Source: Datnioides undecimradiatus
Lineage: Eukaryota > Chordata > Actinopteri > Lobotiformes > Datnioididae
NCBI GenBank assembly: GCA_008933995.1
Contig: WARS01000051.1
Span: forward strand, 1,178,001-1,242,000
Direction of reading: 5' to 3'
Length of the DNA stretch: 64,000 nucleotides
Shown in pieces: positions 1 to 64,000 of the stretch. Position numbers and translations under genes: made by a program. The notes beneath the pieces are model-generated. The model saw only the letters and a list, made by a program, of their open reading frames with translations. It was not told the origin of the DNA and made no database searches. Every line of letters starts with the position of its first letter. Position 1 is the stretch's first letter.

Positions 1-3000
1 GCGTTTCACTACTGTAAAGGTTTATTTGATTTTAAATATATCCTCACTGCATCAACAATATCTTACAAACATTATATTCTATACAATAGATCACTACCAC
101 TGTCTACTGTGTGTTTATAGTCAGATTGCTGTCAGGAGCAGGCAGTGGGACCTGGTAGAAAGCTCATTTAGCACAGAAATGTGTCACATTCCAACATATT
201 CCATCTCTTAGAAAGCCTTAATCAGTCATAACAACTGTCCAACCAATTAACATTTCTATATCTATAAAGTGTGACCCTTTATTAATATATATATATACAT
301 TTAGAACATTTTATTTTTTAAAGTTTAAAATCAATCAACCATTCATCTTAACTTCTCTTTTTCTGGATCATGTGACCGACACAACCTGACCATACCATAA
401 GCTGGTGGGAGTGAAGTGTGACCGGACCAGCCTGGGGCTCGTCAGACGTTGACTAAAACCGAAATGACAGACTGGAGAACAGCTTTTGATCGCCACAGCG
501 TAAACTGTAAACATGTAAAAGAAAAAACACAATTTAGGGCAAAATGTAAATAGTATATTAACCAATAATTAAGCCCTTATACACTTAATATTAAGTATGC
601 TGGATTAGAAAGTACAAATATGATCTAAAGTGATATTTTATTATGTTTAACCTATGTAAATGATTATAATGACTGTATACTCGTCCTCGTATACTCGTGA
701 GATAAGAAGTGTCCTCTAATGACCTCTGAGGATTAGAGGTGGCATATACCTGATGAATTTATCAGTATTTAAAGTTTCAGATCCCTGCTGACTCACTGGA
801 GCTAAAGTCCTCCCACAGGCCTCCATCTCGAATCATGTGTCGATGCAGGATATTTGTGGCCACAGGTTTACACCAAACACAAACTCACGCACACATGCTC
901 GCTCGCAAAAGTGCCGCTCAGCTGGTTCCACGTGAGGAGGTAGGGCATTTATGAATACCTCATTCTGTTTAAAAGCCACACATCTCTGGTCATATGAGCT
1001 GGCGGGGTGTCCAGCTCATCTCGTGGCCCGACTCTCTGCAGGAGCAACATGCCAAACACACTGCTGCTCTTTGTCTCTGAACTGTAAACCAGCGTGTTTT
1101 CTTGTCCCGGTAGGCGTCATGGGGCATCAGCGGGTTTCACTGAGGGACTGAAGTACGTCTGGTTCCATTGAAAGGCTACTTGACACATGACTGTTTGACT
1201 CATGGGTTGTTTGCATATGGATTATGTCCATTTTTAACTTGACATGTGTGTGTTGTGGATTTGGAGGTAAACATAGGGATGTGTAAAATACCAGTTTTTA
1301 GTCTGAATCCACCAAACACGAAACCGCAACATAACAGGGAGGTTAAAGGTGCTCTGATTAATATCTTTATATGAATAATGGCTCAGAGGACTTTGTGTAA
1401 TGTGAAAGTTGTCACTCGTACTGAGAATTATGACTTAATTCTGAAGTTACCCATAACTCCTTGATGCTTTTCAGCCTCATTGTTTTGGTTTTCGGGCCCA
1501 CCACTGTAGTGTTTTGGTTCAGTCCCAGCTGCTAAAGCTAGCAAGGTCAAACTGAGGTTTTGCCAAAATTTTGCCAAGTGATGTAATATTTAATTTGACT
1601 TCTAGATGGTTTGAAACATAGAACCATCTGTGAAGATGTCTGAAACTGTTTGGAAAAGGGTAGGAACTTTAACAAACAATTGGGTGAACCATCTGTCTAT
1701 CGACATCCATCACAAGCTAACTTCAACCAGACAGGTCAGCACCTGTAGTTGTTTTACGGATGAGCAAACAGTCACTTCTGGCTGCTTTAATAGTTCCCCA
1801 TAGGACACTGATTGGTCCAAACCACTGTGGTTAGACCACATACGAATAGTTTGAAGCCTGGCAAGTTGGGCTCTCAGATCACATGGTTTCGTGTGAATCC
1901 AGCTGCTTCACAAAAGCAAAAGCAAAAGCCTCAGCTTCCCTTTTTGTGAATAAACAGGACACAGCGTGTAAGAACAGTATTAAAACCGCAGAATGGGATG
2001 CTGGTGACCTTGCCGCCCCCAGCGGAGGTATGAAAAGCAACACAGAGAAACTGACTCATTCACAAATTAGATACAACTTGGTGTCATCAGCATAACTTTA
2101 AATATGAGATTTTACTCTCATTTGAATGAAAGAACTACATTTTCAACCTCAAAACTACCCATGCTGCAAAATGGTACTTGTTAAATGTAACTTCTTCTTT
2201 CTGATGATGCCAGCGTGGCCCCATTATGTCATGTTATGAGAGCGAAACCAAACACCACTAACCAAACATCTCGGTGTAGCTTTATTACAAATGGACTGAC
2301 ATGAAAATCTGTAGAATGTCCCTTTAAATGACATTTGGAGCCACGTGAGACTTCTCTTTATACTAGAAATAGTTGTGGTTGTTGAGTCAATGTAATTATG
2401 CGTGACTTGAATGGGTGTGTCATTAACCTTTATCTTACAACCTGTTTGCCTGCTGACTGGCTGTGTGTGTGTGGACTGGAGCTTTGTGTACCAACTAACG
2501 AATGGTTGCCCGGGCTCATCCAACATACCAGGGAGTTCCTCCCATACCATGCATTCCTTTCAATGTAGTGTCACTGGGGCCACTTTTGTCAAACAGGATG
2601 CTGGTGTCTGTCTGCTTTAAAGGCTGAGGTCCTGTATCTGCAGCTCAAGTCTGATTTATGAAGTCAGCTGAGCCACGCTGGCTGTCTCCACCTCCAAACA
2701 ATACTTGTGTGTGGCTTACTGAGAACGTTTGTCGTGTTGTCTTTATCAACACGCCTAAGGAGAGAAGCCTTTAAAGTCTGATAGTGAAGGGGGAAGGAAA
2801 CGCAGAACAGCCCCAGATCACAGCAGCCACTTGCGTCTGCGCCCTCACCTTTGACCCAGAAGATGATAAGCAGGCTCGTGGTGCGATAGCCTCTCTGTGC
2901 AGGAACCTACTGCTGCAAACATGTTTTTGCAAACCTGGAACCAAGGTGCATGTTTTTGCTTCTTGCTGCTTTATTTGTGCCCTCGAAACGCAGAGAACAC

Positions 3001-6000
3001 GTGACCCTGTGAGATCTGTGTGATGTGCAGCAGCTGAGCGCTGGGTTGGAAGCAGAGGAGACCAGCTAGAGTAGATCCAGGGATGTCACTTAATTACGTT
3101 TAGCTCTTTTTGGGTCAGTTTGTTGGCGTCTGGACAAACGACGACCAACGGCGCCAGTAAAAACCAAAATCCACCACATTGCCCTCGGTTACTTTGTATC
3201 AGCCTGCAGCACACATTCACGCAGGTCAGCAAAGCAGGAAACAGCCGGTGACTTCCAACAACTCACTGATTAACAACATGAACCGACAACTCGATTCACT
3301 AAAAGTTGCTACCGTAACTAGCTCAACTGACCAATGTCGCATCACCCAAACATCCACGCTCCTTCTCCATCAGCTCCCTGCTCTGTTTAGAATTGTGCAA
3401 TTCCCCTGAGTCTGGCCCCGAGGCTCATTGCAGAAACGCCGACCTTGTTTGATCCTGAGGTTGGCCCTTGTGCCTGTTCCAGAGTTTTGAGGCTTAGATC
3501 TAAAAGCAACCATGCTTTTGTATTTAAATACGCACTAGTTAAGGCTATGAGTGTTTTCTTAAAAATCACTTCTCAAAACCCATTTTTATATACTTGCTTT
3601 ATACGACGTTGTGTTTTAGTGCATGTATTCTTCTTATTTGTATTGGTTTAAATGGATCTTCGTCTGTCAAAGCAATTTGTTAGACCAAACTCAAGTTCAC
3701 CTCCAAGAGGCGGAGCTAAAACAGAAAACAAACAAAAATGCAGCATCATGTCTCGAAAGGAGCAGCTGCACGCGGACGCTTGCCTACGTGCGGCCCTGAG
3801 AGGCATAACTTCAGTTTAAGATCAGATCACCCAGAGAATCTAATCTAGGATAATCTGCCTGTGATGGCTCACTTGATAGCATCCATTCTCAGAATACACA
3901 TTCAGATGGAAGATATAATTGTTCTTGCCACAGCTTATAGCACAAACCCCCACACAGCACAGTGCTGAACAGTCATGTCTGAAGCCCGGTAACTACACAG
4001 AATACGGGTGCTGTCTTTGTGTTGCAGGATAAGTTTGATGTTGATCTATCATTTTCTAATTGTTGACAAAGTTGGCGAATAGATGCAGCGGATTTGTCCC
4101 GTCTCTTGATTTGCTCTCGCCGCAGCAATCTCCTGCAACAGCTGGTCACTGTAGTTTTTAACACACGTCATTGGAACAGGAGGGAACAGTGCTTCTGTTT
4201 GGGACTACTTTCAGTAGTGGATGAGTACACACTTGAAGGTCACAGATTTTTAAGTTTTCTGGGGGGGGCACTGAGATGCAGAGGAAGAAGATACACAGTG
4301 TCAACGCACAATACTTGCAAGAGGGCCCACAATCATTGCAAGTTCTGGTATTCACTTTGGATTTGTGGTCATTAAGAGAAGACTATAGATCTTATTCAAT
4401 GGCAAACAATAACTGGGGTCAGCAGCAGCACCTCAGAAATCCTTTCTGTTGTCAAGAAGTTGCACACTTGACCAGCGATGACCAAAAAACACTTTATTTT
4501 TGTGATCTAATATGTGAAAAAAAGCACTTTTGAAGCACATGTGGACATATTTTTACTCATTTTAATGAAAAGTAAAATTAAAATAAAAACAGTATTTTGC
4601 AGGGTGTTGTAGCTTTTTCCTTTATTTTGCAGCTGAAAGCACTGAGACATTTGCTTTAGATTGGTGTCAGCTCCTTTAAAAGCCCAGTTCTATATCCTCA
4701 CGAGTCTTCTCTTGGTCATGCAGGCTCTGATCAAAGACAGCAAACGGAGTCGACTGCAGAGGAGTGGAAAGAAACAAAATACGCCGAGCTGTTTGACTGG
4801 GAGCACTTTGTAAACCTGCTATCAGTGATCACTCGCCGCCAGCAGACAGCTGACAGGTTAACAGAGGGCCGGGAGGCCATGCTATTTGCATTGAGAGTGC
4901 ATTCATACCTGCTCTGCGCTGATAACAGGCTCTCTGTGGACAGACTGTGACCGCATGATGTAATCCACATTTCCCTGCTTTTACAGCCGCTTGCCTGTGA
5001 CGTAAGTTGAACTAGCAATGCCTGCGTGCTGTCCCGATGCAGACAGGCCTGCTCTCTGTCTCATGCCCTTATTCACTGGCTCGCACACGCCCACTGAGCG
5101 CGCAAACACAGTGGAACACATGACAAGGAGACTTTGTCCCGCAGCACAGATGCATTTGCACATTGTCAGTGTTGTCTTTGCACCGCCGTTGGCCCAGCAT
5201 GCATCTGAACTCATCCAAAGCCGTTAGCACCCATAGAAATCCTCCAAAGCACCCAGGCGTTTGTTTGAATGCCCAACTGTTTTGTTTTACACCAAATGGG
5301 CTAGTTGTTCATCCTGATGCAATGATTAAGGGTGTTTACACGCTGCTGTGAGAGATTAAGTTTGGCCGGCGCTTTGTGTGATTACAATGGACGAAGGTGC
5401 CGACAACCCTGAGACGTCAGACTGATTGATCTGTATCGACTGACCCGCTGAATCTATCTCTCTCTGCCGGAACTACAACGCAGTCACAGGGCAATCACAT
5501 GCCGGTGACTTCTTCTGAACAAAGATAAAGAGCATCGTTGCGCGTTTACCAATGAGATTAACCATTTACCGCACATGGGGGGAGTGTCTCACAGGCCGCA
5601 AACAGTCACACAATTACGACAGGGAGAACTCAGTGACCTGGTGTGGAGTTATGTGCTGCCGCTGGTGGAATGCGCTTTATTGCTGCTAAGCCATGTCGCG
5701 TAAGGATGGAAGCTAACGGCTGGAAAGGTGCATTACAGACATATGAATGGGCTCAGCATTGGATTAAAGTGGAGGAATATGTTTAGGCACAGCTCAGCTT
5801 CAGTCCTTATTGGGTGTCACCACTAAAGAATTAGAGACCGTCTTCCAGTCGGGACGGTTTGTTGCATTTCAGCTGTTCAGCCTTATTCAAATATAAGAGT
5901 TTCTGTGCTGACCTCAGTTCCAATTAATCCAATTTGGCATTCAAAGCAAGGACACAAAAGGAGTGTAAGAGATCCCAGAATTCATCAGAATTACATGAGG

Positions 6001-8553
6001 TCATGTAAAACACAGAGACAGACATAACACTGTTCACCCCACCAACACAGATGATGGTAAGAAACGGGTGTTGTGCAAAGGAATGCAACAGAATCAACTT
6101 GATCAGCGCTTATACTTCATGTTATTACAATGCATCCTCAGTTTAAGGCACAAGTGCACCCCAATCCCTCCCATCTGTTTTAATGTTTTAAAGTTTGCAG
6201 CCTGGTTATCTTTGCAAGACACAGCACGACTGCAGAAACAAGTAACGAACGGAAGAGGTGGATTCTCAACTTCTTCTGATCAAGGGACTCGATCGAGTTT
6301 GTTTTCATTATCTTCCTGAATAGCCTGGGGTCAGGTATGACAGACCGGTTCCGGTGCCAGTGGAAGCATTGCGCAAGTGGGAGCGCAGGAAACAAAACAT
6401 CACCCGGGCAGACAAGTGGGTGTCACAACAGTCTGTGTGAGAGCACATACAAACGCATGCACGCACTCCGGCATGCGCGCGGAGTCCAGACAGAGCGCAG
6501 ACGGTGGTAAACAGCTTTGGAGACAAGAAAGAGGAACCAGAGTCATATGATTTGTCCAGGGCGGGGTTTGTAACATCACCCAAAGATCTTGATTGGTCTC
6601 TTTGATTCATGCTTCGAGCTGCGATTGGGCCCTTCATGGGGAAGTATTTAAATTCTGTACAAGGATTAGTGTCATGAGAAGTGTGTCAACAAAACAGGAG
6701 GCGAGAATAGTTTGCTGTTTGCTGCCCATATGGTGTCAGTCCCTCCTGTGATGAATCCTGACATGTGACTGTCTGGACGACATATGAATTACTGTTATCA
6801 TTAAATAAAACTTCACTGGAAAAAAGGAGAAAATGCCTGACTGATCCAGTTAGAGCTGCCCAACGCCGGTGATCCAGTTTCTCTGGTTACACACCCACTG
6901 TGGAATTGATCAATACAAGTCCTGAACTTACTGGTCCAGAATAATTCCCAGCACTCCATGTCCCATATTTCTTCTAATTATCCAGCAGTTAATGACAACA
7001 ACATTCAAACTTGTGTGTTAAGACATTGGCCGTGAAAAACACAAACGCGAAACTCAACCCTGCACGTACTGATGTTGATCAGAGGTGCTCTTTGTGCGAT
7101 GGAGCTGGAGCTGGAGCAGAGAGATGTTGCCATCCCCCCTGTTAACCTGCAATCCCCCTCAGCAGCTTAGTAGCTTACAGAATGCAGGTGCAGAGGTGTT
7201 GGAAAGTTCATATGTTAGTCTACCTGACTCATTGCAGCTTTATCTAATGGAGGTTTCTACAATTCTACAACTCTATGACGTCACTCTATGAGCTGCAGGC
7301 CATAGAAGTTACCGTTTGAGTCGTCGCTTGCCTTTGCAATGACGTTCATTGGCCTTGGTAGACAAAGGGGGACGAAAGTGAATTTCAAATAATCACAGCA
7401 TGAAAGTGCTTATGAGGTTGTGTCAGGACACAGAGACAACATAAACAGGTTGGCGTGTATAGTATAACCTGCCACGTGTATAGCTATGTGGCTCTGGAGC
7501 TGGGGCTAATAAAGGATTTACCTCGGTGACCCACCCTGCGGATGATAACCAGCCTCACCTCAGATGGCTGTGAACTCGCTGCTGAGGCGCAAAGAGATCC
7601 TAAAGCTTTGTGGGAAGCATTTTGCTTTCACAACCTCGGAGCGGAATCGCCCGGAGGCCTCTTCCCCCGCCCCTCCCCCCATCTCCCAAACCCACCCCCT
7701 CCTCCCCTCCGCCTGGGAGAGGATTACGAGGCATCTTTTAACTGTGCCATCTGCTCCAAATTGACTCTCAATTAACACTGGCAAATGAGAAAGCTGTCGG
7801 AGCAAAGAGCCGTGCCGATGGAGACGTGGCCCTGTGAATGCTGAGTCGCTGCGAGCTAGCGTGCACGCAGCCCAGGTTCAGATTAGATTTTATCAGCGAC
7901 AGGAAAGATAGAAACAGAGAGAGAGAAACAGAACTACATAGTCTAACAAAACATCACAGCAGCTCTGTTACTGAGTCTCATGATGTAATGAAATGGATGT
8001 TTCGCAGTGTGTGTGCGGTATATTGCTGATGGTAACCCACACAACTTCCTCATCGATCAGACCTCTGTTTGCAGATGGTCAATTTGTGTTTAGCCTGTGG
8101 CTGCAGTACTCAAAAGCTCAATATCAGTTGACTAACTGGCCCCACGGGACCTTGGGAACTGTAGTAAAATTACAAATACTGCCTTTATAACATGTCAGCT
8201 GTTAGACTGACACACCTCACACACTCCTTTTCTTTAGTTTTTGCTCCCACGTGAGCTCTGGCCCAGACCTCGTTTGCTCCCTCTCTTCACACACTCACCC
8301 CACATTGGGCACTTAAAGATAATTACATCTGGTAGAGCGGCGAGGAGGCAATGAAGCGTGTGCGTTTCTGTGTGTGTGGTGGCAGGAGCGCAAACAGCTG
8401 GTCAATAGGCCTGGACTCATTTTGCCTCAGAGGTCACAACCCCTGGGGTCAGGGGGCAGCAGAAGTGTGCCACACTACGGTGATCGGGGGCAGGTGGTCA
8501 GTCCAAATAATGAGCAACACCCCCAGCGCACACACACACTTAATGGTTAGTAG

Positions 8554-8602
8554 TAACTTAGTGGCTATGGGATATAAGTTGCTGGGTTGCTGGTTCAAGT
8601 TG
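8554..8602 (+). repeat. tRNA-like SINE remnant (A-box and B-box)
   Basis: TAACTTAGTGG at 8,554-8,564 differs at one position from the RNA polymerase III A-box (TRGCNNAGTGG). GGTTCAAGTTG at 8,592-8,602 is a degraded B-box (GGTTCRANTCC). The spacing of about 38 bases is that of a tRNA gene or tRNA-derived SINE head. The sequence between does not fold into an obvious cloverleaf, so I read it as the worn head of a SINE rather than a functional tRNA. Confidence 0.35.
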
Positions 8603-9202
8603 CAGCATCTCACTGTGCTGCTTTTGCTCTTGAGGAGTAGGGGCGCTATAAATAGAGCTGGGAGTAATGGTATCACCACAGTTGTAGTAATAGGAGCAGT
8701 TAATAGAGGTACAGTAAAGGGTGCAGGACTGATAGTAGTGATGGTGTTACGTCTAAATAAAAAGTCAAGACAGTATGAAGTAAAGCTGCAGGAATACTTA
8801 GCTTTGGTGGTGGTGGTGCATAATAAAAAACAGAATATTCCGGTGATGTAAAATTAATTAAAGTAAAAACAATCAATATCATAAAAAAGGTCAATTTCTG
8901 ACTGAGGGTAGTTGTTGTGGTTGTGCATCAGCCTGCAATGGGAATCTAAACTTAAATAAAATGTATTCTTTAAAATCAATTTTTTGTTTTTTTTTGCTTT
9001 GTCAAAAATATCGTTGATGAAAACAAATACCTGTTCTATCCATGTGTGCCTTGTGAAATAAACAAAGCAAACACATGATAACAAGCAAACCAAGCAAAAC
9101 AAATAACACTTGCTTAAAAATTTTGACATACTGTGAAAATATATGATTCCATTAATATTGTGTAATTTGACTCAAAGAACTGTCTTTTTCTTTCATAAGA
9201 AA

Positions 9203-9223
9203 TTTTTTTTTTTTTTTTTTTTT
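9203..9223. repeat. Poly-T tract (T21)
   Basis: An uninterrupted run of 21 T within an AT-rich block. It could be the poly-A tail of an inserted minus-strand retroelement or simple slippage. No element body is recognisable next to it. Confidence 0.9.
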
Positions 9224-9399
9224 ACAAATTCCCCAAACCTTAACCCCGAAAGAGGATACAAAATTTCTAGTATAATTATTATTATTCATATAATTATAAT
9301 TGATTTTAGTGTTGATTTTAATTTTCTCGTTGTCATTCAACATTTTATTCAGTTGACGCGCAAATAATTGAAGTACTAGTTGGGCTTCTGATGCAATAC

Positions 9400-9766
9400 C
9401 CTAGCGGAGGAATCAAACCTATACGAATAGGACGGCAGAGGTTTGCCTTGTTGCCTAGATACGAACGCGGAGGGTGGCGCATTCAGGCGTCCTTCACCGA
9501 GTGAAACTGGGTTTTCGTTTGCGGACATTGTGGCTCTACGTACTGATTGTGAAACGGAAATGACCTTCCTCGCGCTTGAGCCGGAATGTCGCCGGTTTCC
9601 TTGACGCTGTTGAAGAAGCAGTTGATGTGAAAACAGCGCCATTTCTGTCGGCGTCCATGATACGCGATGCTACCGCAGCGGATTCCAGAGCTTGAGCTCG
9701 GAACGGCAGCGGGAGAGAAATAGCCGCTCCCCTTTCGCTGCTCCTCTTTACTTCAGCCCACGGCAG
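9400..9766 (+). promoter_or_regulatory. kiaa0232: CpG-rich promoter and noncoding first exon of the KIAA0232 orthologue
   Basis: After a very AT-rich stretch the composition switches abruptly to CpG-rich DNA with many CG dinucleotides between about 9,400 and 9,950. A strong splice donor (CGGCAG followed by GTAAGT) lies at 9,766/9,767, and the next matching acceptor is at 11,708, just ahead of the coding exon. This fits a TATA-less CpG-island promoter with an untranslated exon 1 ending at 9,766. The transcription start is not determined and probably lies between 9,600 and 9,700. An 88-codon minus-strand frame across the island (9,376-9,642) looks fortuitous. Confidence 0.6.
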
Positions 9767-11708
9767 GTAAGTAAACCAGCGAACCGGTGGGAACTTTACT
9801 GTTCGTCCTGCGCTGTTAGTGTCACCATTTTGTATTTCATGTTTAGTCAGCTTTCGCTGTATGACGATATGGCGTACATTTTTGAGGGGAAACGTCTGAC
9901 AGTCCTCTGGTAGCCTACCGGGGCAGCCGCTCCTCCTCCCCCTCGGTCATAACAACAATCAGACGTGAGAGCTAACGTTAATTTAAATATGAGTTGAACA
10001 TCTCTGGTATATTCTTTTGACTTTTGACCAATTTGGGTACTACGTCTCCGACTGAAAGTTTAGAAATGGCCTAATGTTCGCGTGCTACTGTTTGCTAGCT
10101 AACTATTTAATGGAGAGCCGTCACAGTTCTAATGTCACCGTGCATAAGCAGCCTCCGTTCACCTGCCCGACGTTTACCAAACTAACGCCAGACTTCGCTT
10201 TAACCGAAAGACGTCGGGGTTAAAATAATTAAAATCATGTTTACACTGTCTCACTCGAATAATACATGCCAGCGTAACACAAACGTAATTGTCAAATGAC
10301 AGAAGGCGAGCAGTTCTCGGCAGCTAACATGGCTAACTTAGCTCGTTAGCTAAAGGTCGGTGGTCCGGCTAACCTTGCCGTTTGCCTGCAAAACGGCGAT
10401 AGCTTACAGACCCCAATACCAAAAGTCAGCTTACACTATAGCTGTTAACAATTCACTAATTGTGTGGTATATTGAAATAACAAGTACTGTTTGTGGATGT
10501 TGTGTAGTTGCTTTACCGCATTTGGTAGCCCAGAAATTTAATGTGACTTGATGTAGTTCACTGACTAGTTAACGCTGCACGTATCATTTTGCTCCTTTCC
10601 ATGTCAGATTAATTGCGCCAGGTAAATGATTCTATAGCAAAGTTGTGGACAGTGCAATCCAGAGCTAGCAGCCGGGGCTAATGCATACAAGTAACAGCTG
10701 GGTTGTAGACGCTGGTCAGCCATATTTAGCAATATCGATGAAGCTAGCTAACCTTTCAGCTGTTGTCCGTTAGCATTCATTAAACTGACATAGTGTTATT
10801 AGTTGAAATGATTAGGAATGCAGAAATGGTGGGGTTGCAAACTGCAAAGCTTCTTATCGTGCCCTTTTGACGTCCCTAACGGGTAACCGATAATATGCTA
10901 CTGTTGAGTGACGACCGGTCCAGCCAATCAGATCGGTGCAGCCTCCATTTGCTCTTCACGTCGGTTCCCTAATCCACTGCTGCCATATGAAACACATGCA
11001 CTTGACAGCAAGCTTTTCCCTGCCTGTTGCCCACACACTTACGTTCAGCCGCTGGAGTTTGCTTGCAGTCATGCGCACTAATGCAGGACAATTACGGTTT
11101 TACTATTTGCAACTGGATCATGGATGTTTTAAAGTGATATGGTCATGGCCACTTCTCCTGTCACGTAGTTCTTACTTAACATTAGGGTCATTGTGCACGC
11201 AGACTTGAATAACTCCGATGTCTGAGATACTTTTACATTAATGTGAGAGGTCATTTTGAGGAAAACACACATCACCATGGTTTTAAACCTGAGCCCCTGG
11301 TATAATATAGTCACTATTTCTTGTTAACCTGTTCCATTACTTTAAACAAGGCGTACCACCATAATATGGCGTAATTGTGGCTGCTGTCTGCATTATTTAA
11401 AGAGCTCGTGTTCTCTCAGGAGCCCATTAGCTTTCTGGTAAGCAAGACTATGAACAGTCATTAAACATCTTTTGGGATGTAGAACAAAACTTACATGCTG
11501 TGGTAGGATCCGCATCGTTCTAGTCCTTTTTTTAAATGAAAAAGTCATTTTCACCTCATACGTAAATGCATTTTTTATAGCGGCTTTCTTTCTGTTTGGT
11601 GGGGGGCGGGTATGAATAAGGTCTTTGAGATGTATTTGTTTGTTCAAATGCTTGGATTGAACATTGAAAATATTTCATGGGAACTGATGCATGCTTGCTC
11701 TGTTTCAG

Positions 11709-12048
11709 GTTGTGCCGGTGAAGTAAGACGTAGCCCCAAAATGGACCCCTCCGACTGAGATGCAAACACATCCTGTGTTTTGCTGAGCAGCTGAGATCTA
11801 TCAGCAGTATAAGCCATGCCTGACGAGTAAAATCCCCTTTTTTGCTCAAAGCAATAAAAAAAGAAAAAAAAACATCCTACATGCCTCCCCATGTAGAGCC
11901 CCTTCAGTGCGTCCTGCTGGAGTGACTGCCCCCTCTTCCCAAGGATTCTGCCTCATCCCCTCTTTGTACCCCTTCTCCACCGACCACCCAACAGTAACTA
12001 CCCATCACAATGCTGCTCTACCTGAGAATGGCCAATACCTGAGGTCCC
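11709..12048 (+). promoter_or_regulatory. kiaa0232: KIAA0232 5' leader in exon 2 with six upstream ORFs
   Basis: Exon 2 opens after a TTTCAG acceptor and holds about 340 bases of leader before the main start codon at 12,049. It contains six upstream AUGs that all terminate before the main start: 11,741-11,758, 11,760-11,786, 11,816-11,830, 11,881-11,925, an AUG followed directly by a stop at 11,891-11,896, and 12,010-12,042. The main AUG has a poor context (C at -3, C at +4). Together these imply strong translational control, although none of the uORFs is shown here to be translated. Confidence 0.6.
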
Positions 12049-15000
12049 ATGCGTCCAGTGAGCACCGATTCAGACGGTCCTGCTCCTCCTGAAAACCTCT
12101 CTTGCCCCTACCCCCTCGTGGGCCCCCTGCCTGCCTCAGAGATGTCCTTGCTCCAGTCGCTGGGGCCAGTACAAAGCTGGCTTGGCCAGGAGCTTGAGAA
12201 GTGCGGGATTGATGCCATGATTTACACCCGCTACGTCCTCAGCCTTCTCCTGCACGACAGTTATGACTACGACCTGCAGGACCAGGTAGGCTCCCACAAC
12301 GATACAGGAACATTGCTTGTCAATTTTAAAAGCTTAGAAAAAAAATCATTGTTTGTGTTATGCTTTGTCAAATGAGTGGGCAGTAGGCTTTATTCAGGAA
12401 GGGAAGTTAGTGTGTGAATATAATGGCCTTGTTAGAGGAAGACATCAATTTGCCAAAGAGGTTAACAATGGGGCTTTCTTTCATAGCATGGCTTTGTGCC
12501 ACCACTGAATAATTCCTCCTTTGATTTCTGTGTTTGTGTAGAGATTGTTATGGTATATAAGCCTGCATAGAAATGATTATGCACAAGTACATCTTATGTA
12601 TAATATTTCTTCTATTGTCTGTGTTTGTTTTACTGTTTAACACTAGTTTGTGCTTCTGTCTTCTCTCTGAAAGGAAAACGACATCTTCTTGGGCTGGGAG
12701 AAGGGAACTGGGAAGAAATGGGGCAAGAGTAAGAAGAAAGGTGGGACCGACTTGAGTCTTGAGGAAATGAAGAAGCAAGCTGCTGTGCAATGCCTCCGCT
12801 CTGCATCCGATGAAGTAAGCAACATCATTTTTCACCCTGATAGTAATCCTGTGATTTTCATGATGTTTGAGGAGTGGTGTTAATCAAGTTAGTCAGAGTT
12901 CATAGTTAATCAAACTTTATACTCCTGTAATATAAAATAATTGTTAACTTGAATCACTTTCACTTTGGAGGAACCAGTCATTACTCATCAATGAAGCAGG
13001 GACTGCTTGACCTGCCCTGTCTGTTCTGAAACTTTAGAATGAAATGCATTCTGAATGCAGAAGGCATGAGGGTGTAATTGGTCTAATTATGTCAGGAATT
13101 TGTTACTGTAGTATTTCTTGTTGCTTGTTAAGGTGCAGTCATGCAGATATTAATCGCATGAATCACGGTGACTAGATACTGAATAAAGCTACATCAATGT
13201 AGAAGCTAAAGCATTTAGCAAGAGAAGATCGTTATTGTGCGTGCATCGTCACCTCATTTGACTGGATATCTATATCTTCATCTAGTTTTCATTGAAAAGG
13301 TTGCATTAAGGTCAGTAGTTTAAAGTTGACATAAGAGATACTATAATGTACTGTAATGTTTTAGCGCATGACCTTCAAGGAATGTCATTTGCATGTAAGA
13401 ATATATAATTATGTTCCAGAAGTATATTCATTTTATGCCAGAATTTTGTGTGAGTGAAGATTTGCTGACATTTTCGTCTGTAGCCAGCAGTAGTAAGGGA
13501 GGTGTGATTTCAGAATGACACAACATAAAGCTGGAGGAGGGTAGGGGGAAGGGTCTGCAAGGCAAGAGGAGGAGTGTTGAGCTCCTCTCAGGGGACTGGA
13601 CTCTGCGGTCTATTTTTTAACCAGCACATGCTGCACAGGATTGCAGCAGTGAGCAGCAGAGTCGGTCGGCTGTCAGCTGACCGGCATTAGCACAATGATG
13701 CAAGAGGAAACACAGGGCAGGAGGAAACTTTGCTCTTCATGAGGTGGCATGGTAAGGGATCATATTTTCTGGAAGAGTGAACAGGAAATGAGCGTGCTGT
13801 CAGAGAGGGCTGGTGTTGAGAAACGGCTATGTTGTGGTTTGTTTGAGGCTATTTGCTTTGTCGGTGCCTACTCGATCTAGCGTAGCATTTGAGCACAGTT
13901 GCCTGTTTATTTCAAACCCTTGTTTACATGTTTTCATCTGTCATATTGCGCAATTTGTGAGGGCTGTAATCTTAGCAGGATATGTAGTAAATGTTCAGTG
14001 CCTCAGAACATTGTGAGGCAATCATTCACACTGTTGCTTGGCCCTTTTTTATTTTTATTTTTTTGAAAGTATTTCTGCTCCATAGCTAAATATAGCACAG
14101 TCATGGCCATGCATGTCTAAGCTCTCATAAGTCAGCTGGTGTGACTTGTGTCAACCCCCATGCCTTTCATTCTTTCTTTTGGGTCACATTAGGGGTCGAA
14201 GTAGCTTTTGGGAACTCTGCACTGTTATCTAAAGCTACTGGATCGTGTCAGTCAGTCACGGTTGTTGTGACCTCAGAAAACGTTTTTCTTTTGTGTTTGC
14301 GTCACTGCTAGGTTTTTTTTAAATGTTTTTTGGCTTTGACCTCAACACAGTTCAAATAATACACGAGATACTGAAATCATCATCAGCCCTTTCTGTTATA
14401 TACTCAGCCATTTGATGAGATTGTCCATTCACAGTAATATGCAATGGAAAAATGGGGATTCCAAATTCTACCAGCCACTTCATTTTTAATTAATTTATTT
14501 TTTTTAAACAGCCATGTGTAAATATTGTGTTTTATGACATAACAAACAGAACCTTTATATGATTTATCACCCGGTAAACTAACCAACCTCAAGACTGTCC
14601 TCGGATTTTCTCAACTTCTCACTGTGACCTTTGCCTCTGTGGCCTGTGTCCCCTCCTTTTGAGATTTACTTGACAGGCCATGGATGTTTAAGACCTAGAT
14701 ATGTGTCAGTTCAGCCTTGCTGCCAGTTGTTCACAGTTGCCACCAGGTGTATAGTGGCCCAAAAAAGCATTTACTCTATGGACCACTATTGTAAAAGAGA
14801 AGTCTGTAAAACTGTGGACACCTCCCTAATCATGAGTAAATGATTCGAATTATAATTTAATCGACTTAGAACTTTTTCAGAAGTTTATCTGATTGATGTC
14901 AGTGCTGTGCACAAGCATGTGATGTGTGTTAGTATCTGTGGAGCGAGAAAATCTAAAACAAACACTGTTTTGTTGTGAAAAACTGAAAAGGAAAACAGTA

Positions 15001-18000
15001 AATGACACATTTATTCACAACTCAGTTATATTTAGGTTTATGATCTTGCATCACACTGCTGGTCACTTGTTAGATTTTGCTCTCAAACTTAAATTGCTTG
15101 CCATCATTATTAGTAGCTTAGTGACAGTAATAACTGATATGATATTGTAGGCGAGCTTTCATAACTACCCCCATCACAATTTTCTTCAGGTATATTTTTT
15201 CATTAATCATTTCCCTTATATGTCATCCCAAAATAGAGTCTATGCACATCTATAAATCCATCAGGCCAACCAAAATTCCCTTCCAATTATGCAAAATCAT
15301 CTGTGTTTGGTTGGCTGTGGGTGCCATTTTGCAGCACCGATGGGCATACAACAACAGACATGTTTGTATGCCGTAATGTGCCCAAACTAATTCTAAACTA
15401 TTGTGAACATGACAACTAAACCTCGAAAAAATATGTGTGTATTGATGTAATGATTTAGCATCCGCTAACCCCAGTCTTAGTTTGACTTCTTAAAAATCTG
15501 TTGTTTGCTCTTTGTGCAGAACTCTGGAATTGAGAGCCTGGTTGAAGAGCTTTGCTCTAAACTAAAGGACATCCAAAACAAACAGAAAGGTATGGTTTAT
15601 ACCCTCTACTGCGATTTATTGAACTTTCTGATTAAAAATGAATAGAAAAGGGTGAATATCAGTTTTAATAAGATGTCTTAATGTAAAATCTCTTTTACAG
15701 AGGAAAAACAGATTCAAAAGAAATCTGATGGCTCTCAGTCTCCAGATCGAGCTGAATCCCCCTCTTCAAAGGACCAGGTGGAAATGTAAGCTTTATGATG
15801 CATATAGAGTATACGTGAATATATTTGTTTAAAAAAGTGTCTGCAGAACACACCCATATTCATTTGCTCATATGAACTCAACTCCTATGAATGCATTTAA
15901 ATTAAGTTTTCCCTCCCTTTGTTGTGACTGCAGGTATTATGAAGCCTTTCCTCCTTTGTCAGAGAAGCCTGTTTGTCTCCAAGAGATCATGACGGTGTGG
16001 AACAAGGCTAAGGCCTGCGCATATTCAAGTTCATCATCCTCTGCAGCCCCACAGACCAGCACGGACACCTCTTCCCCGAAAGATTGCAACAGTGACGGTG
16101 AGGGTGCAAAAGAGCGAAACCTCGAGGCATGTGGTACCATCACTACTGTGACCAACGAGAGAGGCCAGCAACGACGAAGCAAGAAGGAGAAAGAAAACCG
16201 ATACCATGGTGGTGCAGCAGCGGAGGAGAAGTCTACCGTCCACTCTAAGAGACAGACGAGGCATAGATCTGAGGGGAAATACAGACCCAGGTCCTGGTCT
16301 TCTGGCTCCAGTGAGGCGGGCTCAAGCTCAAGTGGGAACCAGGGTGACTCCAAGTCATTCAGAAGCAAGGCAGTTAGGATAAGGCACAAATCCAGGGAGG
16401 CCGCAAAGAATAAGAGAACACGAAACAGTGGGCAGGTAAAGCTGCAGGTGAAGGTAATTGACAAAGAAGAACGAAGAAACGCAGGAGGGAGCAGTAGCAG
16501 TGCCACTGGAGGCGCTGTGAAACAACCACAGCTTTACAAAAAGGGGAAGAGGCCGCTGAAGGAGATTCGTAAAGATCCAAGCTGGAAGGAAGCAAAAGAG
16601 TCCGGAGTTGATGCCAGAAACAAAAAAGAATATATGGAGGAGCCACTTTGGTACACTGAGCCCATCACAGAGTATTTTGTACCTTTCAGCAGCAGACAAA
16701 GCAAGCTGGAAACAAAATATCGAAGCAAGGTAGACTCTCCAGAAGGCTTTGCCTTGTCAACTGACATTGAGAGGCTGCCGGAGAGGATCCAGGGAATCTG
16801 CATTGCCAATGAGAACTACCAGAGAGCATACCTTGCAGCGGGCTCATTTGTGGATGGGCACTTTGTGGAAGGGCCTGGCGAAGCAGAAGATGAAACTGCT
16901 GAACTCACTGGGACCTCAAGCTGCCCTCAGCCAGAGGATAGTAGAGATTTAGATGACAAGCATCTGTCTGAATTCACTCACTTCTATGAAGTTGATATTT
17001 ATCAATCCATATTGGATACTAGTGCCTCAGACTCTATACAAGAGAGTCGGATCTTAAGCATGATTCGACAAAAAAGCAAAGAGCAAAGAGACGTTGAGGC
17101 AGAATGTTGTTTAGTGTTAGATGGCCTTGAGCAGCAAGGGAAAAGTGCAATACGGGCAGACTCACAGGAAGCTTCGGGATCTGTAGGATTCTTAATGGAG
17201 GATTTTGAAAACATGGCTCAAGTGTGGGGATGTTATTCGCCATCTACTTCAGAAGATATAGATGGAGAAAGCTTCATAGGAGACTCTCCCATTCGGCTCT
17301 CCCCCCTTCTTGATAGTGTTTCATTTACCCTGAGCAAACTATCTGGAAATCTGGAGGAGCCTCCTGTTCCTGAAGCCACCAGTGAACCATCTGGTTTGAA
17401 CTCATCCTGCTTCTCTCTTTTTGAGCTGCAGTATGACAGCCCCACTTTTCCTTTTCCCCGCGACTCACTCACCGTTGGTCACGAAAACAACACAGATTCT
17501 AGTAGCTGTCTCGACCCACATTCTAATAAACAGTCTCGTTTGCTAATATGGACCAAAAATAGTGCCTTTGACGAAACTGAACACTGTTCTAACCTTTCAA
17601 CACGAACTTGCAGTCCGTGGTCACATTCAGAGGAGACCCGTTCAGACAATGAGCAAGGAAATGTTCAAACTGAGGATGCTGCTCAAATTGGCAATGAAGA
17701 GATCGATTGTATAATCCCTCCTCTCTCTGGTACATATCTGGAGGATGAAATTTTGGATTTTTTGCAAGAGAAGTCTGGCTGCAAGGGTGAGGAGGTCAGT
17801 GTTAGTACAGCATCCAATCAGACCTTCACCAAAAAATCTAAATTGGAGTCCATTTGTGGTATAGCATTAGAAAAGGATGAGAGTAAACAGTACAGCACTG
17901 GCATGTTTTCGGACAACACCAACCAACACAGTGATGACTACAGCTCAGGGATAATAAAGGATATTTGGACTGCAATAGGAGATGACAAATCTGTAATGTC

Positions 18001-20914
18001 AAGGCAAGGAGCAGAAAAAGCAAGCGAGGGGCTATTCTCAGATGAATCTAGTGGTTACTGCTGCAGTTGTCTGGAGGTGCAGGCAAAAGGAGTTCCAATT
18101 CAGGGACCTCAGAAAAAAGCAGTGCAGCGATCAGAGTATCACCTTTGGGAAGGCAAGAAAGAAGAACAGGACTTAGCCAAAAACAAACTCTCCAAGGTAG
18201 ATGGTGCTGGGGATTACATGACTCCGTCCAAGCCCTGGGACTTGAACTCTGACAAGGAGAGTACATCATTCATCTTAGGAGGGGTGTATGGAGAGTTGAA
18301 GACACTAAGTGGTGATAAAAATTGGGCTGTTGTACCTCCAAGTGACACCCAAGATAGCCTGCTCCAGTGTGCCGCGGCAGCTGCATCTGCTTCTAACTCA
18401 GACATGCTTACCATCACTGGCACAGATGTGTTCATGAACACTGGCAGCTGCTTTGCCCCTGGGCACAGGCCCCTGTGGAGGCCGCTCGTGTCCTTTGGGC
18501 AGAGTGACCAGGCCATTAGAGGAGGCGGAGATGGATTGAATAAGGGATTTTCTTTCATCTTCCATGAAGATTTGCTTGAATCATACGGAGGCTTGCATAG
18601 TGAGGAGCAAGGTTTAGAATATCCGTTCGCATCCTTCAACCTGAACAATCCCTTCTCTCAAGTCCTCCATGTTGAGTGTTCCTTTGAGCCTGAGGACATG
18701 GCTTCGTTCAGTCCGGGGTTCAAGCCCAAATCTATTCTTTGCTCGGACTCTGAGAATGAAGCCTTCCACCCACGAATATATGGCATCAACCGGACGCAGT
18801 ACAGGGCCATTCGCATTTCCCCCAGAACTCATTTCCGACCAATATCAGCTTCAGAGTTGTCTCCTGGTGGAGTGAGTGATTCAGAGGCTGAGACTGACAA
18901 AGAGGAGATGAGTTTTCCCGTCCTGGCGCCGGTGGACGTCTTCGATGATCCTCAGGCAGACCTCAAACCTCTGGAGGAGGATGCAGAATGTGAGGGCCCT
19001 TATTACGGGAAGTCAGAACTGGAATCTGGTAAATTCTTACCCAGATTAAAGAAGTCTGGCATGGAGAAGAGTGCCCAGACCTCTCTGGATTCACAGGAGG
19101 GCTCCAGTACCCTCCTGCCAATTGCTGAGCAAGAGATTTGCTTAGACTGCAAAACGGCAGCAACTGCATCAACTGCAGGTGGAGAGACAGACGTCTCAGT
19201 CGGCAAGATTCAAAAGGAGGAATCTTCAGGAGAAAAACAGTCCTGCTTATGCGCACCAGCAGGTCAGATCCCCAAGTATGGGATTGCATTTGACTTTGTT
19301 GGAGATGTGCCAGAGGTAAGGGTTTCTTAAAGTTATCTCCAACGATTATCAACATGCTGAGATCAGTGTGCGAATTGAACAGAGATGTTGCCCTAACCAC
19401 AGTGTTTCATAACCCACCGTCAGCTGTAAAATGGGCTCAGGCGGCTGTTTGCAGAAACACACTAACCACTTCTCGTTTCTCTCGTTTAGTTCCCTCTGTT
19501 AAATGTAAGTGGACAGGGAGGAACTGGCAACCAGCAAGATGAGTGCTGGTGGCAGAACACACTCTGTTCCCCCCTTTTCCCTGGATCTCAGTGTACAGGT
19601 ATACCTGTTTTCAAAAGCTTACTGTGACTTAACAGTTTATGTTTATACTTTCTTGCACATAAACATTCAAGGTAACAAATGTGGTCCAGCTAAGTTGCCA
19701 GTAACAATGCCTGCTAAAAGTATGCCCTCAACATTCAAATCCTTTATTTAATGTGAAGCTGTTGCTGGTATTACATGTAATACATGACCTATCAGCTTTC
19801 ATGATGCAGGAAGGAGTTGCTCATGGGTAAAGGAGGTTAATGAACTGACCAAATATTGACGAGCTGTTACAATTCTAGAACAGGGCCTGTGCATCACAGA
19901 TGACCACAAACTGACTTCTGCTGTTATAGCCATGGAAAGATGTCAACTGTCTACAGTAAATAGCATCCCTATATTTGGTAACGGCTATCAAAGTCCACTG
20001 AGAGAGTTTGATTTAAAAAAACATTTGCAGTTGCAATCAAGCTGAAATTCCTGATTAGGCCACATACTCTGTAGTGTTTGCAAGATGCTGTGCTGAAACC
20101 CTTTATGGTGTCCAGAAATGCACAAATCCCCTGTTTTATTGATACTTTGACGTAAGGATTTAAATACTTAAAGCTTATGTTTAATGTAAAACTACAGAAG
20201 AGGGGAAAAAAGTCCCAGTTCAGCAGCAATAGACTGCAGTGCAGAGAGTTGCTCAGCAGCTCTCCAGCGAGAACTTGTGTTTTCTTCGGTTAAGAAGTGT
20301 TCAGTTTAAATGAATGAGGGTCGTTACAGTTAACTGTATAAAACTGCAACAACCTGCATTATTTAGGGAGTCTAGCAGAGGAGCGGCTGATTTAAAGTCA
20401 GCGCTTTTACCTCAATTGTGTGAAGTCCTGTTGAGGACGACTTCTGGCATTACTAGTAGTGCAACTGTTGTAGACATGGATCCTAAGATTGTGATATTTA
20501 TTGCAACTTTTGCAATATTACTGCATTGATAAGCGATTACTCGTGATGAGTTATCTGATCTGTGGGTGGACCACTGAGAGTGGTGACTAGAGACTACAGC
20601 ACCAGAGCCAAATAAACCCACTTTTAAAAGAATTCATCTGCAGTCTGATTTTAAAAAAAAAAAGAAATAAAAAACAGTTATAATGACTGAGTACAACAGA
20701 TAAAGTGAACAGTCAGAAGCAGCATGGATATTAACATGTTAGCTTTTCTCAGAGTCTAACCATTTTACCATTTGTCTTCCTCCAGGGAGCAGCAACATTT
20801 GAATACTCCAGTTTTGCAGAGGACACCTGTCGTAGAGAGGAACCCTTCCTCTCCTTTTGTGACTGGACCTCTACCAGCAAAGATTCAGGGTCATCTCAGA
20901 GCTGGAAAAGCTAA
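12049..20914 (+). CDS. kiaa0232: KIAA0232 orthologue (DUF4603-type large protein of unknown function)
   Basis: Coding exons: 12,049-12,285; 12,674-12,814; 15,520-15,589; 15,701-15,785; 15,934-19,315; 19,490-19,598; 20,786 or 20,790-20,914. Phases agree at every junction except the last, where the expected CAG acceptor (20,785) gives an early stop and a GAG acceptor four bases on (20,789) restores the frame. With the latter the product is 1,382 residues, close to the human protein (about 1,395). The start MRPVSTDSDG resembles the human N-terminus. The first 180 residues are the most conserved (GIDAMIYTRYVLSLLLHDSY, then ENDIFLGWEKG). The rest is Ser-rich and acidic with basic patches near residues 320-340. 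The biochemical role is unknown; the family is vertebrate-conserved. TBC1D14 follows in the same orientation, as in human. Confidence 0.93.
15934..19315 (+). CDS. kiaa0232: KIAA0232 large exon (about 1,127 codons)
   Basis: This 3,382-base exon carries most of the protein. It starts by completing the Met codon split across the preceding intron (acceptor GACTGCAG) and ends at VPEV-type sequence before GTAAGG. Recognisable conserved blocks in order are: the YYEAFPPLSEKPVCLQEIMT block at the start; a low-complexity Ser/acid stretch; the GSSEAGSSSSGNQG segment; the basic RIRHKSREAAKNKRTRN patch; the EEPLWYTEPITEYFVP block; the NLSTRTCSPWSHSEETRSDN block; the GLNKGFSFIFHEDLL block; and the RISPRTHFRPISASELSPGG and KSAQTSLDSQEG blocks near the end. 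A frame open upstream of the exon continues only by chance. Several 60-190-codon antisense frames are shadows of this exon. Confidence 0.93.
20786..20914 (+). CDS. kiaa0232: KIAA0232 probable terminal coding exon
   Basis: The frame beginning GAATFEYSSFAEDTC is open to TAA at 20,912-20,914, and its F..SS..E..C pattern resembles the C-terminal region of the mammalian protein. The preceding exon ends in phase 1, so direct splicing at the CAG acceptor (20,785) would read GSSNI and stop. Either the GAG acceptor at 20,789 is used, or a small exon between 19,599 and 20,785 was missed. One candidate is the 17 bases from 19,811, flanked by ATGCAG and GTAAAG, which would restore the frame. Which is right needs transcript data. 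Confidence 0.55.
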   Translation, partial: GAATFEYSSFAEDTCRREEPFLSFCDWTSTSKDSGSSQSWKS

Positions 20915-23900
20915 TGTAGGCTAATTTTCTGAGACACCCCTCCAAAACCCCCACACATAACCCTGCTGGTTTTCATTTACTAACTTAAAACCTTGTGTAA
21001 TCAATCAGATCAACAAAAACTGAGTGAAAATAGGAAAACTCAAAAAATATGTTCTGTCTTTGAGTGATGCCATGTGCGGACGTGCATTTTTAGGCATTTT
21101 AGAATTTGTTTCATTTGATTCTTCTGTACACTGGTCCTCATTCAAGTCTCACCGTTAGGTAGTAGGGACAATCTTTTTTGTTCTATCCTCGTCAGTTTTG
21201 TTCCCACCATTTTGCTTTTGAACTAGGATACTGGTAGTTGGTGGTGTCTGAATGGTTGTGCATGTGTGTTCGTCCAGCCAGTCTCACTCCTCTTTTTCTA
21301 GTTGAACCTAATGTTGTGTGAAACGACTGCTATCGCATCCTCTACTTTCCATCTTGTGTTCAGAAAGATAAAACAAGGATGTTGAGATTTTTGAGTTGTG
21401 CAAGAATTTGAGAGTTTTAATTTAAATAGTTTGTTTGGACGACTTTCTGAATGTGAAGTAGAGAATGTGTGCAGCTTTCTTCTAAATATCCCTGAATTCC
21501 CCATGTGTGAAAAGTTATCATAAATGAGTCTGATTTTTTTGAATGGTGATAGTCTTACAAAAGCTAGTAGTAGACATAGTATGGTTTGTGAGGCTAAAAT
21601 AAATAAAAAAAAACCTTTTTAAAAATAAAAAAACAGGAAATCAGAAGGCGTTTTGTTGGAAAAAATACTAATAATCTACTTGAAATGCAATGCTGTAAAA
21701 GAATTTGGGGGGTAAAAAGAAAAAAAAAGTTTTGTTTTGGGGTAAAGACCCATCATGAAAAGACATAACTACAGCCATTTCTGCAGACACCTGTGTTGCA
21801 ACCGAATGAAACTCTGTTTTATTTTGTTGTAATTTCTATGGTACAGACTATTGGTGCTATAAATATGTTAAAAAAAAACCTTCTTTGAAGTTGCAGTTCC
21901 ATAATACGGCTGTGAGAGGTAGACAGCATAGCCTAGTTTTGTTTGTAGTCGAGACAGTCAGACTCCACGAATACCTTTTTGCGAAAAGTTGTGAAAAGAG
22001 GAAAAAAAGTTTTGCCTGATCGCGATTCTTGCTTAATGTGGCTTGGATTTTTAATTTAAGGTAACCACTTAGTTGTCAGGCCTGCAGCAACCGAAAGGAG
22101 AAACGCCTGCAGGTATTTAAATCTCACCTTTCTACGCATCTTTTCAGTTCATTGTCCCCAAGCAGAAAGGACAAAATCAGCATTGTCGATTACTTGTCCA
22201 ATGCTGCGAGTAAACAAATGTGTAACAAAACAAGTGTTGGGATGATGGTCAAACCAAAAACATAATTACACTAAGGTACAAATGCTTTTTTTCCATATGA
22301 GGTGTGTTTTATTTTTTTGGTTTACAATATATCTTGTTGAAATATTGAGTAACGTCACTATGTGTGCGTGTGTGTGTCTGCGTGTGTGTGTGTGTGGGCA
22401 ACAGAACTTGTGAAGGCACTGGTTCAGAATGAGTGTACTAGAACTTTATCTCAGAGAAATGTGAACGTATGCACAGGCGTACATTCACTAAAGCGCAAAG
22501 GCGTCAGCGCCCCCTTAATTCGAGACCCACCCGAACAAATTAGCTGTAAAACCTTATCGGAGGTGTGGTTAGACTGGCCCTCCCTGGGACCTGTGCTTTG
22601 AAATTTAGTTAAATAGTTTAGAAAAATGCCTCGTGCATTTCTTACCTGCTGTTTGTCCCTTTTCTTTCTAAATTTCAAACTTTCCAAACAGGTTCGGAGG
22701 GCGGTAGCAGGGTGACTTGTTTGCCACGTATGGTAGAAATGAAGCACAGAAAACTAAAACCCTCCCTCCGTAAATACAGACAAGTCGGCGTTGTGAGCAG
22801 GCTCCCTGTAATGCACTGTCGCAGGTGAAGGTGTCTCTGTTGCGGGCATGGCTTTGGAAATGGCTTCCTCCTTTAAAAACCCAATGATTGTATGCAAAAG
22901 CCCGAGATTTGTTCAATTCAATGCCACTTCAATTGACAAACACCCCCCCCCATCCCCAACCCTTCAGTAGCTGAATGAAAGGTACTCCAACTTCAGGGTC
23001 TTGTCACCTTTCTTTGACAGTCATCAGACACTCAGGAATTTTTTGATATAAGCATACTGCATAATCTACACTCAGACCTGTGACAGTGCATTGATGCATT
23101 AATGTAAAACCTTTTTGATTGTAGAGCAGACATTATTGACAGGAGTTCTTTCAAACCACACACAGGACTCATTAATTTAGAGCTATAGTTTTAGGGGAAA
23201 AAAAGAAGTAAGCCATCGTAGATTGCATAAGCAATGCGGAGGGGATGTCAAGAGCCCTGAGTCCTATGCAATACCTTGGCGCATGTTAAACATTCAAGAA
23301 TATATGGAGAAAAGTCATTCAGTTAGTTTTGCATGTTTACTTTTGAGTGAGGGACACCTGAGGGGAAAATAAAAACAAACCAACCATGGAATGTCTCTGA
23401 AAAAGCAGCATGCAAACATCACACTCCATCTTTTTTTACGTTGGATTAAACAAAAATCTTTTGGTTTGAATAAAAAAATAAAAGTGAGGTTATATCAGTG
23501 ATCGAAAGAATGTCACGACCGCGTGCTTGTGTGAATCCGAGTGTGCGCAAGAAGCTAAGTCACAAAAAAAAGCACTTACATGGGAGTTGAAAGGAACGCA
23601 TCACACCTTTCTCCATTGAATTCTTCCATTTTGATAGGCCGCGTTTGAAATGAAAAAAGGAAAAAAAAAAAAACGCATGACGGGAAAATGCATTCGGTGA
23701 GGGTATGTGCATCTGGAACGACTCTGACAGCGTTGCTGAGTTTTCAATTGCACTGTGGTCTGAAGAACATATCCAGCACTGAAAACTTGAGTTTTCCTCG
23801 TCTTTTCATTCCCACCTAGATGCTCCTTCACCCTCCCAGTTCCTCTATGTTCCTAAATCCCATCAGTCCGGAGTAGCTCTGTTGTTCTAATTTCATGTAC

Positions 23901-23975
23901 ACCCTGAGTAAATTATTTTGTTTCATTGTGGATTTTCTTAACATCTAATAAAGGAATAAACCAAACCTCAGCCCG
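20915..23975 (+). other. kiaa0232: KIAA0232 3' UTR with double polyadenylation signal
   Basis: About 3 kb of AT-rich, non-coding sequence follows the stop codon. Two AATAAA hexamers close together (23,947-23,952 and 23,955-23,960) are the best candidate end, and GT/T-rich sequence follows. The stretch contains many U-rich and AU-rich runs and a short GT repeat near 22,360-22,396. I see no other gene in it. Confidence 0.65.
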
Positions 23976-24780
23976 TGAACGTCCTGTCTTCTTTGCCTTT
24001 ACCTGTGTTTGATCAGCTGGTGACTGCTCAGAGCCGCAGCAGCTTCACATTTCCACTTCCACGCAGTGACACTAGAGGGCAGTCTGAGGGCGCTGCGGGA
24101 GGAACAGCCAGCTCCTTCATTAGTCATAGCACGTCAGACTCAAGTCACTGTGTTGATCTGAAAAGATAAAAACTTTGATGAATATCAGTTGAGTATTTGG
24201 GACTTTTTCCATTAGTAATATTCATAAATCAAATGTCTGTATTCTATGTGGTGGACCTGACAGCAGCCATCCTGTTAGCTGTGATTAAATATAACAATCA
24301 CTTTTGCATTTATCTGTCTGATATTTTTTATTTTATCTGTTAATGTATTGTGCCTCCATATTGGAAGTTGCATAATATGTGTGGTCTGGCAAACTGACAC
24401 AAGAAATGATATTAACCTTGCAACTTACACACTACATTTTTCAAATTTTGTGTGTGTGTTGATAAGAGCATGAGATCCTTGACCTCCCCAGTCACAGTTA
24501 AACTATATTTATCTGCACAAAGAGTTCTGCATAAATTAAGTTTGATAGATTGAATTTTACTTCATAAGTGGGTCATGACCTAGAATATAAGTTCCAGTTA
24601 ATGTGTCATTTTTAGTACTTTTTTAACACAGGAGGGAAAAAAATCATAATATCTATGCAAAAAAACAATATTTTGGAGGCTGAAAATGAAAAAAGGAAAA
24701 AAAGTTTGACACACACATAAAAGCATAAACTGTATGTTATTTAATAAAACTTTAATGGCAGTTATAACACTGAAAATGTC
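23976..24780. other. Short intergenic spacer between KIAA0232 and TBC1D14
   Basis: About 0.8 kb of largely AT-rich DNA. The only discrete element I recognise is a CTCF-like site at 24,069-24,082. There is no coding sequence I can support. Confidence 0.6.
24069..24082 (+). promoter_or_regulatory. CTCF-like binding site between the two genes
   Basis: The 14-mer ACACTAGAGGGCAG matches the vertebrate CTCF core consensus CCASYAGRKGGCRS at 13 of 14 positions (A for C at position 1). It lies about 0.1 kb past the KIAA0232 polyadenylation signals and 0.7 kb before the TBC1D14 CpG island, a sensible place for a boundary element. A motif match alone does not show occupancy. Confidence 0.5.
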
Positions 24781-25392
24781 AATTAGGAGTTCGTTCCTGG
24801 GCGTTTGTAATGCCAGTGTGTAGGTGCTCAGGTCGCGAGGTCGATTAATAATGCCTTCAGGTCCAGACAGGTGAACTCATCGACGCTGAACATTCTTGAC
24901 TCGATTACACCGCACTCACAGCACAAGTTTGTTTTAAAATGGCGGCGGAAGCGTCGAGACAGGTATGAAACATCACCGACACCGGTTAAACTTGTGAAAT
25001 GCGTTTTGTTCGCGTGACTCTTTGGATGTCGGAGGAGCATTTCCTCTCGCGCAGTGACGCCGTGAAGCGCGAAAATGTCTGACGCATTTTAACTTGGTTT
25101 GGTTGCACTTGAGGAAGCGCGGGGCAAATCAGTGAGTTGGCGTCAGCAGCAAGTGCACTCGCCGAGCAAGTCCGGTCCTGCTGTTCATGTTTACCAGCCG
25201 CCTATTTTTCAAAATGTAATGTGAATTTATTCGTTTCCTTCGACAAATGTGCTCACGCTGGTGCTGTTTGTGTACACTAAGCTGCGCTGAGGAGGCAGGG
25301 AAGTGATGGTGGTACGGCAGTAGTCACAGCATCATCATGGACCGCCCCGGCCGGCGGCTACCTGCCACCCACCTGTAGCATCTGTCGGCAGC
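24780..25392 (+). promoter_or_regulatory. tbc1d14: CpG-rich promoter region of TBC1D14
   Basis: CG dinucleotides become frequent from about 24,830 to 25,440, in contrast to the AT-rich flanks. Two ATG-plus-donor units lie in the island. The first, at 24,939-24,962 (MAAEASRQ, then GTATGA), ends in phase 0 and would stop soon after joining the exon at 28,247. The second, starting at 25,393, is in the correct phase. I take the island as the main TBC1D14 promoter. The upstream unit might belong to an alternative or noncoding first exon. Confidence 0.55.
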
Positions 25393-26650
25393 ATGGCGAA
25401 CACGACCCTCGGCAGCCAGGACCGGAGAGACAGCCGCTGTGGTAGGTGACTATGATGTGCCGTCACAGGAACCCAATATATATCATGGTTAACACACAGA
25501 CCACACAAACTCTGTCCCTGTGAAGTGTGTGCCGACCTCACTGGTAACATCACAGATCACACCAAACTGCATTCATAAATCGTTGAAGTTGAAATCAGGA
25601 ACCGGTGCTGGAAATGTACACAGTTATTCAACCACGACAGGTAGCACTGGGTGAAGAATTAACGCCGTTCTTCAATTCGGGCCAACACTTGAAATGCAAA
25701 AGGCGAGATTAAATATAAACTTTTCACCACACAGGAAATGTATTTTAATTATTAACATTTTCGATTTGCTTGAATCCTGTCTTTAAATTGGGCGGAAACC
25801 AGTCTGCAGTTTGGCTTTCATTTAAAGTAATAAACCACTTAAGTTTTTTTTTTTTTTTTTTTTTTTTTTGAAGAAAATAATTATTATTTAAAAGATATAA
25901 AAACATTTTTTTATCTGTCAGGGTCCATTAAAAGGAATGAAAATGTTCGATGTGTTTAAAAACAAAACAGCAATCTGTCAAATGCGAGTGCATGCATTAT
26001 CTGCATTACATCATGCATTATGATCTCAGGCTGTAGATGCAAACTTAGAAATGTGCCTTGTTTATTAATGTTTAACCAAAGATGAAAGTGATGGTGCGTT
26101 TCCTTGCCGTGCCTGCTGATATAACAATATCATGAGTCAGAACAAGGTTTGTGTGTGTATGTGTGTGTGCACAAATGGGCGGTAATGTGAATTAGACAAT
26201 AACGGCAGCCTCTGCGTTTATCATGACTTACGAAAACAAGAACATGCACGCCAGTGTTGGCGTGGCCTTGCACTTCACTGCGAAAACACGCCTGCTCAGT
26301 GGTTTATACCTCTCAGGCGACGCTGCATGTTCATTTAAATATAATGCATGTCAGGTTTTCAGCAGTAGTCATAATGATAATAATAATAATAATAATGACA
26401 TTTATGGGTGACTGCTGGTTGTGGATTATTTCCACAGAGGCACAGGAACAACCTGTTGCTGTGTTTTGGGACAAAGTCTCCCAGGCTCACATGACAACCT
26501 GCAGGTCAGGGTTTAGAGCTTGGCTAAGAATCTGGCTTTGTGTGTCAACCATTTGGAAAGCATTAGGCTGTGCGTTGACCTCAAAAGCGTATTAGTGTTA
26601 TTTTACCTTTACGCTTTAATTGCCTCTCATTTCACTTCATAAAAAGTCGC

Positions 26651-26701
<51 letters not shown>

Positions 26702-29700
26702 CAAAGCCCTTAGCAGACCAAGAACAGACAGTGTGTCCTGCTGCACATACGGCTAACGTTTGGGTGCTGTCAAATGAATCTGAAGCAACAAGGAGTTCAT
26801 GCTCCTCTCCCTGTTACAGTCCGCCAGAGTTAGCAGCCCTGTCCCTGCAGCCGGGGAGCTTAGACACACTAGCTTTAGCTTAGCCTCCCGGCTGGTGTGA
26901 AAGCATTATGTAGCCCGACTGGCGCCCTGTTCACATTACAATACGGACTCCGGTTACAGCCTGGTTACTGGGGGATTAGCTTTCACCTCTCAGGGCTTCC
27001 ACACCCAGTTGCTCTGGTCAAACGGGAGAAACACTTGCGTTGTGTTTAGTGGAGCTGCCATTGTCAGTTTGTATTCCTTTAATACAAACTGACAATGTGT
27101 AGTGTGTGGTTAATAAAATGCCATGACAACCGTGGTCGGATTAACCATCTAGGTGGACCTGGGACAGGAATGAGCCCTAAGCTCCTGTTGAACTCAGTAA
27201 CCCAATGTGCAGGTATTATATAGTAACTGTATTTACTTTGTGGAGACCTGATTAAGCACAAGTTTACTCAGCACAAGTTGATCTGAAACAATAAAGAGTT
27301 TAGATCTGACCTGCAACACAGAGGAGCCCTCAATACTACATAATAATGTATGTGTCATCTCTGTATTGTGTTTCTGTAGCTGGTATTATATTACCAAACA
27401 AATAAGCAATTACTCAAACAGCCACAAACTAATTGCCAGATGGTGAACCCCCCAGGTCCCGCTTTGCCCGCTTGGTAATTAGCCTTGATCACACCTCCCT
27501 GGAGCCACGAGTGTCATCTGACAGGTTTTCTCTAACCAGCAGTCCATAACCCAACCGTATTTAGTTTACAGTTATACAACTGAGAAAATGCATATTCTTA
27601 TAGAGTGTACTCACAATGTGCCACACACTATGACACAAGCCAAAATATCATATGTATGATGGAAGAGGAATTAAAGGGAAGCTATGTTTATTTACATTCA
27701 GCGTTCTCTGTCAGAGTGCTAACTGGAGCATTAAGCACGTCTCATTCCTCATAAGATATTTAATTTGATTTGATTAAAAAAGTCTTCAGTGCTTCCAAAC
27801 TCTGAAGCGGGACGGGCCCTCTGACCCTCTGGCCCTTCGACTGTGTTAGTTGTTCCAAAGTGCAGGACAACGACCTTTGGCGAGGCAGCCTTTAGCTTTA
27901 GCGCTCTGAACAGTTCGTGTGAGGGCGTTTATATAAGTGTGATGTCATTAAATGCTAAATGACACCCACCTCTTCAGCCCGGCTCTTGATCAGAATGTTT
28001 TATGGCCCTAACTTTAATCTGTATGATTTTATGGCTCGTCTCTTTTAATTTGATGCCTGTGTGAAGAACTTTGTAAGTTTGATTTTGAAAACTGCAATAT
28101 AAGTGAAGATTCTAATTGTTGCTATCATATTAAAATGAAAAAGTATATTTTTAAAAGTGTTTTAGTTAATTACTACTTTGTCAGTTTTGTTTCTCTTAGT
28201 TAATCAAAGCATGGTCAAGCTTCATGCGTCTCCTGTTTGTCTAAAGGTGTGTCTGGAGGAGCCATGCTGGAGAATGGCTGTGTAGCGAAAGACCCCACCA
28301 CCACTGACCTCCATGATCACACCAACCACCACCCCCGTGACCCTGGCACGACCCCGCACAGCGAGCCCGTGCAGCCCAGTTACAGGTCTCCCTGCTCCTC
28401 CGACCCCATCTACTACAGCAGCCCCCAGAAAAGCTACTCAGACCTGAACCAGGACAGCCACAGCTTGTCTTCCCAGGACTCTGGTATCCCAACTCTGGAG
28501 ATCAACCCCCCAGAGCCCCACCTCCACAGCCAGCAGCGCCGAGGCGACGGAAGCCTCATCCTGGACTCCAGCAACGACTCTCCGGCCACTTTACCTTTGG
28601 ACGATGACCCCTCTGACAGCAACGCCATCCGCAAATCCTCCACCTTCCCACGCAGCGGGTACGACTCCATCCGCCTCTTCAGCCCCGCCCTCAGATTCTC
28701 TGCCCCCATGGGGATGAGCGTTGGGGGCGGAGCTTTAAACCGCAGCGACGACATCTCTGTGTGCAGCGTGTCCAGCATGAGCACCGAGCTGTCGGTCTCC
28801 AATGAGGACATCTTGGATTTCACCGTCACCTCTGACTCCAGCGCCATTGTTACCTTAGAGACGGATGACAGCGGCGCCGCTCACTTCTCAGACGTGATGC
28901 TGTCGTCGTCCCCGGGAAACCCCAGAGATTTGTGGAGCCCCGTGAGACCGCATCCGGGGTCTGGTGTCATGCGGCAGGAGGAGGATGGCAGGCAGAAGAA
29001 ACTGGGACCCTTAGCAAGCTTATTCAACAAGTAAGTTCATCACTCGTTATAGCTGGAGTCAAGCTAGAAAGGATGGCCCTGTACTCTTTATTACATCATC
29101 ATCGTATCAGGAAGTCTTTGTTTAGAACTAAAAACTTTGTTTGCCCTTTCTGTGACTCTCACACACAATGAGATGTCACCCCTGTCTGCCATTTCTTTCA
29201 AGAGAACTCATTAAAAGTATTAGTAAATAGTTACATTATATAATAAATGGTTTACTTATTTAAGTGTTAATGTGGATCACTCCTCCTGTGGGCCCCCCTA
29301 AGTGGAGGCTGGGCTCCAAACACATAATAAATGACAGTAACACACAACAGTAGTAGTATGAAATGTTTCATCAGAGAGGTTATAGTTACTGACAAATACT
29401 GTGGATTAATAAGATCTTTAAAATGTCCCTATGTCTGTTTACAGCTAACATATAGTGTGTTAATCACCAGTAGTTAACCACTAATGGTAAGACATCAGAT
29501 GTCTCCACTGTACGCATGACAAAACGAAACGAGCAAAGTGTTTTAAACAGGAAATGACACTTTTGAGTGCATATTTCTGAAAAGCTACTTGTTAAACGTC
29601 TTTTCGTTGATTTGCACGTCATGGATATAACGAGAGAGGAGGCGTGAATTATCGTTCATTTGTCTTTTTTTATTCAAAAGAATCACACATTCATACATAC

Positions 29701-32700
29701 ACAGACAGCGTTGTGGTAGCTTCAGGGAGAGAGTACATCTCCTCTCCACGCACTCTTTGGATCTCTGTTGGAGGTTTTGCAGAAGTAGACGTTGCTCAAA
29801 GTTGCTCTACTGACATTGCACAGGCGAGATTTCCTGTGCTCAACATGGAGCAACATTAGCAACTTTTCATGCGGGGACTCACTTGCTACAGTGTCACACA
29901 GGGCTTTAGCTAAAAAGAGCTCGTCTCAAAGCAAGGGCGGGAAGATTAAAACACATGAACACACACAGCCAAGGTTTGTACAGTCGCAGGATACAGTTTG
30001 TCTTTTGCACATCATGTCCCAGTTCACCACATCACACCATCGTCCTGCAGCTGAAGGAAGCAGTGCTTGTTGGCGGTTTTCCTTCAAACCTACTGATTGG
30101 CCCATTGTACAGAGGACACAGTCACTATCTTTTAAAGTGCTATTTCCTAGTTCTGTATGTGTGTGATGGGGTGGTGTGGGGTTCCTTCCTCTTTAATAGG
30201 TGCATGTGTATCGCAGATAAAGCAGCTGGAGGGAACCTCTCAGATGTCGGTGCAGCTGCTTAAGAACTGAACAAATGACAGAGACAATTCAATTTGTGAG
30301 ATGAGAAGTGTGAAGTCAACCAGTTAGTGATACAACGAAGCCAAACTTGCTTAGACTGCCACAAGATCCTTCAGCGGGAGGATTAAATGACCCGGAATGA
30401 CCCCTGTTACCTCTCAGTTCCATACAGGGCTAAAGTGCTTGGCCTTGGCTGAGTTGATGATGAATGACAATGACTGATGATGACTTTATGGTCCAACAGA
30501 GTGCGCCCAGTTGTTTTGAAAAGTCAATCAGCTCGAAGCTCCTCGTAGCGTCCCCGATGGTGTCGAGCCACTGACAGAAATCATTCTCACTTCCTGCTCC
30601 GTCGCATTCCAGTCTGTACTGAGAAGCAGAGTTTTCCTTGAATAAACAGGAAGGAGATTTAACAGTGGCCGGTGAGACGTTTATGTTTTTATTCTTGCAC
30701 CACGCCGCTGTAACCTGAACCCTGCTACGTTGCTTTATGATGTCTGCGCGTGTGTGTGTGTGTGTGTGATTGGATGAGATTCAAGGTTTAAAGGTTTTTT
30801 TCAGGGTTGAAAGACTTGGAGTGCTTTGAAACACGTATTAAACTCTCATGAAATATAAATATAATATACACAGCGCCAGTATAATGTATGCAGTAACAAT
30901 CAGTTGTGCTGTGGCTCTATAGATGATGAAGTTTATTTCCATCAGCCACGCTGTATTTAGAGCTAATCAGCAGAATAGCATTCTAAGATGCTACATGGTA
31001 GCAGCTGTTGTATCACTATGTTGTGTGTTCTTAGTTGGCTTGCTAACGTTAGCCACAGGTACACCTACTTTCAGGGGTGTGCTACATACCGCAGTTGTTT
31101 TCAGAGTTGACCAACACAGTCACTGATGCTAAGCTAGCCCTTTATAGTCATCGAATGCATTTGAACAAGTAACTCTGCTCACGAGTGGTTAGCAAAGCAA
31201 TGTACTAACTTGTCCGCTCAGGAATGTGTGATGCGGACTCGATCCTGCTGTGGTTTTGAAGCAGAAATGTCTTTATTTTTAATATTGGAACGACTCTTTG
31301 GGTGCCAGCGGAGCTAATGTGTGTGTCAGTGCCAGGTCCTGTCTGTCACAGTTCTGTCACACCACTCAGACGCGCTGAGTCACATGAGAAAGTGACACTG
31401 AAGCATGTCGTCCACTTTGATCTGTTTTCCTCAAATGCACCATCCGCTCTCACTGAACCCTGTTATAAATGTTAAAAATGATTTTTTTTTTTAAAAGTAA
31501 TTCACTTCAGATTGAATAAATCCAGTGTGTCTGATGTTTAAATGCTTTCACTGGCTGTCACCTCTCCACCCTCACATGCAGAAGTTACTCCTTCCCTCGG
31601 TGCCTGTTCCTCACACCCATTCCTCCCATTCCTCCCCTCCCATTTGCTAAGTCAGGCCTCTCACTGCCTGCTCCTTCAGTCTCACTCCGGTTGAACATGC
31701 TGGCGGTGTGGGGCTTTTGTCCTCTCTGCAGCTCAAACCGTTGAAGTCATGGCTCTGAATCTCAACTGAAGGAGAGCTTTGACTTGACTACTTGTTTGAA
31801 AGTTGGACCTCCTGGGGCCTGTTTCTGAGTATTTCTTTATTTTCTGGAGTGGAGGATTTTGTGACAGCAGGATGGCAGCCCCGTCACTTCTTCTCTACAT
31901 TGACAGGTAGGTTAACACAAACCAGCAGATGACATAAAAAGTTGGTTTTATGATCGGCCTGCAGGTATTAATTTGATTAGAAGCTGAATAATGTGCCTGT
32001 TGACCTGAAGGCGCACTGTTTTTTGGATTTAGCTTGGAACAACTGTACTTTTTATGATGGAGGGGTAAAACTCAATGTACTTTGCTTTCCCCCTTCTTGT
32101 ACTAGCTTGTTTGGTATTTCTGCACCAGGTGTCTTTATTGTTAGCTGAAGCGTACGGACCACCGGGGCCACCTTATCACCTTATTTTCACACACAAGACT
32201 GAACACAAGTGTTGTAAAATCCCAGCGTTCTTGGAAGACACGACCTCAAAATCAGCGCAGTGCAAAGCTTCAGCTTCAATTCAACATACAAACGAGCCCC
32301 TTCGCCAGCACTCTTTGCTTCTCCAGCCGTTCCACTTGAGCACTGGACCATGGCCGCGGCCATTCAGCTGTCACGTTGAGCCACATTTGGCCCGGGCTGA
32401 ATGCAAATCATCTTCTCTGGAACTTTGTTTGCGGGTGCACACAAAAAGCAGCCACGAAAACGTGACACTCCGATGAGCTACTCAGGAAAAATGGTCGTAT
32501 AGAGCGTTAAAGGTCCACTCAAAGTCACGCTTTGTTTTGTCAAGGCGGCGCTCAGGTGGCCTCTGCACTTTGATCTGTGCAGCATTGCTTTATGGCGGCT
32601 CACTGAGTTACTCAAGTTCATCACTCCCCACAGTTCAAATCTGCTCACAGGTTATTTTCCACCTCAGCCCTGCCCTGCTCTGTTATTACTGGATGATATG

Positions 32701-35700
32701 AGTTTTCGCTCAAAGTCATTGATGTTAGATGTTAACAAATATGTTGATTTTTAATGTACACACTGTTAATCCTTCACTGTTTGAGCACAGAAGTTCATTA
32801 TTGACCTTGGAAATGGTCTTTTTTTAGAACGGGCCTCTCATGCTCTTCTTCTGAAGTTGTCATCATGTGACCTGTCACATTGCAACAAGTCCAAAGGCTG
32901 AAGAAGTGGAGTCAACCTCGCTCTGATAAAAGCTTTGTTACTTCTATTATCGTCTCCTCAGGAGATCAGATTTCAGTCTTTTTCACTCTTTGTGAACAGA
33001 AAGCTGGTGTTTCCTTCCTTTTCTCCTTCTGCGGGTGGAGTTGGGTTACTTCGGTAACAGCAGACATTCCCGTACTGAAATGACTGAGACGAGTCACCCT
33101 CAGCAGCTCAGCATGTGAGCATAAAATGTGGCTCTGCAGGTGTCTGACTCCTCGTGTCCTCCAGCGTTTTTCTGTTATCTAAGAAAAGAAAAATGGTTGC
33201 AAAGCCTCTGGCTGCGGTTTCCCAGTCAGTGGTTCCCCTCGAGCAGCTCCCAATATAGCAGAGGGAGAGAAGAGTAAGTGTCACAGGGAGGACACCAGCG
33301 CTGCATGCTCTGTGATTAATCTGTCATAAGTTCACTGTGCTGGCCTTTGTAATATGTGTGTGTCATTAGAACCCTCGAGTCACACGCAGAATGAGGAAAT
33401 ACCTTGCACTGTTTACAGAAGTGTACTACAGTATCAGTGAGCAGAGTGGAAACTATGCAGGGCTGATGTGAAACGTGCCGCTGTGAGAGAAGCGAGAGTG
33501 CGGCGGCCCAGCTGGAAAGTAAACAGTGTTTATCATGGCGAGCTGGCTCGCACAGACTCCTCGACTCTGAACACGCACTGTGCATCTGGTCTGGGTTGAT
33601 TACGACTCGTGACGATTGTGGCAGGGTTGGGGGAACAGAAAAGAGCAGGTTGGTGTCATCTTGTTTCCTGGTTGCCACGGGAAACCAGGAACAAGCTGGT
33701 GTTTGCAGATCCGATAGTGAAATGTGGTCAATGTGTAAGCGCGTGGGGTTTCAGAAGACATCGCCGCAGGCTGTGAGCAGCCGTCAGGATGTTTGACTCT
33801 GACCAGTCACACTGGGTGTAACGGCTTACTGCGTTTATCTCCCGCCAGTGCTGAGTCAGCTTACCTTGGTCAATAACGTAAATACGTGCAGCTTTATGAT
33901 TTAATACTCCTGATAATGATTTGTTAGACATGCACAGATTTCTTTGTCCTGTTCATGGCTGCAGGGCTGTTTAAGTGTTGCCGTAGCCAACATTGTGACT
34001 TCTGCAGCCGGTGGCCGTCCTGTCTTATCGACCGTCTCTTCACAACAGCGTTGCTCAGCCTCCCCCCGTGACTTCAGAGTTATTGTTCTTCAGTGAAGCT
34101 AACAGAAGCAGTAACAGCTGCCGAGTTACAGTGTTAATCAATGCTGGCATATACGTCAAGTTGAAGCACCTTATTGGCACTGCAGCCCATCTGAATAAGA
34201 AGAGAAAGCAGGCTACTGTGGCTAATGGCTCACAGTATGAGGAGTGGTGGAGGTTTCACAGAACTGCAGCCTCCACAGTTCGACTTCAGTGATCAACACT
34301 GGCTGCAGGCCATGTCTCTCTGTCCGTCTGTCTTGTGTGCTGTCTCTCTCTGTCTCCCTGTCTCTGTCTGTCTCTTTCTCATTGTCTGTGTCTCTCCCTG
34401 TCTGTGTGTGTGTGTGTGTGTCTTTTGTTCCTTAACCAGCAGTGCTCTTTGTGTTTTGCTTTGACTAGCATCCTTGTGCTTTGTTCCCTACAAATACAGT
34501 CATGTTTTATTTGGGTAATTAATAAAACTACATTTTAACATTGTCCAAGTGAACCAGTGAGGTTCTTCTTTTACCCCACTTCTTGTCAAAACCGGATCAC
34601 TTCAGCCTTAACTCCAGAATCAAAGCAAGAAACATACCGGGTCCTGGAGGTTTGAACAAGTTATTATTGAGCCAGCAGAAGGCCACATGTCTTGATGATG
34701 GCCGCTGTCTCCAAAGCAAACACAGGAGCCTGGAGCCTGGAGCTCTGTATGTGTGTGTGAGAGATCAGTGTTTGGCAGCGTGTTTCCTGTCATCACTACC
34801 CCCGGGACAGGCTGGGTCAGAGGTTAAATAGATCCAGCATGGTTAGTCCAACTCCAGGGTCCAGCAGAGCCAAGAGCTGAACACAACCTGTTTATGAATG
34901 TTAAATATTTCTTATTGATCAGTGAATCAGAATCCTTCAATAAGGCAGTTGCCACGGTGAATTGGCTCTTTGATGTTAGTCCGGTACACTGCCTGTTCTG
35001 TCACGTGGCCCGGTCAGAGGAGGCTATAATGTGACCAGTTTATTCATGTCTTTTCACAGCTGGGCTCTATTCAGGCTTTTAATTAAAGCCCCCGCTAACA
35101 GCTCTGTGACGGCAGCGCACTGATGGAGAAATGGAAGGGGCGGCCGGCTAAACGCTAAAGCGAACCTTTTCAGCAGCTCTGCGCGTGGAATTTAAACGGC
35201 AGGTGATTTTGAGTTCACAGTGCAGAGCAGACGGCGTGGCGGTGAGCCAAACGTGCAGAGTAAAGATGCTGGTTTTCACCTGTTCAGCAGCCACGACGGT
35301 TGATTATCGCCACACACAGCGCTGCTCTTTCCTGGATCCTGTGTAGTCCTGTGACTGAGACCAGCACGCCGGCTCACGTGATGTCGCACAAGTTGTAAAA
35401 GTTGCTCTTTGGGTGGGCTGCATGCTCCTGCTCCTCAATCCACAGATTCCTTTTCTGAGCTAATCTCAGTACTGAGTTCAAGTTTCAGGCGCACACACAC
35501 ACACAATGCAGTCCCCAACTGTGACTGAGATCATAGCATGTGTTCCACTCTTTGCTCTGTGATACAGCGACCTCATCAATTTGTCCTCTAATTTAACCCC
35601 CGCCTCCCCACTCGTCCCACAGGAGCCTGTTTGCCAGGAGGGTGAAGGACAGCCGGCCAGTGGAGCAGAGGGATCCTGGGTGGAAGCTGTTTGGGAAAGT

Positions 35701-38700
35701 CCCGCCGCGGGAAGGACCCACTAAGGACCCCAAGAGAATACAAAAGGTACCATTACCACTCAAGATGCCAAGTTACTGTTAAAATCAGGCTGAAAGTCAG
35801 ATCTACACATGCTCCAACGATGATGATCACTCTGGAGCCACAGATGGTCAGAAATGAGACTTTGTGTGGGAGTGTTCCCCCGATCGCTCTCCTTTGTCCT
35901 TTCCTCTCTGTACGTTACTTAAATCTCCAGGACCTGTGCATCTTCGTTCACTAAAGCTGAGCCGCATCACCCCGCCGACACCTCCGAGCGTCCGCTTTGC
36001 TCCGCGTGGGGAATTTGCATGCAGTCGCGTTTTTCTATCGACTTTGTCTGCGGCCACTCCCGTCAGCCCCGCTGCAAAAACATTGTGTCCTGTAACATCT
36101 GAAGCTCCGCTCAGCGGCGCGTTGTCTTCCATCCTAGGTTCGATTTTAGTCACGTGACCAAAACAAGTCTGTCCGTGTCACACACCACATGTTTGCTTTT
36201 CTGTGCATTCTGTCCCACAGCAGGGGAGCTGTTTGCTTTAGGCAGCTGATCCCCTCTGACTGTGTATCATGACTTCACAACAGTTATTATTAATGGTGGT
36301 TCATACCTGGATGCTTAATGTTTGGACGCTTAATTAGTTTATAATGAATGGAATAAAGTGAAACTGAAAGTGTATCTATATTTCTATGTCTTTCAGTTTC
36401 ATTAGCTTCCTCATACATACAGGATTTTACCATCTTTTTAATAATTATATACAAGTACAATTAAACAAAGCACCCACACTGTAGGCCAGCCAGTACATTT
36501 GTCACAAGCCCTCCACATGTTCCACCTGACTTTTGTTTATCAGACCTTGGCCACAGTCTGTCAGCTGTGGTCTGTGTTGCTGCAGCCAGTCCTGGGTCAG
36601 GTAGGACACACAGCTGCCCAACACACATTCAAACCACCTGCGCAGAGGAGAGGCTGCCTCATCAACGGCACCCGAGCCCCGGAACGGAGCGCAGCCTCAG
36701 TCGTGTTCTTGAACACCAGCAGCACAACGCCCCGAGCTCCAGCACTCCCCATCAGTGACATTTAGCTTCTTTAGCTATTTTTAGAATTCCACAGGCTGAA
36801 AGGCAAACAGCTGCTCGCTCGGTTTGCCCAACACTTCTGAGAAACATCACAGAAAGGACACGGCTGAATGTTGACCCAACCAATGTTTGACTTCAACCTT
36901 TAACGCGCACAGAAGGTATGTACGGTCAGGGTCAAAATGCTACATGTAGCATTTAGCAGAGAAACAAATGATGGCAAAAAGTGCCCTGCAAAGCCAGGGG
37001 TGAATTTGTTTATAACACGTCTTCACATGAGGCTTTACTACTTAACTTTTGAGCTAGCTTCAATGATGTCAGCTCTGTTAGCATACTGTTAGCTTTCTGC
37101 TGCCCACTTCCGGTTAAATACAGATTTGTAGCTCCTCTAGCTTCTGTTTCAGATTAGCTTCTCCAGCGACCACAAAAATGTAAAATTAGAATTTAAGATG
37201 AAAAAAGGCAGCACAAGAGAACATGTTTTCTGCTGACGCCCAAGATGGGCTACAAAATAATGATCTGTCGTATGTCAGAGAGCGTCGAATAGATCCCACC
37301 GAGGGTTTTGTTGGCGTAACGCGCAGCGAGCATGTGACGCGCTGTTTGTGTTGCTCAGCTGTTTGAAATTCAAAATGTCAAGGTCTTTGAGAGCACTTTG
37401 TCAGAGAGAGAGCTGGTTAGGGGACGCACTTATAATTTCCCACTGCCTGTCAGGGGGTAGGCAGGAAAGTGTCTCCGGCCCAATTAAAGAGCACGACAGC
37501 TCTCTGCTGGTTAAAATAAACCAAAGAGCAGGATGGCAGCTTGTAATTAGAGCCTGCAGCAACCTGTTATTGTGCTACCACTTACCCAGAGTCTGACACC
37601 AGGGAGGCAGCACGCTCCTCCGTGCTGTCTGAGGCCCAGGCAAAAGGCCCGATAATGTGCAGCTCGCACACTTTACGTCAGCCCTTCAACATGCCACACT
37701 CTGCTTTGAAAGAGCTCGTCACAGCCACGGTCGTGCTGTGTTGGTTAGAAATTAGACCCCTAGGATTGAAGTGCAGGTGCACACGCAAACGCCCACGCCC
37801 ACATGCAGCTAATATCTCTAGTCCATCTCTGTGGTTGGAACCTTATATTGGCCCTCAGGAATCAGTTAACAAGGCTCGGCTTTCAAGCTTTTGTTTTGCA
37901 ACCGATGCTGCCGTTCTAAGGCGGGGTCAGCAAACCCTGAGTGTGTGTGTGCGTGTGCGTGCGTGTGTAATGCTTTATTTGCCTAAGTTATTGTTCAGAC
38001 ACAGGGCTGTTTCCACCAGCAGCTTTTCCCCTTTTTAGTTCATACTGTGTTTTCCAGCACTTTGCTCCGCTGTGAGTCTGGGGACTGTGTGCTCCAGTAT
38101 ATCTGGAGGCCTCAGCACAGTGTCTGCTCACAGCCCGCCGCCGCCTGCTGAAGAAAGTAATTGTTCTGTAACCTGCTGAGCCTCTAAATCACATTGTGTG
38201 GCAGCCCAGGCACTGGGATGTTGGAATGAGGCTGAATTAAAATCAGACAATATTCCCAGCAGGAGTTTTAATTTTAATGTTGAGTCATTTAAAGCCTTTT
38301 TAGACTAGACTCAATTTTCAAAGCAACACACAGAGTACAAGAGAGTATATTGTCCTGATGCTCCATGTCTTTTAAATAGTTTAATGCTGTAAAGTGTTTA
38401 TTTTTTTCTTTTAGAGTATATATTTCTTCCTCTGGTCATGATGGAAAAGTTCCTAAAGCAGCATTCATCACAGGCACTTACATGGAAGATCTAAAGGAAC
38501 AAGTGAATCTGAGCATGAAAGTGAAAATGTGAACCCTGCAGTAACGCCGACTGTCATCCTGCCCTCCCCAAAACTGCTCTCCTGTATCAGCAGCCCAGCC
38601 TCAAGCAGCCCCACTCAAGCATCGACTGCACTACATCGTCACACTGAAATCATGCAGCCATCTGTGGTTTCAGTTTCTGAAAGGAGCTATAGAAACTCCC

Positions 38701-41700
38701 TTCACCACAAACCCTCCCCTGTTTGTGTCTTTGGTGGGCAACACTAATAATTAGAACATAGATTAAAGCCTCTATTACATTCCACAGCTAAGTACATGAT
38801 GGTATTTAAACGTATAAAAGGTATTGCAACAAAATTCATTTCACACTTTGAGACATGGTGTGGGGGTGGGGGTGGGGGGGTCTCAGGGGTCAGCTCAGGG
38901 GCAGTCATGTTGGTCAGCAACATACTGTGGATAACTGAGCACATTTTACATGCTCTGCTTGCTGTTTAACACCAGTCCAACATCCAAATACTCATGTCAC
39001 TTACTCGTATGCTATGTAACGGCCATCAGTAGCCCACCACCTTACATTTGTGAAGAACAGTCAGTGATGGACCTTAAAGAAGGCTCGCTTATAGTTAAAT
39101 CTCTCGTCTTATGGGATGCTCTTTTGGAAGAAAGCTAAATTGTGTCTCAGTGTAGCCCGAGTGGAAGCATGTATATACATTTGTGTCGCTTTTTGTTATT
39201 TTCAGAATGAAAAATGTGAAAATTTTCTTTTTTCCGCTCACTGTGCCTGAATATTGGACATCCCACTTGTCCCCGTTTGTCTCGCCCTGCACCTTATTTT
39301 CACCTTTTCCCCCCGGGTTGCATCCCTGTTTATAACTTGTGTTGACCCTTTAGCTGCAGCTGCTTGTTGAGTGGATTAAGAGAGCAGAAGGCTCAGCGGC
39401 TGAAACCTGATCCATTACTCTGGGGTTGATTAGAACGGCTGCCAGGGCAGAGCGGCGCGCAGAGCTCCTCTCAGTGCAACGATGGTGACTAATAACACAC
39501 GGCGGAGCTGATTTGCTGACACACACGCGCGCGCACACACAGCAGCGGCAGTAGACCTGATGCAGAGCCGCTCAGTGTAGCGTCACAGCTCAGAGAGGGG
39601 GAAGGGGGGGGATAAAGGGGTATCATGCTTCTGCTGCATCGCTTCAAATGCGGGGTGTGTCCCTCCGTCGGCAGCTTGTCTGTCCCTCTGCCCTCCTTTT
39701 TCGCCTCCACCTCGTCTCCTCGCTCCTGGGTGCCCTGTTGCCAGGAGTGAGCCCTCGGGAGCAGCAATGACGCTAGGCTAGGGTTTTGGAAAACGAACCC
39801 CCACCGGAGGACTGGCCGTCTGTAAGGAACCGCAGCGTTCATGGTGAGTGAGCGTTTGTACTGTGAGGACAAGTGGGTGAGCTCGGTCACCCACTGTCTC
39901 TCTCCTTGTCTGGCAGAATCAGAGGGCATTGGTAGTCAGAGCGTGAAAGAGAGGCAGCAGAGGAAGAGAATGGCTCAGGTTTCACATAATAGCTTCTTTC
40001 AGCGTGTCGTTGGGTGATGATAGTCAGGATGTCTCTGGCTCTGCAAAGATGAAAACATTTGGTTTCCTGTTTGTGTTGCTGGACTAATGTCCATCCAGGA
40101 GATGACCCATCTTAAGAGCATCTAACTGGACCCGTAACATTGAACTTAGTTCAGCAGAAGCACGTGTGGCAGCATGTCAGCGCCGTCTCTTTCCCATTAT
40201 GCCGTTTTTAAGTATGTCAAGGGATTTCCTCCCGTTATCACTGATGCAGATACGGAGCCACAGAGCTCATTGGACAGATTGTATCAGCGGGACTCCACTT
40301 ATTTCCGCTTCCCAGTTAAACACACTGAGATGAGGAAAGCACGGATTGTATGTGTGCTCATGGCTCCATCTGTTTGTCTGGATATTGTACATTTTCTTTA
40401 CGTTGTCTCAACAAAGCTGTTGGATTATTACGGACTCATCAACCAACACACACATGCTCCTCTTCACCTCCCCCTGTGGAACCTGAAATACCACGTGCAT
40501 ATGAAACTATTCTCTTTTCAGACGTATTTAATGATCTTGACGCGTACGACACAAACTAAATCACATGAAACTCTGCAACAACCCAAGCTGCTAGGTTGTT
40601 TGTACACAGAAACAAACTGTTTTGTTTCACTTCATGTCATTGACTGATGGTCCTAGATCTCACTGTGAGGACACGATTGGAGGTTTAGGTGCCACATGCA
40701 GGAACTTCTCAAGTACGCAGAGTCAGGGTATCTCAGGAAGGATCTGAGTACTGAGGAACTATTCAAGTCCGTATACAGTAAATGTGTTGACACATTGTGT
40801 AAAACTGGTGGAATGTGAAGTTACTTTGAGATCACACGTATTCAGATTATTTTTTGTTATTTTCTTTTTTTAAAAAAATAAATAAATCATTGCAGTCGTG
40901 ATGAAATTTGCGTAACAGCTCTCACGAGTGAACCTTCGTCCTGTCCTGCTAGAGCTGCCAAACGCACACCTACCTACTGCCGACCACACACAAGCCATCT
41001 GACTCATTCACGCTAAGTTCTGTGCTTGACGGGCTTCAGAAAATACTTGGGGACTGCCTCAAGGGGTTTCTAGTTGAAAGCTGTGAGTCTGGCACGTAGA
41101 GAAACAAGGCTGAGCACCCTGCCGCGGCCTTTCATCTCACAGTTTACATTACTGAGAAAGCAGGTGGTGACGCATAGGTAGGAGCCACGAAGGCAACTCA
41201 GGATGACGGTGGACAGGACAGCGGTGCCCTTTGAAGCCCACTCTGCTCCTTTTTGCATGCAGACGGAACTTGCCTCCAGCTGTGTTTATCATAATGACAA
41301 TAATCCGTTTACCCACAAAGTACAACAGTATGCTCGGCTCTCCAGGGCCACAGGGTGTGACGCTACTAACAGACAAGTTTTAAATCTTTACCAGAAAGCA
41401 ACCTTACATCCTCCTCAGAGTCCTTCTTCCTTTTTTGTCTGCTGGTTTAAGCCATGAAAGACCATTAGCAGTGCAGCCAGAGAGCTCTGACACCACTTCC
41501 AGGAAATTGGAGAACTTGTGGCAAAGCAGGCCACCCTGACAAATGCAGAAAGAGTAAAGGAGGTGCTTCTTATCACTTCTTGTAGATGATCAGTGTCTGG
41601 TTTCCGGTATGATCAGCTGTACACTAGTTTCTGGAAACTACGCAGAGGGAGCTTCATTATCTACCTGCATCGGTATACTAATCTGAAGTCTAGCAGGACT

Positions 41701-44210
41701 ACCTGGCTGATTTAAACCCCATCAGACTTAGACCACGGACTGAAGTACAGAAAGGTGTTCCAGGTTAGACTTTGGAGGCTTGTGAAGCGTTCCTGCTTTA
41801 TTAGACTGATGCCAGGACGATGAACAGGACGTGGTAGGTCACTATGCTAAGATAGGAGGAGGAGTTTAGCTGAAATGTGTAAAAAAGTGTATGTTGGAGA
41901 GTGTTTGGTGCCTCTAGAGGAAGCTCTGTGATGATAAATGTCCTCATGTGATGTCACTTGAGTCGGTGTCGTTCAGGTCTGGAGACCACAAGTTTGAAAA
42001 TGAAAGATCTGGGGCCGTGGAGCTGGAGAAACAAACTGAAGAAAGGGGGAAGAATGTTTGGATGAAAAGATACGTCTCTGCTTCTGCCGCATTGGCTTTC
42101 ATTCCTTTCGTAGCGGCTGTGGCTCAGACGTAGAGCACGTCTTAAGTTCTTAAGTGGCTGACTTTAACATCCACTAACGAGAATATCGAAGTTTCAGAAG
42201 TACCATCCGTACTTGTTTAATGCATCAATGGTACAACAGGTAACCAGCTTTCTCCAGGTTTAGTGGACCAGTTGGTGTTTTTTGTGGTGGAGGACAAATA
42301 ACTGTGTGTTGCAGTAACAGTGGGCTCCAGGAGGAAGAGTCACTGTGGTGATGATGATGATGATGATGTATAATTTGTTTCCTTCCTCCCTCTCTGCTCC
42401 CATCTTTGTCAGTCAGAGTGCTGATACACCAGCAGGGACGAGTTACGGGGGACTCGTCAGTGTAGTCGCATAGTTTTTATGAATTAGCTAATCAGTTATG
42501 GTTCTTTATCGCCCTCACGTGCACTTTTCCACTTTCACACACCACGTTACACACCCCTCAGTACGGCTTCATACACGTCTTCGCTTGTGTTTCACCTTGT
42601 TGGTAGCACCTGCATTGCTGCTGAACAGAAGCCAGATTACCCCTTCGCTCCTCCCACCCCAATCTACCTCTCTCCCCTCTCCCCTCTCCCTCCCTCTCTC
42701 TGCAGTATCCGTCCATTCTCAGGGTGCAAAGCTTCTTCTTTTATCGACCTGCAGCTGGTCCCTCGGGTATGTGGTGCCTTTTAATAAACCGACCAGCAGT
42801 AAGTTACATGTGCATGAAAGCACTGCAAAGCTTTTCAGTGTTTACAATGTGCAAACCTGGTCCTCCATTAAGTCAGAACACACTCATCAAAATTCATTTG
42901 AATTTCTATTTTATTTCTCAGTAAACTGCAACAATAAGACACAAGTTATTAGAATACAATTAACATACAACACATTCACCACACTAGTACTGGTCCTGCT
43001 TTGACTGTAGTGTTCTGAGCTTTGATGCAGCTGATGCTCGGTTCTCACCTGTGGTGTTCAGAGAGCGTCTGTGCTGCAGCACTGCTTCTCATATCGATAA
43101 TATAAAGTTTACTTCAGAGCCATCTTGCCTGCTAAGCGACCGCTATTAGGCTTGTAAGAGGTTAGTTTGCCAGCTACAGTACCAGCACCACACTCTTTCG
43201 AGATCAGAGTATGTGATATAAAATGTGTTAGTTTGTTAGTTTGTGTTTAGCTAAGTATTTTAGCTGAGGGCTAATGCTAGTTCAAAAAGATATCCCATTT
43301 ATCAAACTCCTCAGTCTCTCTTTGGCTCATTTTGAGACACCAAACCTGCAGCCTGGTGAGCACCGACAGGTCAAAGGAGGGACAAGACAGTTGAGACAGA
43401 AGGATGGACACATGCAGAGCGGATGATAGTGAGGATATAGATGGCAAAGAGGCAGGAAAGAGGTGCCGAGCGCAGTCTTTCCTCCATTAATCACCTCTGT
43501 TCTCCAGGAATGGTTTTCCATTAGCACTCTTCACCTCCAGCCTCTCTTCCTCCACCATATCCCATTCGCTGAAAGCCTCAGAGAGCTGCTAGCATGGCGG
43601 TACAATCTATATTTTATTTTCTGTCATTGTTATTAACATTATAAAGAACGTCGCTCTCTGCCTCGATGTGTCTGTTTTAATCCACGGCGGCTTCACGTCG
43701 TTCTCCATCTCTCCTCTCCCTCTTGTTCTGTGATGTCACGCCGCCCTCCTCCAGCGAATATTCAATCTGACTCAATTACCTTTATTTGTCCCCGAGGGCA
43801 TGGCAGCATCTGGTACAGCAGAGCGCTACACAAAGACAGATTAATAACAAACGCTGCACCACTAACAGCCATGCACGCTCGCCTCCATTGTCAGAATGGA
43901 TTTTCCCGACTGCATTGTGGCCATCGCTGATCGATGTGAACGTCCCTGTGGCGGCACAGTGTTAAGCTGATCGCTCGCAGTCCTCAACCTGCATTATTAA
44001 CCAGCTCAGCGCTCACTGGAGGCCATTTTGGAAAGACAGCAGGGGGGTGGGGGTTGTGTGCGTGTGTGCGCTCATATTGCACTTGCCCTATTTACTGTCG
44101 CTCCCTAATTAACAAGTTAGGAAGTGAAGCATCTTCCACCAGGCTCCTCTGAAGGTATTCCCTGAACTGTCTGTGCTCTGTCAGCACCCTAATGCCAGCT
44201 CCTGGATTTA

Positions 44211-44249
<39 letters not shown>

Positions 44250-47200
44250 CCTGTAAGTCAGCTGATGGCTGACCTTTTGTTAAACTGCTCTGAGGCCTTA
44301 GCCATCACATGGCCTCCCCTTTCCTATAGGCCCGCACCACACTCCCAGCGGTGGAGCAGACTCATTAAACACCAGCTGACAAGTGCTCAGAGGCCAAAAG
44401 AGCTTTGCCACAAGGCTGCGAAGACTTAACACTGCGTCTCTGTGTGCCTTAATGTACACATACGAGTCTTCTGTCTTCTCTCTTTCTTTTTCTCTGAGCA
44501 CAACATTGGTTTTGTCAGTCTTCTCTGGCTTTGGAGCCATGGAAACATGGAATGTGTAGCACCTAATCCACCTTATTCTTCACCCTGTGCATTTAGTGGA
44601 AACGGTACAGGCCGCTCATTGCCAGCAGCAGTGCGGAACTAAATATAGCTCAAATAAAACTGACCTGAAAAGCTGGTTGTTTGCACCGGAGCGCCGTCAC
44701 AGGTTTTAGCTGCTGCTGTGTCTGAATTGTGCGTTTCTGTTGTCAGGAATATGAAACAAAGAGTGGCAGAGCTGGACCTGGCAACCCGACGTCTCCCAGG
44801 CAGAGCGTGAGGAAGAACCTGGACTTTGAGCCCCTGTCCACCACCGCACTCATACTGGAGGACAGACCTGCGTATGTAAACACGCTCACATGCTCACACG
44901 CTCACACACGTGCACAGTCTTCGATCTCTGGGTTGTTAGACTATCCCACATTCTTCATCCTCCCTCCCAGCCAGCGGAGTTTGCTTATCACACTGTAGAG
45001 CCTTGTCTTGTTGTCCCACTATCTTCATCTTCCCCCCTCATTCCTCCTGTATCAGCCCTCCTTCCTCTGCTGGGTCATTAGACTCCATTCAGTATTGTTC
45101 CAGCCCTCACCGTGTCCCTGTTTGCATCTGAGACACTGAAAGAGAAGTGCTGCTGAAAGTTTAATAGCCCTCCAGCAGCCTGGCTCCATTACCCCGCTCT
45201 TTTTTTTTTTTTTTTTTTAAAGCAATTTACATTTTGATGACGGACTGACGGACAGAGACGGACAGGAGCTCAGCCTCGTCTTACGTTCAGCCGTGCCGCT
45301 CAGCTGCAGGTTAGCACTTCAGCTGGAGGAGCGTGCTGAGTGACGACAGCGCTTTGATTTGGAATGCACTTCCTTGTGTTCACACAGGAAACCTGGCTAA
45401 CGCCGTGACTGGCAAAGTTCAGCTGCTGCTCGGGTGCCGTGTCTCCCCCTGCCGGCAGAAACAAATCTGTACCTGTTGTTCAACTTTCCTATGTTATTGG
45501 CTTAACAACATTAGAGCTGATCATCTATCCAGACTTAGGGAATTTAAGGGGAGTAGTTTATTTTGGTGTGATTAGCCTTTGAAAGAAGAAACACTGGAAT
45601 CTGAATGGAACCGTTTTAGATCCTCCTCCGTCGTTCAAACCTGCTCAACGTGAAAATTACACTTGAAGCCCAGAGCACGCCGTCACTCCTCCATTTCTTC
45701 TGCTTGTGTGTTACAGTAACCTGCCTGCCAAGCCAGCCGAGGAGGCACAGAAACACAAACAGCAGTATGAAGAGATGGTGGCCCAGGCCAAGAAGAGAGG
45801 TGAGGTCATGTGACAGAGTAATCAAAGTCCCCTTACTGTCTTCCTTCAGAGCTTTCAGCTGCAGAAGGTCAGGTCTTCTGTGGAGGACTGGAGTCTTTAC
45901 AGCTGCCTCAGCAAACTGCTCCTGAACCATTTCTCTAAAGCTTGGCACGCTAATACAGAACTGATCGGACTCTATCTGTGTCTCTCTGCCCTCTTTCCTC
46001 TTCTCCTGTTAACGTCCCCTGTGTTCTGGATGCAACCTCTCTCCCTGTCTGCAGAGCTGAAGGAGGCTCAGAAGAGGAAGAAGCAGCTGGAGGATCGCTG
46101 TAAGCTGGAGGAGAGCATTGGCACAGCCGCCCAGACCTGGAACCAGGAGATCTTACCCAACTGGAGTACAATGTGGGTGCGAAGAGAGAGTGACTGGGTT
46201 CAGAACAGTCAAAATCAGTGATGTTTCAAGTATTGCTCTTCTTTATTTGTAGGAATTTGCCTGTACACACACTTGCCACACTTGCTGTGTTACCAAAGAG
46301 CAGCAACTTCCTGTTGATGCCTTTCAGCACCTCTGTGGATCAGAGCAGCGCTCAGCAGAACAGATCCTTCTTCTCCGTTTTGCTTTATTAATTAGTTTGG
46401 GTTGATCGGTCTCCCGCACCCGTCTGTTCATGCGTTTCAACTGCACCGTGCTCAAATTCCTAATGTACCCGGACCTGTCATGGAAAACACAAGCTGGAAA
46501 GCAGCCAGGCTCTTTCAGGAAAAGCCACCTGTCAGATTAAATAGTCGGCCATTAGCTTAGAAAGGCGGGGCTGCGACGTTACAGTCAGCATTATACAGTG
46601 AACAGCTGCTGTAGGGCCAGCGCTACACACTGTGATTCATTACGACATGAAGTAAACACAACCTGTTTGACCAGCAGACCTGCCCCGTGTTCACTCCAGA
46701 TGATGATTCAAATTAGATCGACTGACGGCTTCTCTCATCTGTGAAACCAGTGGGAATCTTGTGTGAAGAGTGTAGTTTTGTGTGATCTTGCTTTCCTCAC
46801 CAAGTCTATTTACTGCTGATTACAACGTCAGAGAGGAGTGCTGTGAGTTAGAGGAGGAACCTTGGGAGACGTGAGGAGCTATAAACCAATAAAACGGGCC
46901 GAGTGTGAGTCAGGAGCAGTTTAACTGATGGAAAGTCATTTCCTGCACACGTCCTGAGCAGCAGTGGAAGACATGACTGCCCCCTTCTGGCTCTGATCCA
47001 TAAAGTCTGATTCTCTCTATGAAGCACTATTATTATTATTATTATTAAACAGCCTGTGGTGTGGTGACCTGACCCTGTTTCTACATTCAACCCCCCCCCC
47101 CCGCCTTACAGGTGCACATCGCGACGGGTCAGAGACCTCTGGTGGCAGGGCATCCCCCCCAGTGTCAGAGGCAAAGTGTGGAGCCTGGCCGTGGGAAACG

Positions 47201-47376
47201 AGCTCAACATCACACATGGTACGAGTGTGTGTGTGTGTGTGCGCTTTTTGTGTTGAGGAGAAAAGGCTCATGGGATCAGCTTCCAGAGCTCCACGAGCTG
47301 CGCTAAACCTGTAATTGTCATTAGTGTTTGCACTCTTACCCGATATAAAACACACACACTGTAAGGCCCCTCGGTT

Positions 47377-47419
<43 letters not shown>

Positions 47420-50400
47420 CCACACAGACAGATGCGTAGAGCAATTTGTCCCAGTGTTTGTAATTTAATAAGTGGCAGTGTGATGGATACAGGAAGGAGG
47501 AGTGTGTCCATTAAGAGGGAGCACGCTCCAATGATTCCCCCAGTACAAGAGGGAACGAGCAGCATTTCAATGAGCTGTCAAGTCTGGGTGGAGATTATAC
47601 ACATACGCGCGCGCACACACAGACACACACACACACACACAGACACAGACACACTGCAGAATCATTCCCCACTTGCTTCAGAGCACCAACTTGGAGAGAA
47701 AGCTCCTCAGGACCCTCAGGGCTAGTTGCAGATAAGCACGCGCTCGCTGACTGCTGAGCTGGCCAACTCGTCTTTGTGCTGCTCAGCCTTTTAAATATAA
47801 TACAGAGCTATACATTATCACTTAGTGCGCTCTCACACACACACACACACACACACAGTTCTTCTGTTAGTGTGCTACAGCTGTTTCCTCCATTACTGCC
47901 AGTGTACAGCAGCATTAATACGTCTGCTCCTGAGACAAGGCTGAGCTCTTGCTGCTAATGTGACACTGCGTCACAACTGGATTCAGAATGTTGACTGAGT
48001 GTTGATTTGCTAAATCGCACTGAGGCTCACTAGAGCTCTGAATCATCGGTAAAATATTTATTCATCTATTTTAAGTGTGTATATATTTCCTCTATTATCC
48101 CCAAAGTGTATCTCCAGTTCTCATCCCAGCTGCATTTGAGTCCAGTCAGCGTTTCCTGCAGTCACTGTTAACGTGTTGGCGTTGGGTCCCACGCAAGGTC
48201 AGGGCCGCTAGGGTCGAGCTCCACACCACCTCCCAAGGAAAGCTCATCGGTTCATCCAGCGTCTCATCAGCAGAGGGCAGCCACAGGTCACAGCAGAAGC
48301 TGCTAGATTCAACGTACTGCAACAAAATGCAGTTCTGTTTCCTCTAATCACCTTTAATGACGCTGCAGAGTAACGTAAAGAGTCGGATCCCTCTATCACC
48401 TGAAGTGCTTTCTGTGCAGCCAGCGTGTTCTCCGCTCAGCCTCTGTAGCCTCAGCCTTCCTGCCTTTCTGTCTCATGGACTGCGATGTGTCCCCGCAGAG
48501 CTGTATAACATCTGTCTGGCCCGGGCCAAAGAGAAGTGGAAGACCACACCGGCGTCCGCCTCAGAGCCTGAAACTGAAGGTAGGGACAGAGCGGAAACGA
48601 CGGCGGCATCAACACGTTATTCAGTCTTTTTTCTTTTTCCTCTGCGTTTCTCAACGTTTCGCCGTGTCTCTCAGATGCAGGCTCGTCAGATCGAGAGTCG
48701 AGCCTGGAGCTGATCAAGCTGGACATCTCAAGAACTTTCCCCCACCTGTGTATCTTCCAGCAGGTCAGTGAGAGACCCTCAGACCCCCCCGGTACACCAC
48801 TGATGATTTAAATTGTACAAAATAACCCTTTAATTGAAAAAGTGTCAGCTTTTTAATTCAGTCCAGTGTTACCTTGGCAACGCTGCCAAGAGGCTGTGGA
48901 GCCCATTCCCTCCGATGTTATTTCATCAAAGTTAATCAAACCCTGAAACACCTGGAGAGGAGTGTGTGTGTTTGAGTGTATCTCTGGCCTCTTTGTCCCA
49001 TTGTCTTCATTGTTTCTTTGTCTTCATCAGGGCGGGCCATATCACGACGTGCTGCACAGCATTCTGGGAGCATACACTTGTTACCGGCCAGATGTTGGCT
49101 ACGTAAGTCGTCTGCAGAACACAGCATTGCATCCTGTTGCACTGCATCAGCTCCTCTTATTACACCGCACCCTTTTTAAGAAGTGACATCACTCATATTC
49201 AGCGCAGACCAGTCAGTATTGTTAACAGTAGTGAAACTTGCAGATTGCAAAGGTTGGAAATGACACAACGCAGACTTCAATCTCCCACTCCCACTCCCAC
49301 TCCCACACATTCTATTATTATTTTGATTGCGGTCTGAGTGACTGGCAGCGTACCGTATGTGATTTCCACTGTGTGCGAGGTGTCTCCCAGACACGAGGAG
49401 CTCAGTGGGTAGATGATACTCTTGGTCTGCGTGGCTGCCGCTACCCGAACACGCTGGGTCTCCATCTGAGACAAACTCAACTATGAATGCTTATCATCTG
49501 CTCAAATAAAGCACAGGTTTGAACTGAGACACTTAGAAGTTCTAACAAGAGACAGTTTGACCCAGACTCAGTGCTGACTGTGTGTAAGAATTCAGCTTTT
49601 TCCATTGAAATTCATATTCAGGGAATCCTCTTAGTTATTGCTTTGCCCTAATATGTAGAATTCTGCTAATATCCAGGAATAGAAAATGACTTTCTTTGTT
49701 TGGAAGAAATAGAAATAAATAATAATAGAAATAATCATAAATAAATCTTAATGATCAGTTATGTATTATTTAAATTCAAAGGACAGTTATGTTTTTAAAA
49801 TGCTACAGCTCTGTAGCAGGTGCACGGTGTTCTAATATAACAGGCTAGAGCTGAAACCGCGGCAGACCAGGTGCACACAGCTGCAGGCAGCAGGTGAGCG
49901 GAGTAGCTGTCGAAGCGCTCGGGTTGAGTGGAGCACCTCTGTGGACCCCCCCCACCTCCAGCGCAGTCCTGAGATTACCTCAGAGCTGCCACAGGTTCAG
50001 CACCTCTCCACAGCGCAGTGCCCACTGCCCAGGCGCCTCTGCAGCGCGCAGGTGTAATTTCCCAGTGACCTGTACCCAGACCCAGCTCTCACTGCATTTA
50101 AAGCCTGATATGACATATTTATAGACCAGACTTTATAGCATCAACTTCATTTTCAAAAACACTGACTGCATGGCATTCGTGGATTAGCCAGCTGCAGTAA
50201 ACACCCTCCATGTGTCGGTCTCTGACGGTGTCAGACTGAACCCGTGCAGCCTGTAGCTCCTCAGAGGCACATTCTGCTTGGAAATGCTGTGGTTGACTCT
50301 GCTGCTCCTCACCGCAGCCGCACGCTGCTTGTGCTCTGTAGAAATGACTGTGACTTCCTGCGCTGACCCCCGACCCCGTTCTACACACACACACAGAGCT

Positions 50401-52686
50401 ATGCATTAAAACCTGTGTGCAGGTGCTTTTTGTTTTGTGCTTTGCATCTGTCTGTGTCAGCGTTTGATGCCTCCAGCTTCAGTATCCAGGCTGACGCAGA
50501 GCTTTAGAGCGTCACTGAAGGTGTTGTGCAAAAGTCACCTTTAGCATGCGTTGACCTGCTGCCAGTGTTCCTCTGCCTCACTTTCACGAACAGAAGTCAG
50601 ACCAAACTAACACCTTTTTTTTTTTTTTTTTGTCACCTGTAATTGGTTTTTTTTTTTTTTCTCTCGTGTGTGTGTGTGTGTTCAGGTGCAGGGGATGTCA
50701 TTCATCGCGGCAGTGCTGATCCTCAACCTGGACACGGCGGATGCCTTCATAGCCTTTGCCAACCTGCTCAACAAGCCCTGTCAGATGGCCTTCTTCAGAG
50801 TGGACCATAGCCTTGTCAGTGCACACACACACACACACACACACTGAATTAACATTGTCTTCACAGCGGGGACGGTCTCTGTCACTTTCCACTGCCTCAA
50901 AATAGCAATACACCAACAAAACACCTGACAACGCCTCATTTCAAGACCAACACACCCATGGGTGCACGCATAGGCACAAGCACATTTGCTACTTACACAA
51001 CTTGGGTGCTCGATTATTTAAAGCAGCACGGCTGCAGCTTATTTATTATTTGTAACTGTTTCCAGATTGGATCTATTTATTATTCAGTTTGAATTATTTG
51101 CTTTGTAAACTGTGAGAAGATGAGAAATGGCCCTCGCAGGCTCCTGTAGGAAAAAGTCACGTCCTGAAAAGTTTCAAATGATAAAAGATCAAGAAAAGCT
51201 GTGGTCACTACTACCAACTGTCTTACTGTGTGTAATGAAGTGGTGTGGTTAGAGCAGCGCTGTGTGTCTCCTCTCTCTCTGCAGATGTTGACTTACTTTT
51301 CGGCATTTGAAGTGTTCTTCGAAGAAAACCTACCAAAGCTTTTTGCACATTTCAAGAAAAACAACTTGAGCCCGGACATTTATCTGATCGACTGGTGAGT
51401 CTTTGACACCGCCGGCCCCCCGGCCCCGCCCCCTTTCTTCTGCTTCACCGTGCCCTCACGGTGCCTCTCTGAGTGACGTTGTCCCACAGCCACACACGGG
51501 TCAAACTGCCCCATCGGAGTTTGTCCCCCAGCCGGTGCACTCTGTTCCCTCAGAACACTTTTCTCACAGCTGACGCTGAAACTCTGAGCCCGTCACAGTT
51601 TCGGTGTCAGGAGCGATTCTGAGAAAACGGTGTGCTGGTGGAGGCAGTGGTCTCAGCCCACTCACGGAGGAAATATCACACCTCAACTCACTTGCACACC
51701 TCACACCACATCAGGGCTAGAAAGGCAGTGATGTGGGCTGAGTAAACTCTGAGATCATTAATCCTCATTTTTTACAATATCGTGAATTGTTTTATTAGTT
51801 CAGTCATTAGACATCACGTCAAATTCCTGAAACGGTCACCATCTTTAATACAGAGAAATACTTTTCTAGAGTTTTTAAAGAATATTTCTTGAAACCTATG
51901 ATTTGATAAAGTTGTTTGTTGAAGGAGGCACTCAGTCCTCCGTCCACAAAAAGCCCGTGTATCAGGCTGGCGTGTGACCAGCGTGTTGTGGATGGATGCT
52001 GCAGAGCTTCACGAGACAGCACAGCAACAGTCCGTAGTCGCTGCAGCTCTGAGTAGGATTTCATTATTACAGAAGTTCAAGATGCAAAGAACAGATTTTG
52101 GCTGTAAGTAAATGATGCTGCTGCTCTGTGGGGACTGAAATAAGCTGTGAATGAGCGGTTAACCACGTTACCTAAGAGGTAGTGATGTCACAGCTTGTTT
52201 TCACTGACCGCAGCTGGCCAGAACGCAGTTCAACAGCAGTTAAATAGAAAACCTTAATCTGCTGTACCCCTGCCCCCCATCCCAGGATCTTCACTCTGTA
52301 CAGCAAGTCCCTGCCGTTGGACCTGGCGTGTCGGGTGTGGGACGTGTTCTGCAGGGACGGCGAGGAGTTCCTGTTCCGCACGGCGCTGGGCCTGCTGCGC
52401 CTCTACCAGGACGTCCTGACCTGCATGGACTTCATCCACATGGCCCAGTTCCTCACGCGCCTGCCCGACCTCATCCCCGCCGAGCAGCTCTTCCAGCACA
52501 TCGCCTCCATTCACATGACCAGCCGCAACAGGAAGTGGGCGCAGGTGGGATTGCCACGGCTTTGACATTAAGGGTGCCCTGCCGGTGCCGTCTCCCTGCA
52601 CTCCTCTCAACTGTCCCCTTCTGTCTCAGGTCCTGCAGACGCTACAGAAGGATCCGGAGCGGGGCAGCCCGGTGCTGAAGCGCTGA
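25393..52686 (+). CDS. tbc1d14: TBC1D14: TBC-domain protein regulating RAB11 recycling endosomes and autophagy
   Basis: Exons: 25,393-25,441; 28,247-29,030; 35,623-35,746; 44,747-44,871; 45,717-45,799; 46,055-46,172; 47,112-47,218; 48,499-48,579; 48,675-48,763; 49,031-49,102; 50,686-50,814; 51,285-51,394; 52,286-52,544; 52,630-52,686. Phase is kept throughout, giving 728 residues (human about 693). The N-terminal half is disordered with conserved blocks ([32 protein letters not shown]). A coiled-coil-like segment ([19 protein letters not shown]) precedes the C-terminal TBC domain, residues about 434-710. The mammalian protein binds active RAB11 and ULK1, acts on TRAPPIII trafficking and restrains starvation autophagy. 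The start at 25,393 (MANTTLGSQ) is inferred from phase; an in-frame Met at 28,264 is the alternative. Confidence 0.93.
26653..26700. repeat. GT microsatellite (24 units)
   Basis: A pure GT repeat of 48 bases in TBC1D14 intron 1, preceded by GCGC. A 26-base poly-T lies at 25,844-25,869 and an ATA-type trinucleotide run at about 26,376-26,397 in the same intron. Confidence 0.92.
27059..27097. repeat. Perfect 17-bp inverted repeat with 5-base loop
   Basis: The arm CATTGTCAGTTTGTATT (27,059-27,075) is followed by CCTTT and then its exact reverse complement (27,081-27,097). It lies in TBC1D14 intron 1. The loop and arm lengths are too short for a typical microRNA precursor. It could form a cruciform or an RNA hairpin, or it could mark a small templated inversion. 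Confidence 0.9.
28247..29030 (+). CDS. tbc1d14: TBC1D14 exon 2, N-terminal regulatory region
   Basis: This 784-base exon encodes the low-complexity N-terminal region rich in Ser, Pro and Asp. It holds the segments most like the mammalian protein: [36 protein letters not shown], and [10 protein letters not shown] followed by [11 protein letters not shown]. In mammals this half of the protein carries the RAB11- and TRAPP-interacting part. The acceptor is CTAAAG at 28,246 and the donor GTAAGT at 29,031. The final codon is split as AA|G with exon 3. The exon is markedly GC-richer than the introns around it. Confidence 0.92.
29031..35622. other. tbc1d14: TBC1D14 intron 2
   Basis: About 6.6 kb without supported coding sequence apart from the candidate first exon at 31.87 kb. 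It includes a GT run near 30,751-30,768, a TCTG/TCTC-rich stretch at about 34,315-34,420 ending in a short GT repeat, and AT-rich segments. Confidence 0.6.
31872..31906 (+). CDS. tbc1d14: Candidate alternative first exon of TBC1D14 (short isoform)
   Basis: ATG at 31,872 opens [11 protein letters not shown] and then AG before a good donor (GTAGGT at 31,907). The split codon AG|G joins in phase to the exon at 35,623, giving [12 protein letters not shown] followed by SLFARRVKD. This would bypass the N-terminal region encoded by exon 2. Upstream (31,560-31,870) is a pyrimidine-rich stretch plus one short upstream ORF (31,697-31,744). A short isoform from an internal promoter fits what is known of mammalian TBC1D14, but here it is inferred only from start, donor and phase. 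Confidence 0.45.
39480..39843 (+). promoter_or_regulatory. tbc1d14: Candidate internal promoter and first exon of TBC1D14 (AUG at the splice junction)
   Basis: A GC-rich, CpG-containing stretch inside intron 3 ends in TTCATG directly followed by the donor GTGAGT (ATG at 39,841-39,843). The next TBC1D14 exon (44,747) starts in phase 0, so the transcript would read M-EYETKSGR and give a protein with the linker and whole TBC domain only. A weak TATA-like GATAAAG lies near 39,611. This could be coincidence, since an AUG at an exon end is short evidence. Confidence 0.3.
44213..44246. repeat. CA microsatellite (17 units)
   Basis: An uninterrupted CA repeat in TBC1D14 intron 3. It is likely to be polymorphic. 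Confidence 0.9.
46977..46990 (-). promoter_or_regulatory. CTCF-like binding site in TBC1D14 intron (reverse)
   Basis: On the minus strand the 14-mer CCAGAAGGGGGCAG matches CCASYAGRKGGCRS at 13 of 14 positions (A at the Y position). It faces the forward site at 24,069, so the two would be convergent around the TBC1D14 promoter and 5' half. Confidence 0.4.
47112..52686 (+). CDS. tbc1d14: TBC1D14 exons encoding the TBC (Rab-GAP) domain
   Basis: Eight exons encode the domain. It opens with [17 protein letters not shown] (from residue 434). The arginine-finger motif is in the exon at 48,675 (IKLDISR, catalytic Arg about residue 510). The glutamine-finger motif is split across an intron as GY|VQG (Gln about residue 546; exons 49,031 and 50,686). 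Both catalytic residues are present, so the domain is intact. Later exons carry [36 protein letters not shown] and [17 protein letters not shown]. The short last exon ends in VLKR-stop, a C-terminus of a length similar to human. The exon at 52,286 is strikingly GC-rich compared with the others. Confidence 0.94.
47381..47658. repeat. Clustered CA/CAGA microsatellites
   Basis: A CA run at 47,381-47,415 and an imperfect CA/CAGA run at about 47,607-47,658 lie in the intron after the first TBC-domain exon. Another CA run follows at 47,833-47,857, and an ATT repeat plus poly-C sit upstream at 47,028-47,047 and 47,091-47,102. Open frames across these repeats are artefacts. Confidence 0.9.
48267..48280 (+). 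promoter_or_regulatory. CTCF-like binding site in TBC1D14 intron (forward)
   Basis: TCAGCAGAGGGCAG matches CCASYAGRKGGCRS at 13 of 14 positions (T at position 1). It is 0.2 kb upstream of the exon at 48,499. Confidence 0.4.
49283..49306. repeat. CCCACT hexamer repeat (4 units)
   Basis: Four tandem copies of a CCCACT unit in the intron between the exons ending at 49,102 and starting at 50,686. It produces spurious open frames on both strands. Confidence 0.85.
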
Positions 52687-55235
52687 GCTGAGGTCGCAGG
52701 AAAACCGGACTCAACCAGGAAAACTGGACTCTGAGCAGGCCGGGGCGGCCCTGAGGGAAACACCTGTGATCACCGAGACACGCGTGATCGTCTCCCCCGG
52801 AGGCGCGTCGCTGCTCTGACTGGAACCAGGACGCTGCAGGAGGGGTGTGCAAAGGAACCCGAGGCCTTATCTATCTCCCACCACCCCTCCTCTGCTCAGA
52901 GCCCCAGCCCAGGACTGGAAAGTTAGTAGCCGGCAGAGGCTGAAGAATGTATCACACACTCCCCCACTCCCACACACACACACACACACAAACCAGACTG
53001 ATTCAGGTCTCCACAGACCAGATGAAACCACAAAGATACTATTTACCACTGCAGTCCTCCCCTTTTAACTCTCTGCTGTCTTTCTGGCTCCAGCTCCACT
53101 CGTCTTTTCTCCAAATCTGGATGTTAGTCAGGGAAAGTAGTCACGCGTGTCTGTCTCATCTGTGACTGACAGTGTTAAGTGGAACCTCACTTAGTGTCCC
53201 CGTGTCTCGATCTCCTCGTCACCATTCCCTCTGAGTTTGATTCTGCCCCTCGAGCTGCGGGGTGCTCTCTCAATCGTCTGTCGTCTCCAAGATTTAAAAA
53301 AAAAAATAATAATAAAAAAAAAAAATCAGAGTGCACAAAACGATCGCGCTGTGCGTTAAACACATCGAAGACAGAGCTGGTGTCTCTGCGAGCGCCGCGT
53401 TGTTACATTTAATGAAACGTGGGAAACCTTTAAAAAGAGGTCGTTAGCTGCCTGTAAAATGTCTTTTACGCTGTATTTATGTCAATGAAACTGGAGTAAA
53501 TAATGAGGTAATGTGCTGCTGTTAGACACACACACACACACACAGCATCTTCCCCGAATGTGTTTCAGCGTGTTAGTGTTTTGACTCCCGGTGTGTTGGC
53601 GTGAGTGTGATGTCTCTATTTATTGAATATTTAACAGCGGGGCCCGGACAGGCTCGCCGCCGAGCTGCTGCCCATCAAAACTCAGACACGCTTGGCTTTT
53701 AACAACACGTTAGCTCGGCCGCCATGGTTCGTAGATTATAATGGCGTGTTGTTAAAGGCGAGTATGGTCGTCGTTGCGGTGGAAGGGTTCTGACACAGGA
53801 AGTAGCCAGTCAGCTCCAGGCCCCTGTGCCTGAGGCCTGCGACACAGCAGCTCACCCACAGCGGTATGAAAACAATTCAGATCATATGCCGTGTGTTGAA
53901 GTTCTTATTCGTGTCATTTCCTGTCCCGCTGAACATGCGGCAGCGGTCAGTCAGGTGTGGCTGCGCGCTCAGTTATTTCTAGGCTGTGTGGCTGCCGCTG
54001 CCCTTTAAGGTCGCCACCGTGTCAGGGCACCAACGCTGCGCTCACACTGTGGTTAATGTGTCACTCCGTCCTGACAGGTGGTGGGCGGAGCCACTGTTTC
54101 CATCGGGTTTCAACATTCGCAGAGTCAGCACTGCGTATGTCTTGAGAATCAGATGCTGAAGTGAAGGACCACTGCTGGTGCTGCTGATCCAGGAGGCAGC
54201 AGTCTAAATGTCTTTTTGCCCTTTTTGCACAGACCTGCTCATCCAATGAAATCAGGGTTGAGGAGCGCAGGAATCTCATTGGCTGCTGATCATTTGTCCG
54301 TGTGTAACTGTCCTGTAAAGGCTCGTGAAGCTGCTTCATCTGATGTTTTGTGCTACTGACTGTGTGTTTGTTGCAGCTGTACCCCCCCCCCCCCTTTTGT
54401 CCCCTGTAACGCTACAGCGAGGTCTCTGTTTCTTTCCTGTCCCACCTGAGGCTGTAAAGATGATTGGACCACAGCCGGAGAACAACACATACTCTGCGTT
54501 TGAAAACAGGAAGCGCCTTTCTTCTGAAAATCACCACGTCGGCCAACAAAACACACACACTCTGTCTGTTTTTCAGCGCGTGCACTGGCGCTGCAAGCTT
54601 TCTGATCAGCCTCCATGATGCAACCACCTCCCCCTCCCCCACCAGCTCCCCCCACCCACTCCTCCTCCAGTGTGGCGACACACCGCAGGACTGCAATAAA
54701 ACTTTTTGCACGTTCGTGAAATTTCACGAGTTGTTCCCCTCGTCACCCCTTCATGCCGTCGCTGGCAGGTTGCAACAGGCCGACGGTTTTCCATCCTGCA
54801 CGTTTTGCTCATTGTGTTTAAGCAGAGACCAGCTGACGGCGCGAGCTGTGTGTGTTTCACATGGGCCGGCAGCGAAGCAACATTTCCAGAGCGACGTGTG
54901 TAGTTACTAGTTAGCTGTTACATGAAAGGCTGATCCAACACTACCTGCCTCCTGTCCGCCTGCCACGCCGAGTGACCCACGCAGACCAAACTCAATCAGA
55001 CCAGATCAGAATAAAAAGCGTGACATGCTGTTTGATCAGCGGACGGCTGCGGTTCCTCTCCATGGGTTCTGTTTGTTCTGTTTGTTCTGCATTGTTTTTG
55101 TTTTTTCCTAAAGAGACCCGTGTACTGTAGAGGACTGATGGAGACGGCAGAGGGTCCCCATGCAGCTGTATCTCACTTGAAATGTATATAAGCAATGGTT
55201 TTATTAAAATAAAGAGCTGTACATACTCAACCAGG
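52687..55235 (+). other. tbc1d14: TBC1D14 3' UTR and polyadenylation signal
   Basis: About 2.5 kb of non-coding sequence follows the stop. The AATAAA at 55,208-55,213, preceded by GTATATAAGCAATGG, is the best end signal. Short CA runs occur at about 52,973-52,989 and 53,526-53,543, and a poly-C run at 54,384-54,394. No other gene is supported. Confidence 0.65.
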
Positions 55236-55436
55236 AGCAGTTCCGGCGTTGGAGCCCGTTCATTTTCAGCGTCTCCCAAAACGACACTTGGTGACGAGTG
55301 GAAGAAGTGACTGCAGCGTGTGAGGGTGCACACACCTGCGAGGGCTGTGGGACAACTTTCAGAACCAACACACACACACACCAACATGCTTACTGAATTT
55401 TCACTAAACACATGGATTAGTCTAAGCTGCACTCAC

Positions 55437-55440
<4 letters not shown>

Positions 55441-55475
<35 letters not shown>

Positions 55476-55495
55476 TGTGTGTGAGAGAGAGAGAG
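55441..55495. repeat. GT/GA compound microsatellite
   Basis: About 16 GT units, then GAGTGTGTGTGA and a GA run. It lies between the TBC1D14 polyadenylation signal and the first chemokine gene. A 16-base A run follows at about 55,832-55,847. Confidence 0.9.
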
Positions 55496-56017
55496 TGGTG
55501 AGATCAATCAGCAAATCAGTTTAATATCACACTTAACATCCAATAAACCTCATTTATAATTTATCTGTTGGCATGGAGATTGAGTTCTGTTCAGCTGGGC
55601 CTCTGATTGTTCTCTTGGCCCGTTAGCACCTATTAGCACGAAAAAGCTAAACAAACAAAAGCACAACAGCCCCGACAGAACCTCTGTTCTGTGTCTCGTC
55701 AGGTTTCTTTCTTCATGACGATGGCGCTGCAGAAATATTGCGGCTTCTTTTTTCGCTTTTTTTTCTCGCTTTGAGCTACATCCTGGTGGCTAACCACAAC
55801 TGATTTCCTCTGCAATCTACCACCAAACCTTTAAAAAAAAAAAAAAAAGAAAAAAGAGTGGAAACTTTGACACCCACCTCAGCCCCCCCCCCGGTTTTGA
55901 TCTCAACAAACGTAACAGCACGCCGCGCTTTTGTTTAGTCGCCCTTTGCTGCAGCTGAGGAGCACTTGTGTCGTTGACCTCCATCCATCGTCCCGTCCAG
56001 CAGAATCTCGAGTCGCC

Positions 56018-56616
56018 ATGAGGACTGCTCACATCCTTCTGCTTTGCATCTTGGGAGCTGCGCTGCTTTCCTCAGTGATGTGCAACAGTAAGGCAACTTC
56101 ACATTTTGATCCTTCTCTTGAGGTTCGTCACCTCTCAGACCCGTTACCCACGGTTACTTTGTGGTCTTGTCTCCAGGTGGAACCGGTCCCGATGACTGCT
56201 GCTTCGAATTCTACCCGAGAAGAATCAGCAAAAAATTGATCAGGTCATATTATATGACTGATCATCGGTGCACCAAGACCGGAGTCATGTGAGTGCTGCA
56301 AACGCTCTTTCTTTCACTCAGCTTGCTTGGTTTCGATCACATTAATTAAAAAAGTCTCATTTTTCTTTTTTTTTTACCTGCTATACTGAAGCTATAATGC
56401 TTACATTAGCAAAAAAAGGCTTATTCTGCTTTTCCCAGATTCTACTTTTTATTTGCACTTCTTTAAAATCCCATTTGGCAGCCGTTCTCAACACGCAAAC
56501 GTTTTCCACCTCTTCCTTTCAGCCTGGTCACGCAGAAGTCCCGTCACATCTGTGCTGATCCGAGCCTCTCCTGGGTCGAGAGCATCATGAAAAGCTTGGA
56601 CGAGAACTCCTTTTAA
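56018..56616 (+). CDS. CC chemokine 1 (conventional three-exon gene, 91 residues)
   Basis: Exons 56,018-56,087, 56,177-56,288 and 56,523-56,616, in phases 1 and 2 as in typical CC-chemokine genes. Residues 1 to about 22 are a hydrophobic signal peptide (HILLLCILGAALLSS). The mature protein has the adjacent cysteine pair C31-C32 in the setting DDCCFEFYPRRI, then C55 and C71, the four-cysteine pattern of the family, followed by a C-terminal helix (DPSLSWVESIMKSL). It is a secreted leukocyte attractant acting on a seven-transmembrane CCR receptor. Teleost CC chemokines are hard to assign one-to-one to mammalian members, so I give no symbol. A plausible polyadenylation signal is at 57,026-57,031. 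Confidence 0.93.
56177..56616 (+). repeat. Tandem duplicate segment shared with 59,641-60,062 (copy A)
   Basis: The CC-motif exon, the following intron and the last exon of chemokine 1 recur in chemokine 2. The exon differs at about one base (GATGAC against GATAAC, Asp to Asn) over more than 100 bases. The intron is nearly identical apart from small differences around the T-rich segment at about 56,345-56,375. The last exons are clearly more diverged. The match starts abruptly at TGGAACCGG, close to the 5' end of the CC exon of chemokine 1. Confidence 0.92.
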
Positions 56617-57025
56617 AGCCGACCGCCCGCTCTTTAAAGCTCCCTGTTGCTGTTTCGAGTCACATGACCCTGACGCTGACATGTGATCACAACTTTGGCG
56701 TTTGTTTGCAAATCTGTATCCGAGCGAACACATATTTTGAGCTTGCGTTGGCACGTTGAACTGTGTATCCTTTGTTCTTGTCATTTCTTTTGAATGCTTT
56801 GTATTACCAACAATGTCATTTGGCATAAAGCTCCTACAAACCCAGTAAACAGTCCTGAAACTTTGTCTCGTCTCCTGTCAGTTCCTTCACTGCTAGAAAT
56901 CAGTGTGGAGTCTTCACTTCCCACACATCTCAGTCTGCAGTACAGCTGCCTTGCCTGTGGACAGATGTGTGAATATGTGGATCGTGTTGTATTCGATGAC
57001 GTATCCTCTGCTTCCGCTCGGACTG

Positions 57026-57031
57026 AATAAA
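57026..57031 (+). terminator. Candidate polyadenylation signal of chemokine 1
   Basis: AATAAA about 0.4 kb after the chemokine 1 stop codon. A closer variant AGTAAA occurs near 56,846 and could also be used. Confidence 0.45.
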
Positions 57032-57053
57032 TGAAATGCGTGCGCTACGCCCA

Positions 57054-57067
57054 CCACTAGGGGGCGC
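57054..57067 (+). promoter_or_regulatory. Perfect-match CTCF-like binding site
   Basis: CCACTAGGGGGCGC fits the CTCF core consensus CCASYAGRKGGCRS at all 14 positions. It lies just after the chemokine 1 polyadenylation signal and before the extended chemokine genes. A reverse-oriented site sits at 63,218-63,231, so the two would be convergent around genes 2 and 3. Confidence 0.6.
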
Positions 57068-57069
57068 AA

Positions 57070-58640
57070 ATTGCCAGGCCACACTAGCAATTTCAAAAAA
57101 ATCCTCCTGCGTCGAGCCATGAGCCGTCGAATTCTCATGTTGCCGTGGCGATGGTGACTGTGGCTCACGTTTTCCAAAACCCGATAAATTCCATTTTTTT
57201 TGTTGTTTGCCCCGCCATTGTCACGGTAACTGAATCCACAACAATAACTAGCTTAGCATTTGTCAACTATCAAAAGTGGAAAATGCAGCTAAAAAGACAG
57301 ACTGCAATGATGACATCATCCAGGTTATTGGGGTCGATGACAACAATGCAGTGACAACTGTAATTCATTTATTAATTCATATCATTATTTACTCATTGGC
57401 AGTGTAGGCACACTGTTGGATATTGGGCAGAATCTGAATGTCTTCATTCAAATTTCAGATAAAATATGAAATCACAATATTCAAAACACTAACGACTACT
57501 GCTAGAAATACTTTACAGCTGCTACCGCTGTGATCGCAGCTACTTCTCATTTCAGTAATAACATGTCATGTTTGAGTCCACCCTGTGAATGCAAGTCTCG
57601 ATCCTGAGAGTGATGTGCTCCTCTTTAGCTGCTAAATGCTCCACTAAGTTCACCAGCTGGACTCTTAAGTGTGTCTGTCCACAAAGATCTGCACGGTACG
57701 CTGCTGTCCTGCACCGAGGCGGGCGCCCAAGATCACGTGTTGGCTGTTGAGGCTGTAAAGTGAGTCGTTTGTGGCAGAAAGAGCTGTAGTGAGTGTCAGC
57801 TTTCACAGAGATGCACCAGAGTGGGCCCCAATAACTGAGATCATGGAGGAGGATACGGTGCGATTACTCCGGCTGCCAGAAGGGGGAGACAAAAGTGCTG
57901 CACTCAGAGCTCAAAGTCATTTTACACAGTTTGCAGCAACAGTTCAACTTCAGCTGTATTTGAACATTTCCCCCGTGTGTTGCTTCATTTCTAAACACTG
58001 GATCCAGTTATCATGCCTTTATTTGCTGTGTGCCCATCCATGATTGTCCGGGATGTGCACACAGCACATATTTATATATTTATATTTTTATCATTTTAAT
58101 AAGAAATCCTCATTTCACAACCATGAGCTTGTGTTTCTAATGCTTCAGCTTTACTCTTTAGTTTAATGTACAGCTTCATTTCTAAAGCCCGTTTCTTGAT
58201 GTTTGTCAGGGTTTCTGCCAAAGTGTGTCAAACTTTGCATGCATGGCACTTTATCCTGATGCGTATGTTGATACATTTTGCAGTTTTGTATGGAAAACAT
58301 GGCTTTTATTCATTTTAATAATTAATCAGGCCTTTTTACACCAGCAGGGCAGTGTTTTTCTCTCTCTGTAGCTGATTACACCAGAGAGCAAATATATCAC
58401 ATGTTGAGTAGATTTAATGTAGACTTTGTAATCAGGAGTGACGTTGAGATATGATTGTCTGAAATGTACAAAAAACAGAAGAAGACCGAAGCTAATAATA
58501 CGTCGTCATAGCAACAGGCAGAAACACAAATAGCCTTAAAGTAGTTTTGTGGTTACAGAGTTCAGTTTCGAACCCTACAACAACGCACAAACGCATTCTG
58601 CAGCATCTAAACTCTCAGTTGTGTTGCATCTCCCACGGTG
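57070..58640. other. Intergenic spacer between chemokines 1 and 2
   Basis: About 1.6 kb of AT-leaning sequence. I see no chemokine exon, splice-consistent coding block or repeat family in it. Confidence 0.6.
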
Positions 58641-58645
58641 CAGAC

Positions 58646-60062
58646 ATGCACTGGACAGCTGGGGTCTTTGTGTCTCTCCTGAACATCGCGTGGATTGTCG
58701 TCTTCTGGCAGCCAGAACCTTTCTCGGGTGGGAGAACTTTTGTTTATGTTGTCGGTTTTAAACTTTAAACCCAGTGATCACGAGTCGATGTTGGACTCTC
58801 TAGCAGAGCCGCGGGGTTTAAAGGATTGGTGGTGTATGTGTGTCGTTTTAGTGTCTGTACGCACAAGGAGTGTGGACAGCGACGATGGGACGCTGTTTGG
58901 AGAGTTTTGCATTCAGCTGCGGTCTGACATCGCCTATAATGAAACCAACAGCACCGACACATCTGAAGGTGAGTCCTTGTCATTCCCGCAAATGCTACGT
59001 AGTATTGTCTTCATCATACTGTCACACCACAACAATCCATTCCATTGGCCAGAGCGTTCTGCTGGCTAATATCTGAGGGTTCTCTGCAGAGTCTGGGCTG
59101 AGAAATTTCACAGGGCACGAAGGCAGCAACCTGACCGACGTGATCGGCAGTGAGCAACCAGCAACTAGTCTGCAACCAGAAGACGCGGACCTGGACCCGG
59201 ACCTGGACCTGGACCCGGACCCGTCCCCATTGTCGGAGGTCGTCCTGACATCTCCTGCAGCAGAACACAAACCTAGCATAAAGTCAGTGCATGTTAGCTA
59301 CCATGACCTTTAAACATTTAAACAGATGTGCAAACAAGAATCACCTTCCAGGGTGGCTTGTAGCAGTTCTCATTGTAGTGAGAGTAGTACAAGTACTACA
59401 GTCCCACTGCTGAGACCAGTGGGACCAGGCTTCCTCTGTGCCCTCACTCCACTCATGTTGTTAGTTCTGGATCCATGGAGTTTTGCCCATTAAAAGGCAT
59501 TAAAGCTCAGTGTGTGGGTGCTCACGTCGGCTGACATTCAACAGAGTTGCTTAACCCAGTGTCCTTGTGTATCCATGCTGTTGGTGACAGGTCTGAGACG
59601 ACCTTCCATCGGTCTCACGGTTCAGATGGAACCGGTCCCGATAACTGCTGCTTCGAATTCTACCCGAGAAGAATCAGCAAAAAATTGATCAGGTCATATT
59701 ATATGACTGATCATCGGTGCACCAAGACCGGAGTCATGTGAGTGCTGCAAACGCTCTTTCTTTCACTCAGCTTGCTTGGTTTCGATCACATTAATTTAGT
59801 CTTATTTTTCATTTTTTTACCTGCTATACTGAAGCTATAATGCTTACATTAGCAAAAAAAGGCTTATTCTGCTTTTCCCAGATTCTACTTTTTATTTGCA
59901 CTTCTTTAAAATCCCATTTGGCAGCCGTTCTCAACACGCAAACGTTTTCCACCTCTTTCTTTCAGCCTGGTCACGCAGAAGGCCCATCACTTCTGTGTCG
60001 ATCCGAGCCTCTCCTGGGTTCAGAGCCTCATGACAAGTTTGGATGAACACTTCATCACTTAA
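58646..60062 (+). CDS. CC chemokine 2 with long N-terminal extension (211 residues)
   Basis: Exons 58,646-58,727, 58,852-58,968, 59,090-59,282, 59,591-59,737 and 59,966-60,062; all junctions keep phase. Exon 1 encodes a hydrophobic signal (VFVSLLNIAWIVVFW). Exon 2 has a DSDDGTLFGEFC motif (Cys47). Exons 2-3 supply four N-glycosylation sequons (N57, N60, N72, N80) and an acidic Asp/Pro repeat (residues about 100-113). Exon 4 carries the CC motif (C150-C151, in DNCCFEFYPRRI) and C174. Exon 5 adds C190 and the C-terminal helix. The chemokine fold is therefore at the C-terminus, behind about 125 extracellular residues, which is unusual for the family. The extension could be a stalk, a pro-domain or a binding module. 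The alternative is that exons 1-3 are a separate gene, but no stop or polyadenylation signal separates them. Confidence 0.8.
59188..59223 (+). repeat. Coding hexamer repeat (six GACCTG/GACCCG units)
   Basis: Six tandem hexamers encode alternating Asp-Leu and Asp-Pro pairs inside exon 3 of chemokine 2. The array is likely to vary in length between alleles, and so change the length of the acidic stalk. Confidence 0.9.
59641..60062 (+). repeat. Tandem duplicate segment shared with 56,177-56,616 (copy B)
   Basis: Second copy of the chemokine exon-intron-exon unit. The 47 bases of exon 4 upstream of TGGAACCGG (59,591-59,637) have no counterpart in chemokine 1 and link the unit to the extension exons. 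Confidence 0.9.
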
Positions 60063-60188
60063 ACCAACCGCCCGATCGTTTTACTTGAATCTGTTGTGTG
60101 TCACTGCTAGGCACCGACATGCACGTTAACCATGTCATACAGAATGCAGAAAAGAGCTGTAGCTGTTGGTGATTTGAAAACCCGCTGT

Positions 60189-60194
60189 AATAAA
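60189..60194 (+). terminator. Polyadenylation signal of chemokine 2
   Basis: AATAAA about 130 bases after the stop codon. It is followed by mixed sequence with T-rich segments. Confidence 0.6.
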
Positions 60195-60199
60195 TGCTG

Positions 60200-61080
60200 C
60201 AATTCAAATGGAGCCACTGAGCTGGAATCCATGTACTGAACTGTTCATACGTCTCTCTTCTGTGTCTTTTAATCTATCAAATAACCTGAACTCATGGGAC
60301 ACACTTCCTCAAATAATGGCAGCTTTGTGCGCTTTGTTTTCAGCATAATCGCTGAATTTCAATCAGATTTATTTAAAAATACACGATAAAATGACCCAAC
60401 GTGAGCAACACAATGATGTGTTGTTAATGATAGTTGTGATAGTTAATAGATGTGATAGTTAATGATAAACATTTGACACACAACCTCCTTTAACTGTTCA
60501 ATCCGGACTAAAACCTTAATATTAACTGGCGAGTTGTGGTTTGGCAGGTATGGTGAGTCTCTGCTGGTTGCCTAGCGACCCCGGGGTGAGCCACGTGTGT
60601 AAACCCCACTGGTTACTTATGGGTTCAAGTGATAGGCAGATGTGAGATTAACATCAAAGGAAGGAAGCATATCTTATTTCATAGTTGCATGTGTTAATGC
60701 ACTGCTGTGTCACTTCACACTGTTGATGGTGCACCCCCCCCCCCCAAAAAAAAGATCAGACACTCTAAGGATTCTGGTGTATTTTAATATTCTAATGTTC
60801 ATCTTCCATATTTATCTTTGACTCACACTTTTTGTTTCTCTAATATCTTATTTTCCTCTCTTATTATGCGTCTCTTATTAATGCCGTGACAAATACCTTG
60901 TAGGTGGAAGATTCGTTGGTTCTAAGGCCTCAGAGCTGTGTTTCCACATACAAATAATCAATTCCGTGGCAACTGCATGAGGACAAATATGTGAGGAGGC
61001 CCATGTGCACACACACAACAATTAAAGGTGTAAGACTGGTGGAAACCGCTGTATGATTGACATCCTGCGCCTGTGTTTAA
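60200..61080. other. Intergenic spacer between chemokines 2 and 3
   Basis: About 0.9 kb, AT-rich, with a poly-C/poly-A junction near 60,735-60,754. No coding sequence is recognised. Confidence 0.6.
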
Positions 61081-61084
61081 CACT

Positions 61085-61090
61085 TATAAG
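61085..61090 (+). promoter_or_regulatory. TATA-like box of chemokine 3
   Basis: TATAAG in the context CTTATAAGAAGG lies 47 bases before the first in-frame ATG (61,132) and 83 before the ATG homologous to that of chemokine 2 (61,168). A start about 30 bases downstream would place both ATGs in the transcript. Confidence 0.5.
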
Positions 61091-61167
61091 AAGGAAGCAG
61101 GCAGACCATGTGTTGACAGATTCTGTGTGATATGACTAAAGCTGTCAGTCACCCCCGCAGCAGAGAC

Positions 61168-63218
61168 ATGCAGCCTATGGTCCAGGTCGCCGTGGCGCTC
61201 CTGAACGTTCTGTGGATGGTCTTCTTTTTACAACCACATCCTTTCTCAGGTACAGAGGGTTTTGTCTTTAGCTCTTCTTCGGCACCAAATGATAATTTCG
61301 TCTCTGACGAAAGCCTCGCTGTGGCGCTTCACGTCATGTGATGCTTCGTGCTGGTTCGCAGTGTTTGTGCAGAGAAGAAGCAGCGTCGGCTCCGATGATG
61401 AGACGCTGTTGGGAGAGTTCTGCGTTGAGCCTCAGTCTCACATGAGCTGGACATCAACTCCTCATTCAGTCACCGCCACCGCCACTGCTGAGAATGAACC
61501 CAACAGCACCACTCAGACGACACCTGAAGGTCAGCTTTAGTCTCCCCTTCACTCCCCTGTCTGTGCAAGGTTCCTATTGTAATTATATTGCATTGAAGCC
61601 CCTATAAACATATCAGCAGCAGGTGTGCAACAACGTTTTGCAATATCATTTTTCTATTAAAAGATAAAGAAGTCAGCTGCGTAATTGGGACGCTGGAGGC
61701 CAGAGGTTCTTAATATGACTTCATGTTTTAATGTTAATGGGTGATAAAGACATTTTGACAACATTAAGATGAGATTATGTTGGAAAATATTAAAGTATAT
61801 TATAGAAAATATGGCATGAGTAGGAGAAACCCCAAGTACGCAACTTATTGGCTCTAAATTGACATTTTTTATGGTTCTTTGGTTTCTTTGCAGGAAGTGC
61901 TGTGATGACTTCTGACAGAGTCCTCAACCACATTAAACCTACTGTACATGATGAGGAGAAAGCAAAAAGCCCCTCTCAGAGATAGAGTGTTTTAGCGCTG
62001 CACTGTGGTGTGCAAAAAGAAAGTGTTTCTCATGCAAGAATATTCCTCCATGCGGCTGTGGTGTAACACTGTTTCGTGTGACACCCAACTTTACGAGTTT
62101 CATACACTCTAATCCATCCTTTTGTCCTTTTGTTGAGCTGTGTTAGTCTGTAGTATGTGTGACCTGGTCCTGTAAGATTTTTATCTCCAGTAGGTCGGCT
62201 TTGGTTTTTCTTTACTCCCTGGCGTTCCTGTGTATTTTCGACAGCAAACACAGAGATCGGCTTCACACTGGAGGAGTATCCATGGCCAGAAGAGATGCTG
62301 CCCCCACAGCCGTCAGAGATCGACCTCAGGCCTGCTCCAGGAGGAAATGAACCTCACATAATGTAGTTGGTGTTTAATGTTTTGCTTTTTAAGTCATATT
62401 AACACATTACACATATTTTATACATTATACCGACTCTTCTTCTGTTGCATCGCTGAGCTGTGGATGACACTGCAGCGCTGCAACATGACATGCAGGTGCA
62501 GTTTAACAGTGTCTCTGCTTCTATCCCCTGTTAGAGACCTGGATCGGACAACTCCAGCTCCACCCCCTGCACAGACGCCGACGACCTCAGCGCTCGGCCC
62601 TGCCAGGAGCTCAGAAGCTGCTGCTGTTAGTGACGCCTACCGTCCAATGTGCCTGAACTGTGCTCCAAGAGTTAGCAGTGAGTGTTTGCTCTAACACACT
62701 GAAGGTTTGAAGGAGAACGTTCCTCACTATAAGCCTACACATCACCATTATCATCACATAATTAACTCTTAGCGTTGTTAATGAAGGTCATCTGAGTAAA
62801 ATACCAACATTTTCAGGCATGATCCCGTGCTGCTTCAAGTTTTACACCGGAAGAATACCATGGAGACGTATTAAAGCATATTTTCAAGTCTCACCACCAC
62901 TGTGTCCCATGAAGGCCATTGTGTAAGTAAAGGCTAATGCTAGCATATTCGCATAGATATAACATTATGAATTTCCATTTCCAACATTTATGTATTATGA
63001 GTATGAAATAAAATGTAATTTTTGGTCAAAAATGCACATTTTAGTATACTTTAGAGTTAGTGGTTACAACAAACTGAGCGTAATAATGACTCATCATCTT
63101 ATTCTCTCTCCACAGTCTGATTACAGTTAAAAAACGCAAATTGTGTGTTGATCCAAGCGATGTATGGGTCCGGAATATTCTGAAAAACACGAGACCTCTG
63201 CATTATGTTGGGCAGTAG
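61168..63218 (+). CDS. CC chemokine 3 with long N-terminal extension (239 residues)
   Basis: Exons 61,168-61,249, 61,362-61,529, 62,245-62,362, 62,535-62,677, 62,817-62,922 and 63,116-63,218; phases agree throughout. Exons 1-2 are homologous to those of chemokine 2: signal VAVALLNVLWMVFFLQPHPFS, then SDDETLLGEFC (Cys48). The extension continues with a Thr-rich segment and sequon N75, an acidic/Pro segment (EEYPWPEEMLPPQP) and a Pro/Thr/Ala stretch, with extra cysteines C162 and C165. The CC motif (C175-C176 in IPCCFKFYTGRI), C200 and C216 complete the fold, ending in DPSDVWVRNILKN. The chemokine part is strongly diverged from genes 1 and 2. ATG 61,168 was chosen by alignment with gene 2; ATG 61,132 is in frame and would add 12 residues. 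An alternative terminal exon is possible. Confidence 0.77.
61894..61985 (+). CDS. Candidate alternative terminal exon of chemokine 3 (isoform without chemokine domain)
   Basis: The acceptor TTCTTTGCAG at 61,893 is strong and matches the phase 1 end of exon 2. The frame stays open for 30 codons (SAVMTSDRVLNHIKPTVHDE and on) to TAG at 61,983-61,985. No donor in it gives the phase needed to join the exon at 62,245, while skipping it does. If used, it would give a secreted protein of 113 residues with the extension module only. The open length could be chance. Confidence 0.3.
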
Positions 63219-63231
63219 CGCCATCTGCTGA
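63218..63231 (-). promoter_or_regulatory. CTCF-like binding site at the end of chemokine 3 (reverse)
   Basis: On the minus strand TCAGCAGATGGCGC matches CCASYAGRKGGCRS at 13 of 14 positions (T at position 1). It starts at the last base of the stop codon of chemokine 3 and is oriented towards the site at 57,054. Confidence 0.45.
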
Positions 63232-64000
63232 CATCTGCAAATGAAAACAGAATGCGGTGCCTGAGACGGCGTGGCAGGGTCGCTGTGGAATCACCTTCGT
63301 GATAATTTCATCAAACCTTGTAAACATCAGGCAAAAATAGAGGACCAAGGTCACAGAAGAAGCAGAGACCTGTTCTCACCTTATTGATTAAATTGCGGGT
63401 ACGAGTTGCCTTTGTTCCCTAGTTATGGTCGATACATCTGCAGAAATAAGTGTATATGCACATTACTGATCATTATAATAGTCATTCCTATGTTATGGTA
63501 GCAATATCAGTACTGAGGTATTTGGGGCATTGTGATATTTGTTCATGTAAATCTCTGTCTGCTTTTTATTATGAATTATAAGCAAACCTATCAGGGTTAG
63601 TGATTAGCAACCTCAGAGTCACAGAATCACAGGACGCCATTGTTAAATTAGGAACGTCACAAAACGCTCATTAAAATTTACAAACATTTACAAACAATTT
63701 AGGGAATGCTGATTGGTGACCATTAGAGTTTACTGTAGGAACATTTTTAACCTGAGACACAACCAGCCTGCAGTATGTAGCATAGTATTAAACTAAACTC
63801 CATGTTAACATTGTATCATGAATGCAGTAAAGAAGAACTGTAAAGCAAAAAATGTTGCAAGTGATTAAAATCTGATTATTACTGAAGAAATCATGATTGT
63901 GTTGGTCTTTAACAGTGATTTCACAGTGATGCCGGGAGTAGACCACACCACATATGTGTTTCCTGACATTGGTTTCTGACAGTTACAGCCTGGTGAAGTA
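63232..64000. other. 3' flank of chemokine 3, no further gene seen
   Basis: AT-rich sequence. An ATTAAA near 63,385 could serve as polyadenylation signal for chemokine 3. I see no additional chemokine exon before the window ends. Confidence 0.5.

Follow-up and report, generated by a model that had tools for sequence, protein, structure and literature searches.

The N-terminus of a chemokine is its receptor switch, so a large separate module placed there would be a natural latency device. In the mammalian CCL6/9/15/23 ('NC6') group, the N-terminal extensions measure about 20-40 residues and the chemokine body contains six cysteines, two of them additional. In CX3CL1 and CXCL16, a mucin segment and an anchor follow the chemokine domain. 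Excerpts of three papers describe the N-terminal extension of CCL6 and CCL9 as separately encoded, ahead of the chemokine body, and N-terminal extensions in CCL15 and CCL23 (PMC8962359, PMC7914252, PMC8885419); one of them reports that proteases, physiological fluids or cell supernatants shorten all four proteins, leading to receptor activation (PMC8885419). Long chemokines also occur in teleosts: the excerpted zebrafish survey includes CCL-chr20e and CCL-chr20f, with five coding exons and 174 and 163 aa, respectively (PMC2416438). In 19 of the 19 rows of its table with at least 150 aa, the predicted COOH-terminal O-glycosylation sites equal the count for the whole mature peptide (our own count), and thus no O-glycosylation is predicted before the domain in these entries (PMC2416438).

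The window analyzed here, a 64,000-nucleotide stretch of the Datnioides undecimradiatus genome, contains an ordinary CC chemokine gene (gene 1) followed by two genes whose predicted structure is extended (Table 1). The sequence supports reading genes 2 and 3 as neighboring fish CC chemokine genes in which homologous additional exons separate the leader from the CC exons. The locus is flanked by a DUF4603 gene and an Ada2b-like gene. The exon models, frames and junction phases proposed by the first-pass annotation all reproduce, yielding predicted proteins of 211 aa (five exons, gene 2) and 239 aa (six exons, gene 3).

Table 1. Predicted features of the three chemokine genes (window coordinates)
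Feature	Position	Strand	Evidence
Gene 1: ordinary 3-exon CC chemokine, 91 aa (exons 56018-56087, 56177-56288, 56523-56616)	56018..56616	+	PF00048, E 1.2e-16; CCL3 the best match among solved chains
Gene 2 exon 1: hydrophobic leader, phase 1 at end	58646..58727	+	open frame, gene 2/gene 3 conservation, leader scan
Gene 2 exon 2 (phase 1-1): SDDGTLFGEFC motif; two adjacent N-glycosylation sequons	58852..58968	+	open frame, conservation
Gene 2 exon 3 (phase 1-2): 6/12-bp tandem repeat encoding the acidic stretch DPDLDLDPDP; phase-1 donor 59149 within the exon; two sequons	59090..59282	+	weakly supported
Gene 2 'exon 4': CC exon A preceded without a break by 35 in-frame nt; phase-1 acceptor 59626 where gene 1 CC exon starts	59591..59737	+	open frame, alignment to gene 1
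Gene 2 CC exon B including stop; AATAAA at 60189	59966..60062	+	open frame, signal scan
Tract common to gene 2 and gene 1 (gene 1 side 56174-56635)	59623..60080	+	DNA alignment
Gene 3 exon 1: hydrophobic leader, phase 1 at end; upstream in-frame ATG 61132	61168..61249	+	open frame, conservation, leader scan
Gene 3 exon 2 (phase 1-1): carries SDDETLLGEFC; tail rich in Thr	61362..61529	+	open frame, conservation
Possible alternative terminal exon of gene 3; open frame, TAG end	61894..61982	+	strongest matrix acceptor in 61100-63200; among the highest-scoring 0.2% of AGs in the window
Gene 3 exon 3 (phase 1-2): acidic; donor weak	62245..62362	+	open frame, splice matrix, chance control
Gene 3 exon 4 (phase 2-1): rich in Pro and Thr, with a pair of additional cysteines (MCLNC)	62535..62677	+	open frame, splice matrix
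Gene 3 CC exon A (phase 1-2)	62817..62922	+	open frame, PF00048
Gene 3 CC exon B including stop; ATTAAA at 63387	63116..63218	+	open frame, PF00048, signal scan

Both predicted proteins end in a canonical CC fold, as first proposed, with four cysteines each and the first pair adjacent (CC...C...C). PF00048 matches both C-termini (E 6.8e-15, 55.4 bits, gene 2; E 3.8e-15, 56.2 bits, gene 3; curated Pfam cut-off 21.3 bits), and the predicted exons show the gene structure of a CC chemokine, namely a leader ending in phase 1 and a phase-2 intron splitting the CC domain, as in gene 1. The domain is strongly basic in gene 3 (about +10.5) and slightly basic in gene 2 (+1.1). As in the CCL6/9/15/23 group, extra coding exons lie between the leader and the CC exons, the extension is N-terminal to the chemokine body, and the CC domain is MIP-like, the best solved-chain match of gene 1 being CCL3, with CCL14, CCL23 and CCL15 chains also matched. 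Unlike that group, the fish CC domains have four cysteines and the extensions span 39-143 residues. Like CX3CL1 and CXCL16, genes 2 and 3 would join a chemokine domain to a Ser/Thr/Pro-rich, glycosylation-prone segment, but all of it precedes the domain: no stalk and membrane span of that type follows, the last cysteine lying 21 (gene 2) and 23 (gene 3) residues from the protein end. They resemble the zebrafish long chemokines in being teleost proteins far above 100 aa, and differ in that none of the O-glycosylation predicted for the latter precedes the domain; those with mucin-type segments carry them at the COOH-terminus (PMC2416438). The first-pass annotation cited only the C-terminal stalk as precedent; the N-terminal extensions described for CCL6, CCL9, CCL15 and CCL23 are another (PMC8962359, PMC7914252, PMC8885419). 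Since separately encoded N-terminal extensions are known, the principle in genes 2 and 3 is not new; what appears unusual, from the predicted proteins, is their length, acidity and glycosylation potential.

Comparison of genes 2 and 3 reveals that the conserved part of the extension is its beginning. The SDDxTLxGEFC motif noted at first pass is indeed common to exon 2 of both genes, and the longer DNA matches fall in exon 1 (75% of 60 nt), exon 2 (80% of 51 nt and 79% of 42 nt) and the start of CC exon A (79% of 29 nt), the remaining six matches listed being just 10-13 nt. Alignment z-scores reach 8.9 for exon 1 and 10.3 for exon 2, against 1.7 for intron 1 and 1.2 for the first 121 nt of intron 2, and none of 5000 shuffles attains the peptide alignment score of either exon. 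The proposed homology of exons 1 and 2 is thereby borne out, and these exons are very likely real in both genes, because they are conserved while the adjoining introns are not. Over exons 1 and 2 together, dN/dS is 0.52 (dS 0.71), a signal resting on a small number of sites (about 17 changes, 36 synonymous sites). In both genes exon 1 ends in phase 1, the phase of the gene 1 leader exon, and on the predicted junctions the extra exons are a cassette within the ordinary phase-1 first intron. Conserved and in frame, exons 1 and 2 would constitute a separately encoded extension at the gene level, given the predicted joining.

The models are weakest in exons 3 and 4, which show no significant similarity between the copies. 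The exon 3 peptides show no similarity beyond shuffles (1171/5000 reach the score). The idea that gene 2 exon 3 is the counterpart of the possible gene 3 exon at 61894 was rejected, there being no similarity (3615/5000 shuffles). Of 1000 window segments per gene, 74 contained an in-frame chain as long and as well scored as that of gene 2, and 125 one that equaled gene 3; of 1000 shuffles per gene, 112 and 43, respectively, did so, a chance frequency of 4-13%. These runs, at exact thresholds, are the ones relied on, and are less favorable to exons 3-4 than smaller runs (gene 3: 6/150, also 18/200 and 8/200; gene 2: 8/200 and 23/200, at a threshold slightly too high). The agreement of phases over nine junctions, offered earlier as an argument against an artefact, holds in that all phases fit, but at such chance frequencies it is weak to modest evidence. 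Likewise, of the proposed 125-150-residue module, the extra exons upstream of the CC domain stand, whereas its full length hangs on exons 3-4, which have no homology support. Several sites score weakly in the splice matrix, among them the gene 3 exon 3 donor (-1.7) and the gene 2 exon 4 acceptor (-0.2), but weak values also at the gene 3 CC acceptor (-0.3) and at the well-conserved acceptor of gene 2 exon 2 (-0.5) show that the matrix is coarse.

Gene 2 is, by alignment, a mosaic. Its CC exon A and the following intron are about 98% identical to neighboring gene 1 (110/112 and 224/228 positions), with 79/94 in exon B, and the common tract points to a recent duplication or gene conversion. The two diverged copies, previously taken as independent support for a module joined to a CC domain, are therefore not independent witnesses of that joining.

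Counted from residue 28, the predicted modules have the composition first proposed. The acidic, glycosylation-prone module of gene 2 is 115 aa long and 31% S/T/P, with a charge of about -16 and four N-glycosylation sequons; the acidic, S/T/P-rich module of gene 3 has 143 aa, 36% of them S/T/P, a charge of about -13 and a single sequon. The arginine closest to the CC pair precedes it by 11 residues in gene 2 (FHR|SHGSDGTGPDNCC) and by 6 in gene 3 (APR|VSSMIPCC); with 7 Arg/Lys in all in each module, these CC-adjacent arginines are not unique sites. The GEFC cysteine is conserved in exon 2 of both genes.

Searches of the animal's own genome place exons 1-2, among the matches listed, at this locus only. 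The gene 2 pair gave at least two matches, both gene 2 itself, and the gene 3 pair (E up to 10) at least five: two in gene 3, one in gene 2 (0.08) and two elsewhere (4.4 and 5.3), taken as chance. CC queries gave at least 11 places for gene 1 (five in the three window genes, six elsewhere, best 0.005) and at least four for gene 3 (two in gene 3, one in gene 1, one elsewhere). A PF00048 search listed at least seven places but did not include any of the three genes in the window, and is therefore not an inventory. No chemokine chain matched the gene 2 module or gene 3 exon 2 among solved chains, which may lack the extension. A captured nucleoside diphosphate kinase exon was considered for exon 2 and judged probably a chance resemblance: gene 2 exon 2 matched such kinases at best with E 0.067 (whole gene 2 module 0.36), gene 3 exon 2 matched none among solved chains, and Pfam gave no such kinase for exon 2, its one weak match being a SHIP C2 domain (0.012). 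No relative was confirmed in viral contigs (six pattern matches for the whole gene 2 protein, 79 for the exon 1-2 pair) or in prokaryote genome contigs (43 pattern matches), where fish genes are not expected. The open-access literature searched, in excerpt, yielded no fish chemokine with such an N-terminal module, which does not imply absence from print.

We propose, with about even confidence, that genes 2 and 3 encode protease-activated or splice-switched pro-chemokines, the acidic N-terminal module serving as pro-region. The ordinary phase-1 first intron of two tandem fish CC chemokine genes would have gained cassette exons; exon 1 would be a normal chemokine leader exon, and exon 2, probably with exons 3-4, would place an acidic, glycosylatable module directly before the first cysteine. 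The full-length product could not then put a short free N-terminus into the receptor. Extracellular proteases would cut the module off near the CC motif, so that a chemokine of normal length remains, and cassette skipping would yield an already active 96-aa form. Electrostatic masking would fit gene 3 (module about -13, CC domain +10.5) better than gene 2, whose CC domain carries only +1.1.

Skipping, which the first-pass annotation had left out, also feeds a somewhat doubtful alternative, in which the genes mainly make ordinary 96-aa chemokines with exon 1 joined to the CC exon, the extended form would be a minor or unproductive one, and exons 2-4 would be alternative or decaying. Direct joining would leave an intact, in-frame 96-aa chemokine in both genes (further predicted skip forms: 135 aa in gene 2, 152 aa in gene 3), exon 1 ends in phase 1 as the gene 1 leader does, and exons 3-4 are poorly supported. 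Gene 2 has kept acceptor 59626 at the position of the gene 1 CC acceptor, where it would bypass exon 3, but its score is low (-0.6); with donor 59149, a third form would result, 155 aa long. Against this alternative, exon 2 is conserved like exon 1 with its motif retained, and the gene 2 exon 2 donor is the strongest in 58600-59970 (8.3). Very improbable is a division of each place into two genes, a small secreted mucin-like protein (exons 1-3) and a CC chemokine with its own leader, even though gene 2 exon 3 could read through to a stop, with ATTAAA at 59489 and 59499, and the strong gene 3 acceptor at 61894 opens a frame with its own stop. A signal-peptide exon belonging to the CC exons, the contrary case set out beforehand, was sought by scanning for an ATG exon with a hydrophobic stretch and a matching donor, and no convincing one was found, which makes this division unlikely. 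For gene 2 (56640-59625), exon 1 was the sole match to the phase-1 acceptor and the phase-2 acceptor had none; for gene 3 (60070-62816), the four matches were three overlapping exon 1 starts and one at 60391, starting MTQREQHND, with a weak donor (-1.7). The scan is not selective, since 9 of 19 control blocks also gave at least one match (range 0 to 8).

Secretion of both products is plausible, and it is unlikely that exon 1 is instead an uncleaved signal anchor holding the protein as a type II membrane tether, with the acidic glycosylated module as stalk and the CC domain C-terminal until shed by a protease (a reversed fractalkine, TNF-like topology). Rule-based checks split between the genes: in the first 41 residues of gene 3, sites fitting the (-3,-1) rule occur only at 37 and 38, far past the core, but acceptable cleavage sites exist in gene 2, that after S29 being nearest. 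Both genes retain a QPxPFS segment past the core, which puts Pro at -3 relative to cleavage after S27, and ATG 61132 in gene 3 would add basic residues on the cytosolic side, but Arg residues come after the core. The best 17-residue Kyte-Doolittle means are 2.14 and 2.32, yet both cores hold a central Asn and make poorer membrane segments than the gene 1 leader (-0.6 and -1.6 versus -2.5 on the insertion scale; Kyte-Doolittle 2.62 in gene 1). A broader extension of these ideas, which we regard as speculative and on balance doubtful, is a class of fish chemokines latent or membrane-tethered by the N-terminus. In such proteins a leader or anchor would be followed by an acidic stalk, glycosylated and with a GEFC cysteine that could dimerise the protein, and then by a CC domain that would be an agonist only after a protease cut next to CC, with cassette splicing switching between latent and active forms.

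The 96-aa skip form makes the latency idea directly testable by splicing and protease assays. If the pro-chemokine reading is true, it would point to more than one origin of N-terminal pro-modules among CC chemokines.

Taken as far as exons 1 and 2 and the two exons (A and B) encoding the C-terminal CC domain, genes 2 and 3 are very likely a genuine pair of chemokine genes with an N-terminal extension. Their coordinates, phases and lengths in the first-pass annotation were all reproduced: gene 2 encodes 211 residues in five exons and gene 3 encodes 239 in six, while gene 1 is an ordinary CC chemokine of 91 residues in three exons. The Pfam IL8 domain, far over its cut-off, spans residues 149 to 204 (gene 2) and 175 to 230 (gene 3). 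Among the best solved matches to the gene 3 domain are CCL8, CCL7 and CCL17 chains and an XCL1 ancestor; those to the gene 1 domain include CCL3. Searches of Pfam, NCBIfam and solved chains revealed no convincing known relative of the module, the acidic segment between leader exon and CC domain, of either gene. Exon 2 of gene 2 bears a likeness, probably by chance, to a short part of NDP kinases (E 0.067), which gene 3 does not share.

Positions of the features discussed (L008, the stretch downstream of the chemokine genes, has its own numbering)
Feature	Position	Strand	Remark
DUF4603 gene	12043-19327		matching frames 12043-12372 and 15833-19327; upstream of chemokine genes
Gene 1	56018-56616	+	
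Gene 1/gene 2 shared tract	56174-56635 / 59623-60080		
Gene 2	58646-60062	+	
Gene 2 exon 1	58646-58727	+	
Gene 2 exon 2	58852-58968	+	
Gene 2 exon 3	59090-59282	+	
Donor within gene 2 exon 3	59149	+	
Tandem repeat in gene 2 exon 3	59182-59223		GACCCG/GACCTG
Gene 2 exon 4	59591-59737	+	includes CC exon A
Internal AG of gene 2 exon 4	59626	+	position of gene 1 CC acceptor
Leader candidate, gene 3	60391		poor
Gene 3	61168-63218	+	
Open frame in gene 3 second intron	61894-61982		ends in TAG
Frame without Pfam match	L008	-	downstream of chemokine genes
Ada2-type gene	L008 1531-5031		beyond minus-strand frame; ZZ_ADA2 and Ada2b C-terminal domains

At the DNA level, genes 2 and 3 match in both of their first two exons and where CC exon A begins; the remaining six listed matches span 10-13 nt. 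Whole-segment alignment gives z values of 8.9 (exon 1) and 10.3 (exon 2); the introns next to them score 1.7 and 1.2, and the upstream 100 nt 1.9. Across exons 1 and 2, dN is 0.37 and dS 0.71, both from small numbers; the conservation is consistent with constraint at the protein level. That each place instead holds two separate genes, the CC exons having their own leader, is unlikely: a scan for exons that have an ATG, encode a hydrophobic stretch and carry a phase-matched donor able to serve the CC exons gave little besides exon 1. It was the sole candidate listed for gene 2 and, as overlapping starts, accounted for three of the four matches for gene 3; of the separate signal-peptide exon that the first-pass annotation had named as evidence against joined genes, only the fourth, poor candidate turned up. 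Since 9 of 19 control blocks also gave matches, the scan indicates a scarcity of alternatives and does not by itself make exon 1 stand out. Exon 1 as a type II membrane anchor is a possible reading, though not the favoured one. By the (-3,-1) rule for signal-peptidase sites, no acceptable site was found in gene 3 nearer than residue 37, which speaks for an anchor, but gene 2 has one after S29, and the hydrophobic cores of both are weaker than that of the gene 1 leader.

Within the extended genes, the sequence suggests that exons 2 to 4 are best seen as cassettes inside the normal first intron. Exon 1 of both ends in phase 1, as does the gene 1 leader exon; exon 2 is phase 1-1, as are exons 3 and 4 of gene 3 combined. 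The fourth exon of gene 2 begins with 35 nt of extra reading frame before its internal AG. Skipping the whole cassette would yield a predicted 96-residue chemokine from each gene, and joining exons 1, 2 and CC predicted in-frame forms of 135 (gene 2) and 152 residues (gene 3); a 155-residue form of gene 2 is predicted from the donor within exon 3 to the internal AG. In the second intron of gene 3, a strong splice acceptor leads into an open frame of ~30 codons, a possible alternative terminal exon.

Gene 2 and gene 1 are identical at 110/112 positions of CC exon A, 224/228 of the following intron and 79/94 of exon B; neither exon B nor the flanks are near-identical. Exon A and intron of the shared tract stand at ~98% and exon B at 84%, and the tract has a sharp edge, starting at the splice acceptor. 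By its sequence, the tract is a recent duplication or gene conversion, so gene 2 is a mosaic that combines a gene-3-like N-terminal module with a gene-1-like CC domain.

Exon 3 shows a DNA-level z of 3.7 between genes 2 and 3, near that of intron 3 (3.0), and its peptides showed no likeness beyond shuffles, their score being reached in 1171 of 5000. Random segments were scored for in-frame exon chains from exon 2 to the CC exon of equal length and equal splice score; such chains arose in 74/1000 window segments and 112/1000 dinucleotide shuffles for gene 2, and in 125/1000 and 43/1000 for gene 3, an overall chance rate of 4-13%. Because exon 3 shows no significant likeness between the copies and comparable chains arise by chance, exons 3 and 4 are plausible rather than established, and the longest predicted forms are unproven. 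The 6/12-bp tandem repeat in exon 3 of gene 2 encodes DPDLDLDPDP, an acidic run that may for this reason vary in length between individuals.

The modules carry charges of about -16 (gene 2) and -13 (gene 3), and the CC domains +1.1 and +10.5. The arginine closest to the CC pair lies 11 residues before it in gene 2 and 6 in gene 3, where a cut by a trypsin-like protease would leave a normal-length N-terminus; with seven Arg/Lys per module, cuts elsewhere are possible. The first-pass statement that known large chemokines extend only behind the domain is incomplete, because mammalian N-terminal precedents exist. The extension of CCL6/CCL9 is separately encoded (PMC8962359), N-terminal extensions group CCL6, CCL15 and CCL23 together (PMC7914252), and truncation of CCL6, CCL9, CCL15 and CCL23 enables CCR1 activation (PMC8885419). 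By analogy, these offer a precedent with similar working. A zebrafish survey places predicted O-glycosylation sites COOH-terminally in 19/19 rows, for 19 proteins of at least 150 residues (PMC2416438), so by that listing the N-terminal placement of the module stays unusual.

All three CC chemokine genes lie on the plus strand between the DUF4603 and Ada2-type genes, in an assembly of 581 Mb. We take the DUF4603 gene to be KIAA0232, the Ada2-type gene to be TADA2B and, from human gene order, the minus-strand frame to be CCDC96. The two flanks presumably match the order of human 4p16.1, where we know of no chemokines; the cluster between them is possibly lineage-specific.
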